Origin: Nereocystis luetkeana
Lineage: Eukaryota; Sar; Phaeophyceae; Laminariales; Laminariaceae
Length of the DNA: 64,000 nt
Direction: 5' to 3'
Assembly: GCA_031213475.1 (NCBI GenBank)
Contig: JARUPZ010000030.1
Span: 5,077,661-5,141,660, forward strand
Shown here: in pieces, positions 1 to 64,000 of the stretch
Layout of the letters: every line of letters starts with the position of its first letter
Numbering within the stretch: position 1 is the first letter of the stretch
Notes under the pieces: generated by a model
Databases searched by the model: none
The model's input: the letters and a program-made list of their open reading frames with translations, nothing else
Told to the model about the DNA's origin: nothing
Position numbers and translations under genes: made by a program

Positions 1-674
1 AAGCGGGTGGTATGTCCCACCGCCGGATGCATCATAGGAGGAACTTCTGACAGAGGGGGGTGCCGGTGACGTAGTACGGAGCGTTCTGTAACGCAGCACC
101 TGTTTCGCCACCGCAGCGGGTGCTATGATAAGACGGTCGACACCGAGCCACACCTCGCGCTTCGACCGATGAGGCTCTCCGACGTCTCCCGTGTGGAGCA
201 ACCGTTCAGCGCTGACGAAACATCGTGCCGGTTACATCGTGAGGAACGTGAATACAACGTAACGGCATGCCCCCTGCACTTTTTGCGGGGGATAATGCGT
301 TCGGTGCGGCGAACACCAGCAAGGGTACCGGTACCACTTCAAATCTCCATAACCGACCACATCAATCGAATATGGACCTGACAAAGACGAAAAGGCCATC
401 TTCTTTAGAAGGAAAACCCTATTTTCCCCTCGGGGAGTCCTTCAAATTTTTCCTTCTCGCCCCGTTATTCTGGTTTGGGGAAACGCTATTCCCTGCGCCT
501 CGGTGCGTCTATCGTAACATGGCCAACACTTTTTACGAGTAGCTCGCGTCAAAACCTCAAATTTAGTAGGGGATCTCGACTTCAAGAAAGTGCCCAGCAT
601 ACCAGAACCTTGCGAGTAGGGGGAAGGCAATACAGGATCGGTCCTTTGGCGAGAGGAGTGAATAGGTCGCCCAC
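1..674. other. Intron or downstream part of the flavoprotein gene; nothing else seen
   Basis: After the GTGGGC donor following exon 4 of the minus-strand flavoprotein gene I find no further exon matching the C-terminal part of the family. Short open frames on both strands look like chance. Confidence 0.5.
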
Positions 675-3600
675 CTGATTGTAGTTAACTCTGTTGGCGG
701 CGTGCGCGAGCTCGCTCTCCACCAGCGACCCTCTCCGGCCGACTCGGTCCTCAAAGTGGTCCGCGATCGTCATACGAGAGAGATCGAGAAGGCCGACCTC
801 GCCTGAAAACGCGCCGGCGTCCAAGTTAGCGGTCTGTTTTGCACAGGTGGCCAGGGGCAATGAGGCAGGAATAACCAAAGGCTGACCGTTGAATGTCGCC
901 GTCATCAGCAACGGCGGCGTTTAGTTTTTTGAGAGTTTCGACGGCGTTCTCAATATACTCGTGTGTCCACCCGCTCTAAGCGAGCAACCGGCTTTGCTCG
1001 TTGCAGGTGGTATAGTCTGTAAGCCAATCCAAAGACATGCGATGTATCTCTTCACTCGGACTCTCTGCGCACACCACCTGCCGCCCGCCCACCCCCCGCT
1101 TTGCGACGCAGACAGACAGACAGACCGTGAAATTCACGTCATGCGTCGCATCAGCGTTAGGGACCACAGTGTTTACAGAAGCGGCAAACTATTCTATCAG
1201 TGCGTCAAATTCTCGAGTGCGCTCGGCCTATACCGCCGTTGCTCCTGGACGTTACCGCCGTCCACGGTGCAGTAACGCCTGCCCCGACTCACTCCACAAA
1301 TCTTCTGGCGTGTCGAACACCCTCCCGTCAGCCTGAAGGTCGTATATCCGGTCGAACTTCGCCAGCGCGTCATAAACCATGGATCTCAGCGTCAGCAGTG
1401 ACCTGAACAAGGAACGAAAACGGACCGCACACGTTGTGTTAGACGTCAAATCCGCCGCCGCCAGCGAAGGCCATGAAGGTCGATCAAAAAGCCGAAAAAT
1501 CATTCCCGTGACCTATGCTGTGCCACTCATTCGGTCAACGATCGCTGCTGCATCGCTCAACGTACTGCTTTTTTTAAACGCAGCTACGCGGGGGGTGAAA
1601 ACCGGGCGCAGGCTGCCATGCCAAATGCGGGCGAAAAATACGCCCCAAAGCTACTGTATCACATAATCTCATATGCGCTTACATTCCGTATCGCCACGCC
1701 ATCCGCATCAGGTTGGCGACACCCCTCTCCGTCGTCGTGAGCACGAACCGCTCGCCGTCCCATAGCCCCGTTTGGGGTCCCTCCTGCTTTGCGGCGTCGA
1801 CCCGTTTGAGGCCGACGCGCTCGGTCAAGTTGAAGAGATGGGCGTTGCCGGTGTAGATCACGGATGCGCCTGTCTCTAAAATCCGCCCGTCGTACACGAA
1901 GTGCTATTTCACACATAGCGGCACCGAGGGAGGGGGGGGGGGGGGGGGGTTCTCGATATCATGCATGGCCGTAGTCGTATGGCCATAGACCCTAGCATCC
2001 CTACCATGCCGGAAAGGAGCCCGTCGGGTTTTCACCGACCGGGAAGACACTGCGTGCACCAAGCGCGAAGCGCTGTGAGGTGTTCGGCGAGTCGCATGAA
2101 GGGTGGGCTGCATCTTACTGGAAACGCCTGTGAGGCGGACTTGCACATGTACGACAGCTTCCATGAGTTAAACTATTTTTCCGGTGTCAGGGGGTGGGGA
2201 ATCACCGACACTGAGTTGAAGAACAACGTTTCGACTTTGTGATAATTGCTTCGTTCTATTAATAGGATGTTATTCTGTGACACCTGGTACCTTTTGGTGG
2301 TTCAGTCGCCGTTGTTTTGCAGATTTACATGCCTTGTCAAGGACACGACCCACTTTTCGGTGCAGTGTGAACTCGCAGCCATCACCGTGCAACAGCGGCC
2401 ATGTCGGCGGCGCTGAGGGGCATCCAGCACGCGTGACTCAACCGACAGCCTCTCGTAGGAAACTGGGAATGATCGACCACAATATTTTCACGACTATGCA
2501 TACTTCTTTTTCCCCAAGTTTGCCTTCGCTTGCCCTAGAAGAGGGGTAGAAAAACGGGGGAAATAATTATTTTCTGAATTCGGGGCACAGCGCCTATACC
2601 TGAGGCAGTTTTTGGTGGGATTTATCTTGAAAATTCGGGAAAATTCTGTCAAGGAGCACCAATCACAGACGAGTTTTTAGTAAGGATTTTTTAAGGACAA
2701 ACGTAGGTGATTGGCACCACGATCGCGCCGCCTTTGTCAGACGAGACGAGGGGTGGCGCGCGCGAGGAATAGAGAGACCTCTGTTGCAGCTCGCAAGCCC
2801 AGACAATCGACGCAGCATAGGGCGCCCCCGACATCATGCTGGTGTGGCGATGTATGTGCTTTGAAGTGTGTTTCGTAGTCTACGCTCTGTCTCTGCAAGA
2901 GGGTAGAAAGTCGGGGCCTGCGCAGACTGCTGTCCCTTTACGTATTCTCATCCGCCCAGAGGTCACATGATAAAGTTTTGAGTGCGTGCGCGTAGCCAGA
3001 CCACAACGACACCTGCACCAGACATACCAGCAGCATTAGCTTCGTCTTCGTCAATCCGAGCCCTGGCCCTTGCCTGCAGCAGCGGATACACCCCGTGCTT
3101 GCAGTGGCTAGGACGCGTTTCCCGTCGAATTTCAAACAGCAGCAGTACAGCAGAAATATTACAACTCTGTCCGTAAATGTAAGAGAGTGTTGATTCTCGT
3201 ATTAATACCCGAACAATCTTTATATTTCCGGACATAATGGTAGTACCAGCACCACTCTGTCCGGGTATGTAAGAAATTGTCGGTGTTGATTTTAATATCC
3301 AAAGAGCCCTTAAATTATCGGACATGGTGGTATTGTTCCTGCGAAAAACTCAAAACCAATTCTAAAACCAAGTTAAACGCACTTTCCCCGAGGAAAACAT
3401 CCCAATGCCCCAACGGGTGGGTAGGGTGGACCGAAACTGGACCAAGTCCGGCGGGAAGGCCTCATAGCCTCGGTTATTGTTAGTGGGTGAGCTCGCGCAA
3501 GTCCCACACTACCCGGGAGAGATAACTCTCCCCCCGGGTGGCTATCTCCACTGCACCTGCCCCTCTCGGGGGTCAGGTCGGGTCAACGTACCTAAGGGCC

Positions 3601-6600
3601 AGTAGTAACAGCAGGCTGTGCTGATGTTGCAACGGGAGCTATAGGTTAAATTGACACACGACACGGGAACGTGGAAGTGTGGTGAGCTTAAGCTATATTT
3701 TTATCAATCCGCCGGAGGAAAAAAAAAAGAAAAAAAGAAGATAATTTAATGTCTTAAAAAATGTTCCTCAGGTTTAGGATCGGAGCCGAATTCGGGGAGA
3801 CGAAATGGGCTGGTGAACTCCCTCGTGTTATAGAACTGCTGTATGAGATTGAAAGCCCGGTAATTACCTGGGTTCTGGCACTGGGATCGTATTGGTAGTA
3901 CTTGGAAGGCGTATCTTAGGTGGAAAACCAGGGGTTTTCCAGAGAGGCACTAGCGTGGTCTCAGTCTCCGTCGTGCACGAAAGGAATAAAGTGGCTCTTC
4001 TATCTCTAAGCGAACATCAACGTGAGTACCAACGAGTGCCGGCTTAATAAGCAGGCCTGTCCAGGGATACAAAGTGTCACGCTCTCCGTGATCTTAACAA
4101 GTGGCGTCGTCGGCAGGACATAATACGCGGCAGACGGTCCGGTGGCCCGTCATCACATTGCCCTTGCCAGAAGTGCCCGGCATCGCCGTCAGCATCGACT
4201 ATTTCGGCCCCCTCCAGGTGACGCCTCGAGGAAATACCTACATCTTGCTTTTCACTGATCGTTTCAGCCGCCGAGCCGACATGTACGCCGTCACTGCGGC
4301 AGAGTTCACCGCTGAGGGCACGGCTAACATTCTCATCAACCGGTATATTCCTCTCTCTGGGGGTGCCCGCGCAGCATTCTCTCGGACAACGGCCTCCAGT
4401 TCTGCTCCAACATTTCGCACGCCGTATATCAGCTTCTCGGGATTCGAAAAGTTGCCACCAGCTCCTACCACCCACACGGCAACGGTGGGGTGGAATGTGT
4501 AAACCACACGATGGGCCAAATGCTGGCAATGGTCGTCAACGGGCTCCAGAACAAATGGGATGAACAGCTCCCTCATGTTAACTTTGCGTACAACAATTCG
4601 GTCAGTGCCGCCACGGGTTTGGCTCCCAACGAGGTCCATATGGGTCGGCTGCCACGCCTCCCCCTCACGATTTTCGAGCGTGCTGAAGTCGCCGGCCACC
4701 AAAGCTTGGCCCGCGACCACCTCGCCTATTGCGACTTGGCGACGGACTGCCAGCAGCGCGCGTACGAAATCGTTCGCGAACACCACGCCCTCACTGTTGC
4801 CCGCGTGAACCGCCGCAACTCCGCCCTCGCCGACGCTCTGCGTCCGGTCCCCAGATTTGACGTTGGCGGCTGGGCGTGGGTGTACAATACGGCGGCCACC
4901 ATCCGCCAGGGGGCAAAACCCGACACCGACACCAAGGTCCTCAAGGCCAAACTCCCACTCAACTGGACAGGCCCCTACAATTTTCTCGCAGTTGGCCCCT
5001 GCTCAAAAAGCGGGCACCCCGGACGGATCTCCTCTTGGGGCAAAGCTCCTGTATTTGGATCTTCCCTCCGATATACCCGGCGCGGATGCTCGTCGGCGCG
5101 TTTCAGTTCAACACTGCAAGCCCTGTGCCAACCCCCACGACCGTGGCGACATGCCGGAGTATTTTCCAGCGGGGTTGACGCCGTACGTGCTCAACAACTT
5201 CTCCAAGAAATCTCCCCCGTACCACGTCACTCAGGACGACGTCTCGACACCTCTTCACAGACTCGAAGTGGAAAAAATTACCGGACACCAATCAGTTCGA
5301 GGTCGAGGTGGCGTCATCGCCGTGACGTACGAGACGCACTGGACAGGACTATCCCGTCCGTCCTGGGAACGGGAAATTGACCTTCAGCTTTCTCGCCACG
5401 CAATTTTGCGCTACTGGGCCGGCATTCCGAACCAGCACCGCCAAACCAACCGCCTGTACCGCCGAATGAGAATCGGCGCGGCGCAACGGGAGCTCTCTCG
5501 GAGTAACGGCGGGCGGTTTCTGGCACCCGGCTATGGCTGCGTCTCGCACGCTGACTGGCTCCGCCGATACTGCAACACCGTGCTTCCCAACGGGGCCCAT
5601 TTTTGGTACATGGGCGACGACGGGCTGTGGTGGCTCGGGAAAATCAGCGCGACTACGCCCACGGATGGAGTATATTTAGTTCGATTTTTGGACGACCCGG
5701 GACCGATCAAGCTTCCTCTTTCTCCGGCGCGCTATACGACTTCGACGAGAGCTGTACGAGGCTCTTGGTGTCTGCAAAATCACTTGGCTAGCGCGTTTGC
5801 ACGGGGGGTCCAGCGTAACGTAGACGAATCTCAAGGTGCCGCCGTGGATAGCTGATTTTCGCTTCTCGGCTGCGCTCGATTTTTTTTTCTTGACGTTTTC
5901 CTGGATTTTGGGCGGTGGTCTTTCTAGTTGTTGACGTTTTCCGAGTTTTCGGGTCGAGGTTTTTCTGGCAGGTGTGTTCCTGTGTTGCTTGTTATATTGT
6001 TTTTCTTGGGCTTGGTTGGGGATGTTTTCGCGTATTCTGTCCTGCCTACTCCCCCGCTCAGTGTCGGGGCTGGTCTGGGTAATCGGGCCACCCATTTGTG
6101 GCTCAGGACACGTTTCCCGAGTAGTAGGCTGGGTTTTCGGTGTTTCTTGACATCTTCCGTGATACCTGGTATTTTTCTTCTCGTCTTTTTTATATTCACT
6201 TTTCACTTCCCTGCATCTTCCTCGCCCCCCCCCCGTCGCGGGTGACATGGCGATGGTTTTTCGTCGTCGATTTCTTCCTGCCCCTTAAGGCTACGCCTTC
6301 TTTTCATTCTTTCTTACCTGGTACGTACTTTGCCGGCTTCGTTGCCTTGCCGTTCAGAGGTGTGGGAGTGGGTTTTGAGGAGCCGCATCTTCGACTCATG
6401 TTCTAGTTTGTGGAATCGGGGCTTCCATGAATTTCCCATAACTCTGCATATATATATATATATTTTTTTTTTCTCATCACATTCATTATCTTCGCACATC
6501 TTCTTCTCTCTCTCCTTCCAACTCGTAACTCAGATCCGGGGTCACATAGCAGGCTCTTCTCCCCCCTTCCCGCTACGGTACGTGCCTTCATTTTTATCGC

Positions 6601-8147
6601 GAGAAGATTTCAGCCTTTTCTTCCCTCGTCGACTCGCATCGAATTGTGCCTACCCACGCTGCAAGGCGCTCTCAACAATTAAATCCTCTTTTATTTTTGC
6701 AAATAAAGTCAAAGTCCGACCCACCTGGGGCTCGAACCCAGGACTCAAACAAGTAGAATTCGAGGCATATACGGCTCATCAGAGTGGGCTATAGTGTTAT
6801 GATACTGCTTTGTATGAGGTTGAAAACCCGGTAATTACCTGGGTTCCGGCACTGGGATCGTATTTGTAGTACGTGGAAGGCGTATCTTAGCGTAATTCTT
6901 ATCGGAGAGCTTTTTTCCCAATTTTTCGACATTTTTTTCGCGCAATTTTTCAATCTTCCATATTTTCCTGATTTTTTTTTCCATATATTGGAATTTTAAC
7001 GAACTTGATATTTTTGGTTCTGGAGAATTTCACGAATAGTGACAGAGCGCCTCCGTATATTGATACATATCTCCAATTATTTCCAAACTTTGGAAATTAT
7101 GGAAAAAACGCTCTCCGATAAGAAGGAATCTTACCAGGTAGGTGGAAAACCAGAGGTTTTCCAGAGAGGCACTATTAATAGCGTGGTCTCAGTCTCCGTC
7201 GTGCACGAAAGGAATAAAGTGGCTCTTTTATCTCTAAGCGAACATCAACGTGAGTACCAACGAGTGCAGGCTTAAGAAGCAGACCTGTACAGGGATACAA
7301 AGTGTCCCGCTCTCCGTGATCTTGACCCCTTTAGAACCGCAGTCCCGTTTTGGGGACAAACCAGGCAAATTTCAAGTAGTTTGTCCCCAAAACGGGACTG
7401 CGGTGCTAAAGCTGCGAACACACAAACGCTATCGCAGGGTACTTGCTGCTGTCGCATCTCAGGAGCGCGATCCCTGCACAACAGAGAGCTACAGCCAGCT
7501 TTGCTGCAGCTGCTGTACTCGTACGTAGCCTCGAGTCTTCGCATGCGATCCTGGTTTCCGTACACGAGTTCTATAGTACGAGTATACTTGGCATGTTGGG
7601 AATACTTGAACATTCGCGCAGGCACCCGGAGATCGAAGGTATCTTATCGTCAGATGCGATGGTTGATGATTACTTGTACCGACCAGCTTTGTCTACAATC
7701 AATGGCGAGGCAAGAAAGCGGGTACAGATAGCAGAGAAAGACGCTCCAAGCGCACGTGCAGCGGCGAGAAAACTGCGCAACAAATCACTGCGTGCGCAGG
7801 AGTACTCAAAGCCAAATACAGCCCCTCTCCACAGCACACAGCACAACAACAGCAGAAACAATAGCAGTGTGCATTTGGTATAGCATAGCTGATTCGTAGC
7901 TGCTCACATCCGTCCTGCCTCCAGCCTTGCTGGCGCTGTCGAAGACGGCAATCTCCACTTCGTCTCCTAGAGCTTCTCGTAGGAAGTAAGAAGCGGTGGC
8001 GCCCCCAATCCCGGCCCCAATAACAGCCACAGAGAGTTTATCGGGGCTATCAGCTCGCAGGAGGTGGCATCGGCACAGGAGACACAGAAGGAAAAATACC
8101 AGCGAACTTCTGGGACGGCTGCTGCTACTCCTCGACGACAACATCAT
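1..8147 (-). CDS. PCYOX: Prenylcysteine oxidase-like FAD protein (5' part; gene runs off left edge)
   Basis: Four exons read on the minus strand: 8147-7908, 1903-1683, 1402-1293 and 802-675 (233 codons, phases 0, 2, 1, 0, all GT-AG). Residues 1-32 form a signal peptide with a Leu-rich core. Residues 39-60 are a Rossmann FAD-binding segment with GAGIGG and ATASYFLRE, followed by GGRT near residue 79. Exon 2 carries the ETGASVIY segment, the counterpart of the family's E-x-GGS-I-I stretch. Exon 4 ends in ANRVNYNQ, matching the R-V-N-Y-G-Q block of prenylcysteine oxidases. The known enzyme cleaves the thioether of prenylcysteine in the lysosome or secretory pathway, giving a prenyl aldehyde, cysteine and H2O2. 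The remaining C-terminal exons lie left of base 1. Start: first Met before the signal peptide. Intron 1 (1904-7907) holds a Ty3 fossil. Another FAD amine-oxidase-like enzyme is a less likely alternative. Confidence 0.8.
3163..3331. mobile_element. Two adjacent copies of MITE family C
   Basis: Copies at 3163-3241 and 3251-3331, each about 80 bp, start CTCTGTCCG and end CGGACAT-type, with an AT-rich centre (ATTAATA, TTTAATA). Related copies lie at 10921-11010, 22128-22210 and 42264-42343. They lie in intron 1 of the flavoprotein gene. Confidence 0.6.
3650..3760. repeat. Dispersed repeat family I, copy 1
   Basis: Shares TTGACACACGACAC, GTGTGGT and ATCCGCCGGAGGA in the same order, then ATAATTTAA, with 38680-38785. 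Unclassified. Confidence 0.5.
3826..4099 (+). repeat. Left LTR of the Ty3 fossil
   Basis: Begins TGTTA and ends TTAACA. It contains an AATAAAG polyadenylation-like signal near 3985 and aligns over its full length with 6795-7325 once the nested insertion there is removed. Confidence 0.75.
6715..6795 (-). repeat. tRNA-like sequence (degenerate tRNA or SINE head)
   Basis: On the minus strand there is a perfect B-box (GGTTCGAGCCC) in a good T-arm (CTGGG/CCCAG), and about 45 bases upstream an A-box-like TAGCCCACTCTG. The 3' acceptor strand (GTGGGTC) has no matching 5' strand and the anticodon stem pairs poorly, so this is not an intact tRNA. It ends exactly where the right LTR begins. A tRNA-derived SINE remnant or a captured tRNA fragment would both fit. 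Confidence 0.5.
6795..7325 (+). repeat. Right LTR of the Ty3 fossil, carrying a nested MITE
   Basis: Begins TGTTAT and matches the left LTR up to its terminal TTGA, where a copy of MITE family A starts. It is longer than the left LTR because of the MITE at 6890-7129 and two TA-flanked micro-insertions (7132-7140 and 7172-7181). Confidence 0.75.
6890..7129. mobile_element. MITE nested in the right LTR
   Basis: A 240 bp AT-rich block absent from the left LTR. Its ends are inverted repeats sharing TTCTTATCGGAGAGC. It is flanked by CTTA at 6886-6889 and 7130-7133, consistent with a short target duplication. It has no coding capacity. It inserted after the LTR retrotransposon. Confidence 0.75.
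7326..7411. mobile_element. MITE family A, copy 1
   Basis: An 86 bp near-perfect hairpin. The arms contain CCGCAGTCCCGTTTTGGGGA and its complement, with outer ends CCTTTTAG/CTAAAAGG in better copies. Other copies: 32879-32970, 54498-54588 and 63515-63619. It abuts the right LTR. Confidence 0.75.
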
Positions 8148-8678
8148 CGCTCAAGTTTGTTCTGGTCTGTTGCCCTGTTGTTCTGGTTGTCTGATTTTTT
8201 TGCTGTTTGGAGCAGCACAAACTGCAAAAAATCGAGCGTTGGATGTTGTTCGCTGGATAGTAGTGCTACGAGTAGGCACTACTACTTCACAGCACCACAA
8301 CAGGATATCCGGAGAACCGGGCACGTACTCAGCTCCCACAGCAGTTTGTATCAAATATGCAGCTCCAACAAGTGGCAACAGGCACGGCTTGATGGAACAA
8401 GGAACAAGCAGAACACACGCAAATCCAATTCACTGAGCGCTTTGTGCTTTGCCTTTTGCACCGCATTTTGGGGGAGGGATTGAGCATGATTCCGTGTTAT
8501 AAACGCCATATTGGTGGTACATTTTCAAAGCTGCTCTCTCTGCTGTTGCTCCATCTCAGCCTGAAACCTCGCTTCTCCCACGTGTCGGCTCTGCCTTCTT
8601 CTCCCAAGCGACCGCCACGCCAGCCGCAAACCGAAACTAGTGGGAACGTTTTTGCCGTTCCAACCGAAAGCGACCACA
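8148..8678. promoter_or_regulatory. Divergent promoter region between the flavoprotein and HSP90C genes
   Basis: 531 bp separate the two start codons, which point away from each other, so both promoters and 5' UTRs must lie here unless an upstream non-coding exon exists. I see a TATA-like box at 8498-8503 facing HSP90C and a CCAAT at about 8424. I see no clear run of alternating GAA/TTC units that would mark a classical heat-shock element. Confidence 0.5.
8498..8503 (+). promoter_or_regulatory. Candidate TATA box of HSP90C
   Basis: TATAAA lies 176 bases upstream of the chosen ATG, which would give a 5' UTR of about 150 bases. The assignment rests on sequence and position only. Confidence 0.3.
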
Positions 8679-11600
8679 ATGGCAGCAGCAGCCACTCGGG
8701 CTTGCGCGGCTCTCCTGGGCCTCTCCCTGGCATGCCACCACTCGTCGGCCTTCACTGGCGGCGTGGTGCGTCCTCGTGCGGCCACCTCCTCTCCCACCGC
8801 GAGCCTCTCGCGAACGGTAGTATCGCGAGGGAGCACTAGCGCGGTGCCCAGCTTGCAGCAGCGAAAGGAGCATACCAGTGCGTGGTTGACCGGTCGAAGG
8901 GATGGCGGAGCGAGGCGGTCGAGCAACGTGGCGACCCTGAGGATGTCGGAGACCGCGGAAGTGGCCGACGCTGTCGTCGACGAGGGGGAGGAGCGGTACG
9001 AGTTCCAGGCGGAGGTCGGGCGAGTGATGGACATCATCATCAACTCACTGTACTCGAACAGGGACGTCTTCCTGCGGGAGCTGATATCCAACTCGGCGGA
9101 CGCTTGCGACAAGAAGCGGTTCCTCGCTGTGACCGAGCAGGATGGAGAGGGGGCGGACGAGGACACAGAGTACCGCATCCGTGTCAGGGCAGACAAGGTC
9201 GGTTTCTTGTTCTACTCCTGTAGAACGCGCTAGCCTCGCGCTAGCCTCGCGCTAGCCTAGCGCTTTTACCTCTTTGCCTCGTCTTTGCTTCACTTTGACT
9301 CGTCTTGCTTCGCCTAGCCTCGCCTTGCTTGGGCTGGTTGCCCGTGGCTGAGTTCAATGTCAGATTTTGGAGACCCTGCACCCGACGAGCTGTGAAAATG
9401 GCTCCGCCTTGTTTAGCAGCATCGTGTTGTAATGGTATACCATACTGTTGATGGTTGAACTTTCAAGTTGATGCTACGTGGCAGTTCGTGGTAGACAGCA
9501 GCCGTAGACGAGCAGGCAGTGGGCGGAGACAGAGTACGGGTTGCAGCGACTGCGTCGTACAAAGCTCATTATCCCTCTCGTCAAGGCCTGCACCTCGTTT
9601 TTCTATACCGAGGAGACTCTCTTGATCTCGCGGAAGTCCTCGTGTGGGAGGCATTCTGTGTAATATTTGGCTGCTGTCGCGTGCTCTGTTCTGGGTTCTG
9701 GAACATGATATGGACGGTTGGGAGGGCGTCAGGGCTTGGTGCTTTCGTGACATGATGTTTTGATTCAGAAGGCGCACGATGACTGGTGGTAGGTCTATTT
9801 ATTACGATCGATGTTGGGTCTGGTTGGAGGCAGTGCTGCTGCGTTTGTAGTGCGGTGTAGAGGGTAGAGGGGAAGACCGGCTCGCCTAGACAGATGCAAC
9901 CTACTGTACGTCGGCCGGTTGTTGCCCTCGTCGAGAGACGAACCACCTTCTCTCGCTACGAGTATTTGTTTACATACCTGGTACTCGTACTGCATAGGAG
10001 AACATGACACACTCGAGTCAGAAAACCTGACCGATGTGATGATGTGATGATATCATACCAAGCAGGGAGTAAAACGTACCTGGTACCTGGTACCTGGTAG
10101 GTATTAATAATGTGTCGTTGGTCGTGTACCGTGCTGTGCAGAGAGGGGTATACACAGCAATAGATACAGACAGGCATGTTATTCACACCTACATGACGAC
10201 GCCTTTTGTGCAGGCCGTGCGTGCAGGCAAGAGTAGATCAAGTTGATGGCAAGTGTGATCCGATGATGCTTGTTGCGCACCTGGTACATGCTTCGTACAG
10301 CAGTCTATTCCAGGTATGCTTGTTCGTACAGGTACACAGATAACAAGTCAACACAACCTGCCATGTACAGCAAAATGTTACCAGGACAGCACAGCGGTCG
10401 ACTACGTACAAAACAGCAGTAGTGCTTTAGCATGAGTATCATATTAATAGTTGTAAACGGCATCAATCGTGAGGCACATGTATCATTTACGACTGCAAAA
10501 GTTGAAGTTCGAAGGAGAATCGACTCGCATGTCGCTGGAACCAGCTCCTATAGGTATGATATCCTACCTCACCGAGACTCTGCTGCTGCTCCAGCGAATT
10601 GTCGTGTTCCTACTGTTAAGTTTACTGCTGCTGTTGTGTTGTCCTCGCTACTCGTGTATGATGTGCACTCATGCGCTCTGCATTTACGCTCGATATACTT
10701 TGTGTTTATCATACCAACACTCCGTCTCACAGGACGCCAAGACCCTCATCATCGAGGACTCGGGTGTTGGCATGACCAAGGAAGAGCTCAAGAACAACCT
10801 GGGAAAGATTGCCGAGTCTGGAACGGCCAAGTTCATGGATGCCATCAAGCAGGCAAGATGGATGTGATGCGAGCTCCCTCTTAACGTTCATTGGCGATAT
10901 ACCACACCTCCCCGAACTGTGACCACCGTTTGGATTTACTGTACTATATACTGCTGTAGTATTAATATCCAAACGGTCCTTGTACTGTGTAGTATGGACA
11001 GAGTGGTATCGAGGATGCAATCGATGCTGATTCAGTATGTACCTCCGGTGTTGCCCACAGGAAGGAGAACTACTGTAGGGACTACCTGGTATCATAGTCG
11101 TTGCTTGCAAGGTCAAGGTTGACGTGTTTGTACGTTCACTTGACATGCTCAGCACGCAACAGGGAAAACTTTGGGCCAGTGTATCCTGGTACTGGTATAG
11201 TAGAGTCATACGTAGTCAATACCTGGTATGCGTTAGTAACAGCTCTGTCATCGAAACCTCAAGCTCGATGGACGTGCAGGCAGCATCGTAAGCTGTCTCG
11301 GGTAAAGGTAGCGTCGCCCACTTCCAGTACTTGACACATCGGACACACGATATATTCTCTACATGATGATCTAGATCTTTCAGGGCAGATCTATTAGATC
11401 TTGTATGATCTGTATGATCTAGCCCATGTTGCCGGGTCGGAGCCTCATCACCCGCTTTTGATCTACTGCAGGACATGTTTCTTGGGTTGGATCTGTACGA
11501 TACAGATCCTGCACATATCATAACTGCAGATTATGCCTCAGAAAACCTACAGCAGATACTTGAGTAGATACATCGTTATCTGCCCGATGTGTGCAAGCGA

Positions 11601-11690
11601 TATTTGCACTCACTCGTCCATTGCACAGCGGAAGCGGCACTCCACATGATGATAATAATAACAATAATAATAATAATAATCATAATAATG

Positions 11691-11755
<65 letters not shown>

Positions 11756-14700
11756 CCCCGCGCCTGCCTCTGAAGCGTCAACGTGTATCGCAAAGTCCTT
11801 ATTAATAGAAAAATCGGGAAACTGTAGCACGGGCGCCTGGGTGAGCAATTGTTTCACTGTTGCGTACGCCTGGTCGTGTTCTGAGTTCCAACGTTTAGCT
11901 ACCTCCTTGACTGCCTCTTTCTTTGTGAGGGCTACTAGTGGTGCTATGACGCTAGCCAAGTTTGGTATGAACTTACGGACAAAGTTTACCATTCCAAGTA
12001 CTGACCGCAACTCTTCAATGGTTTTAGGCGTCGGTAGGTCAACAATAGCTTTCACGCGATCCTCACCAATTCGGATTCCGTCGGCGGTCATTATGTGGCC
12101 CAAGTATTTAACCTCTTGGGGTCCAAAGTGTACCTTCGATGGTTTCAGGGTGAGGCCGGCTGCTTGCAGTGCTTTGAACATGTTTTCTAGCAGTTGTAGG
12201 TGACCTTCCCAGGTTGATGAACAACATATACAGTCATCCATATATACCAAGAGACCACTCTTCGGGCCAAAGTGTGCGAAAGCTACTGACATTACTCGCC
12301 AGAACAGAAACGGCGCGTTAGCTATACCAAAGGGTAGGCGTTTGAAGACCCACTTTCCATTCGGCGTGACAAAAGCAGTCTTATCTTGCTCGCTGGCTGC
12401 TACTGGTATTTGATGATACGCATTTTGTACGTCGCACACGGTTATGTAGCGTGCTCCTCCGACCGTGTCAAGATGGCTTTCTAAGTTGGGCATAGGCCAT
12501 GATTTTTTTATCAGATTTTTATTTATGGTCGACCTGTAATCTACGCAGAACCGAGGAGTACCGTCTGATTTTGCGACAATAGTTACTGCGGAACCCCAGG
12601 GACTAGGGCGCTGTTCAATGATTCCATATTTTCCGATTTGGTTCGCGCACTTGTCGATAGTCTCCTGTACGCGTGGGTTTGCCCGGTACGGAGTCCAATC
12701 TACAGGACGTGTTCCTGGTTCAAGAGGGGACGTTGCTTCGGCTAGGGTGCATATTTACCCAGCTCTTGTGGTGACAGAGAAAAAACGTTTTGGTATTTTG
12801 TGCATAGCTTCAGTACTCGTGCGCATTCGCCAGGCGAGAACGTGGTATTTTCAAACGCTGTAGTAAGTGCTGCACGGAGTTCGTTGCGCGTAGATTCTAT
12901 CGTCTTGCTGTTTGTCTGAATTGCAGTGCTCGTATTGTTCACGGCTACTGATACGGGGCTAATATGTTCTATTAATAGCAATGTGTTCCGTTTCAAGTAT
13001 ACGTATTGATGGGACGGGTTCGCGATCTGGACGACTGCTGTTCTATCAGTGGTCGACCAGTAGCACACTGTACGAGCAACTATCAATATAATAAATTGAA
13101 AGGCTTCTGGTACAGCAGACGACTCAATGTCCTCGATCGTGCCGGTCAGTGGTTCAATTAGTGCAGTGTGGTTTCGGTCGGCGATTTCACCGACTCTACT
13201 TGTACTGTCATCTCGCTCTGAGGGGGGAGGCAGCATTTATTTTTCAAAAATACCGGTACGGGTTCGGTACTATTAATAGTATTAACTGAGACCACGGAGC
13301 ACTGAGCTGACGCAGTGCTCTCGAGGTGTGTCGTACTATCTTCTCTACGGTGAGATGCTTTTATTTTGACCTGAGATGTTTTGAACGACCATTGCTCTGT
13401 ACTCCAATCGAGGACGCCGCCGAAGGTGTTCATGATAGAATTATCGAGTAGCATAATGTCTGGCCCTAGAGAGGGTAATACAAACGCCTCGACTGGTAGG
13501 GTAATATCTCCTAGCGACAGTTCAAAGCGGACGTATCCTAAATTTTTGAGATGTGAACCATCAGCACTGCTGAGGTTGATCGCTCCCGTGGGCACTGCAA
13601 AAATTTCAGTGTCTTTCATTGTGGGGTGTATCTGGACGAAGTTAACAGAAATGCACGGTACATCAGTTGCTGCGTCAAGTGACATTGTGCGCAGGATGAT
13701 TATTGACTCTGGCGTTTACTCGTACGCGTTTCGACGACGAGTTTCAAGCGGTGGGATATCTGGGATACCCACTCATTGCCGACGCATGGAAAGCATCAAA
13801 GGGCTTTTCCCGGTTAGCGTCGCATGATAAATAAAAAACCCTGATGATGATTTTTCTTCTCATTATTGTGGTTCACAGCAGAAACATACAAGGCTTGCGG
13901 TGCCACGGAAGGTGAAAACGTAACACTGTGACGCTGACTACTCTTCTCGACTCTGCTTGTTGTTTCTACGGTGTGTCCCACTCCATGCTGTACTGCTAAA
14001 ACACTCGGGACCTGCTGCTTATTCAATAAATCTGTTACAGTATTCGACTGGTTGCCTGCATGCACGTGTTGTGCACAGGTGTTCGCCAGAGGCGTGGCTC
14101 TCGTTTTGCGGCCATTTTTATCCCTCCTCTTGTCACTAGGTCTACCGACGCCGGCTACGGTTACGCTAGCTGCTCGCGCTATCGTTTGCACCGCGAGCTC
14201 GGTGGTCCTAGTTAACCTACTCCCCGAACCGCTTTGAGGAAACCGGCGCGGGCCCCCTCACTTGTCCTTCTTACTCACTACCCAACCCTTTTCCTCGTGC
14301 GCCTTGGCCAAACGGCACTCGGGGCGCGAGTGGGAGGTGCGGTGCCGGCACATCGGGTAATCACACTTGGCCCCCGCCGCTACTGCTGTCGTGTGACGTG
14401 ATTTAGACCGGTCCGTGCTCACCGACCTGCCACGTTTGTCGGCAGAGCCATGGGTGTCCCTCGCAAAGGTGACCCGTTGGGCTCGCCCTCGCCCTGCTGT
14501 GAGGTTTGACACTATTGCCTTCTCGATGTTGGCCATCGAGGTGATCAGCTGTCGGTCAGGTCCAGGCGAGGCACCGGTGACAGCGGATGCGTACGTGGTC
14601 GGGGGTGGGGTGGAGGGTCCGCGTAAGGCGTTCATCTCGTGCTTTTTAGCACGAGTACGAGATGCTTGGCATGAGAGGGAAGAATCTTCACGGATGAGTT

Positions 14701-17077
14701 CTACTCGTATCGGGGGAATCAAGCCGTTTTCGAAGGTAGCCTTCAGTGAGATTTGCTACGCGTGTTTGTACGGCGAGACGTTCGGGGGAGCGGTGTGCGT
14801 GGCTTCCGCAAAGAGTCGTGCATAAGCTTGAGTTACTCTCAGTCCGTAAGAGTCGACAGATTCACTACTCCCTTGCTTGAGTTTAGCGATGGTGCGAGCG
14901 AGCAAGACGATGCGGTTGACTGGGCTGAACAAATTTGTGAAAGCGTTGGTCCAGTCGCGGTAAGAGCGGGGGGCTCGGCTTTCGAGAGCGGCCTCATCAC
15001 TGTTTAGTTCGGCCAGTTCTTTGTCGGTTCGCCACTCTAAGGTCTCGCATTGCAGCTGCTGCACGGTGGTGGCTGCTTCACCGCTCACCGCTGACTAGAA
15101 GGGGGAGGTACTTGACTCCGTGGTGGTCGATAGTTGCGTCCGGTGTACTGTCAGGTAGGTGTAAGCGGATGCGAGAGCGAAAGAGTGCCATGATTTCGGG
15201 CACGTCTTCCGAGGGTGATCCGACTAGTTTCAGTGAGGACGGAAGGTCTGTCTTTTCGATGGAAAACTTTCCGTGATCAATCGGCTGAGTCGAAGTTCTG
15301 GTTGCCTGGCTATTAGTAGTCTCTTCACTTACAGCAGAGGATGTACGTGCTGGTTGCTGCATCACGAAGGTGGGGGAAGGTGGGGCTACAGCAGAGGTTG
15401 TACGTACTGGTTGTCGCGAGTGAGCGTCAGCGGGTGGGGACACAGCAGAGGATGTACGTGCTGCTTGCAGGGGCTGGCTAGCTGGGTCAAGGGGGGAGTG
15501 GCTGCTGCTGTCAGAACTGCTCGACTGCTGAATCGGGGTGGCTGCGTCATTCTGTGCGGTTGCGGCCCCTGCGAAAGCTACATCGAGATTCTGGTTGGGC
15601 AATACCGAGACTCCTCTCACCTCGCCCATCTGAGCAGCTGTAGGTCCGTTCACCACGCCCGCGCTAGCAGGCATGACCATCTGGAGAACCCAGGCTGGCG
15701 GAGTGGTGCCGTCCAGCATGCAGCGTCGAAGGCACGCTGCTGTCTCTACTCGAACGGGGTCGCCGGGGGGAAACGGGCTCGGGCCCGCCATCACGTCTTC
15801 CGCCAAACTGGAGGCTGGAGCGGTCCCCTCGGCGGGTTGTTCCTCTTCGTTGCCGGAGTTGCCGGACTCCTCTTTGTCGGCGCTGTTCCTGGCCGGTTCG
15901 TCGGGGCTGGGGCTGGGCTCCTCGGCTTCGGGCTCTCGTGCGGCAAGGCCCTCGTCGGCGGGCGCTAGATCGTTGTAGAAGTTTGCGTGTGCGTCGCCGA
16001 CGGGGGCCGCCTCGGCCGCCAGACGTGTCCTAGTCCGTTGCTTCTTGAGCGCAGGTATCACGTTTACATTGGTGACCACCGTGTTTCTTGTTCTACGATG
16101 CCATGCCCAGGCCCACACTGAGTTATGGACCAAACAGCAATGCCACCGTCTTGTCACAAAATTGCTCGAAACAATCCCACACACATAGGGAATGGGAGCC
16201 ACGCGACAAATCCCCCACACATGGGGAATGGGAGCCACGCGACTCCGCCCCGCTTAAAACGAAGTCACCAGTTGATGCACTTAAATCAACCAGGTCGACC
16301 TCGCGTGACCGCCCAACCAAGCACGAAAAAATAATTACGGTTCGGCTGCCCGTGGTTCTCAGAACAGCGACCACGGGAGCGCACCAAGAGTACGTGTGGC
16401 AACACGGAATTAGTGCGTTGAGATAAAGTTTGGATCTACCAAAAAACTTCAGCATAAGCTTGTCAGCGTGTAAGCTTGAAAATGTGTGCATCTTCGCCGG
16501 ACCGGTTTTTAACACCCGTGTTTACTCTATACGTCGGCTATAAGGAGTGGATGAACGCATGTGAAGACTGCTGTGTTTCGATCGGATAAATCAGCACCCT
16601 GCTTCCTAACTAGTCATTCTCCCGATGACCGCCACAAAACCATCCCTACGAAGCTAAGATGGCCTTGCGGTGAATAAAGAGGCGGGCGATGTGGAAACCA
16701 GGGTCGGAGATATCGCAGATCTCGTAACACGCACGCGGGAAGGACACGTCACCGGTCAAGCAATATCATAATCTCGGGTCACGAGCGGTCTCACGTCATT
16801 GACGGTGTAGACCCGTCCTCGGGAAGATAGATATCGGGAGATACGTAATCCGCCGCAGACTCTGGGCGCCAAAAGGGCCCCCACCTAGTCAGTCTAGCGC
16901 TAGCGTCTCCTTGCTAAATATCAACGAATAATTCTGTTCGGCTTACGTCGGCCGTAACGACGGCCACAAGGGACCCTCGCTCCGCGACCTCATCACGGCG
17001 ACGTCTCCGCGACTTCTACCCTGCGACATCTCCGCGACGACCTCGGTACGAACGGCCAGCGCAGGTACTACATTTAC

Positions 17078-17150
<73 letters not shown>

Positions 17151-20100
17151 GTAGATTGCCCCGACAACAATATTGGAGCAGTTGGTGTTTCCCTTCCGGT
17201 ATTACAGTAATAAAATAACAATCTACGCCGCATCCGCTCCTCGCGTTTCTGTCGTTGTCATTGGCCAGGGCGAGTCTGACGTGTCGCTGATTGGCCAGTT
17301 CGGGGTGGGTTTCTACTCCGGCTTCCTGGTGGCGGACAAGATCACGGTGTACACCAAGAGCTGCCAGTCCGCTGACGCACCGCAGGTCAGATAATACACT
17401 GATTGCAGTGTTTTGCGGAGGGACGCGGCCAGCGCAAAGCCCATGGACCTCTTCGGGTTCCATGCTCGTATCATACGGAACGGGCCGGCATGTAGGGGTA
17501 AAATGATGACTTGCAACTCGCAATGGGGTACATGGCCAAACGTGGGCGTCGTCTAAGAAACATTTCGTACACAACACGGAAACTAGAACATAATCCTCGT
17601 ACTGTGTTGTGACTGTTGGTCTGGGAAACGTCCGGTCGTGCCCGTTTTCGATGCTGAACCTGGTTCCCGTATGTTCGATATGGTGGTATGTCGGCGCCGC
17701 GCGTCGATGGCGGTACGTAGCGTTGGATCCTCTTCCCCTGATGGGTGAGCGATAATGAGCCTATTAATAGTGCTAGTATTATTACGGGGGACTATAGTTA
17801 ACAGGACCTATGGCATACATAAAAACCTATATGTTTAACCATTTTTACTAACAATATTTGGTCCTGTTAACTATGGCCCCCCGTAATAGTAACCGGTAAG
17901 GTTGGACACTCTTTAGCTCCGTCTGCGCCTGATGAGTGATGATAACCGGTGTACGCACATAAACAAACTCTAGTCGGATACTGGTGTTTTGGTACCGGGT
18001 ATTTTACAAGCAGCTGGACCCGTCAACCACACTACCGGTACGTAGTGGTCAACGCGGAATAAAGATGACACCTAAAACATCTCTTTCTCTTGCTTGGGCA
18101 GGGCTTGCGTGGTAGCTCGCGTCCAGTCGGCTGCAGTACAATCACACGGTCGGCTTGAGGATTTTTGGAGTTCGTCGCAGTCTGCGCATGCCCCAACCGG
18201 GGATTTTTTTATGCGGCAGCGATCAGACCATATTGTACGCCGGGCTTTCCTCGTTCTTGGTTAATCCGCTTGGGCATTTTTTTCCAGGCAAGCGTCAGCT
18301 TTGACAGTGTACGGCAAAACGGCACTCGCTCTTGTGCAGCTATAAAACTACAGTACTTTTTACGCCGATGCTGTCTTGAGTAGCCTATCACCGCCTCTGC
18401 TAACCTGGATGGCGTGTTTTATCGTCCTGTACGCCCTATGAATATCTCCGCTCGTGCAGTACAAGTGGGAGTCGCAGCAGAGCAGCGCTTACACGATCAA
18501 GGAGGACAACACCGAGCCGCTCGAGAGCAGCGGCACCCGCATCGTGCTGCACCTCAAAGGGGACAGCGAGGAGTACCTCGACGACTTCAAGGTGCGTCCA
18601 CACTGTCGTGTGTCCCTTTCCGTGTGCTTGCTGCTGCTGTGTCTGCTGTTGATGCTGATGCTGCTGTTTGCTGCACTGGTGGGGGGTACTCGTAGCATGT
18701 ATTTAATAAGCGGCTACGTACGTATCAGTAGCAAAATTGTAGGCGTGTTTTTTTCAGTACCAGGTAGTATATGCGGGGGCCGTAAATATGTATATATATA
18801 TGGTATTTAGTATAGAAATGGCCAAAATAGCACGTGAATTATACTACGGTCGGCATTTTTCGTACGTGTCTTACATATATGTACCAGGTATTAATAGTGG
18901 TTTTGATCTTTGTGTTGTTTTGTACTTTTTTTGTCTCACCTGTTTCGTTTTTGTGTTCTGCCCTTTACTAGTGCTTTTCTAATTTTTGGCTTATTTTGGG
19001 GTCTGTTCTGTTGTTTCTTGTTTGTGTGGTGTTTTGTTTCGTTTCGATTCGATGAAACCGCACCTCCTCCCGTATGTCCGTCCTCAGATCAAGGAGCTGA
19101 GCACTCGCTACTCGGAGTTCATCTCCTTCCCCATCGAGGTTTGGGCCGAGAAGACCTCGTATGACCAGGTGCCGGACACCACCGCAGAGGTGGCCGAGGG
19201 CGAAGAGCCGAAGATGAAGACCGTCACCCGCACCGCCATGGAGTGGGAGGTGTGTATTTTGCAAGGCAGGGGGGGAGATGGGCTATGAGGGTGCGCGGGG
19301 GGGGTACTCTTGCCATGCATGGAGGGAGGGGAGGGGGGGGGGGCGGGGGCTCGTTTTGCTGGGATATGTTTTGCCGGAGCTGTGGGAATAGGGTGTTGCA
19401 GTAGCTTATTGGTTGTATCGCCGTCTGATTTTTATCGTGGTGGGCTTGAGTCGTGATGTGCTTGCCATGGAATGGAGTATGGTTGTATCACAGCAGTGTG
19501 CTTGCAAGAGACGGGATTTGTAATTTGTACTGTTCATACTGTTGATAGTGCGGGTCGCAGTGATCCTTTTTCCTACTGGACAACGAACCAAGATGCAGCT
19601 TCGGTGTTGACAAGATACGAAACGGAGAAAAACAAGTCGAGCATCGCAAGTATTCTGGAGGGTACCGAGTGAGATGCCAAGCGTACTGTTAATATTGATA
19701 TACGCCCTTGTTTTTCCTCTTCCTCCTTTCGGCCCTGTAGCGCATGAACAAGATGAAGCCCATCTGGATGCGAAGCCCTCGCGAGGTTAAGGATGAAGAG
19801 TACGCAGAGTTCTACAAGTCGACGTTCAAGGCGTGGGACGAGGTGGCCGCGCACTCTCACTTCTCGCTTGAAGGCCAGGTCGAGTTCCGCGCGCTCCTGT
19901 TCGTGCCCAGTGTCCTGCCGTACGAGCTGAGCCGCAACATGTTCGACGAGACCAGCCGCAACATGCGCCTGTACGTGAAGCGCGTATTCATCAACGACAA
20001 ATTCGAGGAGCTGCTCCCCCGGTGGCTCATGTTCCTGCGCGGCGTGGTGAGTCTGTCTTTCTCTTCTCCTGTGAGGTGCTGTTGTGTCGAACGGACGCGT

Positions 20101-23100
20101 GGGTGGCGTGAGCGAGTGCCCGACGCCGTGCAATAGCTGGTGGTATATATTCTTCTTGGTGGCGGTGGTCGTGGTCGTGATGGTGGTGACAAGTGTTCGC
20201 GAGAGTCGGGCTTCGTGCGATTCCGTAGGTTGGTGGGCGATGGACCTCTGTGCGCTCGCTCTACAGACCTCCTTGTTTTTGTCGACACCCCTCCTGCCCG
20301 TTTTTTTGTTTCTTTCCTACGTTCCGGGTACACACGGTTGGCCGCTGCGATGTACTATATATAGGTCGACTCGGAAGACTTGCCGCTTAACGTCGGCCGT
20401 GAGATCCTCCAGCGCTCGAAGATGCTGAGCGTGATCAGCAAGCGTCTCGTCCGCAAGTCCCTGGACATGTTCACCAAGATGGCGGACGACAAGGAGAAGT
20501 ACAAGGTCTTCTGTGAGTATAGACTTCACGTTGCTCCACCCTTCTACTGTAGCGGCGTCTTGTCTCTTGTCCTATGACGGCGGGACATAGTTAATAGGAC
20601 CTGTGGTGTACATAAAAACCTGTGTATTTAACCATTTTTACTAACAATATTTGGTTCTATTAACTATGGTCCCCCGTAATACTGGTATTTTGTTTTTAGT
20701 TTCGAACGCTTCTTTGGGCCTTCCCACCCCCGGGCGCAGGGAGTATACTGGCAGTAGTAAAATAAGTTCACGATCAGCGTGCGCGAAAAAGTGCTTGTGG
20801 TGTGTTTGGTTCGAATGTGTATGTGTTACAGCCAAGGGGGTGGCATGCGGCGGGTGCGTAGTAGCGCCAGCTGTCCAGAGCAGTTGAAAGCGGGCAGGGC
20901 GGGGCAGAAGAAGAGAGAGCAGTGCCGTGCGGTGCGGTGCGGTGACTTTTGCAAAGAGGGTACTGGCGCCGCTTCTTTCTCCCGCCAAGCTCCGCGCATG
21001 TCGTTTACTCGCGAGACTTTTTTTCTCCTTCCATTGCAAAAAAATGCCCTACTCGAGATCTATTTCCAAGTAGTAACCTACTCTATTTCCAAGTAGTTTT
21101 TGCCTTACACATGGATGATGTGTGTGTGTGTGTCCAACGGGGGTAGAAACGGACGATCCGTGCGGTGGGCGTTGTGTCTGAAGGAGGACGCGTCCGCCCG
21201 AGCGAGGCGCGCGCCCTAGATGTGATCCAAGGTGGTTTGCTATACCTGCATCCTACGTGAAGTGCTGATTAGGTTTCCCTCACCCCGTCCCCCCCACACA
21301 TACGCACGGCCTGGTTCCTTTGCTCCCAGGGGAAAACTTCGGCAAGTACCTCAAGGTTGGGGTGGTTGAGGACGAAGACATGAAGGATGAGCTCGCCAAG
21401 CTTTGCCGCTTTTTCTCCAAGAACCACGGAGAGGACTTCGTGTCTTTCGACGAGTACATCAAGGACATGAAGGTTCGGTCGGTGGTGCATACTAACAGCC
21501 GCCAAGAATTTGCGCCCCCACCCCGAAATATGCTCGAAAATGTTGCGACGCATATCAGCACAACCGCCGCGGTGCCCTGTTTGTTTTTGGGGCATGGTTG
21601 AGCACGAGTAATGCGCACCGTCTCCGCGCGCGGGGTGTGGCATATAGTTCGTTCATGGTAATCTTTCGGAGTTTTCGTTTTTATGCTGGCGTGATTGTGT
21701 GATGTCTCAAGCATGTTCTGAACGTTCATTTTGTAGCCCTTCGACCTTTGTGGGTTTCCCCACGTTCCGGCGTAATTGACACCTTGACCATGTGACACCA
21801 TCCATGGTATGATACCCCTTGAATTAAGCAATGTCACGGTAGGGGTGGTGCCTTACGAGGGTGGTGCCTTATTGTGAGCTGTTCGAAGGTGTTTGTTTGC
21901 GCAACCCGGCCAACGTTTCTATGCGCTTCATACTTGTAAAACAAATATTCCGCACCAGGTATACGATTAATTGTAAAACGTATCATCCTTTTAACAGGTA
22001 GATGCTGCGATAGTCTCTTTCGAGACCAAAGAGTGCATCCTCTTTCGTGAGACAAACTGCTTCTCTCTTGACTGTCGTGGTAGTGGTGCTTGGAGCATGT
22101 CTGACCTTTCATGTTGCATGCTGGAGGTACCATTTTGGACGGAAATGTAAGCATCGTTGGGTTATAAATATGAAAAACAAACGGTCCTTACATTTTCGGA
22201 CAGAGTGTTGCCAGGTACGTATAGGTCCCGTTGGGGAATTCGCGTGTTTTTGGCGTGATTGGTATATTTTGGTCATCTTGGACCATACATGGAATGGTAT
22301 ATCAGGGTATGCGTTTTGTGGAGTTCGTTCTTTGTGTTCCGTCCTTGATGCCATCACCGTATTAGACCATTTAGGTTATGTTACGATATTCCTTTGTGTC
22401 TGTTTGTGCGCGCGTACGTGTTTTGCGTTTTTGTGTTTCGTGATGCATACCTCGACCGCTGTGCCCGACGAAGTACCGCCGCTCACAACCTCCTTGCCAC
22501 CCTCGTCGTCACGCCTTGCCTTGCCGCGCCCTGGACACTCCGCTACGCACTACAACACAGGAGGACCAAACAGCGATCTACTACGTCGCCGCCGACTCGC
22601 GCGCCTCCGCCGAGATGTCACCCGCGCTGGAGAAGGCGACTGCTCTCGGGTGAGAGGGGGAGGGGGGGGAGTGTGCGTTGCGTTTTAAGTGCAGCACAAA
22701 CGAGTAAGGTTGGGACCAGGTTTACTATTACGGGTGGGCTAATGTTGTAAGCAGAACCCGCGATGGACCCAAATTTGGTGTAATTTCCTTGTGTCGACAC
22801 ACCAGGTTTGGTTCTGGTTACTGGGTCGCTCCGTATTGGGTGTCATATTGATAGTTTAAGGGCGCTGTGGGTGGCGATGGATATTATTGCCGCCGCCATC
22901 TTGCGTGTGGATACTTTTCGTTTTGCCGACAGCTTGAGGCCGGGGGTTTTCGGGAGTTGGAGGATGTCGAGACGTCCTAAAACAGTGTATGTGTGCATCC
23001 TGTCCCCGCTCGCCGCTTCGCCATAAACCCTTCCTGCTGTAAAAACCGGTAGCCGTCTCACATCCTGTGTTTCGTCGCATTCCGTAAAAACAGCCTTGTT

Positions 23101-25192
23101 TTGGTGCGCGAACGCTTTGGGCCGTTATCGCGCCCTTGCGGTCCCCGGCTTTGTCCACAAAAAACAGGGCGCGGTTGTATTTGGGGGTCTGGGGGACCGA
23201 CAGGTGCCTCTGGCGTTGCACCCCCCCACCCCCCCCGCACCTCTACTTTTTTGTTGTGGGTTCTGTTCGGCGGTGTTTTTACTGTGGGATAACGTCTGAG
23301 AAGCTTTCAGTTGTTAAACAGTAGTATGATAGTAGTCGACCGGATGTCGACAGAGCTGATGCTGATACGGTTCTGTTGGAGTACTGATGCGTATTCGGGT
23401 TTTTTTTTTGTTATGCCCAATTTTGTTGCACAAATGAAATCGTAAATATATATACCGCGTTTCAGGTACGACGTGCTGTTCATGACGGAGCCCCTGGACG
23501 AGCTGACGGTGCAGGCCATCGGAGAGTACGGCGGGAAGACGCTGACCGACCTCGGCAAGGAGAATGTCGACCTAGCCGGCGACGAGGACGAGAAGCTGAA
23601 GAAGGAGGAGCAGTCCACCGAGACCCAGGGTGAGAGTCGCCGACGCCCCCGCCCCCTCCCTCCCTTCCTGCCCCCGGGGGGGGGGTTTACTCATGGTCTG
23701 TATGATCGTAGTTGTATTATCACAGACCCTCGCATCCTTACAACGCCGGGACGGAGGCCGTCTGGGGGGGGGGAAGAGGGGGGTAATATGCTAGAGGATC
23801 GAGAAACATTTATCGTGCGCAGGGGGGGTGGGGGACGTCAACATGTTTGAGGCTTCCCGAAGGAGAAACCAAATATTTGTAGATGGGACGGAGGCATGCG
23901 TTCCCTTCCCCCCTCCCTCGCTCTCCCCTCTCCCCTCTGGTGCGGACGTTGTCGACAACGTATACCTGGTGCCTTGTACATGTCATACCAGAACTTTTTA
24001 ATTTGCAAAGTGATGCTCGGTTTTTGGGTTACCCTTAAAACACGGTCCGCCTCGTCCTGCCCACAATGACGTACTGGTACGTATTTTACATGTGCGTACC
24101 GGGGTGTGGTTTTTCGGAGTCTCGATCAACGTAAAGACCGGTAAAGCGTCGGCCCTTGCACCCCCGCTCCCCTCACGGGTATCTCGAGGCTCACGAGCTT
24201 AGCCCTCGCCGCGGATTTTTCGCATGGAACTCTGCTGCAATGGTGTGCTTGCGAGTAGTGCTGCTTTTGATTGACATCTCTCCTTTTTCCCATGCAATCG
24301 ACGAAACGTTGCAAGCGGATCGTTGGGGGAAAACAAAAAACAAGTGGCTTGACTTTCTGCGGGCTGCTGGTATTGCGATTATTTTATAGTGATCCCCGTC
24401 TCCTCTTCCGCTTACAGTAGATATAAGATACCTGGTATAGCGACAGAACGATGGTTATCCACGGAAATAGATGGTTCCCACAGACGTCGAAGGCGAAACA
24501 GGAATGGGGTAAGATATGCAAGAAAAATCTGTGTATTATGCGGGAAAAACGTAGTGAGCGCCCAACTGTTGGAGGTGTCTCTATTAGGAGTGGAAATGGT
24601 GCTCTGTCTCGATTGGGACGCGTGGTCAATGATCAAATGGCTTCAGGCAAGCAACAAATGAGTAGGCGCCCCCCCAGACTCCCTTCCCGTCACACGAAAC
24701 ACGCCGTCACCACCGTCGCCGCCATTGCTACCGCCATCGTCAGGTTTCCGGCAGTGGCTTCAGGAGCAGCTCGGGGAGAAGCGCGTCCAGAAGGTGGAGG
24801 TTTCCCAGCGCCTGGTCGGCTCCGCGGCCACCCTGGTGCAGTCGTCGTACGGCATGTCGCCGACCATGGCGCGGTACATGCGCGCTCAGGCGGTCGCTTT
24901 CGGGGAGCAGGATTCGACCATGACCGGCTCCCAGCAGGCCATCATGGAGATAAACCCGGAGCACCCGGTGGTGAGGTCGCTGCAGTCTAGCTTTGAAACC
25001 GCGCCCGACGCGGACTCGACGAAGCAGACCGCGCTACTCTTGTACGACATCGCGGCCCTTACCGGCGGGTACAGCATCGATGACCCCAATGCGTTTGCGC
25101 AGCGCGTGACGGGGATGCTGGAGGACCGGATCGCGGGGGACGCGGCTGGGTCGAGCGAGGGGGGCGTTAGCGATGCGGAGGTGGTAGGATAG
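8679..25192 (+). CDS. HSP90C: Plastid HSP90 chaperone (complete, 11 exons, 782 aa)
   Basis: Exons: 8679-9197, 10733-10852, 17269-17385, 18460-18591, 19088-19249, 19741-20046, 20365-20512, 21330-21472, 22561-22649, 23466-23629, 24744-25192; all phases agree. This is an ATP-dependent dimeric chaperone. The N-terminus is a bipartite plastid signal: hydrophobic residues 8-19, then SSAF with Phe25 and a Ser/Arg-rich transit region to about residue 90. ATPase residues are present: Glu134 and Asn138 in RELISNSAD, Asp182 and Gly186 in EDSGVGMT, and GQFGVGFYS near 222-230. Arg464 in NVGRE corresponds to the middle-domain catalytic Arg. The C-terminal domain is complete and ends SDAEVVG, without MEEVD (cytosol) or KDEL (ER). 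Intron 2 starts with GC. The start at 8679 was chosen over an in-frame ATG at 8640 because it begins the signal peptide. The gene looks intact and functional. Confidence 0.95.
9198..10732 (+). other. HSP90C intron 1, rich in TACCTGG motifs
   Basis: A 1.5 kb GT-AG intron. It begins with a short GCTAGCCTC simple repeat (about 9228-9260) and includes a tandem array TA(CCTGGTA)3 at 10077-10099. No coding remnant was seen. Confidence 0.7.
10077..10099 (+). repeat. Tandem TA-CCTGG-TA array (three units)
   Basis: Three 7 bp units share their flanking TA, as expected if the same palindrome repeatedly entered a TA site. Similar arrays lie at 54679-54701 and 54879-54906. Confidence 0.85.
10921..11010. 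mobile_element. MITE family C, copy 3
   Basis: A 90 bp block with inverted arms ACCGTTTGGAT / ATCCAAACGGT and terminal GGACAGAGTGGT. It lies just inside HSP90C intron 2. Confidence 0.5.
11391..11600 (+). repeat. Dispersed repeat family H, copy 1 (GATCT-rich)
   Basis: Shares TGTTGCCGGGT, AGGACATG, TGGGTTGGATCTGT and CGATGTG-type blocks in the same order with 32000-32205, at roughly two thirds identity by eye. Unclassified; length about 0.2 kb. Confidence 0.5.
11656..11755. repeat. (TAA)n microsatellite
   Basis: About 100 bp of TAA units with a few substitutions at its left end, lying at the truncated end of the Ty3 fossil. A second such tract lies at 17079-17151 in the same intron. Confidence 0.95.
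11760..16290 (-). mobile_element. Broken Ty3/gypsy element inside HSP90C intron 2 (fossil)
   Basis: Reading right to left on the minus strand: a gag-like region (about 16.2-14.3 kb) with a proline/alanine-rich head, three tandem copies of an ARTSSAV-type repeat near 15.3-15.5 kb and a Cys/His knuckle near 14.3 kb. Next come a protease-like region (about 13.7-13.0 kb), a reverse transcriptase (about 12.6-11.9 kb) with the YMDD active site and LPFGIANAP, and the first residues of RNase H. The integrase end and both LTRs were not identified. The element is incomplete and has several breaks, so it is an old copy. It lies antisense to HSP90C and has not damaged that gene's exons. Family from the RT motifs: Ty3/gypsy. 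Confidence 0.85.
16180..16255. repeat. Two tandem copies of a ~37 bp unit
   Basis: GGGAATGGGAGCCACGCGAC occurs twice with similar upstream bases (CCCACACAT). It lies at the 5' side of the intronic Ty3 fossil. Confidence 0.7.
17079..17151. repeat. (TAA)n microsatellite
   Basis: About 73 bp of perfect TAA units, 117 bases before exon 3 of HSP90C. It is preceded by GCGCAGGTACTACATTTACA, which resembles a sequence at 16049-16070 in the head of the Ty3 fossil. A fragment of a second copy of that element may therefore end here. Confidence 0.95.
17781..17888. mobile_element. MITE family B, copy 1
   Basis: A 108 bp element with inverted ends ATTACGGGGG-ACTATAGTTAA and TTAACTATGG-CCCCCCGTAAT, and internal TTAACCATTTTTACTAACAA. 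It lies in HSP90C intron 3. Copies: 20575-20682 and 56388-56497. Confidence 0.8.
20575..20682. mobile_element. MITE family B, copy 2
   Basis: Same orientation and interior as copy 1, with a degraded left end. It lies in HSP90C intron 7. Confidence 0.75.
21790..21885. repeat. Dispersed repeat family J, copy 1
   Basis: CAATGTCACGGTAGGGGTG and CCTTACGAGGGTGGTGCCT match the reverse complement of 26855-26905 closely. It lies in HSP90C intron 8. Confidence 0.5.
22128..22210. mobile_element. MITE family C, copy 4
   Basis: An 83 bp block: TTTTGGACGGAAATGTAAG on the left and CTTACATTTTCGGACAGAGT on the right form the inverted ends. It lies in HSP90C intron 8. Confidence 0.65.
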
Positions 25193-26635
25193 AAACATGT
25201 TTTCGTTTCGAGTTGTTGTTTTTTTGTGGTGGCGGGCGGGGTGAGAGAGGGCGGGCTTTATTTGCTTGCTTTGCCGCACGCGCCGGCCGACTGTGCTTAC
25301 TGACATGCCGCTGGGGCGGTGCATTTTTGTTGTTTAGTTGCCGGGCGTGGGGGGTGTGTGCGGTGGGTTTCCTAGGGGTGTGTTACGTTTTTCTAGTCGG
25401 GGGGCTGGGACTGGGGTAGGATTTTCGGCTAAACTTGAAATTATTGTCGAGTTGGTTATGGTGTTGATCGTTGAGAACAATCGACGATAGCTGGCGGTGA
25501 TTTGTCTTTTGGCCACGTTTAATATTTTATGCGGACTCTATCTGCCGATCAGAGATGTTTGTGTTGAATCAACAAACACGCGGCGACCTTGAAAGCGCTC
25601 ACACTCAGAGCGCTGGTGGCCCCGCTCTTCCACCCTTAGACCCCCTCCCTATTCCCGCGCGGCACACGCCTCTTTGCTGCATTTTTTCAGCCGCTTCGCT
25701 TTGTTTCTTTCGTTGGTTTTCATAGCCACAGCCTGCCTCCTTTGCTCCCGACACAGCCATATGGATGGAGTTTTAGCATCTCCAATTCTACCCCCTCCGA
25801 TACACGTTTTTCACCGCCAGCAAAGAGGAAACAATGTGTTCTGCCCATCCAAACACGAGCCCGCCCTCCAACCTGACCATGGTAATATAATAAGCCGCCG
25901 CCGGGGGTGGCCGCCCAGTTGGCACCCTGATCCTACGCCTATACGGCCACAGCCGCCACCATATCGAGGAAATAAACTCGCTCCAGATAAACTTCCTGCA
26001 AACTTGCTGCAGAAACGGCTGAAGAAAGAATCTTGTAGCCACACCTCGGCAGCAGGTAAACGAATTTGCCACTAAAGTGAGCAAGGGCTTGCCCCCAGTG
26101 GCCTGCCCGACCGGGCCTCACGCGATCACCACGGACATAAAAAATGATAAAAAGGTCATGCTGCCTTCAGCCGCCTTTTGCTTGAAAACGGAATGACGGT
26201 GCATCCCTTCCTCTTGGTCGCAGATTCGGCACAAACCAACATGACTAGCGTATCACACAGGTGGTAAGATCACTCCCCCCCTGGGGTGGGTTCCCGAGCC
26301 GAGTTTCTCCTAAGCAAAGGGGGGGGGACCCATAAACCGAAAATGGAGGCGTTTGCGAGGTATTTTCAGGGACGCATCGCTAGGGCGTTCATTGCACATT
26401 GCATCTTCACCCACAGTCGACCGAGGAAAATGACCCGTCCCACGGTAGGTAAGGTAAGGGGTTGCACTTTTTTGCTCAATACTATTTGACACGGTTGAGT
26501 TCAACCCCCCCCCCCAAGCGACTTTGCAAAAAGGGCGGGGGGCAGTAGCAGTACAGTAGTAGTAGCTGGAGTATTAATAGTAGTATTTATGAATCCCTGG
26601 TGGTAATTATTTATTTTCTGCAATCGGGGAGACGA

Positions 26636-26705
26636 AATGAAAAAATACCGATTATGGTGTATTACATTTACCAAGGTGAAAAGTACCGATGATGGTGTAA
26701 TACCT
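26636..26705. repeat. Two ~37 bp tandem units
   Basis: TACCGATTATGGTGTATTAC and TACCGATGATGGTGTAATAC follow each other with similar flanks. Confidence 0.7.
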
Positions 26706-27501
26706 CTACCTACCTACAGAGTAATGTGTGTTGTTTTAGGAATATGTAGCGCATATCAGTGATCAGTAGAAATATTGGTCTGTTTGCGTGAACAACTTCC
26801 TCCGCAGTCGCGTTTCGAGCGAGATGCTGAACGCCGTGTGTGGGCAGCCCCAAAAATTAGGCACCACCCTCGTAAGGCCCCACTCCTACCGTGGCATTGC
26901 TCAACTCCCAGCTTCGAAATTCTTCCGAGATAGATGTGTGTATCGTGCTTGTTTCACAGTATGTACTATTAGTATACGGTAAGGGATGTCTGTCTCCCCA
27001 AAGCTCCCCAGTCAGGGAGGGGTTCTTTGTTGGGGGGCAGCCTGACGATTACTCTTGGTCATTAGTAGTGGAAAGATAAATCTCCTGCCGAGTGCATTAA
27101 GCGAAGAAAAATGAGACGTTCGGTCATTGCAGCACCCGACTCAGCTGCCCCCGATACCTACCGCTCTTTTACCAGGAATCCGAAGCCTTTTTGGAAAAAA
27201 AAAAAGCAGTCCCACTATTTTTGTTCCGTCATTTTTTTTTTTTTTCATTTTTCAATTGGTTCCTCTTTCCATCATACCAGGGTATGTTACACTTCACCAA
27301 ATCTGTACGGGAGTGGATGGTCCCGATGTCGCGATACGGGACACGAGCGATGAGCGGTAAACCGTACCGAGAACCCACGGTAAATCTACCCCACGGTAGT
27401 AGCGAACGACCAAACACAATAGTGACGGCAACCAATTTTGTACAGGTAAGAGGTCACGGAACCACGCGATGGGTTTGCCGACAGAGTAACCGACCATCGC
27501 G

Positions 27502-27605
27502 TTCGCCGTACACTTTGTACGGTATTGAGACCCCACTTACCATCATTGGCACATTCGCCGTACACTTTGTAAGGTATTGAGACCCCACTTGCCGTCATTG
27601 GCACA
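27502..27605. repeat. Two 52 bp tandem units
   Basis: Units at 27502-27553 and 27554-27605 share TTCGCCGTACACTTTGTA, GGTATTGAGACCCCACTT and CATTGGCACA, with about three mismatches. Confidence 0.85.
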
Positions 27606-29501
27606 TTCGATCTGCCTTATTATGCCGTCGTGGACATTCATTCCCTTGTTGGACTATTTTGTGTGCGTTGTCCTTCTCTTTGCCCTCTTGAACCCGTTTA
27701 GGACTGCATGCACTCACTCTCGTTGTCGGGACAAAACGCTTGGAAATACAGCCAGATTTAGGTTTCTGTAAAAGCACGGTGCTGAAAGGATTGACCGTGA
27801 CATCTCATGTATGTATGTCCTGCACGAGATAATGCACCTCATATCATAGCACGCATGATCGAAGTATCACACGCAGCTTACAAACAATTATTTCGACAAA
27901 ATCGTTCGAGCTCCCACCTGAAGGTGTCTTCTCGACGTTTAGGAAAACCGTTTTTTCAGGAAGCGCACATTATGCTCCCTACTGTAGATCTATACTACCA
28001 GGTAGGTAATGTATGCGACAGTAGGTGCCTCGTAAGGTTCCCTTGTTGTGTGCGAGAACGAGCAAAGGTCGAGGATTAAATTATATTCAAAACGAAGCAA
28101 ACTTGGGAAATATGAAACTGCTACCACGAAAACTCTGGAGAAACCGCCCTCGTTCACTGAATGGAGTATTAACAGTGGGCAATACTCTGCTACTACTGCT
28201 GTAGCTCGCCGGATGCAACATACATGCTTTGGCAAAAATCTCCGTTTCACGTCGAAAAAATGCGAAGGGAAAAACCATCGCGACCAAAACTTTGGCGGCA
28301 AACGGGAAGAAGAACGGAGAACTTTATACGTCCAAAACAGCCAAGAAATATTTGGATACTGCTTACGTACAATATTTATTCCTGTTATTATCCCTTCATG
28401 AAAAGGTTACTTTCCTGTGATATTTTGGCAAAGACGTGCCGCTGGTCTGGCTTTTCTCCAGATCCTCCTCTGCTTCTTGTCGACGAAACTTGTACTCTCG
28501 CTTAGCAGCTGCAACAGCAGAAGTAGGTACAACGCAGCGTCAAGCCCAAAACACTACGTACCTATTAAGCTTGAGCCCGCGGCGGGGGCGTGTCGAAGAC
28601 AACGCGTGCAACACCAGCATAAATAGCAATAACCGCGAGCGGAGAAAAACGCAGGAAGACCGGACCGGGGCATCATTATCCGGCCGCCTTCCAAGGGATA
28701 CAGAAAGAGGACGAGCAAGCAAGCAAAAAACGAACATCGTCAAAATGCCCCCGACCCCTCCACGCTGCAGCCTCTTCAGCCAAAAAGCCAAAACTCAAGC
28801 ACCTGCGACGGTGTATCATTCTCCCAAAACGTGTCTTGCGCCCCCCAGCGGCGTCCCCGTCAGAGGATGCCGCCATATTCTTAGAGAAACCCCGCGCGGG
28901 TTTCGTGAGCGGGGCCCACTCCAAGCGGTCACGGCAGGGAGCAGTTTGCAACCGCCCTTGCCGTGCTAGGTGTAGTCTGCACAGGGAGGGAGGGACATCT
29001 TCTTGGCCTTCCCCCTGTGACTTAAAACGACGGCATGGAAAAAAGCGGCAACGCAGCAGAGCGGGCCGCATGCCAAGGCTTATGCCGCACATTCCCCGTT
29101 AACAGCTGCAAGCCGCCGCTGCAGCAGCAAGAGCAGCAGCACCCCTAGCAGCAGCAACAGCAGCAGCAACAACAAGCCACCGCGGCAGCAACAACAGCAA
29201 GTTGCAGCAACGCAAACAGCGCCGCCCACCCCAAGCACTGTTAGCACTGTCCGGCGCATCCGCTGACGGGCCCACGGCGGCCTTCTTCGTCCGGAGACGT
29301 CAAACGAAAACACCGGTCGCCGAACGCCTGGCGGCAGCATATGCCCACCCACAGACGTGAGCGCAGCAGAACACAGCAGAGAAACATCTACAACCAGCAC
29401 ACCATCAGGGCCGGCAAAAAAACGCCTCCAAGCTCGAGCGAATCAGAGCGAAAACCAACAACCAGCACGCCAGCGAAGGCTACACCATCCGCGGGCAAAA
29501 C

Positions 29502-32500
29502 TCACGCCCCCTCCGTGGAGGAAGGCTCGGTGGCCTCGGCGGCCGCGGCGGCCGCGGCGGTCTTCGCGTTTTCCTCCTCCCTGCGTCGCTGCAACTCTTC
29601 CAAGGAATACCCCCACAGTTCTTCTCGGTAGTAAAGCATAAAGTTGGTCGCCTTTACAAAAAAAAAAACAGACAGAACAAACAGACGCATCAGCATCGGG
29701 GGTCATACGCACGGTACAGTACATGAAAGCAGGAGGATGCGAGCAGAGCGCGCCCATATCCGGTAGAACTACGAGCTTGCTAAACCCTACCCTAACCCTT
29801 AATATGGAGGGATTAATCTTAGGATTGAACCCAGGATCAGAGAAAGGACTAAAGCCCTCAAGGATTATTCAATCCTTACTCCTACCATCAAACCTGTGTG
29901 GCAAGCACTGCCGCGCGATTTTCGATTGGGGAGTTGGTGGAAACACGCGCCAGAGTTGCCGCGATCACGTCCTTGCTTCCTACATCTGAAGGACTGCGCG
30001 TAGGCGTGTCTATTGAGAAGAGTGGTCTTCGCCTAACCGGGCGCGCGCGGAGTTGACTATGTACTACTGTACCCTCCGGCATGCAAGCGGCGGCATCTCA
30101 AGCGCGGGTCGTTTCTGATTTGCGAGCGCGGCGAAGATCGTGATTGGTCGATAATTATAGCACAAACGGCACGCATACTATTTATCCATTGCCGGGCGGA
30201 AAAAAGCGATATTGGCGGTGCTTCCGCCCTTTGCTATGGTTTACCTGGTTTGTCCAATCGAGTTGAATCCTACAGAACTGTACCGACATTTCGGAGACAA
30301 ATTAATTGGAATGAGAGCCCGAAAGGTTAAGCAAAAGCTGCCGAGTATGAGGTTCAAGAGTAGAATGCACCAAGTGCTTTTCGTTGTGGGACACACAGTA
30401 CGCAGTGCATCTCTTTCTCGTTTGCTTACCTGCGCGCGGCGTGTTCTGTTCGGGGTGAGCTCGTCCAACGCCAGGCCGGTGAACCCGATAGGTCGCAGAT
30501 GGTTAACAATGTGTCGCTTGTGCACGATGGGGACTGTCTTCACCAGTGACTTTGAGAAGCGGACGTGCAAGTTACAGGCGAGACGGGGCCGATACGACAA
30601 GCATTCATTGCAGTCGCGAACATCAAAATGGTTCGAGGTATACAGAACCTTGGTGCCATAACGGCTTGAACCGCCAACATCACGGAAAGTTGGGGTCGTA
30701 GGGTCACGGGGGGTGGGGTGGTCGCGGGGAGGCTACTCCCCGATTTAACTGTGCTTGGCCTGGGGTGTGTATGGGAAAGAAACTTCGCCGACGAAGTTTT
30801 TCACGCTCAGATGCGCTTAGCAATCTGTTTTGATTTCGACGTCCACCGTGAAGGACGAGGTTCCCTGTGCTAACCCTGTGCGTACAATATAATAGGTCTA
30901 AGACAGACGAGGTGGACACAGGCCGCGACACTCAGAACTTCACCATCCAATCCAGCAGGGATTCGTCTCGCACGTCTTCATCAGGACAACCATAATTGGC
31001 CAAACATGACACATCCGCTTACGGTTCGAGGTGCGGATCTCATCCCACTCCTCAAAGCCCTCCGTACACAGAAGGTGCTGTCGAAAGGCGGATCTCATCC
31101 CATGCTGGATATCATCGCGACACGGGTTTCAACCCCGCACAGGTCCCATCTCCCATTCCATCACAGATCTCAAAACCGCCAAAGATACCATCCCGTTGAT
31201 TGTGCAGATTTTGTCCCCATGTAGGTTCGTCCCACTATACCACATACCAGTACCATCGTCATTACATTCCAGATACCATCCCATGCCAGACATCGCCTTA
31301 CCTCCTATTTCACTCCAGTACAGATATTACCCCATTGCAGACCTTATCCGATACAACCTACAACATGTATACCAGTACCACGTACCTGCCACGTATCTAG
31401 ATTGGCATCGTCGTCTGTCCCAAATCCCGTCCCACATCGCTATTCCACTATACCCGGTAGATATCATCCCGTTCTAAACACCACACCGACTCCCATTCCA
31501 GATGCCCTCGCATCACACGTCTTATCCTACAACAGATTTCATCCGAAGGGCATCGGCCTCATCGCACTATACCATACCACATACCATATACAAGTATTCC
31601 CACTCATCCCAGTCCAGATACCAAGCCATATCCCATCCCATCCCACATGCCTGCCCATGGAAGCGCGCGCACCTTAATGGCCGCCATGATCGGCATGTCG
31701 ATGTGCTTCTCGTAGACGCGCGTCACGCCCAGCACGTCAGGAGGCTCCGGGTACTTGGCCTTCCACTTCGGAAAAACCTCGTCGGCCCCCCACGTCTGCT
31801 CCTCGGCGTTGTACCGGTACCCTGGGAACGAGGAGGCGAGAGACGAGACTAGGGCTGTGACTTGCGGCGAGAGCGCGATCTCATATCAAGTCGGCCTTGG
31901 CGAAGCCGATTGATCGAATACGTTCACACCTTGGACAGAACATCGGTTCCCACTTCAGTACAGCATCCATTGACAAATATTTCAAGGCAAATATATTTTT
32001 CACGATCTTGTATGTATGATCCGGCTCGTGTTGCCGGGTGGGGGGCCTGAACACTCTACATTATCTACTTGTAGGACATGATTCCTGGGTTGGATCTGTG
32101 CTGTTTAGATCTTACACAACCTCCTACAACGGCGGGTGAGCAACTACTTGATCTACAGATAGATAGATCATGATCTGTCCGACATGTGAATATATGAAAT
32201 AAATCAGCTCGCTTGATTGGACTGAAGTCGAAGGAGCGAAGCCAACCGGGCGAGCGAAGTGAGCCCCAATCATCGCCCCCCCCCCCTCCCAAGCAATATC
32301 TGCCTGGTAGAGATGCGAGGGTCAGACGACTACGGCCATGCGTGACAAAAGTGCACTCCCCCCCCTCTTCATCCCCCCAACTCCCAACCCCCAACCCCAC
32401 CCCCCCTTCCCCTTCTCCTCGCCCGCTCGTGCCACAGTCCTAACGTCGCTCGGCCGTGGTACTCGCACGCACGCACCTAGGCACTTCCACAGGAGCCAGT

Positions 32501-32792
32501 TCATCTGCTCGTCGGTGCACTTTTCCCCCAGAATCTTGAGCATGTTCTCATTCGACAGCTCCTCGGCCGTGGGCTCTCCCTCCCTGTCCACCACGAACTC
32601 CCCTTCGAACTTCACGTCATTCTTGATTATGAACGACGGGGGGGCCGAGCGGTCTAGGCTCTTCGGGACACGGGGCGGGGTCTCCTGGGCCCCTTCGGCA
32701 GCGGTGGCCGCGGGTCTGGCTGCGCGAGGGGTGGGGGGGCGTGCCGGTGGGCAGGGAGGGGGCGTCGTTCGGCGCGCGACAAAGCGCGACAA
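29502..32792 (-). CDS. DUF1823 family protein, probably plastid (four exons)
   Basis: Minus-strand exons 32792-32477, 31821-31673, 30549-30430 and 29651-29502 join in phase through GT-AG introns to give 244 aa. After a Pro/Ala-rich leader of about 50 residues comes the conserved domain: LSNENMLKILGEKCTD, then WLLWKCLG-YRYN across intron 1, KAKYPEPPDVLGVTRVY, a HIV-x-HLRPIGF segment, DELTPNRTRRAQ, and a final WGYSLEELQRRREEEN helix. The C-W-x-CLGYR-Y and YPEPPD blocks are what I recognise as DUF1823, a family of unknown function known from cyanobacteria and photosynthetic eukaryotes. The true start is uncertain: the ATG at 32792 gives a Pro-rich leader, and an acceptor-like AG inside it could mean an upstream transit-peptide exon. 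Intron 2 (30550-31672) contains degenerate CATCCCA repeats. No catalytic residue can be named. Confidence 0.85.
30990..31660. repeat. Degenerate CCCATCCCATACCA-type low-complexity region
   Basis: Words such as CATCCCAT, ATACCATCCC and ACCAGTACCA recur irregularly over about 0.65 kb in intron 2 of the DUF1823 gene. It looks like a decayed satellite and is not coding. Confidence 0.6.
32000..32205 (+). repeat. Dispersed repeat family H, copy 2
   Basis: Counterpart of 11391-11600, in the same orientation. It lies in intron 1 of the DUF1823 gene. Confidence 0.5.
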
Positions 32793-32878
32793 AAGGGAAA
32801 GGACGCATGCTTACCATACAGGGGTACTGCTGTAGCACCAAACTGTCACTGGGACTGACGGGGCTAACTACCTGGTAA

Positions 32879-32970
32879 AGCGTTTAGGACTGCAGTCCCG
32901 TTTCGGGGACGCACCACTCAAATTCCAAGTAGTTTATCCCCAAAACGGGACTGCGGTCCTAAAAGGGTTA
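32879..32970. mobile_element. MITE family A, copy 2
   Basis: A 92 bp hairpin with GGACTGCAGTCCCG and CGGGACTGCGGTCC arms, just upstream of the DUF1823 gene. It is preceded by TACCTGGTA. Confidence 0.8.
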
Positions 32971-33311
32971 GGGGCACTGAGGAACTGCCCAATCAGGCAT
33001 CCCTTATCGTTGTATTGTAAACCTACTGTAAGCCATGATGGGATTATTCATCGTGTATACGCCTGAACAATTTTCAATATTCTCAGAGTCGTTTTTTCTC
33101 GGCGAGGATGTTTTGGGTGAGGCAAAGAGTTCCTCAAACGAGGAGCCTCATCAGAACACTAAGGTCCCACTGCCCTTACCGTAAGTAGCAAGCGTCAAAG
33201 CAAAAACGGAAATTGGAAATAACGTAGTGGAATCCGAACAAGAGAAAAAGGAATACCGAGTACCAGGGTATTTATGGATCCGGTGTGGTGTATCGTGTAC
33301 CGTATTATAGG

Positions 33312-33571
33312 CGTGTTGTTGTTGTTGTTGTTGTTGTTGTTCTCACATTAACTCACAATTCAATGCAGTCCGTGGTCGCAGGACAGGCTCCAATAACTCT
33401 GGAGTGGAAGAAATACCTCAAGTAAAAACAGAGGCAAAAAAACAAAAAACAAGCATACGCACTCCACCACTGCGGACACCAGGGAAGCAAAAAGGAGACT
33501 ATTAATAGCAGACAAAAACCTAAAAAAAGAAGATGAAGCTAAGCAAAACAAAAACAAAAACAAAACTAAAA
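33312..33571 (+). repeat. Repeat G, copy 1 (young ~260 bp repeat with GTT head and A-rich tail)
   Basis: (GTT)n, then about 200 bp of unique sequence, then an AAACAAAAAC-rich tail. The copy at 55112-55372 is nearly identical in the same orientation, so one or both moved recently. The simple-repeat ends suggest a non-autonomous retroposon. No tRNA-like promoter is visible in it. It contains one CTATTAATAG motif, present in both copies. Confidence 0.75.
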
Positions 33572-33971
33572 CAGACGCAGATAGCAAAACGCAAAAAAAA
33601 AAAAAAAAAACGTGTACACCGGGCAGGCACTTCACAGCAGGGATACGTGTTATAATACGGCTAAAGAATGGACCGCGCCCGTTCGCACGAAAGTGGCTCG
33701 TAAAAATGCGAACAGCACCCGCAAGTCTTGACAGCAGGCGTTCATACAGGGGATGAAACACTATAGTCTCCGTCCGGGGCAAAAGTGCAGTACTGTAGGG
33801 GTTTTCAGTGCATATGGAGGCATTTAGCACCAGGGGCTATCGTTTCAAAATCCGCGAACGGCGAACGGTAAGAATTTCGCGAGAAAGCGCGTGGATTTTG
33901 GGGGCGCGAGCGTACGTGCCACGCGCGACGCGCATCCCAGCTTTACAGGCAGTATTCTTCAGTATAATGTG

Positions 33972-34698
33972 AGGGCCACTCCTAACGAACAAAAAAAAAC
34001 ACGATTCGTGAGATTTTTGTCGTGAATCGTGATTTTTTTGTCGTGAATCACGACACAAAAAAAAAACGCTTCTTGACGCCATTTTTTTTAGCTTTTCCCT
34101 AAAAAAACAAAATCACGATTCGTGACATTTGTCATGTCTCCAAATACGCCTGATCAAGGCACTACGCAACCCACGAGCACCAACGGTATCCGAAGGTCGG
34201 TATATAGGGGCATGGCAGACTCTGCTTCGTACGCCGCTTGTGGACAACAGGCGGCTACCCAAAGACACCGCTGTGTGCGGGCTAACGAGTACGTGGTGGC
34301 CTTGAAATTTCGAGGAGGAGGGGCCACAGCTCGAAGACAAACAAACGCGAAAATGACCTGAGGATGTCACAGGCCAGGCCGGGCAGACATCGCGCGCTTG
34401 GCTGACGGTCGGTGAAATTGGAATCTCGCAGGCTGGGTCAGGCTTCGGCCCGTGATTCGAATATACCACAGGCGGGGCCAGGCGCGGTCGGCCCGGCCCG
34501 GCCTGGCCGTGCCCCACTCGCGAGAGTTGGCTCCACCCGCGAAAACCGTTGGGTTTGAAGTATCGGAATTTTTACAATTCGAAACGTGTGACGTTTTTCG
34601 GGGGGGGTTTTAGAACTGAAATACCACGGATCGTGATCTTTTGGCATGTCAAAAAGTCACGAATCGTGATTTTTGTTCGGTTCGTTAGGAGCGGCCCT
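33972..34698. mobile_element. Non-autonomous DNA transposon with ~40 bp terminal inverted repeats
   Basis: The left end AGGGCCACTCCTAACGAAC and the right end (reverse complement AGGGCCGCTCCTAACGAAC) are followed on both sides by a poly-A stretch and then CACGATTCGTGA. The palindrome CACGAATCGTG or close forms occur about four times in the left 160 bp and twice near the right end, like sub-terminal transposase binding sites. The 727 bp interior has no convincing gene. The target duplication is unclear. Confidence 0.75.
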
Positions 34699-35880
34699 AA
34701 ATACGTGCATATGCCCATATATTACAGCAAGTCGACACGGGCAATCGGGAATTTTGCGTACAGCTCATGTACGAGTTGTAGGACCATTTTGTTTAGCAAT
34801 GTAGCAGCACTGCAATGTAGCAGCACTACCGCAGCAATAAGGTGTAACAGCAGTGGAGGCTTTGGGTCTGGCCCACTTGACTATTGAAGACATTTTTCTA
34901 CTGTCCCATCACGTAGGGTGCATCATTTTTTGTGACCCCCAATCGACGTACACCGCAGACAGACAGAAACACTCGTATCTCTCGTGCTACAAGTACTGCT
35001 GCTGTGCAAGGTTACTGCTGCTGTACGGCGCCTTACAGGAGTAGTTGTCTGTTGCACGTCTGTACGTGGAGAATTGTCAATATCCGCTGGTATCGATACT
35101 GACACACCACTACACCGTCGTCACTGAAACACCGACAACTACAAATAAATTACATGATGGACATGAGCCCCCTCTTGGCGCCACGACGTCTCCTAGATAG
35201 GCTCCCTTCCTCTCCATGATTCCCACACCACTCCAAGGTATGTCCTTGGCAAACAAGCCAGACGCAAGCTTATACATACTCACCGTGCCTTTGAGTGAGA
35301 CATAACAACAAGAGTAAGAGAAATAAGCTGAATTTCGTCGTACCTGCTCCAGACCGCCCAGGAGAGCTGGCCCATGAAACACTCGATGTCGCCGGACATA
35401 CAAAAAAAGAGCTCGCCAGTGGCGGTAAGCATATTAACAGAGCCAACAAACCATGAATCCAAAAGGTAGCGTGGCAAGGCATGGTGCTCGGGTGCTGTGC
35501 AGAGATGCTAGTGGGCACTCATGTTGAGCTTGACTAATGACGTCATTCGAAGGTGTTCCAACAGATTAAAAGGCTTGTTCAATGCGCTCAGTCGGGTAAT
35601 GTCCCTTTACAAAAATTTACTGAGGTGGTACTTCCTCGTTGATGACAGCAGAAAACCATCGAGCGTGATCTAGTCAGCTCTGACACCCCGACCGGACAAA
35701 AGGCATCATCGGGCACTCCACCGTACGGCATTGCTCCAATAAAACGGCGTACCTCCTAGCTTGCCCCATCTTGAAGGCGCACGGAACAGGACACGAGACA
35801 CTGCACACCCTGTAAAACCGCAACTCCCCCCTCATTCAGCAGCATAGCGGTGGCCGGTTTGCCTCTCGAGTACTTCTACC

Positions 35881-36177
35881 TCAACTCCAGCGCCAGCGCC
35901 CTTCCGAGAGTCCCAAAGATTTTGCAATAAAGCCTGGTACGATGACGATCAACCCCACCATTTTCTCCGAGGAACCCAGAAGGTCATCTCCTGTGCCTGC
36001 TTCGCGCGGGCGAAGGAGGGAACGAGCGTCGAACGACGGCGTTTCTAGGGCCTTGCTCGCGAGAGCAGCTTCGTCTGCGTTGGTGACGTTCGCGTTTTTG
36101 AGTTGGATGCCTGCCTCCTGTTTGGCCTTCGTAGTGCCTGCTGTTCCGGCTGCGGCGGGAGCGTTCTGCGGGTGCTC
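35881..36177 (-). CDS. Possible terminal exon of an unknown protein
   Basis: A minus-strand open frame of about 98 codons follows a strong acceptor-like tract (long pyrimidine run then CAG near 36178) and ends in a stop at 35881. The product is charged and ends with a hydrophobic stretch (KMVGLIVIVPGFIAKSLGL) that could be a C-terminal membrane segment. No upstream exon was found and no family was recognised. The opposite strand is also open and contains an ASCLAF-V-V-P stretch resembling a plastid signal, so the coding strand is uncertain. Confidence 0.3.
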   Translation of the reverse strand, partial: EHPQNAPAAAGTAGTTKAKQEAGIQLKNANVTNADEAALASKALETPSFDARSLLRPREAGTGDDLLGSSEKMVGLIVIVPGFIAKSLGLSEGRWRWS

Positions 36178-37984
36178 CTGCTCCGACGAAGAGGTGATGG
36201 AAAGGATGGGGAAAAAATGGTTTCCACGTGTGTGCCTGTGTTTTGAGTTATCATGATGTTGGACGGCAAGCAGCATCGTCATACCCTCTGTGTATTCGTT
36301 TCTGGTGCCTTGTTTGTTGGAGCGTGTGCCCTTCACGAGATTTGAGCAGTCATGCTCGTGTACTGCTCTGGCCGTCCCCTTCCTCTGTTCGAAGGCTCCC
36401 ACCTGCCACCCCTTTTCTTGCTTGTAAGGGGTTGGGATGCATTTCAGTAGGCATATTTTACGTGAGACGTTCCTGTTCCTGTCATTTGTTGCTCGTGTGG
36501 ACTACACATGGTGTGTACCTGACGTGAATGGAGCGTGACTTCTTTGGTTCCAATGTTCCAACGCGCCTTCAAGAGGCACAGGTTGAGTCTGCTTTGCTGC
36601 GCGCTGGCTTGCACCCCCGTGTGCTGTGATCGGATGCGTGGGACATGCTGTATGCCCTGCGCGTGCAGGATTCGTTCTAAGTCGCTGCAGCAGAGCCACA
36701 AGTCTTGCGGTTGATCGTAGACAGCATACTACTGTAGGCAAGGAGGAAATCCACGTACTTGCCGCACCCCGGTTGACAGCAGTGATCGATACATCGAAGT
36801 TCAACCCGGCGCAAGAAAAGCTGTTGGCAGTATGTAATCAGTTCTCTTGTACTGGTGCTGTATTACTGCACCAGGTGGGTAATGGTACCTATGACGAGCT
36901 TATGCTTCGGCCTTATGTTCTACCAGGTACCTTATTTATCTCGAGGTGTCCGTAGGTTAGTACGTATCAGTCGTGGGAAACTCGGAAACACGAACACCCC
37001 CCCCTTCTATTTGATTTCTTGTTTCGTCCGAAGCCGAGCAGATGCTCGCGAATCACGTGGGGCGCGTAGGCCTCCGAAACTTCCAATATGGAATATCTCG
37101 TATGATATCCTGTACGATCAGAATGCCAAACCGACCGTAGAATTCGTTTGTAGAGCCGGTGATAACGGTCCTGATACTTTGGTAGTATATACCCCCCGGG
37201 TCGACGCCGGGTCTCCACATGATATGGTCGCCTGTTTTCTCGGGTGGGGCCAGCCTACGCAAGCTTTGATTTGCCGCAAGGCAGCCTCGGAACGAGATAC
37301 GTTTACACACCGGGAAGCACGGCAACTGGAGAATTGCTTTGACCACTCGTATGTACATATTATGTGTATGTCGTCGAAAGCCCAAGCAGCATGGGGTGAC
37401 AAGAAATCACGGAGCGGTTCTCCGCCGAAGTGGCGTTACTTGTGTTGTTTCTCCACCAGTTAAATATAGTTCAGCCGTTACGTTACGTGCCGCAAAATAC
37501 TTCCGGCTCTGGATTCCAGTACTACCTGGTATAATTGTCCTCCAAAATTGACCACGTTTATGACTTGGCCCATCTCCGACAAAAATGATGGAATATATAC
37601 GTACAAGGTTCCGCTTCGGGATTATGGTAGATTTTTTTCCTGGAGGGGTATCCCAAGCGAAAAGGGACAACACAGCAGGCGTTCGTTCCTCGGACCAGGT
37701 ATACTCACACATACGTAGTCACGGGGCAAAAACGAAAAACACAAATAAAAAACTCTCGAAAGCTAAGGAAAAAGAATTAACCACCGGACAAGTAGTTGGG
37801 CATGCAACACCGACCAGCCCATACGAGTTTATAGTTACAGTGGTAGTTGTATACCTCGGCATATAACGTGCAAGGTTAACGTTACCCTTCGGAGGGAATC
37901 GGACGTGGGGTAACGCAAGGTAAAATCCCGATGACGGTTTGTGCGGCTGAGAAGAACGAAAAGCCCACCAGCCGTTGAAATCTT

Positions 37985-38190
37985 AGTCTACACGGCCCAA
38001 AAAGCGAAAGACGTAACGACCAGGTATACATCTACCCGACCTAATTTCTAACCTTAGCCCTATCACCCCCAACCGCCTGCACTACTATTAATAATAGTTC
38101 TCGGAATGAAGCTGTATTGAGTAGATTTAGTGTGCACCATCAGTCATTTTGTCGAAATTGGGCCAAGCCGTCCATATTAATAAGATTGTA
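37985..38190. mobile_element. MITE family D, copy 1
   Basis: Shares CTAACCTTAGCCCTATC and CATTTTGTCGAAATTGGGCC-AAGCCGTC with 44605-44795 and 46480-46665. The ends are loose inverted repeats (GGCCCA...TGGGCC). About 0.2 kb, non-coding. Confidence 0.5.
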
Positions 38191-38618
38191 GTGTATGTAC
38201 ACTACGAGTGTTTACCGGTACTGTCGTAGCGTCGAAGCGTAAGATGTACGTACCTGGTAGGTGAATGGGCATTGGTTGTCACATATCTGTTGATCTAGTA
38301 TCACGCCTTCTTTTGTTGTTGCCGCGTGTTGCCTCAATGTCCAATCTGACTTGATTCGAAACTGCTGCTGTCGTCCACGCTGATCCCCCGGTTGCATTCC
38401 CTCCCGTCCTCCCGTCCACCTGCCCCCCTGGACTTGAAGGGCGCAGCAGTGCGGCGGTCTAGCATGAGGAGACCACTGTCTCAGGGCACTCTGGGCGCAA
38501 CGCGGGGGGGTAATGATGAACGAGACCACGGAGCGAGAGGGATGCAGATGCTGTGGTCGGGGGGGAAGCGGACGAAAGGAAACGAGGTGCGCGTTTGACC
38601 TTGCACCCGTTTTCTTGG

Positions 38619-38653
38619 TGGGGAGGGAGGGAGGGAGGGAGGGAGGGAGGGAG
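38619..38653 (+). repeat. (GGGA)n tract, G-quadruplex-prone
   Basis: Eight consecutive GGGA units, able in principle to form a four-stranded structure. Confidence 0.9.
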
Positions 38654-38679
38654 CTATTGACGGTGGAGTGGGACATGTG

Positions 38680-38785
38680 TTTAGTTGACACACGACACAC
38701 GTCATACGTTGTGTGGAGGTGTGGTAAGATTGTGCCTTTTTCCCTATCCGCCGGAGGATGAACGATAATAATTTAACAAATAGGC
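38680..38785. repeat. Dispersed repeat family I, copy 2
   Basis: Counterpart of 3650-3760 in the same orientation. Confidence 0.5.
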
Positions 38786-39640
38786 TTATCGAAGGTGCGA
38801 CCCGGTTCCGGTATGGATGATTCGACGGGTGTGTTGGAGATAATTGTATACCGGGTAGTTTTTTATTTCGCGTCTGAAGCGTCGAGAAATAGAACACGTA
38901 AATGCCCTACTGCCTATTTTTAGAAGCGCGCTCGTGTGTCTGGTGTGTCTCGTGTGTCTCGTGTTTCTGGTAACTGAGGCCGCGTGACGTTTACCGACGG
39001 TGTGACCGCGACACTGCTTTATCGAACCAACCGCGCTGCTGTGGCCTCGCCGTAGCTCTGGACAGACAGACAGACAACACTTCCGATCGATACGTTCACG
39101 CCTTGTCCAAGCCGTCTGGTGCCCATCTTGCTTGTCTCGTTGTCGTGGGCCTTATCCGCTAGACTACGAGGGGCTGACTCGACACGTGACCTACTGTAGT
39201 CTGAAGGCGCTTGAAGGGTAACCGTCGTGAGGCCGCTCTGGGCAAGGCACCGCTGGATGGTGGTCTTGCGTCCGAACACGAGTCGTAGCCGTTCCCGGAG
39301 GTGGCTTATGAATGCCTTCTTGACCACGGTGCCAGAACCAAAAAAACTGCCGGTCCCGGAGGACGGCTGCAAACGACGATTGATCTCGGTTTTCTCGTGA
39401 CACGGGTGGTCACGGATATTTATAGCTGGCGAATCGCAAATGGAAACCCCTGCACTTTACGCTCGTAGGTGCGGAGTGCGTTCTACTGACGCAGCAACCA
39501 ACCCCGGCTTTTGTTACAAGGCACATATAGCAACGATATGTGAACGGCAGAGGAACGCATAAACCCAGGCCCCCCTCCCCCTGCCTCCCTCGGCGCTTGT
39601 GCTCCCGCCCGCCAACCTTCCGTCCGCTGTTGTTTGGAAG

Positions 39641-42600
39641 GTAACCGTGAACATCGAGCGCACCAGCATGAACTCCCGTCGAATCTCTGGAAGCATTGTG
39701 GTCAACCGCCCGATTGAGGTTCGTGTAGTATCGACATACGGTGTGGTATTAGGTTGACTGTAGTGCAGCGCCAATGAAGTGTATTGAAGTTCTGTTCCCC
39801 AGTGTACATGCAATCGGTGTATCACACCTTTGGCAGCAGCAGCCGCAGCAGCAGAAATTTAGTTTGGGCGGCGATATGAGCATGTGATATTTCTGCCACT
39901 TCTGTCTGTTGTCTTATTTTGGAGGCGTCGCCCACGTTGGAAACGCCTGCAGTCGTGGTGAGGCGTGACATTGTGGAGCGGTGCTACCCCGACCCGCCGT
40001 GCGGCTGGCACGGGCCAAGACTAGCGTGTGGCCCGTCAGTGCTTTATCGTAGCCAACGACTTGCGGCCTTTTGTGTTTGCACATGGCAAGCAGATAGTTG
40101 CTTCCCTATGGCATGCCGCAGTCGACGGTCTCCTCGTGCTCTCAGCTGCTGCCATCCCGTGCAAAAATAATGTATTCGTCGCGCCGCCTTCCGCCCACGA
40201 GTCGCCCGCGCAGCCCAGTATGTCACTACAGAATGTTGAGTACATGCATTTACTTTGTTTTTGTAACGAGCGGCGGAACGTTGTCTGCTCAGCCGCACTC
40301 GTTTTTTGTGAACTCCTGTTGTAGAACCTCCCCCATCCACGGTTGAGTGGCCTGAGCTATCTTGATCGTATGCTAAGTCGGTGTCACTCCTCCCTCCCAC
40401 CCACCACTGCCACTCCCAACCCCACCCCATCCCCCCCGCCATTCTCTTCCGCGGATTTTTTCTCCTTTCAGGATGTTTGGCTTACCCTTACGGATTACGA
40501 CCGGTTGGCCGAGTACGTTCCGAACTTGACCCAGAGCAAAGTCAGGCCGAGCAACGACGGGCAGATAAAACTCTGGCAGGAGGGGGCGCAAAAAATCGTC
40601 GGCTTCGACTTCCGGGCGTCGGTGGAGATGTTCATGGACGAGCACTTCGGTACGTCGCTGCCGATGTCCCCCGACTTGTGTGTTTTTGTACTATTTGTTT
40701 TCTGTTTTTTCATGGCGACCGCTGGCCTCGTGCTCCGGAATGCCGTGATTTTTCTCGTTTGGGTTGTTGCAGCAGCAGTAGTATCCCGCGTATACCGTTT
40801 GCGTACCAGGTAGATTGCGTGATTTAGCTTGGCGGTTTTGGTGATTGTCGGCTGCCGATCGACCCTGTTGTATTCCTGTCCCCCTAGAGGTGTATGGCTT
40901 ACCTTACCTTAACCGACGTTCACCGCCCCGCCTACGTCCTGCTCGATCCCCATCTTGAATTGAACATCAGGCGACCCGGAGAACAGGATGGCGCAGCGGA
41001 AGCTTACGTTCGGGCTGCTCGACTCCCGGATGTTCACAGAATTCGACGGAGAGTGGAGGATGCAATTCAACAGCCGCAAGGTGTGTTGTGTGGCACTCGA
41101 CATGTTCTAGTATTCACACCACGGCGCAGACGAGATCAACCGTCTCTTAGAGACAGCGAGAACTCAAAAAAGGCTCGAGAAGATGATCGCAGAACGGCTT
41201 CTTGGGTCTGCACGCTTTGATGGCGAATTTGTTGGGGGAGGGTTCTGTCTAAACGGTCTAACCTTGGGATCGATGCGTTGGTGGGCATGGCCGTGTTGGT
41301 GGGAGATGCGAGAGGGGTTATGTTGATTGGCGAGTCGGCCCATGGGATCAGTCTGTTCGCTGCGTTTTGAAATATGTCTGTCGTAGATCGCTGCTACGGC
41401 AGTGCCCCCTGTCGATGTAGTATGTGTGCACTCTGCTACAGCAGCGTTTGTCTACCGAGTCGCTCACCGATAACAAAGGATGCCCTGTCACATAAGGACG
41501 GCCCGATAACCCCCACCCCCTTCCACCCCACCCAACCCGCTTATCCTTGCTTTCTAACGTGTTCGGCCTTATCGAAACACACGTGCAGAGTCGCTTTTTA
41601 TTTCTTTCATGGTGTCACGAGCGATAAACCCCTCCGCTTTTTTTTTCTAGAAACCCAAGGTAACAGAACGGTTCACGTGGGTACCGAAACATCGAGTTGC
41701 GGTTTCACTACAGTACACATTACCCGCTCTGCTGTATCTCTCGCTCACCGCCACACCGCGCCACGCCCCCCTCCTCCCTGCCTGTGCTCGTGGAAACCCC
41801 AGCAAGTGGCTGGCCCTAACGGACTGGAGTTCCAGTACACGACGAAGCTTTTCTACATGGTGCACATCAGGCCCAAGGGTCCCGTGCCGGTGCTTGCGCT
41901 AGAGTGGCAGATTTCTAACGAGGTTCCCAACAATCTTGCCGCTCTTAAAAAGGCCGCGGAGCTGGTCACGCCGGAGTACATGCAGGTGGGCGGGGGCGGT
42001 GCATGCATCGGGTATGCCGGGGATATGACCGACCCGAGTTTGTGTCTGTGTCTGTGTGTGTTTCTTTTGTTCTTGTTTTTCGCGTGCTGGTTTTTGTTTT
42101 CGTTTTTCGTTTTTGAGGTATTAAGTCTACACCGCGTGGGTTTTGCCGGTATAGACTATGAATAGTAGGCGGGAGGTTGAGAAAGCTACTAACACGGCTT
42201 GCCTAAGTCAAAGAGCCCCCGGGGTTTGCAACCTTTCCACGGTGGGTATCACTCACCGTACATACTCTTGTCCGTAGGCGTAAGGAACAGTTGGTCATTG
42301 ACTTTATATTCAAAAGGTCCTTACATTTTCGGACAGAGTGGTACGAGTTAGCGCGTTACCGTTGACGCCCTTGGTACGCCCCATGGCAAACCGGGGGCTG
42401 CAAGAAATTCAGAGTGTATCAGGGCAACTGTTCTATGCTGTTGGTTGTGATGGGCGACCGGTCCTTTTGGGCGCGTCGAGGCCTCCTTCGGCCTATTAAA
42501 CTGTTTTTTGTGTTGGGAGTGGTCAGACAAGGGGGTCAAACCGTGGCGGTCTCCTATTGGTAGCATGTACACTAATGCTGAGTAGGGGCAAAGGTCGGCC

Positions 42601-43309
42601 TCGAAGCGTTTCAGCCGCGGTAGAGATTATCCAAAAGATGCGACAGATTTAAAACCGGCGCCACTTTCTCCCGTAACGTAAACCTGTCAGGGTCCTTCTG
42701 CAGCACCGTAGCTACCGTACCGGGTAGTACCCGGCGAAGTAGTATGCAGGTTGCAGGAGCGTTCCCATTCCCGGATGCCAAACTACCGGCAAGTATGCAT
42801 GCATTCATCCACTGCGAAAACCGTGGCATGGTCTGTATTTTTGCGGCACGGTCGTTGTTTTGGTTTTTGGCGAACTGCCGTTTGTATCGGGTACCTGGTA
42901 TACAGAACCTGGTACTAGTACTATTAATATGTGTTACCGGTATGTATTTTCGGGATTTCGGTGATAATTTCAAGTACTGATATGAAGAAAAATTGCTTGT
43001 TTGCGGGAGGCCACGATTTTTTCACCTTTTTCAATCGTTTTCTTTTTTTTGCTGCAGATGCGACGGACTGAGCGGGAAGAGGAGTTCGCCCAGCGGAATT
43101 TGAGATCCGCGCCGGCGCCGCCGACCACTCGGCTGCCGAAACCGGTCTCGCGTTACGCTGAAGTCGACGAGGCCGCCCGCAAGGCCGAAGAAGGCGCCGT
43201 CAAGGTCGGCGCGGAGGCGTTTGTTGCGAAGGGGAACGGTAGCGACGGTTACGCGCAACCCGACTGGGATACAGACGAAACTCTCGAGGCGTACATTGCC
43301 AAGCGGTGA
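39641..43309 (+). CDS. SRPBCC/cyclase-dehydrase protein, probably plastid (N-terminal exon not found)
   Basis: Exons 39641-39718, 40472-40649, 40971-41080, 41803-41985 and 43058-43309 join in phase (267 codons including stop). The product reads VTVNIERTSM...GSIVVNRPIEDVW, then LTLTDYDRLAEYVPNL, FMDEHFG, LTFGLLDSRMFTEFDGEW, LEFQYTTKLFYMVHIRPK and EVPNNLAALKKAAEL. This is the START-like helix-grip fold of the polyketide cyclase/dehydrase (COQ10-like) family; the D-V-W-x-x-LTDYDRLAE-x-x-P-N-L block is its hallmark. Members bind hydrophobic ligands, and those in cyanobacteria and plastids mostly lack a known ligand. The tail after residue 183 is charged (REEEFAQRNL) and ends ETLEAYIAKR. The first exon, presumably with a transit peptide, was not identified; an in-frame stop at 39560 and a pyrimidine-rich AAG acceptor at 39640 show that the first visible exon is internal. 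Confidence 0.85.
42264..42343. mobile_element. MITE family C, copy 5
   Basis: CTCTTGTCCGTAGGCGTAAGG and CCTTACATTTTCGGACAGAG as imperfect inverted ends, 80 bp. It lies in the last intron of the SRPBCC gene. Confidence 0.65.
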
Positions 43310-43434
43310 GACGCTGAGTGAGGGGTGGTCTGCCGTCCTGTCTCGCGTCGCGCAGAAAGGAAAGTTATGTGGCTTTTTTGGTGTGTGCTGGCCTGTGATT
43401 TTTGCCGTGGTGGGCACAATGACAAACAAAAATG

Positions 43435-43570
43435 GTGCTCGACACAACGGGCATGTGATGCTCGATATGGCATGTTGATGCTCCGTATAGCAAGCGGTGC
43501 TCGATGAGGCGCGGTGCTCGACAGGGCAAGCGGTGCTCGATAGGGAAATTGCTGCTCGAAGGTTGCGAAA
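43435..43570. repeat. Degenerate ~22 bp minisatellite (GCGGTGCTCGAT)
   Basis: The word GGTGCTCGA or TGCTCGA recurs about seven times directly downstream of the SRPBCC stop codon, with GGGCAAGC and AGGCGC spacers. Confidence 0.7.
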
Positions 43571-44604
43571 GGTGCCCTTACTGTAGTAGGCGGTCGGGGG
43601 TGCGTGCGCCTCGGGAGTTCCAGTCGCGGCGTTATCCAGAAGGGCTACTGTAGGTTACCTGGGGTTGTTTGTTGGGTGTGGACTAATATTGACGATTTAA
43701 CAGCGTGTATCAGAACGCACGTGAGGCGGGGTAGACATTTTTCGATGTGTAGTGAGTGGACCATGGGTCTACATTGCTGCGATTTTCTCGGGGTATTATC
43801 CCCCGATACCCGAGTCTTGTTTGTGCATAGGGGGGGCGCGAGTTCGCTTGTAGCGATAGAGGAGAAGGGCGGGCACTGAAGAAACGACGTTGCTGCGGGG
43901 GCCGTAGACAGAGCAAGCCTGAAGTATTACTCTAGAGGGACGGGTTGGGGTGATGGCGAAGCTATATACAGCGGAAGGAACAGTACTCTCCGTATGATAC
44001 CCCCCAGCTTGGCTTTGAGCGTAGCAGTTAAACTACCAAGGAACTCCGAGAGGGGTGCCAAGCTTACGTAGAAATTAACTGAGTAACGCCTCACGCATGA
44101 GGTGCCAAGGCGTTTCATTTTGGATGGTTCGATCGAGGATTGCCTCATATTTGCGACAAAAAGCGCCCAGCGTGCGTGTGGTAGTGGTCTAGTATATTGT
44201 GATGGGGTATTCGTGTGTGTGTTCTTCACATCCTAAACCGTTCTTTCTACCCGTCGACATCCAACACACCCAGTGCCCGCGCTGAATCTTCATCCTAAGA
44301 GAAATACATGGCATGTGGTCTCCAAACTACGACAGAGATACTACGTTGTAGTGCAGTAAGTAGAGTAGACAACGCAATGACATGTCATCACTGCTGTAGT
44401 ACATGCGGAATAGTCCAGAACCGAGATGAAAAGTAATGATGTTTAATTCCGTCGAATTACCGACGGCGCGTCATTCCCATCATGAGGTATACGCCTGTAA
44501 CCGACCACAACGCATACATTATCGGAACCACAGGAAGAGGGCAGGGGAATACCTCGCGTTGGCGTGCGCTTCGTCAGACAATCAGCTTGGCAGCAGTAAC
44601 GAGG

Positions 44605-44795
44605 GTTGTCTAGACGTGGGCCAGCTTCGACAAAATGGTTGAAATAATAACACTCCCTACGAGTATGAGACCCTAACCCTATCCACGACCTCCCTGGGAA
44701 AATTCTCGGAATATTCTAGAATGTCATGAGGAGTAGAGGAGAGAATGTCTACGATTTTCGTCAAAGGTGGGCCAAGTCGTAAACACTACTCGCAG
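44605..44795. mobile_element. MITE family D, copy 2
   Basis: GGGCCAGCTTCGACAAAATGG on the left and GTCAAAGGTGGGCCAAGTC on the right are imperfect inverted ends around a CTAACCCTATCC centre. Confidence 0.55.
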
Positions 44796-46479
44796 TAACA
44801 GCCGCACCAGGATCAGCAGTCTACTTTCGAAATCCGTCAAATGTTGAACATTGCGCCGAACGTCTCACGGCGCTGTCTGAGCATTTAGAAAAACCAAGCC
44901 GCGCACCAGCGTGAGCATTCCATGCAGGTGGTGCTCTACACTATGCGCAGACTGCTGCTGCTATAAACGTCCGAAAATAGTAGGCGGTGCTAGCGTCTTC
45001 TTCGCAGCTGCGAGTAAAAAAAGCGTAGAACGAGGCTTCGAGCAAGCACCTTCCGGTTCCAAATCTCGCTGTCCTCTACAGGCGTCGCACGTACAAAAGG
45101 GACATTCGGATTTGCACCACGATTAACGTGATTTTTGTCACTCATGAGTTCTTCAGACCGCGTTCCAACAGTCCCTCTCGCATGTTTCCACTGCCAACAC
45201 TGTTCAACTCAAACACCAGGCGTCATTAGTTCCCCGAAAGGTAAGGGCAGTTGAAAAATAGTTCTGGACGAACACCTGGTGATCTTTTGGGATTTAGAAA
45301 AGGGAAAAAAAGGCGGCAAGAAAAAAAAAACGCGTCCGAACTAAACTGCATTGAGTTCACGACACACGCGTGCAGCAACGTACTCTACCTCTAAACGGCT
45401 GATGGGACGACAAGATCGACCTCGTCATTGTTTGCGTCGCCAGACCTACTAATAGGCCCCAACAGGCGCCGCACGAGGTACGGAAACACACGATACCAGG
45501 TTACGCGCGTTAAAATCGCCCGTATCGTCGAAACAACTCGAACAACCAGAAATAAAAACATACCAGGTACCGTTGCCAAAGTTACGAGAGCTGCCTCTTC
45601 CCTGTTTACCCCCCGGCCTTCCGCCCCATCCGAGCTCTTCAATACAGACAAGGGAAAACTTCAAGACGTGCCAAATAATTAGAACCTATAGTAGTAACTC
45701 AAATTGTGATGCTTCACACCAAAAAACGAAAAAAAAATACATGTAAAAATGCCTCTGTCCGTCCGCTCGTCCACCAGCCCTTATAAGCGCAATGCCACGG
45801 CATACGCACGGAGTAACGTATCGGGCGCTTTTCGGGGCAAAACCCCCACGGCATGCGTACCGAATACCAGGTACGATTTTTGCCCAACCCGTATATACGT
45901 ACGAGCCTAAAATTTTTTGTTGTTGTCTACAAAAGTCTAAGTTGGCGGGGGGGGGGGGAGGGCGGACACATTCGCTACTCAACGAGCGGTTTCATCATCG
46001 CCACCACAACCACCCCCCCTCTGTTGCTTCTAAAGGGTGCATGCAAGCAGCTAAGCCGAACTCAGGTGCAAGACTGGACAGCCTTTTCGTGGGTGGAAGG
46101 GCACGCACCCCGCGCCCCGCTTCAGACGAGCACGCGCTCTCTCTACCAAAACCGGTCCATAACAATGCCTCCTTCGTGTGGTGATCCCACGAACCCGGCG
46201 GCAAGCACCTTCCTGACACCTGGAAAAAAACGGTAAGGAGGGGGAGCGAGAAGGCCGGAACGGTAAGACTACAGTACTTACAGCAAATTGTAAAGCAACG
46301 TCGGCATCTCACTCGGATTGCAAAATTAAGGTTGAGGATGAATCAATTTCGTGGAAATTTCGTGGAAATTCCGAAACTGCCGCGCTGCGTATCCCTATTG
46401 TAGTTATAGTTCATTACTTGGTATCGGTAATGAAATAAGAAAATGGTGCCACTCTTTTTGTACACTGCAGTTGCACACA

Positions 46480-46665
46480 GGCGGAGGGCTGTATAGACCT
46501 CAGCCCAGCTTCAACTAAATGGCTGCTATTTAGGTGACTTTAGACACTGACCCCAACCCCGAACGCCTGGGAATTTCCTCGGATTTGAGATAAAATAAGG
46601 ACAATCAACCATTTTGTCCTAGCCGGGCCAAGCCGTCAACACTACTAATAGCAATCCTGCACAGC
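46480..46665. mobile_element. MITE family D, copy 3
   Basis: CAGCCCAGCTTCAACTAAATGG and CCATTTTGTCCTAGCCGGGCC as imperfect inverted ends, followed by AAGCCGTCAACACTACTAAT. Confidence 0.55.
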
Positions 46666-48594
46666 CGAGGCAGTCGAGAGAGAAACAACCAAACTTCAAC
46701 CGCACGCCGAGGTCGTCAAACGCTGTTTCCGTGCACTTCGCTCGCGCTCGCGTTCAACACACGTGCAGTGTTGACCCGATACGCTACAGCCCGAGCAACC
46801 TCGTCACGTTTGTTTTGCTTTCTGGACGTAGCCGTCTTCGAGAGATCGTCCTTCAAGGTTATGCTGCACGCTGTCGGGTGTCACACGAAGTACGTGATAA
46901 AATAGCAAGAGCGTCAGGTGGCGATGGTCTAGGGACACCCGGCGCAATTGGCAATCGGTCCCTGTCAGACATCTGCGATGCTCGAAAAGACACAGCCCCT
47001 CGAAAGTGCCACACACCGGTAAGTGAAATGCCTGCACTCAAAGGCAGAATTCGTAAAGTAACCATCTTCGGCCTCGAGGACATGCGCCAACGAAACGTAT
47101 AGAATCTCACGTCCTCGACAAAGTTCTGAGGTACTCAAAAGTGCCCTGGCCCTCTGCCGCAGTGGCACAAAAAAGTTGCTGCACTCCAACACAAGTTTCA
47201 TAACGGCTTTTAAAACCATTGGTGTTCCAACAGGACACGAGGTAAAGATGAACTCGCAGGGGGAATATGAAACGAAATGCTACAGCATGGTGAAACCTCG
47301 AAACTGGCATGTAAAAGGGGGGACAGACACGCAAAACGCCCTGCTTGGATTTGGGCTGTCATAGAGCAGCGCTGAAAAACCAAACCGACGGGAGGGATTG
47401 GGAGGCACCTCTCGCGCCGACATACGGCAACATCACGCACTGTTGTCTTGCCAGAAATCTCCGAGATTGTTTCCAGAAGCCACAATACCTGGTATATATC
47501 GTATGTGCATGTTTTCATTTTTCTTCCAAGCAACGCGTCACCCACCGCGAGAAAGCCCATTGACAGAAATATACTTTTCCTTAGTGACGATGTCATCCAC
47601 GGATCCCCGCCGATCACAACACTCCTCAAATGTTTTTGACCAATGAGAGAAATGGGGTCACGGAATCGTTTTCTCTTGTTGTCGCAATATGATATATTGT
47701 ACCAGGTAGGTACGAGTACGCCTCAGAGTCTGCATACCATCCATCATACCCCGTAAGAAAAACCGTAAGAACCTCAGTACCAAAACAACTCTCTTTTTAC
47801 AAGCTCCACGGAAAAAGGGGTTGGCATAGATAGCTGGCGGGCCCTCTGGTACTCCACACAAGCAGTGCACAACCAGAAACCCTACAAACGATACCACTGC
47901 GAGGAGAATGCTTCACGGACACATAAAGTAATACCAGGTACCTGGTACGAAGTATCTACATACGATTGCTGCACACCACAGGCTTCGCCCGAAGGCGTAC
48001 ACCCGACATTACCATTCATTACCACTCCTAAATAGGACATAATTCCCGGGGTAGTCGTAGCAGGATGGGGCTCTCGCAACGCTCGGACCTGCCCTTACAG
48101 CGTATGGTGGGCTCTCATCCGATTCAGTGAACCGATTCGACAATAACTTTTTTATAGTAACACTCCCAAGAACGGTGCGGTTTGCTTTCACGAGGCAATC
48201 AATGACAGGGGATTATACTCATCAGGGCCCAAGCTTTTCTACGAGCCCATTTCGGGCCCACGTACTAAACCAACACGAGACCCGCCGTCTCGTCAGCCGT
48301 CTATACAGGGTGAGCGACGTACAAAAGAATGGTATAAAACGGCAGATTTTGTAGACCACACTAAAACCTACAAACCCCGTACATGGCACGCGAGATCGAA
48401 GCATCACGCCAAGCTTATAAATATGGTATGATATTAGACAACAATATTGATCTCACAGCTGAGGTATGTTCTAAGCCCAACCAAAATATCTTATCATGCA
48501 GCTGAGAGCGTCTCCATAAAAAAACGTGACAAAGGCACCTTAGCTGTCACCGACAATGAAAATGGGCTTGGTCGGTTTTCGTTTTTTTCTGTTT

Positions 48595-48785
48595 AGAACA
48601 AAGAAAAAACGAAACCAAACAAAGCATTTCTCGGTCGGTTTCTCGGTCGGTTGTTCGTCGGAACCAGTCGAGCAACATTTCGACAAGACCGAAAAAACAC
48701 GAAACTAAAACCAGCATTTCTCGGTCAGTTTCTCGGTCGGTTTTTCGGCGAAACCAGCCGAAAACGGTCAACATTTCGAAGGGTT
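48595..48785. repeat. Two tandem ~115 bp units (CTCGGTCGGTTT type)
   Basis: GCATTTCTCGGTC, GGTTTCTCGGTCGG and AACATTTCGA recur in order. AACCGAAAAA-like words also recur at 50405-50555. Confidence 0.75.
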
Positions 48786-49784
48786 CGGTATCCAATTGTT
48801 GGCATAATGTGACGACATGATCGTACGGTGTCAAGTGACCTTCCTGTAGTACCTGCGTCAGATGCGCCAGACAGCGCGGCCCGACACACGTACTTGTAGC
48901 CTGCAGCAAACAACAACTTACGGGTACAGCAGTCGCTACAACAAGGGAGCTTTGCTAGGTTGTCCTAACGTACATGTGTAGTTTAGGTACCACGTGTGAC
49001 AGATACAACTTGCAGCGTATAGCTAACACCATCAACATCTGTGGGTTGCTCAAGGGGGGGGAGTGAGTACCAAAAAAAAAAAGAAGGAAGGCAGAGGGCG
49101 ACACTTCAGAGGGCGAAGAAGCGCAAAAAAACGGATCGCCACGCAACACATAACACAAGGCAAAACAAACAGCAATCGCACCGATAATGGCTCGTGAGCT
49201 CACACTTTATCATGAGAAAACGGGTCACACTTTATCTCAATATGCGTCTGTGGATCATGAACCTGTCGTACTGCAGGGAGACTTCTTGAGTCTGCCCACG
49301 GCCACCACAGCACCCATAGACCCGTCTCCCGTAACTCAGCCTTGTAATTCAACCTGGGGTGTGATACCGCAATGTTCTGAGGACTGCCAAACTGCAGGAC
49401 CCACAATGACTCGATGCCGCCAACACCCCCCGCCTCATACGACTACGGCCATGCATGACAACGAGTACAGCCAGCTGTAGCTCTAGTACAGTACACAGCT
49501 GGACTGTTATGAACCCTGGTGCCGCCTGCGACGGTGCAACTCGACCACCGAGGGGCTTGCTCACAACCTTCACGGCATCATCGCCGGAGCTCTCCACGTC
49601 CACCTCTCCCTTCCCTGCACCTGTCTCTGCCCCCGACTCATGATCAGACAGAACTGCCGTCTGAGCTGGACATGATTATCCCTCGCCCCTCGCAGTAACG
49701 CTGCTGCTGCTGCGGGCTGCGTGCTGTGCGGCGCATCCATGTGTCGGTACATTAGAGTTGCACCCCGGCCTCAAAATTTGGAGC

Positions 49785-50345
49785 CGGGTACCCGGCCGGG
49801 TGGGAGGCGGTTGAGGCGGAACCGGAACCGGGTACCCGGGTCCCGGCAGACACGGGTACCCGGGTACCCGGGTTACCATACACTATTTGCTCCCCTTTTA
49901 GCGTTTGAGCGGCGGCGGATGAGGCGGACACGGATATCTGGGTACCGTGTACCCGAGTACCCGGGTTATCATACACTATTTGCTCCCCTTTTTGCGTTTG
50001 AGCGGCAGCGTGGTAAGGCGGACACGGGTACCCGGGTACCCGGGTTACCATACAATATTTGCTAAACTTGTAGCTTTGGAGCGGCAGCGTGGTAGGCAAG
50101 GCAGGTATTAATAGGGGTATTCTCTATTCTCAGTCTGTAGTCTGCAGGGGCGAGAGGCGAGAGGCGAGGCACAGCCGCTGGAGTGTAAATCAACGTATAC
50201 AACAGTCTTGGGGCCTCCGTACAGCACAATTGACGGGTACCCGGGTACCCGGGGTACAAATACTCGCGGTTCCGTGAGTTGAACCGGGACGGTTTCGTTT
50301 CCGACGGTTCCGGGTACCCGCCACCGGGTACCCGGTTCTCAATCA
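49785..50345. repeat. GGGTACCC palindromic array with ~105 bp higher-order units
   Basis: CGGGTACCCGGGTACCCGGG blocks alternate with TTACCATACACTATTTGCTC and GCGTTTGAGCGGCGG-type spacers. Three such units lie between about 49840 and 50095, and more isolated palindromes follow to 50345. All are self-complementary. Confidence 0.85.
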
Positions 50346-50769
50346 GACGGGGTGCACCTCTACGGTACATACCGGGGTTTACATACTGATATGTAGGCGC
50401 TATTACCGTAGGAGACAGGGAAAAAAACGAAACCGAAAAAACCGAGCCGGTTATCGGTTTCGATTTTTTCGGAAACCGAAAACTCGACTGAAAAAAAAGG
50501 TTTTCGATTCTTGAAAAACCTACAAAAAAACGACCGAAAAAAAAACTTTCGACCGAGCATGTGCGTACCACTTCTTGCTGTATAGTAACTCCGACATTAC
50601 ATGTTCTCCTATACGAAGTATCTATATATCACCCCAAAAGCGCCGGGTTTTCTGTACGTACGTGGCCGATGCCGTAGTCGTCATACCCCCTCCCCTACGC
50701 CTTTCAAGTCCCAAAGGTAGGGCTGTGAGTAAGGCATACCTTCATTGGACTTCACGGCTACCAGGTACT

Positions 50770-51008
50770 TATTAGTTGGGCGGCGAAGTAAGCCAACTAG
50801 TTAGTAGTTGAACGGCCAGTAAACCAACTAGGTACTAGTTGGATGGCGAAGCAAGCCAACCAGTTATTAGTTGGGTGGCGAGTGAGCCAACTAGCTATTA
50901 GTTTGGTGGCGAAGTAAAATCCAACAATTAACAGTTGTTAGTTGGGTGGCGGCGTGAGTCAGCTATTTGTAGTTAATAGTTGGGTGGCGACGTAAGCCAA
51001 CTAATAGA
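50770..51008. repeat. ~35 bp palindromic minisatellite, about seven units
   Basis: Units of the form TTAGTTGGGTGGCGAAGTAAGCCAACTA begin and end with TAGTTGG/CCAACTA, so each unit can fold on itself. It ends about 110 bp from the stop codon of the PPR gene. Confidence 0.85.
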
Positions 51009-51113
51009 CTTATTAATGTTCGCATCAACAAAAACACACACGCCGAGCGACTCGTACGAACAGGCCGAATTTTACTGTTATTTTACCAATATTTTGACTC
51101 ACCTTTTCCCTTC

Positions 51114-53468
51114 TCACGGTGACGCCGCGTTCGCCAGTAGCTGCGCACCCTCCCGTCTGGCATCCTCGTTCAGTGCCTTACTCTCTCCGTGCTGCGGAGC
51201 GTCTATACACGCTTGGATTGCGGAAGTGTATGACTCGAGGTCACGAGCGACACCCACCACGGGCATTTCATCCAAGAGCGCCAATGCCTTCTCCCACTGG
51301 CCACCTTTTCCGCAAGCCGTGATGGCGGACCCGTAACATACTATATCGGGAGCGACGCCCATGGTTTCCATCTCTCTCAGGAGCAACACCGCCTCCCGCC
51401 ACTCGCCACCGTTCGCGCAAGCCGTGATCGCCGAGCTGTAGCTCACATTATCGGGGGAGAGGCCCTCCGCCATCATCTCCCTCAGCAGAGCTAGCGCCTG
51501 CTCCGGTCTGTCCCCGTCGCCACACGCCTTAATGGCAGAATTGTAGCTAATCACACCAGGGGTGACGCCCGCCGCGACCATTTCGCGCAACAGTGCCAAC
51601 GCTTTCTCCCACTCGCCATCGTTACCGCACGCCCTGATGGCAGAGTTATAGGTCGCCTCAGCGGGCGCGACCCCCTCCCCCTCCATTTCTCTCAGGAGAG
51701 ATACCGCCTCCTCCCACAGACCTTCGTGGGAGCACGACTCGATGGCGGCGCTGTAGCTGATGACGTCGGGGGTAAGCCCCACCTTTGGCATCTCCCTCAG
51801 CAGAAGGAGGCCTTGTTTTGAGGCTCCTCCGTTTCCGCAAGCGGCGATGGCGGAGTTGTAGCTGACGGCGTCGGGATTGACGCCCACGGTTGCCATGAGC
51901 CTCAGGAGAGACACTGCCTGTTCCCATCGGCCACTGTCGGCGCACGCCGTGATGGCGGACCCGAAGCTGATCGCGGAAGGGGTGATACCCACAGTAGCCA
52001 TCTCTTTGAGCAGAGATAGCGCGCCCTCCCACTCGCCTCCGTCACCGCATGCCTTTATGGCGGAGTTGTAGCTGATCACGTCGGGGGGGGGGCCAACCTT
52101 GACCATCTCTCGCAGTAGAGATACCGCCTGCTCGGACTGGCCTCCGTTGCCGCACGCCGCGATGGCGGAGTTGTAGGTGACTACATCAGGCGCTATATTG
52201 ACCGTGGGCATTTCTTCCAGAAGGGATAACGCCTGGCTATACTGGCCTTCCTTGGCACAAGCGGCGACGGCGGCGTTGTAGCTAACGACATCGCGTGCGA
52301 TCCCGATCTCAGCCATCTCCCTGAGGAGTGACACCGCCTCTTGCCATTGGCCCCCGTTACCGCACGCCGTGATGGCGGAGTTGTAGCAGATTCTGTCGGC
52401 GGGAATACCCGCCGCAGTCATCTCCCTCAAGAGGGCCACAGCCTGCCGCCACTCGCCCCCGTTCCCGCACGCCGTGATCACCGAAGTGTAGCAGACTACG
52501 TCGAGGGTAAAACCCAAGGTGGCCATATCCCTCAGGAGAGAAACGGCCTGCCTCCACTGACCTTTTCTGGCGCAAGCCGAGATGGCCAACGAATAGCGCT
52601 TCAGGTCGGGGGTGATCCCATCCGCTGTCATCTCCTTCAGCAAGGAAATCGCCGCCTCCCACAGGCCACCCTTGCCACACGCGTACATTGCGCAGTTGTA
52701 GGTGAGCGAGTCGGCCGGGATGCCCTCCGCAACCATCTCTCTGAATAGGGACACCACCTCTTCCCACTGCGCCTTGCTGGTACACGCTTTCATGGCCGTG
52801 TTATAGCTAACCAAGTCCGGGTCCGTCCCGGACTCCTTCGCCTCGCGTAACAGAGAAACGGCCTGCTGCCACTGCCCCGCCGTGCTGCACGCATTGATCG
52901 CGTTGTTGAGGCAGAACCGGCAGGGCACTCTCCCGGCCCGCCGGATATCTCGCAGCACCTCCAGAGCTTCTCTCCAGCGACAACACTTGGCCAGGTGGCC
53001 TATGCACACCGCGAACATGTTCATCGTCAACATCGACCCCTGCGCCGCGTACGTGGCCTCTGCCTGGGCGAGCTCTCCGAGCACCCCCTCCCAGTCGTTC
53101 CTCCGCATCGCCTTGACCTTGTCCGTGAACGCTCGGGACTGCTGGTAGGGCACCAGCTTCCCACCACCATCACCACCACCGCCAGCACCAGCTCCTTGCT
53201 GTCGTGGTTTGACCCCCGGCGGTGGCAACCCCTTCACGCGTGCCTGTTCAGGTTGAAGGTTGTTTCGTCGCAGCAACCGCCGCCGCTCCTCTGCGACAGC
53301 GTTGTTGTTTCGACCAGCAGCAGCCCTGACGACGACTCTGCCCGTCAATCGAGACCGATGAACGCTGGATATTCCGCGGAAAATTCGAGCGCAGCAAGAC
53401 GGGTGGGGGCTTGGGAGGCGCTCGCCTAGGTCTGCGGGCGTCACAGCAGCTACGAAGGCCGTGCGCAT
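51114..53468 (-). CDS. Large intronless pentatricopeptide-repeat (PPR) protein, 784 aa
   Basis: A single 2355 bp open frame. Residues 1-50 (MRTAFVAAV..., rich in Arg/Ser/Ala with few acids) could be an organelle-targeting leader. A Gly-rich linker is followed from about residue 115 by roughly 18 tandem 35-residue repeats of the type V-SYNSAI-ACGNGGQWEQAVSLLREM-x-VGI-x-PD, running almost to the C-terminus (QLLANAASP). PPR arrays bind single-stranded RNA, one base per repeat, in mitochondria or plastids. Most repeats here have Asn at the base-selecting position after Tyr and Asp at the end, a pair associated with U. No DYW, E or SMR domain is seen, so it is a P-class protein acting in RNA stability, processing or translation. 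The repeats are unusually alike, suggesting recent internal duplication. Start: the only Met before the leader. Confidence 0.95.
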   Translation of the reverse strand: MRTAFVAAVTPADLGERLPSPHPSCCARIFRGISSVHRSRLTGRVVVRAAAGRNNNAVAEERRRLLRRNNLQPEQARVKGLPPPGVKPRQQGAGAGGGGDGGGKLVPYQQSRAFTDKVKAMRRNDWEGVLGELAQAEATYAAQGSMLTMNMFAVCIGHLAKCCRWREALEVLRDIRRAGRVPCRFCLNNAINACSTAGQWQQAVSLLREAKESGTDPDLVSYNTAMKACTSKAQWEEVVSLFREMVAEGIPADSLTYNCAMYACGKGGLWEAAISLLKEMTADGITPDLKRYSLAISACARKGQWRQAVSLLRDMATLGFTLDVVCYTSVITACGNGGEWRQAVALLREMTAAGIPADRICYNSAITACGNGGQWQEAVSLLREMAEIGIARDVVSYNAAVAACAKEGQYSQALSLLEEMPTVNIAPDVVTYNSAIAACGNGGQSEQAVSLLREMVKVGPPPDVISYNSAIKACGDGGEWEGALSLLKEMATVGITPSAISFGSAITACADSGRWEQAVSLLRLMATVGVNPDAVSYNSAIAACGNGGASKQGLLLLREMPKVGLTPDVISYSAAIESCSHEGLWEEAVSLLREMEGEGVAPAEATYNSAIRACGNDGEWEKALALLREMVAAGVTPGVISYNSAIKACGDGDRPEQALALLREMMAEGLSPDNVSYSSAITACANGGEWREAVLLLREMETMGVAPDIVCYGSAITACGKGGQWEKALALLDEMPVVGVARDLESYTSAIQACIDAPQHGESKALNEDARREGAQLLANAASP

Positions 53469-53874
53469 GATCTGCCCCCGATGGACCTACAATATGGAGC
53501 GAAAGCCGCTATCGTGCGAGAACCTGGAGCACTTCCCTGTAGCTTATTATGCAATATTCCCCACGACAAAGCCTTTCTTGGTGCTTTCACGGATCGCTGA
53601 TGCCGCCGGGGCTTTAGTTACTGCTGTGCAGCAGCCGACGCTCTAGCCAACGTAAAACGAGGCACACAGGCATGGCAGCGCAACATTCGCCATGGCTGTG
53701 CCTAAAAGAGCAAATATGCATCCCCGGGAAAAACACGCCTCGCAGGAAAGTCCACCAGCTCAGTGAGCGGGGCCTTCTACCTTCTACCTGCTGCCTGCTG
53801 CCTTCTCGTTTGCTTTCTTTTGCCGTCTCCCCCGGAACCCCTTCACCGATCCCGGCAAGTGCAATCGGACTACC
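53469..53874. promoter_or_regulatory. Spacer between the PPR gene and a divergent exon
   Basis: 406 bp separate the PPR start codon from the ATG at 53875, which points the other way. Presumably it carries both promoters. No clear TATA box was seen. Confidence 0.35.
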
Positions 53875-54013
53875 ATGATCTCTCTTCGTTTGAGCCTGCT
53901 CTCTCTCGGGGCTTGCCTCTTCACCGGGGTCGAGGCGTTCGGTTTGCTGCAGAGCAGAGGATTGATCTTACAAACAGCTCGTCGATCGCCGTCGCGATCG
54001 CTCGCACCAAAAG
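53875..54013 (+). CDS. Probable first exon of a plastid-targeted protein
   Basis: ATG in a CTACC context begins 46 codons: a hydrophobic signal peptide (LRLSLLSLGACLFTGVEAF, Phe at residue 22), then a basic Ser/Arg/Gln-rich stretch free of acids. It ends at a consensus donor (AAAG/GTAAGAG, phase 1). This is the form of a heterokont bipartite plastid signal. The body of the protein is not certain. A frame-compatible short exon near 55971-56042 followed by the gene at 57652 would give a plausible plastid membrane protein, but that link is inference. Confidence 0.5.
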
Positions 54014-54497
54014 GTAAGAGAGACCCCCGCTGCTTTACGTGCATAGCACAGCAGCAGCGGCAGGCGTTTCCACGAGGGATCCATTGAGTGCCGTCCTGGC
54101 TGACCTACGCCTCCGATATCCGAACGTCGTGAGAAGGTCTTTGGTTGTTGCTCTATGAAGGTTTATTCCTCAGCACTCGTCCTGGGTTGTACTCCTGCTT
54201 GACATAATTCAATATGAGTGAAGGAATGCCCATCTGTTCTTGCGTCTCCTTGACGTCCAGAGTGTCGCTACGAGACCAGGTAGCTTGCCATCTACAGCAA
54301 TTAGAAGGCGTATGCACCCTCACCCAGCATGACTAGGGCTGTGCTCGGTGGCTCTGCACCCTTTCCTTTTGCTCATGAACGACAGGATACTCTGCGCTCG
54401 GGCAGCGATGCTCCGTGGCGATGCAGGTCAACCCCCGGGAAGACCCAGACTTCGAGGTGAGCACTCGTTGATGTTGACAGAACGTACTGGTTGCACG

Positions 54498-54588
54498 CCT
54501 TTTAGGACCGCAGTCTCGTTTTGGGGACAAACTACTGAAATTCTAAATAGTTTGTCCCCAAAAAGGGACTGCGGTCCTAAAAGGGTTA
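54498..54588. mobile_element. MITE family A, copy 3
   Basis: A 91 bp hairpin with CCTTTTAGGACCGCAGTC ... GACTGCGGTCCTAAAAGG ends, the best-preserved pair of ends in the window. Confidence 0.85.
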
Positions 54589-54678
54589 ACATAATCGTTG
54601 CTGCTTCGAGAGGAGGATTCTTTGTCGAGCCGTACTGGCATCTGACACCTGACCTCTTCCTCCTATGCCTTTGACATT

Positions 54679-54701
54679 TACCTGGTACCTGGTGCCTGGT
54701 A
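54679..54701 (+). repeat. Tandem CCTGG array flanked by TA
   Basis: TA-CCTGG-TA-CCTGG-TG-CCTGG-TA, with one substituted spacer. Confidence 0.85.
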
Positions 54702-54878
54702 TCAGATGCTGTTTTACGCTTTTACATCGGGGAGTATGTACAATGTACGAGAGGCTCTTTGTTGTTGCGTGTCCTTCCCGTGTCGACCCTTTTTGGTCAA
54801 AGGCACATGTGGTTGGGTCAGGCGAGGTGTGTGAAGCGCCCTTGTTCTGGTTCTCGTACGGGTACGTATTATTAGTTG

Positions 54879-54906
54879 CCAGGTACCAGGTACCAGGTAC
54901 CAGGTA
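54879..54906 (+). repeat. Tandem CCAGG array flanked by TA, four units
   Basis: CCAGGTA repeated four times without a mismatch. Confidence 0.9.
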
Positions 54907-55111
54907 TGTTATTACTTACTCATGCATGCATAAACGAACACTCGAGACGGGGGTGTTGTTCGCTATGCACTCTTTTGTTTGGGGGGGTTGATTCGCCCGT
55001 CAGTTCTAGTTGACTGCGGGCAATATTTTAGTTACACTCGAAACTTCAAACATGTTACAATAGTACACACCAGGACCAGGTACTACTATCAATACTGCTG
55101 TACTACACCTG

Positions 55112-55112
55112 G

Positions 55113-55149
<37 letters not shown>

Positions 55150-55372
55150 CACATTAACTCACAATTCAATGCAGTCCGTGGTCGCAGGACAGGCTCCAAT
55201 AACTCTGGAGTGGAAGAAATACCTCAAGTAAAAAACAGAGGCAAAAAAACAAGAAACAAGCATACGCACTCCACCACTGCGGACACCAGGGAAGCAAAAA
55301 GGAGACTATTAATAGCAGACAAAAACCTAAAAAAAGAAGATGAAGCTAAGCAAAACAAAAACAAAACTAAAA
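55112..55372 (+). repeat. Repeat G, copy 2
   Basis: Nearly identical to 33312-33571 in the same orientation. The (GTT)n head is longer here and the A-rich tail shorter, as expected of slippage-prone ends. Confidence 0.75.
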
Positions 55373-56387
55373 CTGGTATATGATGCTCGTGTATAACAGC
55401 GAGTTGGTAGACCAGTACGAGTCACACATGACGTCTGCTTTTATCACCCGTCATCCGGCGACAAACGACAATCGCTCTGTCCTCCTCCCCTGCTCGTTCG
55501 TTAAACTTCGACTGTGGCCATGTTTTTACGATGTTTTATGTTTTAGACGTTTTGAAGTGTTGAGGGCGACGTCGGGATGCTGCCCTCTCTGACAAATCCA
55601 CGAGGTTACCCCACTCCAGGTTTCGTCTGCATGTAGACTAATTATATGAACACTTCAACTGGAATAGTTGGTAAAGACTTCACGTTGGTGAGCGGAGCCT
55701 TTGCGTGCGTCAAGTAGCCGCGCCAGCATGATATGGTAAGATATGTTAGTTGTGATACGTTCTTCCCGAGATCATCTCTTAGCCCGGGAATTCCTGTTTG
55801 TTAATAGGCTTTAGTAGCAACAAGAACAATCAACGAACAAGTACCAGCAACTGAATACAAATAGCTAAAAGACTAGTCGGTTGGACGATCCTTCCTACGA
55901 GGTACCTGGTATGTAATGGTATCCTCAGAAAGTGTGGCTCGCGCCCTCACTCCTGGTTTTGTCTGTAAGGAGGCGCTTTTCGATTGTCGAAACAAGCCTC
56001 GCCCGCGCCCTGCCACCATGCATCACGCCATCCTCATCGCAAAGTAGAGAAAATGTACGAGACGTATTAGCAGCAGACGCGTTTCCGGTACAAGTGTTCG
56101 AAGGTTTGATCCGCCCTTATCATACTGGCTGTTATCATGGTATTTTCTTGATCATTTCGTTTTTGTCGGGCAAGCTGCTGGGAAACCTTCGGGTGTTCGA
56201 CATACGTATATAGTTACATATATACCATCTTGGCCGTGAATATAATGAAGGTTTCGACTGAGATTTTGAATATCAAACCGGGACCATATTACTGGCCAGG
56301 TTGATCTGATGCTCAACTTTTTGTTTAATTTTTCGTCGGCGACTGATGATGTGAGTGACCTTTTTCAAGATGTATACCTGGTACTCC

Positions 56388-56497
56388 GTATTACGGGGGT
56401 CCATAGTTAATAGGACCAAATATTGTTAGTAAAAATGGTTAAATATATAGGTTTTGATGTATAGCATAGGTCCCATTAACTATGGTCCCCCGTAATA
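56388..56497. mobile_element. MITE family B, copy 3 (inverted relative to copies 1 and 2)
   Basis: TATTACGGGGGTCCATAGTT and AACTATGGTCCCCCGTAATA ends are almost perfect inverted repeats, with the AAATATTGTTAGTAAAAATGG interior in reverse. Confidence 0.85.
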
Positions 56498-57651
56498 GTA
56501 GAATGTACCAGAATCTGTATACCCGCTGGTAGTAATCTTCATCTTCTTACACACCCACCCCTGGCGTGACCGGGCTAAAGCAGCCAAAGTTGAAGTTTGA
56601 CTTCCTGCTCACAAGTCACTTTCAAGTAAACCGTATGCACGCGCCCACACATGAAGGTTCGCGAGCTGCCCGCAGGGTTGTAGCGCCCGAATAATTGGAC
56701 AAAGTAACCCCACACGAAGCTTTCCAGGGTGAACAGGACAACATTTCAGGGACCGGTTTTCCGCAAGGACCATCGGATGATCTTGTGTACCTGGGATAGC
56801 AGTATACCGCGCAACACGCATGATGAAACACAAAACCACCCTGGTATGAATTTAGGAGCCGGTTTTGTCCAAAACCATGTCTTGAGGGGGGTGCGTACAA
56901 CGAAAACGGTAGCTTTGGAAGTATCTACCGGGAGATAAGTACTTGATATCTCCCTAGACGCATCGCTTGGTGTTTGCACTTTCCCTGTCGTCAAGAAAAT
57001 CGCTCGAATTTCTCTCCGAGAGGGTGTTAGCTTGCGTGTTCTTTGCATATTATGGTGTTGATGGTACACGGCATGTGTTGTGCTTCCGCCCGTCCCCCGC
57101 ACCCGGTTCGACATCTGAAGCCGTTCGCGGAAAGACGTTTCGTGTTGCGGTTCAAAATAACGTTCTTTTTGGTGCGCAGCCGACTGAGTATTGGCTGTTC
57201 CGAGCAGCAGTTTATTCTGAATGAGCAGCTTACCCTGCGTGCAGGCGCGATGCTATGGGCTGGAGCTCTGCGCCGGTTAGAGACAACGGGCCACCCTGTT
57301 CCATACTGACCGTTCCTGCGGGTGTTGTATGGTAACCATACTCGGGGTACCCGTCTGTCAATCCCAATCCATCAAGTCAGCCCACACGATGGTGTTTTTT
57401 TTATTGCGTGCAGTCCGGAAATAAGTCTGTAGCAAGTTGACTATACGTCATCGGCTAAGGTTATGTCTATTCCATAGAAAACGAAACGGAGGGTTTCCTA
57501 TCGATAGTGTAACACGAGGCTTCACGGCATCGGCATTCTACCGATGGCCCCGGGCTGATCGAATGTAGCCCTACACCCCCCTTCCCTCGCTCGCACCTCC
57601 GCCGCTGAATGTACGTACGGTTTGATGTTCCAACGACGATGATGGTAAAAG

Positions 57652-58669
57652 ATGACGGTCGACTGGGACGAGGAGCTGCGCAAACTTAACGCTAGCGAGT
57701 ACGGCAAGCGTCGCGCGGATCGCGATTTAACCAAGGACATGGACGATCCCGAAGCCGTGAAGTGGGCCAAATCAAACGCAAACAAAGCTCAATCGGCTGT
57801 GCAGGAAACTTCCTACAAGGTGAAAAATCGGACGCCGAGGCGCGCTTGAACGTCGCCCCTTCCCCGTTGGCGTTGTCGTTGTCGAGCTCGTCGTTGTGTC
57901 GCTTTGCACTAATAATAGTTTGTGATTCGTACCAGGGTATGAGCTTTTGTTGTTTTGGCGCCATCTTCGTGACGGGCGTGCGTTTTGGAGATTGTATACA
58001 GAGGGGGAACACGCTGTCTGTTCGCAGATGGGCGCGATCCGCCTCTGTTCCCCTTAGCTTGCCCGAACGAGTAGGTTTTCGTCTCGCGCTCCGGTTCTCT
58101 TCACCACGAGTGTTCCCGGCATGCTCACCTCGGCGCCGCGCTCGTGCTGCCCCCCCCCCCCCCCCCCCCCCCCAGAACCCGCCACCCTACCCATGCCACC
58201 CACCCCCCATTCCCTCCCACACTCCCCATCCGCCCACATCCCACCCCTACTCTGCTCCGACGTACCAGGCACCTTTTTGTCATCGCCTGGCATGGTGTTC
58301 CCAACGACAAGGTATTCCGTATTCCGATGGCAATAAAAGCACGCCCCTGTCCCCCCCTTCCTTCCCTCCCCTCCCCCTCTTTGTATACAGGTACGGGGAG
58401 CCATGCAGAAGGCTCCCCGCTGGCAGCAGCTGTCCCGCGACTACCGATTCTGGTTGGGACTCGTGGTAGCGTTGAGTCTACTGTCGTCGATCCTTGGCGC
58501 CAGCGGGCGATCTCAAGACCTGGTCGTGTGGAACGATGCCTTGGGCAGGAGCGACGAGGTGGCGGAAGCTTTCGCGTACGCTGCCCTCGTAGCCGCCACC
58601 ACCGCCCACGCAGCGGGGGACGCGGCGTCTCAACTGGCGGAGACCGGGGCGGCGATTGTGTTTGCGTGA
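57652..58669 (+). CDS. Small single-pass membrane protein, unknown function (two exons, 148 aa)
   Basis: Exons 57652-57819 and 58391-58669 join in phase 0 (AAG/GTGAAA donor, TATACAG acceptor). The first half is hydrophilic (VDWDEELRKLNASEYGKRRADRDL, then DDPEAVKWAKSNANKAQSAV). The second exon begins VRGAMQKAPRWQQLSRDYRF and then has one membrane segment, LGLVVALSLLSSILGAS. The C-terminus is Ala-rich and mildly acidic (DEVAEAFAYAALVAATTAHAAGDAASQLAE). No family recognised. An in-frame stop just upstream and an AAAAG before the ATG leave two options: the ATG is the start, or it is an internal exon continuing the plastid leader at 53875. The intron holds a 24-base poly-C tract. Confidence 0.6.
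58150..58173 (+). repeat. Poly-C tract
   Basis: 24 consecutive C in the intron of the 57652 gene. Comparable poly-G runs occur near 1931-1949 and 63930-63942. Confidence 0.95.
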
Positions 58670-58771
58670 GGGGGGCGCCGCGGCTGCACCTAGCGTCATC
58701 ACTCGCTCCCTGGAAGCGACACGAAGCCAAGCGAAAGAGATTTGAGCTGACGCGATGGCAGTGCTTCATGT

Positions 58772-58843
58772 GCTGTTGTTGTTGCTGCTGCTGCTGCTGT
58801 AGCTGTAGGCACGTGGTGACGGTGCACGGTGGTGGTGCGTCTG

Positions 58844-58879
<36 letters not shown>

Positions 58880-58935
58880 TGCTGTTGCGACCTGTACTGG
58901 CAGTGTGTCTATGCTGCGGTTGCTGCTGCTGCCGG
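58772..58935. repeat. (CTG)n-type microsatellite
   Basis: Interrupted runs of CTG/TTG units downstream of the 57652 gene. The open frames across it are repeat artefacts. Confidence 0.9.
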
Positions 58936-60599
58936 CCATAAAGAGAGGGGAGCGTCGGCAGCGCAGTGGGGGTGAACTGCCGCATATACTGGCGGAGGCG
59001 TGTGTTTGGGCTGCTGCTCAAGGGTAGAGCCAGACCATCATAACCACCGCGCGGGTCCGCTTGCTCTCGACGGTAGGGGAGAGGGGTTGTCGGACCCCCG
59101 GCATCGAAGGTATAGCGAGGAAGAGGTGCCGGAGCGATCGGTGTGGAAACGACGCCGTTAAGGGGTCGGAAAGAATTCGATTTCGGAACGGCCCATCTGT
59201 AAGTAGGGATGGCGAAGATGAGGGCGAGGGGCACGAGGCATGTTGGAATGGGTTGGGAAGGACGCCTCTTGCGCGATACTCGCTCGGAGGTAGGTGACTT
59301 GGTTGTGAGGTGGCGTTTTTTTTTCAGCAGGCATGAGGGGTGTGTGGTTAAAAAAAACCTTGTGACTACTGCAGAAAATATCGCAAATATCGCACAATAA
59401 ACCCAAGTACTTTGCCCCCCGAAATGTCGATGGAGTTTTAGACGGGTTGAGCGCTGGTCCGAGATGAAGGAAGTGAGGGTGTGTGGGGGATGTGATCGGG
59501 AGTGATCCGCGCCACCACCGGGAGAGGGCGGGGGTGAGTGCAAAACCTCCCGGCGTTCTTGGACTGCGTTACTCGCCGCCCCTCCCCTCTTAAGTCTCGA
59601 GATGTTTGCATGTACGACTTGCGTGCCCTGCGGGGTGCATGGTTTCGCATTTTGTTTTGTTTTTTCATGGTTTGCTTTCTCGCCGCGCTCAACACGGTGG
59701 TTCCGGTTGTGAAGAACAACACGCGCGGCGCTCATCAGCTAGCTTGTCAGGGGGTTTCGTTTGGCCGGCGGTTGCATGTAACCGCCGATTGCGGGTGCCG
59801 AAACGGGGGCCCATTAGTAGGGGAGGGTGGGGCGTGCTTGGGTTTTTGATCACGGCTCTGTACATATGGCGGCGTCATGTATTTTTGAGTTTTCACTTTC
59901 TTTCGGGCAGGACTGCGCGGGGGTGAAGGGGTGCAGTGTTAGGTTTTCACGGGCATGGTATTCTGTAGTTCTGTAGCGGTTGGGAATGAGTGTTTAATGC
60001 ATTAGGTCCGGGCCAGGCCGGACCGTCGAGACTCGCCTTTAAATAAGGCGCCGGGGCAGCAGGTCAATGGCGCGCGCGATATGGAGCGTAGTCTTGGAAA
60101 ATGCGTGAATGCATGACTGGCTGTATGCCGACGTCGTCCGTCTTTTTTTTTGTGGCTGTATTGCTGCTAATGATGACGGCTTGCTTTCGTTCACCAAGTG
60201 AATCGACTTTTAGTTTTACCCAACACCCCCCACAAACTTGTCCTCTTTCTGGGGATCGGGAGAGCAGACTAGATGAGGGAGAAAGGACGACACAACGACC
60301 ACTACTGTAGTAGCGAGATGGTGGGGGGTGCTCTGATTTCACCTACCCGTTACGAGCTGGAGTCTTCCCTGAAAAACGGCAAGCAGACGAAAAGACGGTT
60401 GAGTTTGTATCGCCGGGTGGATAATGTTTTGGGAAGTCCATACCAAAGTGGCCGTGTGAAAGGCCAAAGGGGGGGCGCATTTGGTTGGTCATCTCTGTTC
60501 GTTCTCGGTGAAGCGGACTTTGATGCTCTCACTCCCAGCCGCAGGAGGTGTCTGCTCCACACCACCGGGTACAATCTCCGGTTTGCCGTTGTACAGTCA

Positions 60600-60775
60600 C
60601 GGCCAACCCTATCGTTTCGCGCTAGACGTACGCGCGCGCCGAAGTTGGAAGCGCAGGCCAACCCCGTTTTCTTTGCGCTGGATGGACGTGCGCAATTTGG
60701 AACCTCAGGCAAAACCCGTACACTATTGGCGTTGGATGTGCCCGGGGTATGCTCGCGCAATTTGAACGCATGACC
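60600..60775. repeat. Three degenerate ~58 bp units
   Basis: GCGCTAGACGT / GCGCTGGATGGACGT / GCGTTGGATGTG each precede a CGCGCAATTTG- or CGCCGAAGTTG-type block. Confidence 0.5.
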
Positions 60776-61329
60776 ACGAAAAGAGAAACGACAAGCATCG
60801 GGGTAGAAACTGATGAGGGGGGGGGCGAGCTTGCGCGGGTAGGAGAGAGTAATCGCAGGGCAGGGGGTGAAGCGGGGTGGGCTATTAATAGTGTGACCCC
60901 GTCTGTAGCCGCGGGGTCATGTCACGGTGCAACATGCACAACGATTTTTACGTATCATCATCGTATATAATACGTTTTTTTTCTTATGATAAGCGCGCGG
61001 TGTACGCTTGGGCGGTGGGAACCATCGATCAGGAAATACACATCTCGTCGGCGCATGCGTGTACTGACGAGACAGCTATACACCACTCTGGCCGAGAATA
61101 TACTGTATGTAGTACGACCCCTTCAACGTCCACATCAAAGTAGTCCAAGTGGGGATTTTGTTCGTATCAGAGTCCAAACAGGAAATTCGTTCACATCGGA
61201 GTCTTATCGGGGATTATGTTATACCTGGTATTTCGCTGTAGGCCAGAGTGGATCGATGCAGATGATTTCCCCCCAATTATTGTAGTCTTCTCTCTAAAGC
61301 CAGTTTTCCAAGGAAGGTTTGTTCCGTAG

Positions 61330-61720
61330 GGTTGTGGACTCCGGGTACGGGTTTGAAAGTCTTGGAGCACTTACAGAAGTTCCGGGTACGGGTATTGAAA
61401 TCTTGCGGAGGAGTACCGGGTATTGTGGCACGGGCGTACATAATCCGCAGAAGTTCCAGGCAGGTATAAAAAAGCTGTACCCGTGCCCCGGGTATTATGG
61501 CACGGGCGTACAAAACTCACAGAAGTGTCGGGCAGATGAAAAATTATTGTACCCGTACCCCGGGTTTTGTGGCACGGGCGTACAGAACTTGCGAAAGTTC
61601 CGGGTACGGATATGAACGTCGTACAGACCTCACAGAAGTTGTTCCTGGTACGGGTAGGGATGTTGTACTCGACTCTCAGAAGCCCCAGGTACGAGTAATA
61701 CCGGGGTAAATTCACGCCTC
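61330..61720. repeat. ~70 bp minisatellite, about five units
   Basis: Units contain GGCACGGGCGTACA, CAGAAGT-TCCGGG and GTACCCGTACCCCGGGT. The third and fourth units are the most alike. Single echoes continue to about 61840. Confidence 0.85.
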
Positions 61721-62179
61721 AAGGGGACGAAAAACAACAGTATTCATTCGTATTCTAGTGTACAGAACTTACAGAAGTTCCGGGCACGGATAAGTTCCGG
61801 GTACGGATATGAATGTCGTGCAGAACTAACCCACAGAAGTTCATTGTAGCAAAACACCCGGGAAAATCCCCCGCTGGTTCTTTTGCACGTGCCCTACGTA
61901 ACACAACCTTGCAATCTTCTTTGTGCCGACCACAATAGGTGTACTCGTAGCATCACTTTTTTCGTGGACTGCCTGTAGTACGTATACACATATACCTGGT
62001 AATACGTAGGCCACCGATTCGTGCCGTTCGTGCCGAGGTCACGCTCGGTTTTGCTGGGGCTTGGTGTTACTCGCAGCCGCCTACGTTGGGCGCCTTAGTT
62101 TGTAAGGCGCGCAATTTTCCCCGGCTGATCAGTATGCACTACCACCGGCCGCTGCATCGCGCTTTGCACGGGAGGAGCT

Positions 62180-62250
62180 GCTGCCGTCACAGCTCAACAG
62201 GGGGGATGTTTTATCGAGACAGCTCAATAGAGAGGATGTTTTATCGTCAC
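62180..62250. repeat. Two tandem ~32 bp units
   Basis: CAGCTCAACAGGGGGGATGTTTTATCG is followed by CAGCTCAATAGAGAGGATG-TTTTATCG, then a third partial echo. Confidence 0.75.
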
Positions 62251-62623
62251 AGTGCTTTGCCGTGCTGTTCAGTAACAATAAGCAGGTGCTTCCCTGGGGT
62301 ATGATCAAGAATTAGCCAAAAGCCACGCAGCGTCAACAAATGCAGGCGAAAACGAGCGCGAGCATGAATGTCCTCCCACATTATCTTTCTCGATAAGTCT
62401 GTACACCCGAAAATGCAAGGCCAAAAATTGGGGGAAATAACAAAAAAAAAAACGTCCGACAGTAATGTCCCACAGAACTCGCTTCTCTGTCGACTAGTCG
62501 GCAGACGTACACACTTCGAAAAGAGTCTCGACTTTCAAAAGCCTCGACCCCCCCCCCCCCCTTTGCTCACTGCGGTTTAGCTATGTATACACCAGGTTCA
62601 AGTACAGGTTCAACGGTTACCGG

Positions 62624-64000
62624 CTACTTTTTTTTCCCGCCGCCCCACGGGCTGACGAACTCGATCTCTCCCGTGCGAGCGTTGACCTGTCGCTTCTTGA
62701 TCTGCCGCAACTGCTTCTTGCTCATGGTCTTCATCTTGTGCGTCTTGGATATCTGTCGAAGCCAAAGGTATCACACAAACGACATACACACGTGTACCAG
62801 GTATACGTGTATTAGAAGGGCGAGGAAACCCAACAACTATGTACTTACGCGTGGTCGTACGAAGTCGCCACGAGCATCGCCACCGCGTTGTCACGGTCTC
62901 TCGCGGCGCGCACAAGACAAGACGGCAAAGCGGCCTCACGGTTGCTGTATACCTGGTATATATATACTTCGTATATACGTCTACGCAAAACCGTTCCCAG
63001 CGCTTCCCCCGTCGACAACCCGCGAGATCCACCAAGGAAAACAGCGCGTCTGTAAAATCTTGGTGGGACACGGGTGCAACGAGCACAGCATGGAAAAGCG
63101 CGGTCACGCCAACCGTAGGAGGGTGCTCGCGATCTGGAGCATTGTTATCACCATATACTGAAACCGTGAAAGGGAACTCCTTCTACAGTAGAGTAGTCCC
63201 GGTACTAAGGTGTATCAATCCCTGACCCAGCAGGCGCTACGGTTGGTATATTTTGCAAAAAAAATGCCATTGGTTTCGTCTCTCTTGGCCTCTCAGGTCC
63301 CAGAAGGGTTATGGCACAACATCAAATCAGTTCCAGGATGTATACCTCGCAGTTGGTAAAATCTTTTTTTCGCGTTAACCATAATTCCCCCGCAGCAACG
63401 ATGACGCTGATTCCCCCGCAGCAACGAATGTCGCGGAACGATCACACCGCAAACGGCAAAACCCTACCGCCCATTGTCTCGACCAGTGCTGCCTGCTAAT
63501 GCAGGCACGAGCTCAACCCTTTTAGAACTGCAGTCTCGTTTTGGGGACAATTGGGGACAAATTACTTGGAATTTGAGTGCCTTGTCCCCAAAACGGGACT
63601 GGAGTTCTAAAGGGGTTAATTGCTGCCACGAAATAAAAAAAACGGCAGTCTCAAGCCTCATTGCTGTTGTCACACATTTACGCTACGTGGGTCGTGATCG
63701 TGTATTTGAAGTGTCAATCCCTTTCAGAATTGCACATACGTTGTTTGGGGATGACTTCCTCAGAAATAGTGAGGGATAATTTTCGCAGCGCTAGGAGGGG
63801 TTAAGAGCAGGAAGGAGAACGGACTGGTCCTCTCACCGTTTGGTACGTTGTGTTTTTCATCTCGTTTTGCTGCCTCCGCTTTTCCCTCTCCAGCTTCTCC
63901 TGTTTTTTATCCTGGCCGAGTCGAGAGACCGGGGGGGGGGGGCACCGTAAACGAGCAAAAAGAAAAAAACAGTTGAACCCCCAGAAACGGTACGAAAAAA
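62624..64000 (-). CDS. CGR1: CGR1/CCDC86-type nucleolar ribosome-biogenesis protein (3' end only)
   Basis: Two minus-strand exons, 63911-63837 and 62752-62624, join in phase 0 (ACG/GTGAGA donor, CGACAG acceptor) to give 67 residues and the stop. The first is DKKQEKLEREKRRQQNEMKN-TTYQT. The second is ISKTHKMKTMSKKQLRQIKK-RQVNARTGEIEFVSPWGGGKKK. The Lys/Arg/Glu-rich helix followed by I-x-x-x-x-K-x-K-x-x-x-KKQLR-x-I-x-KR is the C-terminal signature of the Cgr1/CCDC86 family, nucleolar proteins needed for 60S rRNA processing. Upstream exons lie beyond base 64000; an acceptor-like pyrimidine tract ending GGCCAG precedes the first visible exon. The 1.08 kb intron contains MITE A copy 4 and two ankyrin-like open stretches. 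Confidence 0.8.
63515..63619. mobile_element. MITE family A, copy 4
   Basis: A 105 bp hairpin with ends AACCCTTTTAGAACTGCAGT and ACTGGAGTTCTAAAGGGGTT. It is longer than the other copies because GGGGACAATT is duplicated inside. It lies in the intron of the CGR1-like gene. Confidence 0.85.

Follow-up and report, generated by a model that had tools for sequence, protein, structure and literature searches.

Insertions at TA in the Nereocystis luetkeana genome as probable excision footprints of two transposon families

Results

Two TA-based insertions in the right LTR of a retrotransposon fossil

The window, the 64,000-nucleotide stretch of Nereocystis luetkeana DNA that was analysed (G000:C30:5077661-5141660), contains a retrotransposon fossil. 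Its left and right LTRs differ, without counting indels, at 13 of the 259 positions compared, and by two short insertions in the right LTR (Table 1). A plastid-leader-like frame points to a stramenopile, probably a brown alga. At the first site, the left LTR holds a single TA within CTTAGGTGG and the right LTR reads CTTA-CCAGGTA-GGTGG, with CCAGGTA at 7134-7140 as part of TACCAGGTA. At the second site, the left LTR holds a plain TA within CACTAGCG, where the right LTR reads CACTATTAATAGCG and carries an extra TTAATA that makes TATTAATA. Direct reading thus bore out an earlier sequence-only reading, in which the right LTR had been said to carry the two insertions TA-CCAGG-TA and TA-TTAA-TA. That reading had also placed CCAGG at the junction of a MITE that interrupts the right LTR; the insertion itself stood, and its tie to the MITE did not, since CCAGGTA lies outside the MITE. 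The MITE is putatively PIF/Harbinger-like because it is bordered by a 3-bp TTA duplication and its family members have TTA or TAA flanks, and it was ruled out as the origin of CCAGG by this duplication and by its end, which comes before CCAGG. A separate hairpin MITE with ends like CCCTTTTAG lies immediately 3′ of the right LTR (7327-7412); several of its relatives have TTAA at both ends, a piggyBac-like feature. Below, an inserted motif together with its two TAs is called a scar.

Table 1 Features of the window (LTR, long terminal repeat; scar, inserted motif with its two TAs)
Feature	Position	Strand	Basis
Left LTR, both sites empty (TA 3917-3918 and TA 3951-3952)	3826..4098	+	direct reading, LTR copies
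CCWGG scar in retrotransposon	6163..6171	.	absent in one related copy, polarity ambiguous
CCWGG scar in retrotransposon	6315..6323	.	absent in one related copy, polarity ambiguous
Right LTR, MITE-interrupted, bearing both scars	6796..7326	+	direct reading, LTR copies
PIF/Harbinger-like MITE (putative), not the scar source	6890..7130	+	TTA duplication 6887-6889, 7131-7133; 43 matches listed
TA-CCAGG-TA scar, putative element B type, in right LTR	7132..7140	.	other LTR copies
TA-TTAA-TA scar, putative element A type, in right LTR	7173..7180	.	other LTR copies
Three CCWGG scars in chain, TATTAATA next at 10102	10077..10099	.	motif positions
Element B-like end TACCACTCTGTCC, terminus 11008	10996..11008	-	looser-end scan
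Element A-family MITE, TA-TTACGGGGG...CCCCCGTAA-TA	17780..17888	.	repeat comparison
Joined scars TACCAGGTATTAATA	18882..18896	.	motif positions; count of TACCWGGTATTAATA in text
Element B-like end TACCACTCTGTCCG, terminus 42343	42330..42343	-	looser-end scan
TACCAGGTACCTGGTA, two adjoining scars in opposite orientation, not simple slippage	47932..47947	.	motif positions
Three CCAGG scars in chain	54884..54906	.	motif positions
Element A-family MITE	56389..56497	.	repeat comparison

Polarity of the insertions

The LTR family is abundant (2,854 first-look candidates, 40 of them scored), and the fetched loci hold 52 BLAST pieces of the LTR, from which 27 copies in addition to that of the window could be parsed with a pattern that covers both sites. 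The first site lacks the insertion in 25 of these 27 copies, and the remaining two, L035 and L038, which have the same sequence in the part shown, hold a MITE there. At the second site the insertion is absent from all 27; CACGAGC stands there in 22 and CACTAGC in only 2, from which the target TA itself seems to be the product of a G>T change. The near-universal occurrence of the short forms indicates that they are ancestral and that both insertions are derived and centred on TA, as had been claimed.

Small indels between repeat copies have a similar form. The 305 kb that had been fetched yielded 113 distinct indels of 3-16 bp, 21 of them tandem, and among the non-tandem indels with a 2-4 bp duplication TA was the commonest (20), the next dinucleotides reaching 7. 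The inserts at TA were CCWGG (8), TTAA (4), CCAGGG (2) and seven others seen once each, including CTCCGGAG. Polarity is clear where many loci show the short form (27 at the LTR site, 12 at one CCWGG site and 9 at a TTAA site inside a copy of the transposon called element A below) and ambiguous where there are just one or two other copies. This TTAA scar, at about G000:C30:2039212 in copy L102, is indicated to be recent by its position inside the transposase frame and its absence from the nine other loci; the transposase match in L102 (2038853-2040307) is six bases longer than the query's 1,449, and the frame stays open despite the scar. The opposite polarity, with the long forms as the original state and the plain TA as the product of a deletion between the TA copies, could draw on the fact that TA...TA is a direct repeat and deletable by slippage, but it is extremely improbable given the LTR counts, the 25 of 27 copies without even a TA at the second site, and the nine loci that lack the scar of L102. 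In an A-family repeat, several copies (e.g. L027, L029, L023 and L020) have CCWGG scars that share one TA or lie close to it, near CCTA-TATATTT, and this TA is likely a target hotspot.

Abundance and chains of the scar motifs

The excess of both motifs in the window, also part of the earlier reading, was evident against 200 third-order Markov simulations: TACCWGGTA occurs 36 times compared to a simulated mean of 0.65 and a maximum of 3, and TATTAATA 19 times compared to a mean of 1.15 and a maximum of 5. Genome-wide, TACCWGGTA was counted 182,395 times in 465 Mb, or one per 2.5 kb on average, while the reversed word was counted 1,744 times, an approximately 100-fold excess; strand symmetry makes an even split between CCAGG and CCTGG inevitable, and this split was not counted as evidence. 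After removal of the central repeats from the loci, 159 kb remained, in which CCWGG accounts for 100 of 677 TA-N5-TA words, and with AT, CA, GC, TG, AC or GA as the anchor the top 5-mer insert reached at most 24, that 24 being the same motif in another frame. A palindromic word of such frequency could in principle be a selected protein-binding site. TACCWGGTA is, however, present as a TA-duplicating insertion in repeats, LTRs and MITEs among them, and a second motif often adjoins it, which leaves this explanation with almost no probability. Other TA-X-TA words (CAG, TCA and CGAG) are enriched in the window and a 195-kb sample, some with flank preferences of their own, and together with the single CTCCGGAG insertion and the few CCAGGG insertions they suggest further footprint-leaving families.

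Scars are also found joined to one another. Five adjacent pairs occur among the 36 CCWGG scars of the window, four in the same orientation and one in opposite orientation, and eight occur among the first 100 genome places, five and three, respectively; the joined word TACCWGGTATTAATA occurs 1,913 times genome-wide, compared to once for its reversal. If 7-bp units slipped or were duplicated in tandem, TACCWGG chains would grow and the motif would spread like a microsatellite. This agrees with the same-orientation chains at 10077 and 54884 and with the same-orientation majority of the pairs, and slippage may have contributed to such chains. It was excluded as the sole cause by the three opposite-orientation genome pairs and by six opposite-orientation chains in the 195-kb sample, and single insertions at a lone TA also speak against it, so that as the general source of the motif it is very unlikely.

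Element A, a candidate source of the TTAA scar

Element A has TA-TTACGG ends and an IS630/Tc1-type transposase. Its copy in L099 is 4,274 bp long with the TIR TATTACGGAGGCTCATAATTAGTAGG and a transposase of 483 aa, and the copies in L099-L102 are 98.0-99.6% alike over ~4.3 kb, with ends that are TATTACGGAGGCTCATAATTAGTAGG or a close variant. The TIRs of these four copies measure 23-26 bp, and TA stands directly at only 5 of their 8 ends. A genome search with the IS630 model NF033545 gave 24 weak matches, all below threshold, several of which are identical intact frames. The A transposase (L099:2067-3518) matched DDE_3 above the cut-off (E=2.7e-12) and HTH_33 below it (E=0.001); DDE_3 as a genome query gave no matches, though it matched this transposase directly. 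The 123 residues from the second D to the E seem unusually long compared to the usual IS630/Tc1 spacings. With its DDE transposase and TA-flanked TIRs, element A belongs to the Tc1/mariner (IS630) superfamily. Short MITEs of the family TA-TTACGGGGGACCATAG have ends similar to those of element A. The copies in L099 and L100 lie within TAG microsatellites that also hold TATTAATA, and TAG repeats are interrupted by TTAA five times in the sample.

Element B, a candidate source of the CCWGG scar

Element B has TA-CCASTCCGAC ends and a mariner-like D-39-D transposase of 437 aa (L104), which was found as one of the weak matches to the IS630 model. The 39 residues lie between the second and third D, with the residues chosen by eye, and plant mariners share this D-39-D spacing. 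The transposase scored 31.4 bits with HTH_Tnp_Tc3_2 (PF01498), just under the cut-off of 31.5, and matched Mos1 in the PDB with only E=0.033. From the D-39-D transposase and the TA-flanked TIRs, element B is predicted to be mariner-like, of the plant type.

A direct TIR scan of L104 gave none, and the TIR emerged only with homology boundaries, which were located by a DNA search with L104; the protein search with the B transposase had 105 matches listed. TIR homology is present on both sides of C24:8371255-8373249, the own two ends of which are TACTGGT and TACCC. Thirty end pieces, 29 fetched and one from L104, were aligned on the inner TIR. Eleven ends, in 10 of the 30 pieces, read TA-CC-A[GC]TC[CT]G, and four more have one or three extra bases after CC (two TA-CCC-AGTC and two TA-CCWGG-AGTC); the remaining pieces are variants, decayed, truncated or off target, with about half of the 30 falling in the last three classes. 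Element B thus starts with CCA, as the CCWGG scar requires, and this end was found via the transposase, independently of the motif, after several other transposases had been tried. For DDE_1 transposases (28 matches), no TIR was convincing in any of five stretches of 7 kb, and no TIRs were recovered from L094, L097 and L103, other IS630-type matches. Among the unpaired TACCWGG sites there is no common TIR of greater length, which had initially been counted against a CCWGG element. The two TA-CCWGG-AGTC ends (L104:2930-2950 and L118) look as if a scar stood at the end of a still-resident element.

The exact pattern TACCASTCYGACNNNNNATATA occurs at 294 places genome-wide and at none in the control. 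By eye, about 8 of 33 listed candidates were judged to be looser B-like ends in the 305 kb, where 129 scars are found; among them are those at 3242, 3332, 11008 and 42343 of the window. Scars are therefore roughly ten times as numerous as recognisable B elements, or more. Frequent movement of a low-copy element would leave one scar per move, and decayed or unrecognised subfamilies would also depress the element count.

Flank preferences of elements and scars

In the flanks of CCWGG scars the preferred bases are A or T at -7, A at both -6 and -3, and a purine at -1; TTAA scars prefer TAC immediately before the TA; scar-adjacent halves were excluded from the CCWGG matrix. The flanks of 15 B ends scored 1.74 with the CCWGG matrix compared to -1.12 for random flanks (none of 20,000 resamples as high) and -1.61 with the TTAA matrix, and those of 48 A ends scored 0.92 with the TTAA matrix compared to -0.80 (0 of 20,000) and -1.08 with the CCWGG matrix compared to -1.12. 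To limit the dependence among ends of related copies, both sets were reduced to a single end for each element or locus, which left 9 plain B ends and, with A flanks in TAG microsatellites excluded, 19 A ends. The thinned B ends scored 1.05 with the CCWGG matrix compared to -1.10 (9 of 20,000 resamples) and -0.91 with the TTAA matrix compared to -0.80 (11,393 of 20,000). For the thinned A ends the TTAA score was 0.32 compared to -0.80 (23 of 20,000) and the CCWGG score -1.30 compared to -1.10 (13,581 of 20,000). The flanks thus pair element A with TTAA and element B with CCWGG, a pairing that stands after thinning but is weaker, with related ends and flanks still partly dependent. The flanks of the CCAGG scar in the right LTR are a poor fit to the B preference.

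These results bear on a further explanation, the insertion of fixed palindromes at TA by a process that needs no transposase. The great excess of scars over recognisable B elements would be expected from such a process, whereas inserted bases and flanks that fit two real TA-flanked elements, each matching its own scar only, would not, and we give it a slim chance at best.

Discussion

The sequence-only reading had likened the two LTR insertions to the footprints of a Tc1/mariner-like element or to the products of an undescribed micro-insertion process, and the former explanation has gained support from the derived, TA-centred insertions, the lead of TA among the indels and the two fitting elements with matching flanks. 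Empty sites have one TA, and scars have two TAs that enclose bases fitting the termini of an element. We infer that both LTR insertions are very probably excision footprints of the Tc1/mariner superfamily, in which a transposon would have inserted at a TA and later excised. At one repeat site with 32 matched copies, an A-family MITE is present in 3 and none has TATTAATA; in the sequences compared, a pair of occupied and scarred alleles was seen at no site. This counts against the footprint explanation, as do the scarcity of recognisable B ends, the loss of about half of the B end pieces to decay, truncation or off-target matching, the poor flank fit of the CCAGG scar in the LTR and the A ends that lack a directly bordering TA.

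A single overhang rule could yield both scars. If the transposase nicked three nucleotides inside each end, 3-nt 3′ overhangs of the terminal bases of the element would remain. For element A, TTA overhangs would pair via their self-complementary TA, and 3+3-2 nucleotides would give TTAA and hence TA-TTAA-TA. For element B, CCA overhangs would share one base, an A-to-A mismatch that repair would turn into A or T, and 3+3-1 would give CC-W-GG and hence TA-CCWGG-TA. Such a one-base A-opposite-A joint is unusual and counts against the scheme for B. A 4-nt overhang, CCAG, would serve the CCAG ends and fail for the CCAC ends. From other B joints one would expect CCA, seen in 24 of 595 TA-N3-TA words, or CCATGG, which is absent from the 22 commonest TA-N6-TA words in the 159 kb. 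Each scar would keep two TAs and could be targeted again; a TA next to an older scar resembles the B preference for A or T at -7 and A at -6, so that chains would be favoured.

Excision footprints of Tc1/mariner elements are already known (PMC4561436, PMC1925063, PMC4423477). For mariner and Sleeping Beauty, nicks three nucleotides inside the element are described, with 3-nt 3′ overhangs forming the footprint (PMC7827188). The scars are similar in that a short remnant of such overhangs would lie between two TAs, and different in that Sleeping Beauty footprints are described as identical to the overhangs, while here an overlap of 2 nt (A) or 1 nt (B) is proposed (PMC7827188). Footprints of Stowaway and of rice Osmar5 likewise keep the TA duplication with 1-4 bp of the TIR ends between the TAs (PMC1925063), but they are varied, whereas here one 5-bp word recurs ~182,000 times. 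The TIR consensus of grass Mariner elements is CTCCCTC (PMC4423477), in contrast to the CCA start of element B. In Ectocarpus, 17 Mariner-Tc1 families with 11,912 copies, mostly non-autonomous, are described, including a 4.4 kb autonomous element that resembles element A in size, a likeness of size and not of sequence; the words 'footprint' and 'excision' are absent from the main text of this survey (PMC12477816). Searches of the literature on footprints and brown algae listed no genome-wide scar counts of this kind, which does not prove their absence from print. Compared to known footprints, the scars stand out in their number, their uniformity and the occurrence of two types that can be tied to two families in one genome.

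Whether DNA transposition in this lineage is recorded mainly by exit scars and less by resident copies we regard as evenly balanced; in that case, more than 180,000 scars would be the datable excision record of a mariner family with few recognisable copies, which would favour its own old scars as targets so that scars breed chains. Scars tied to elements would make excision rate, repair outcome and target choice measurable over evolutionary time, and those that lie in repeats could be used as presence/absence markers, with caution since some TAs are hit repeatedly. They are also a warning that, in genomes of this kind, small indels and an excess of motifs may be transposon damage and not regulation.

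As a minor observation, two unrelated queries match at steps of ~83 kb (some of 82-104 kb) along G000:C29 from ~3.89 to 5.05 Mb, a periodicity that suggests a large tandem segmental duplication.
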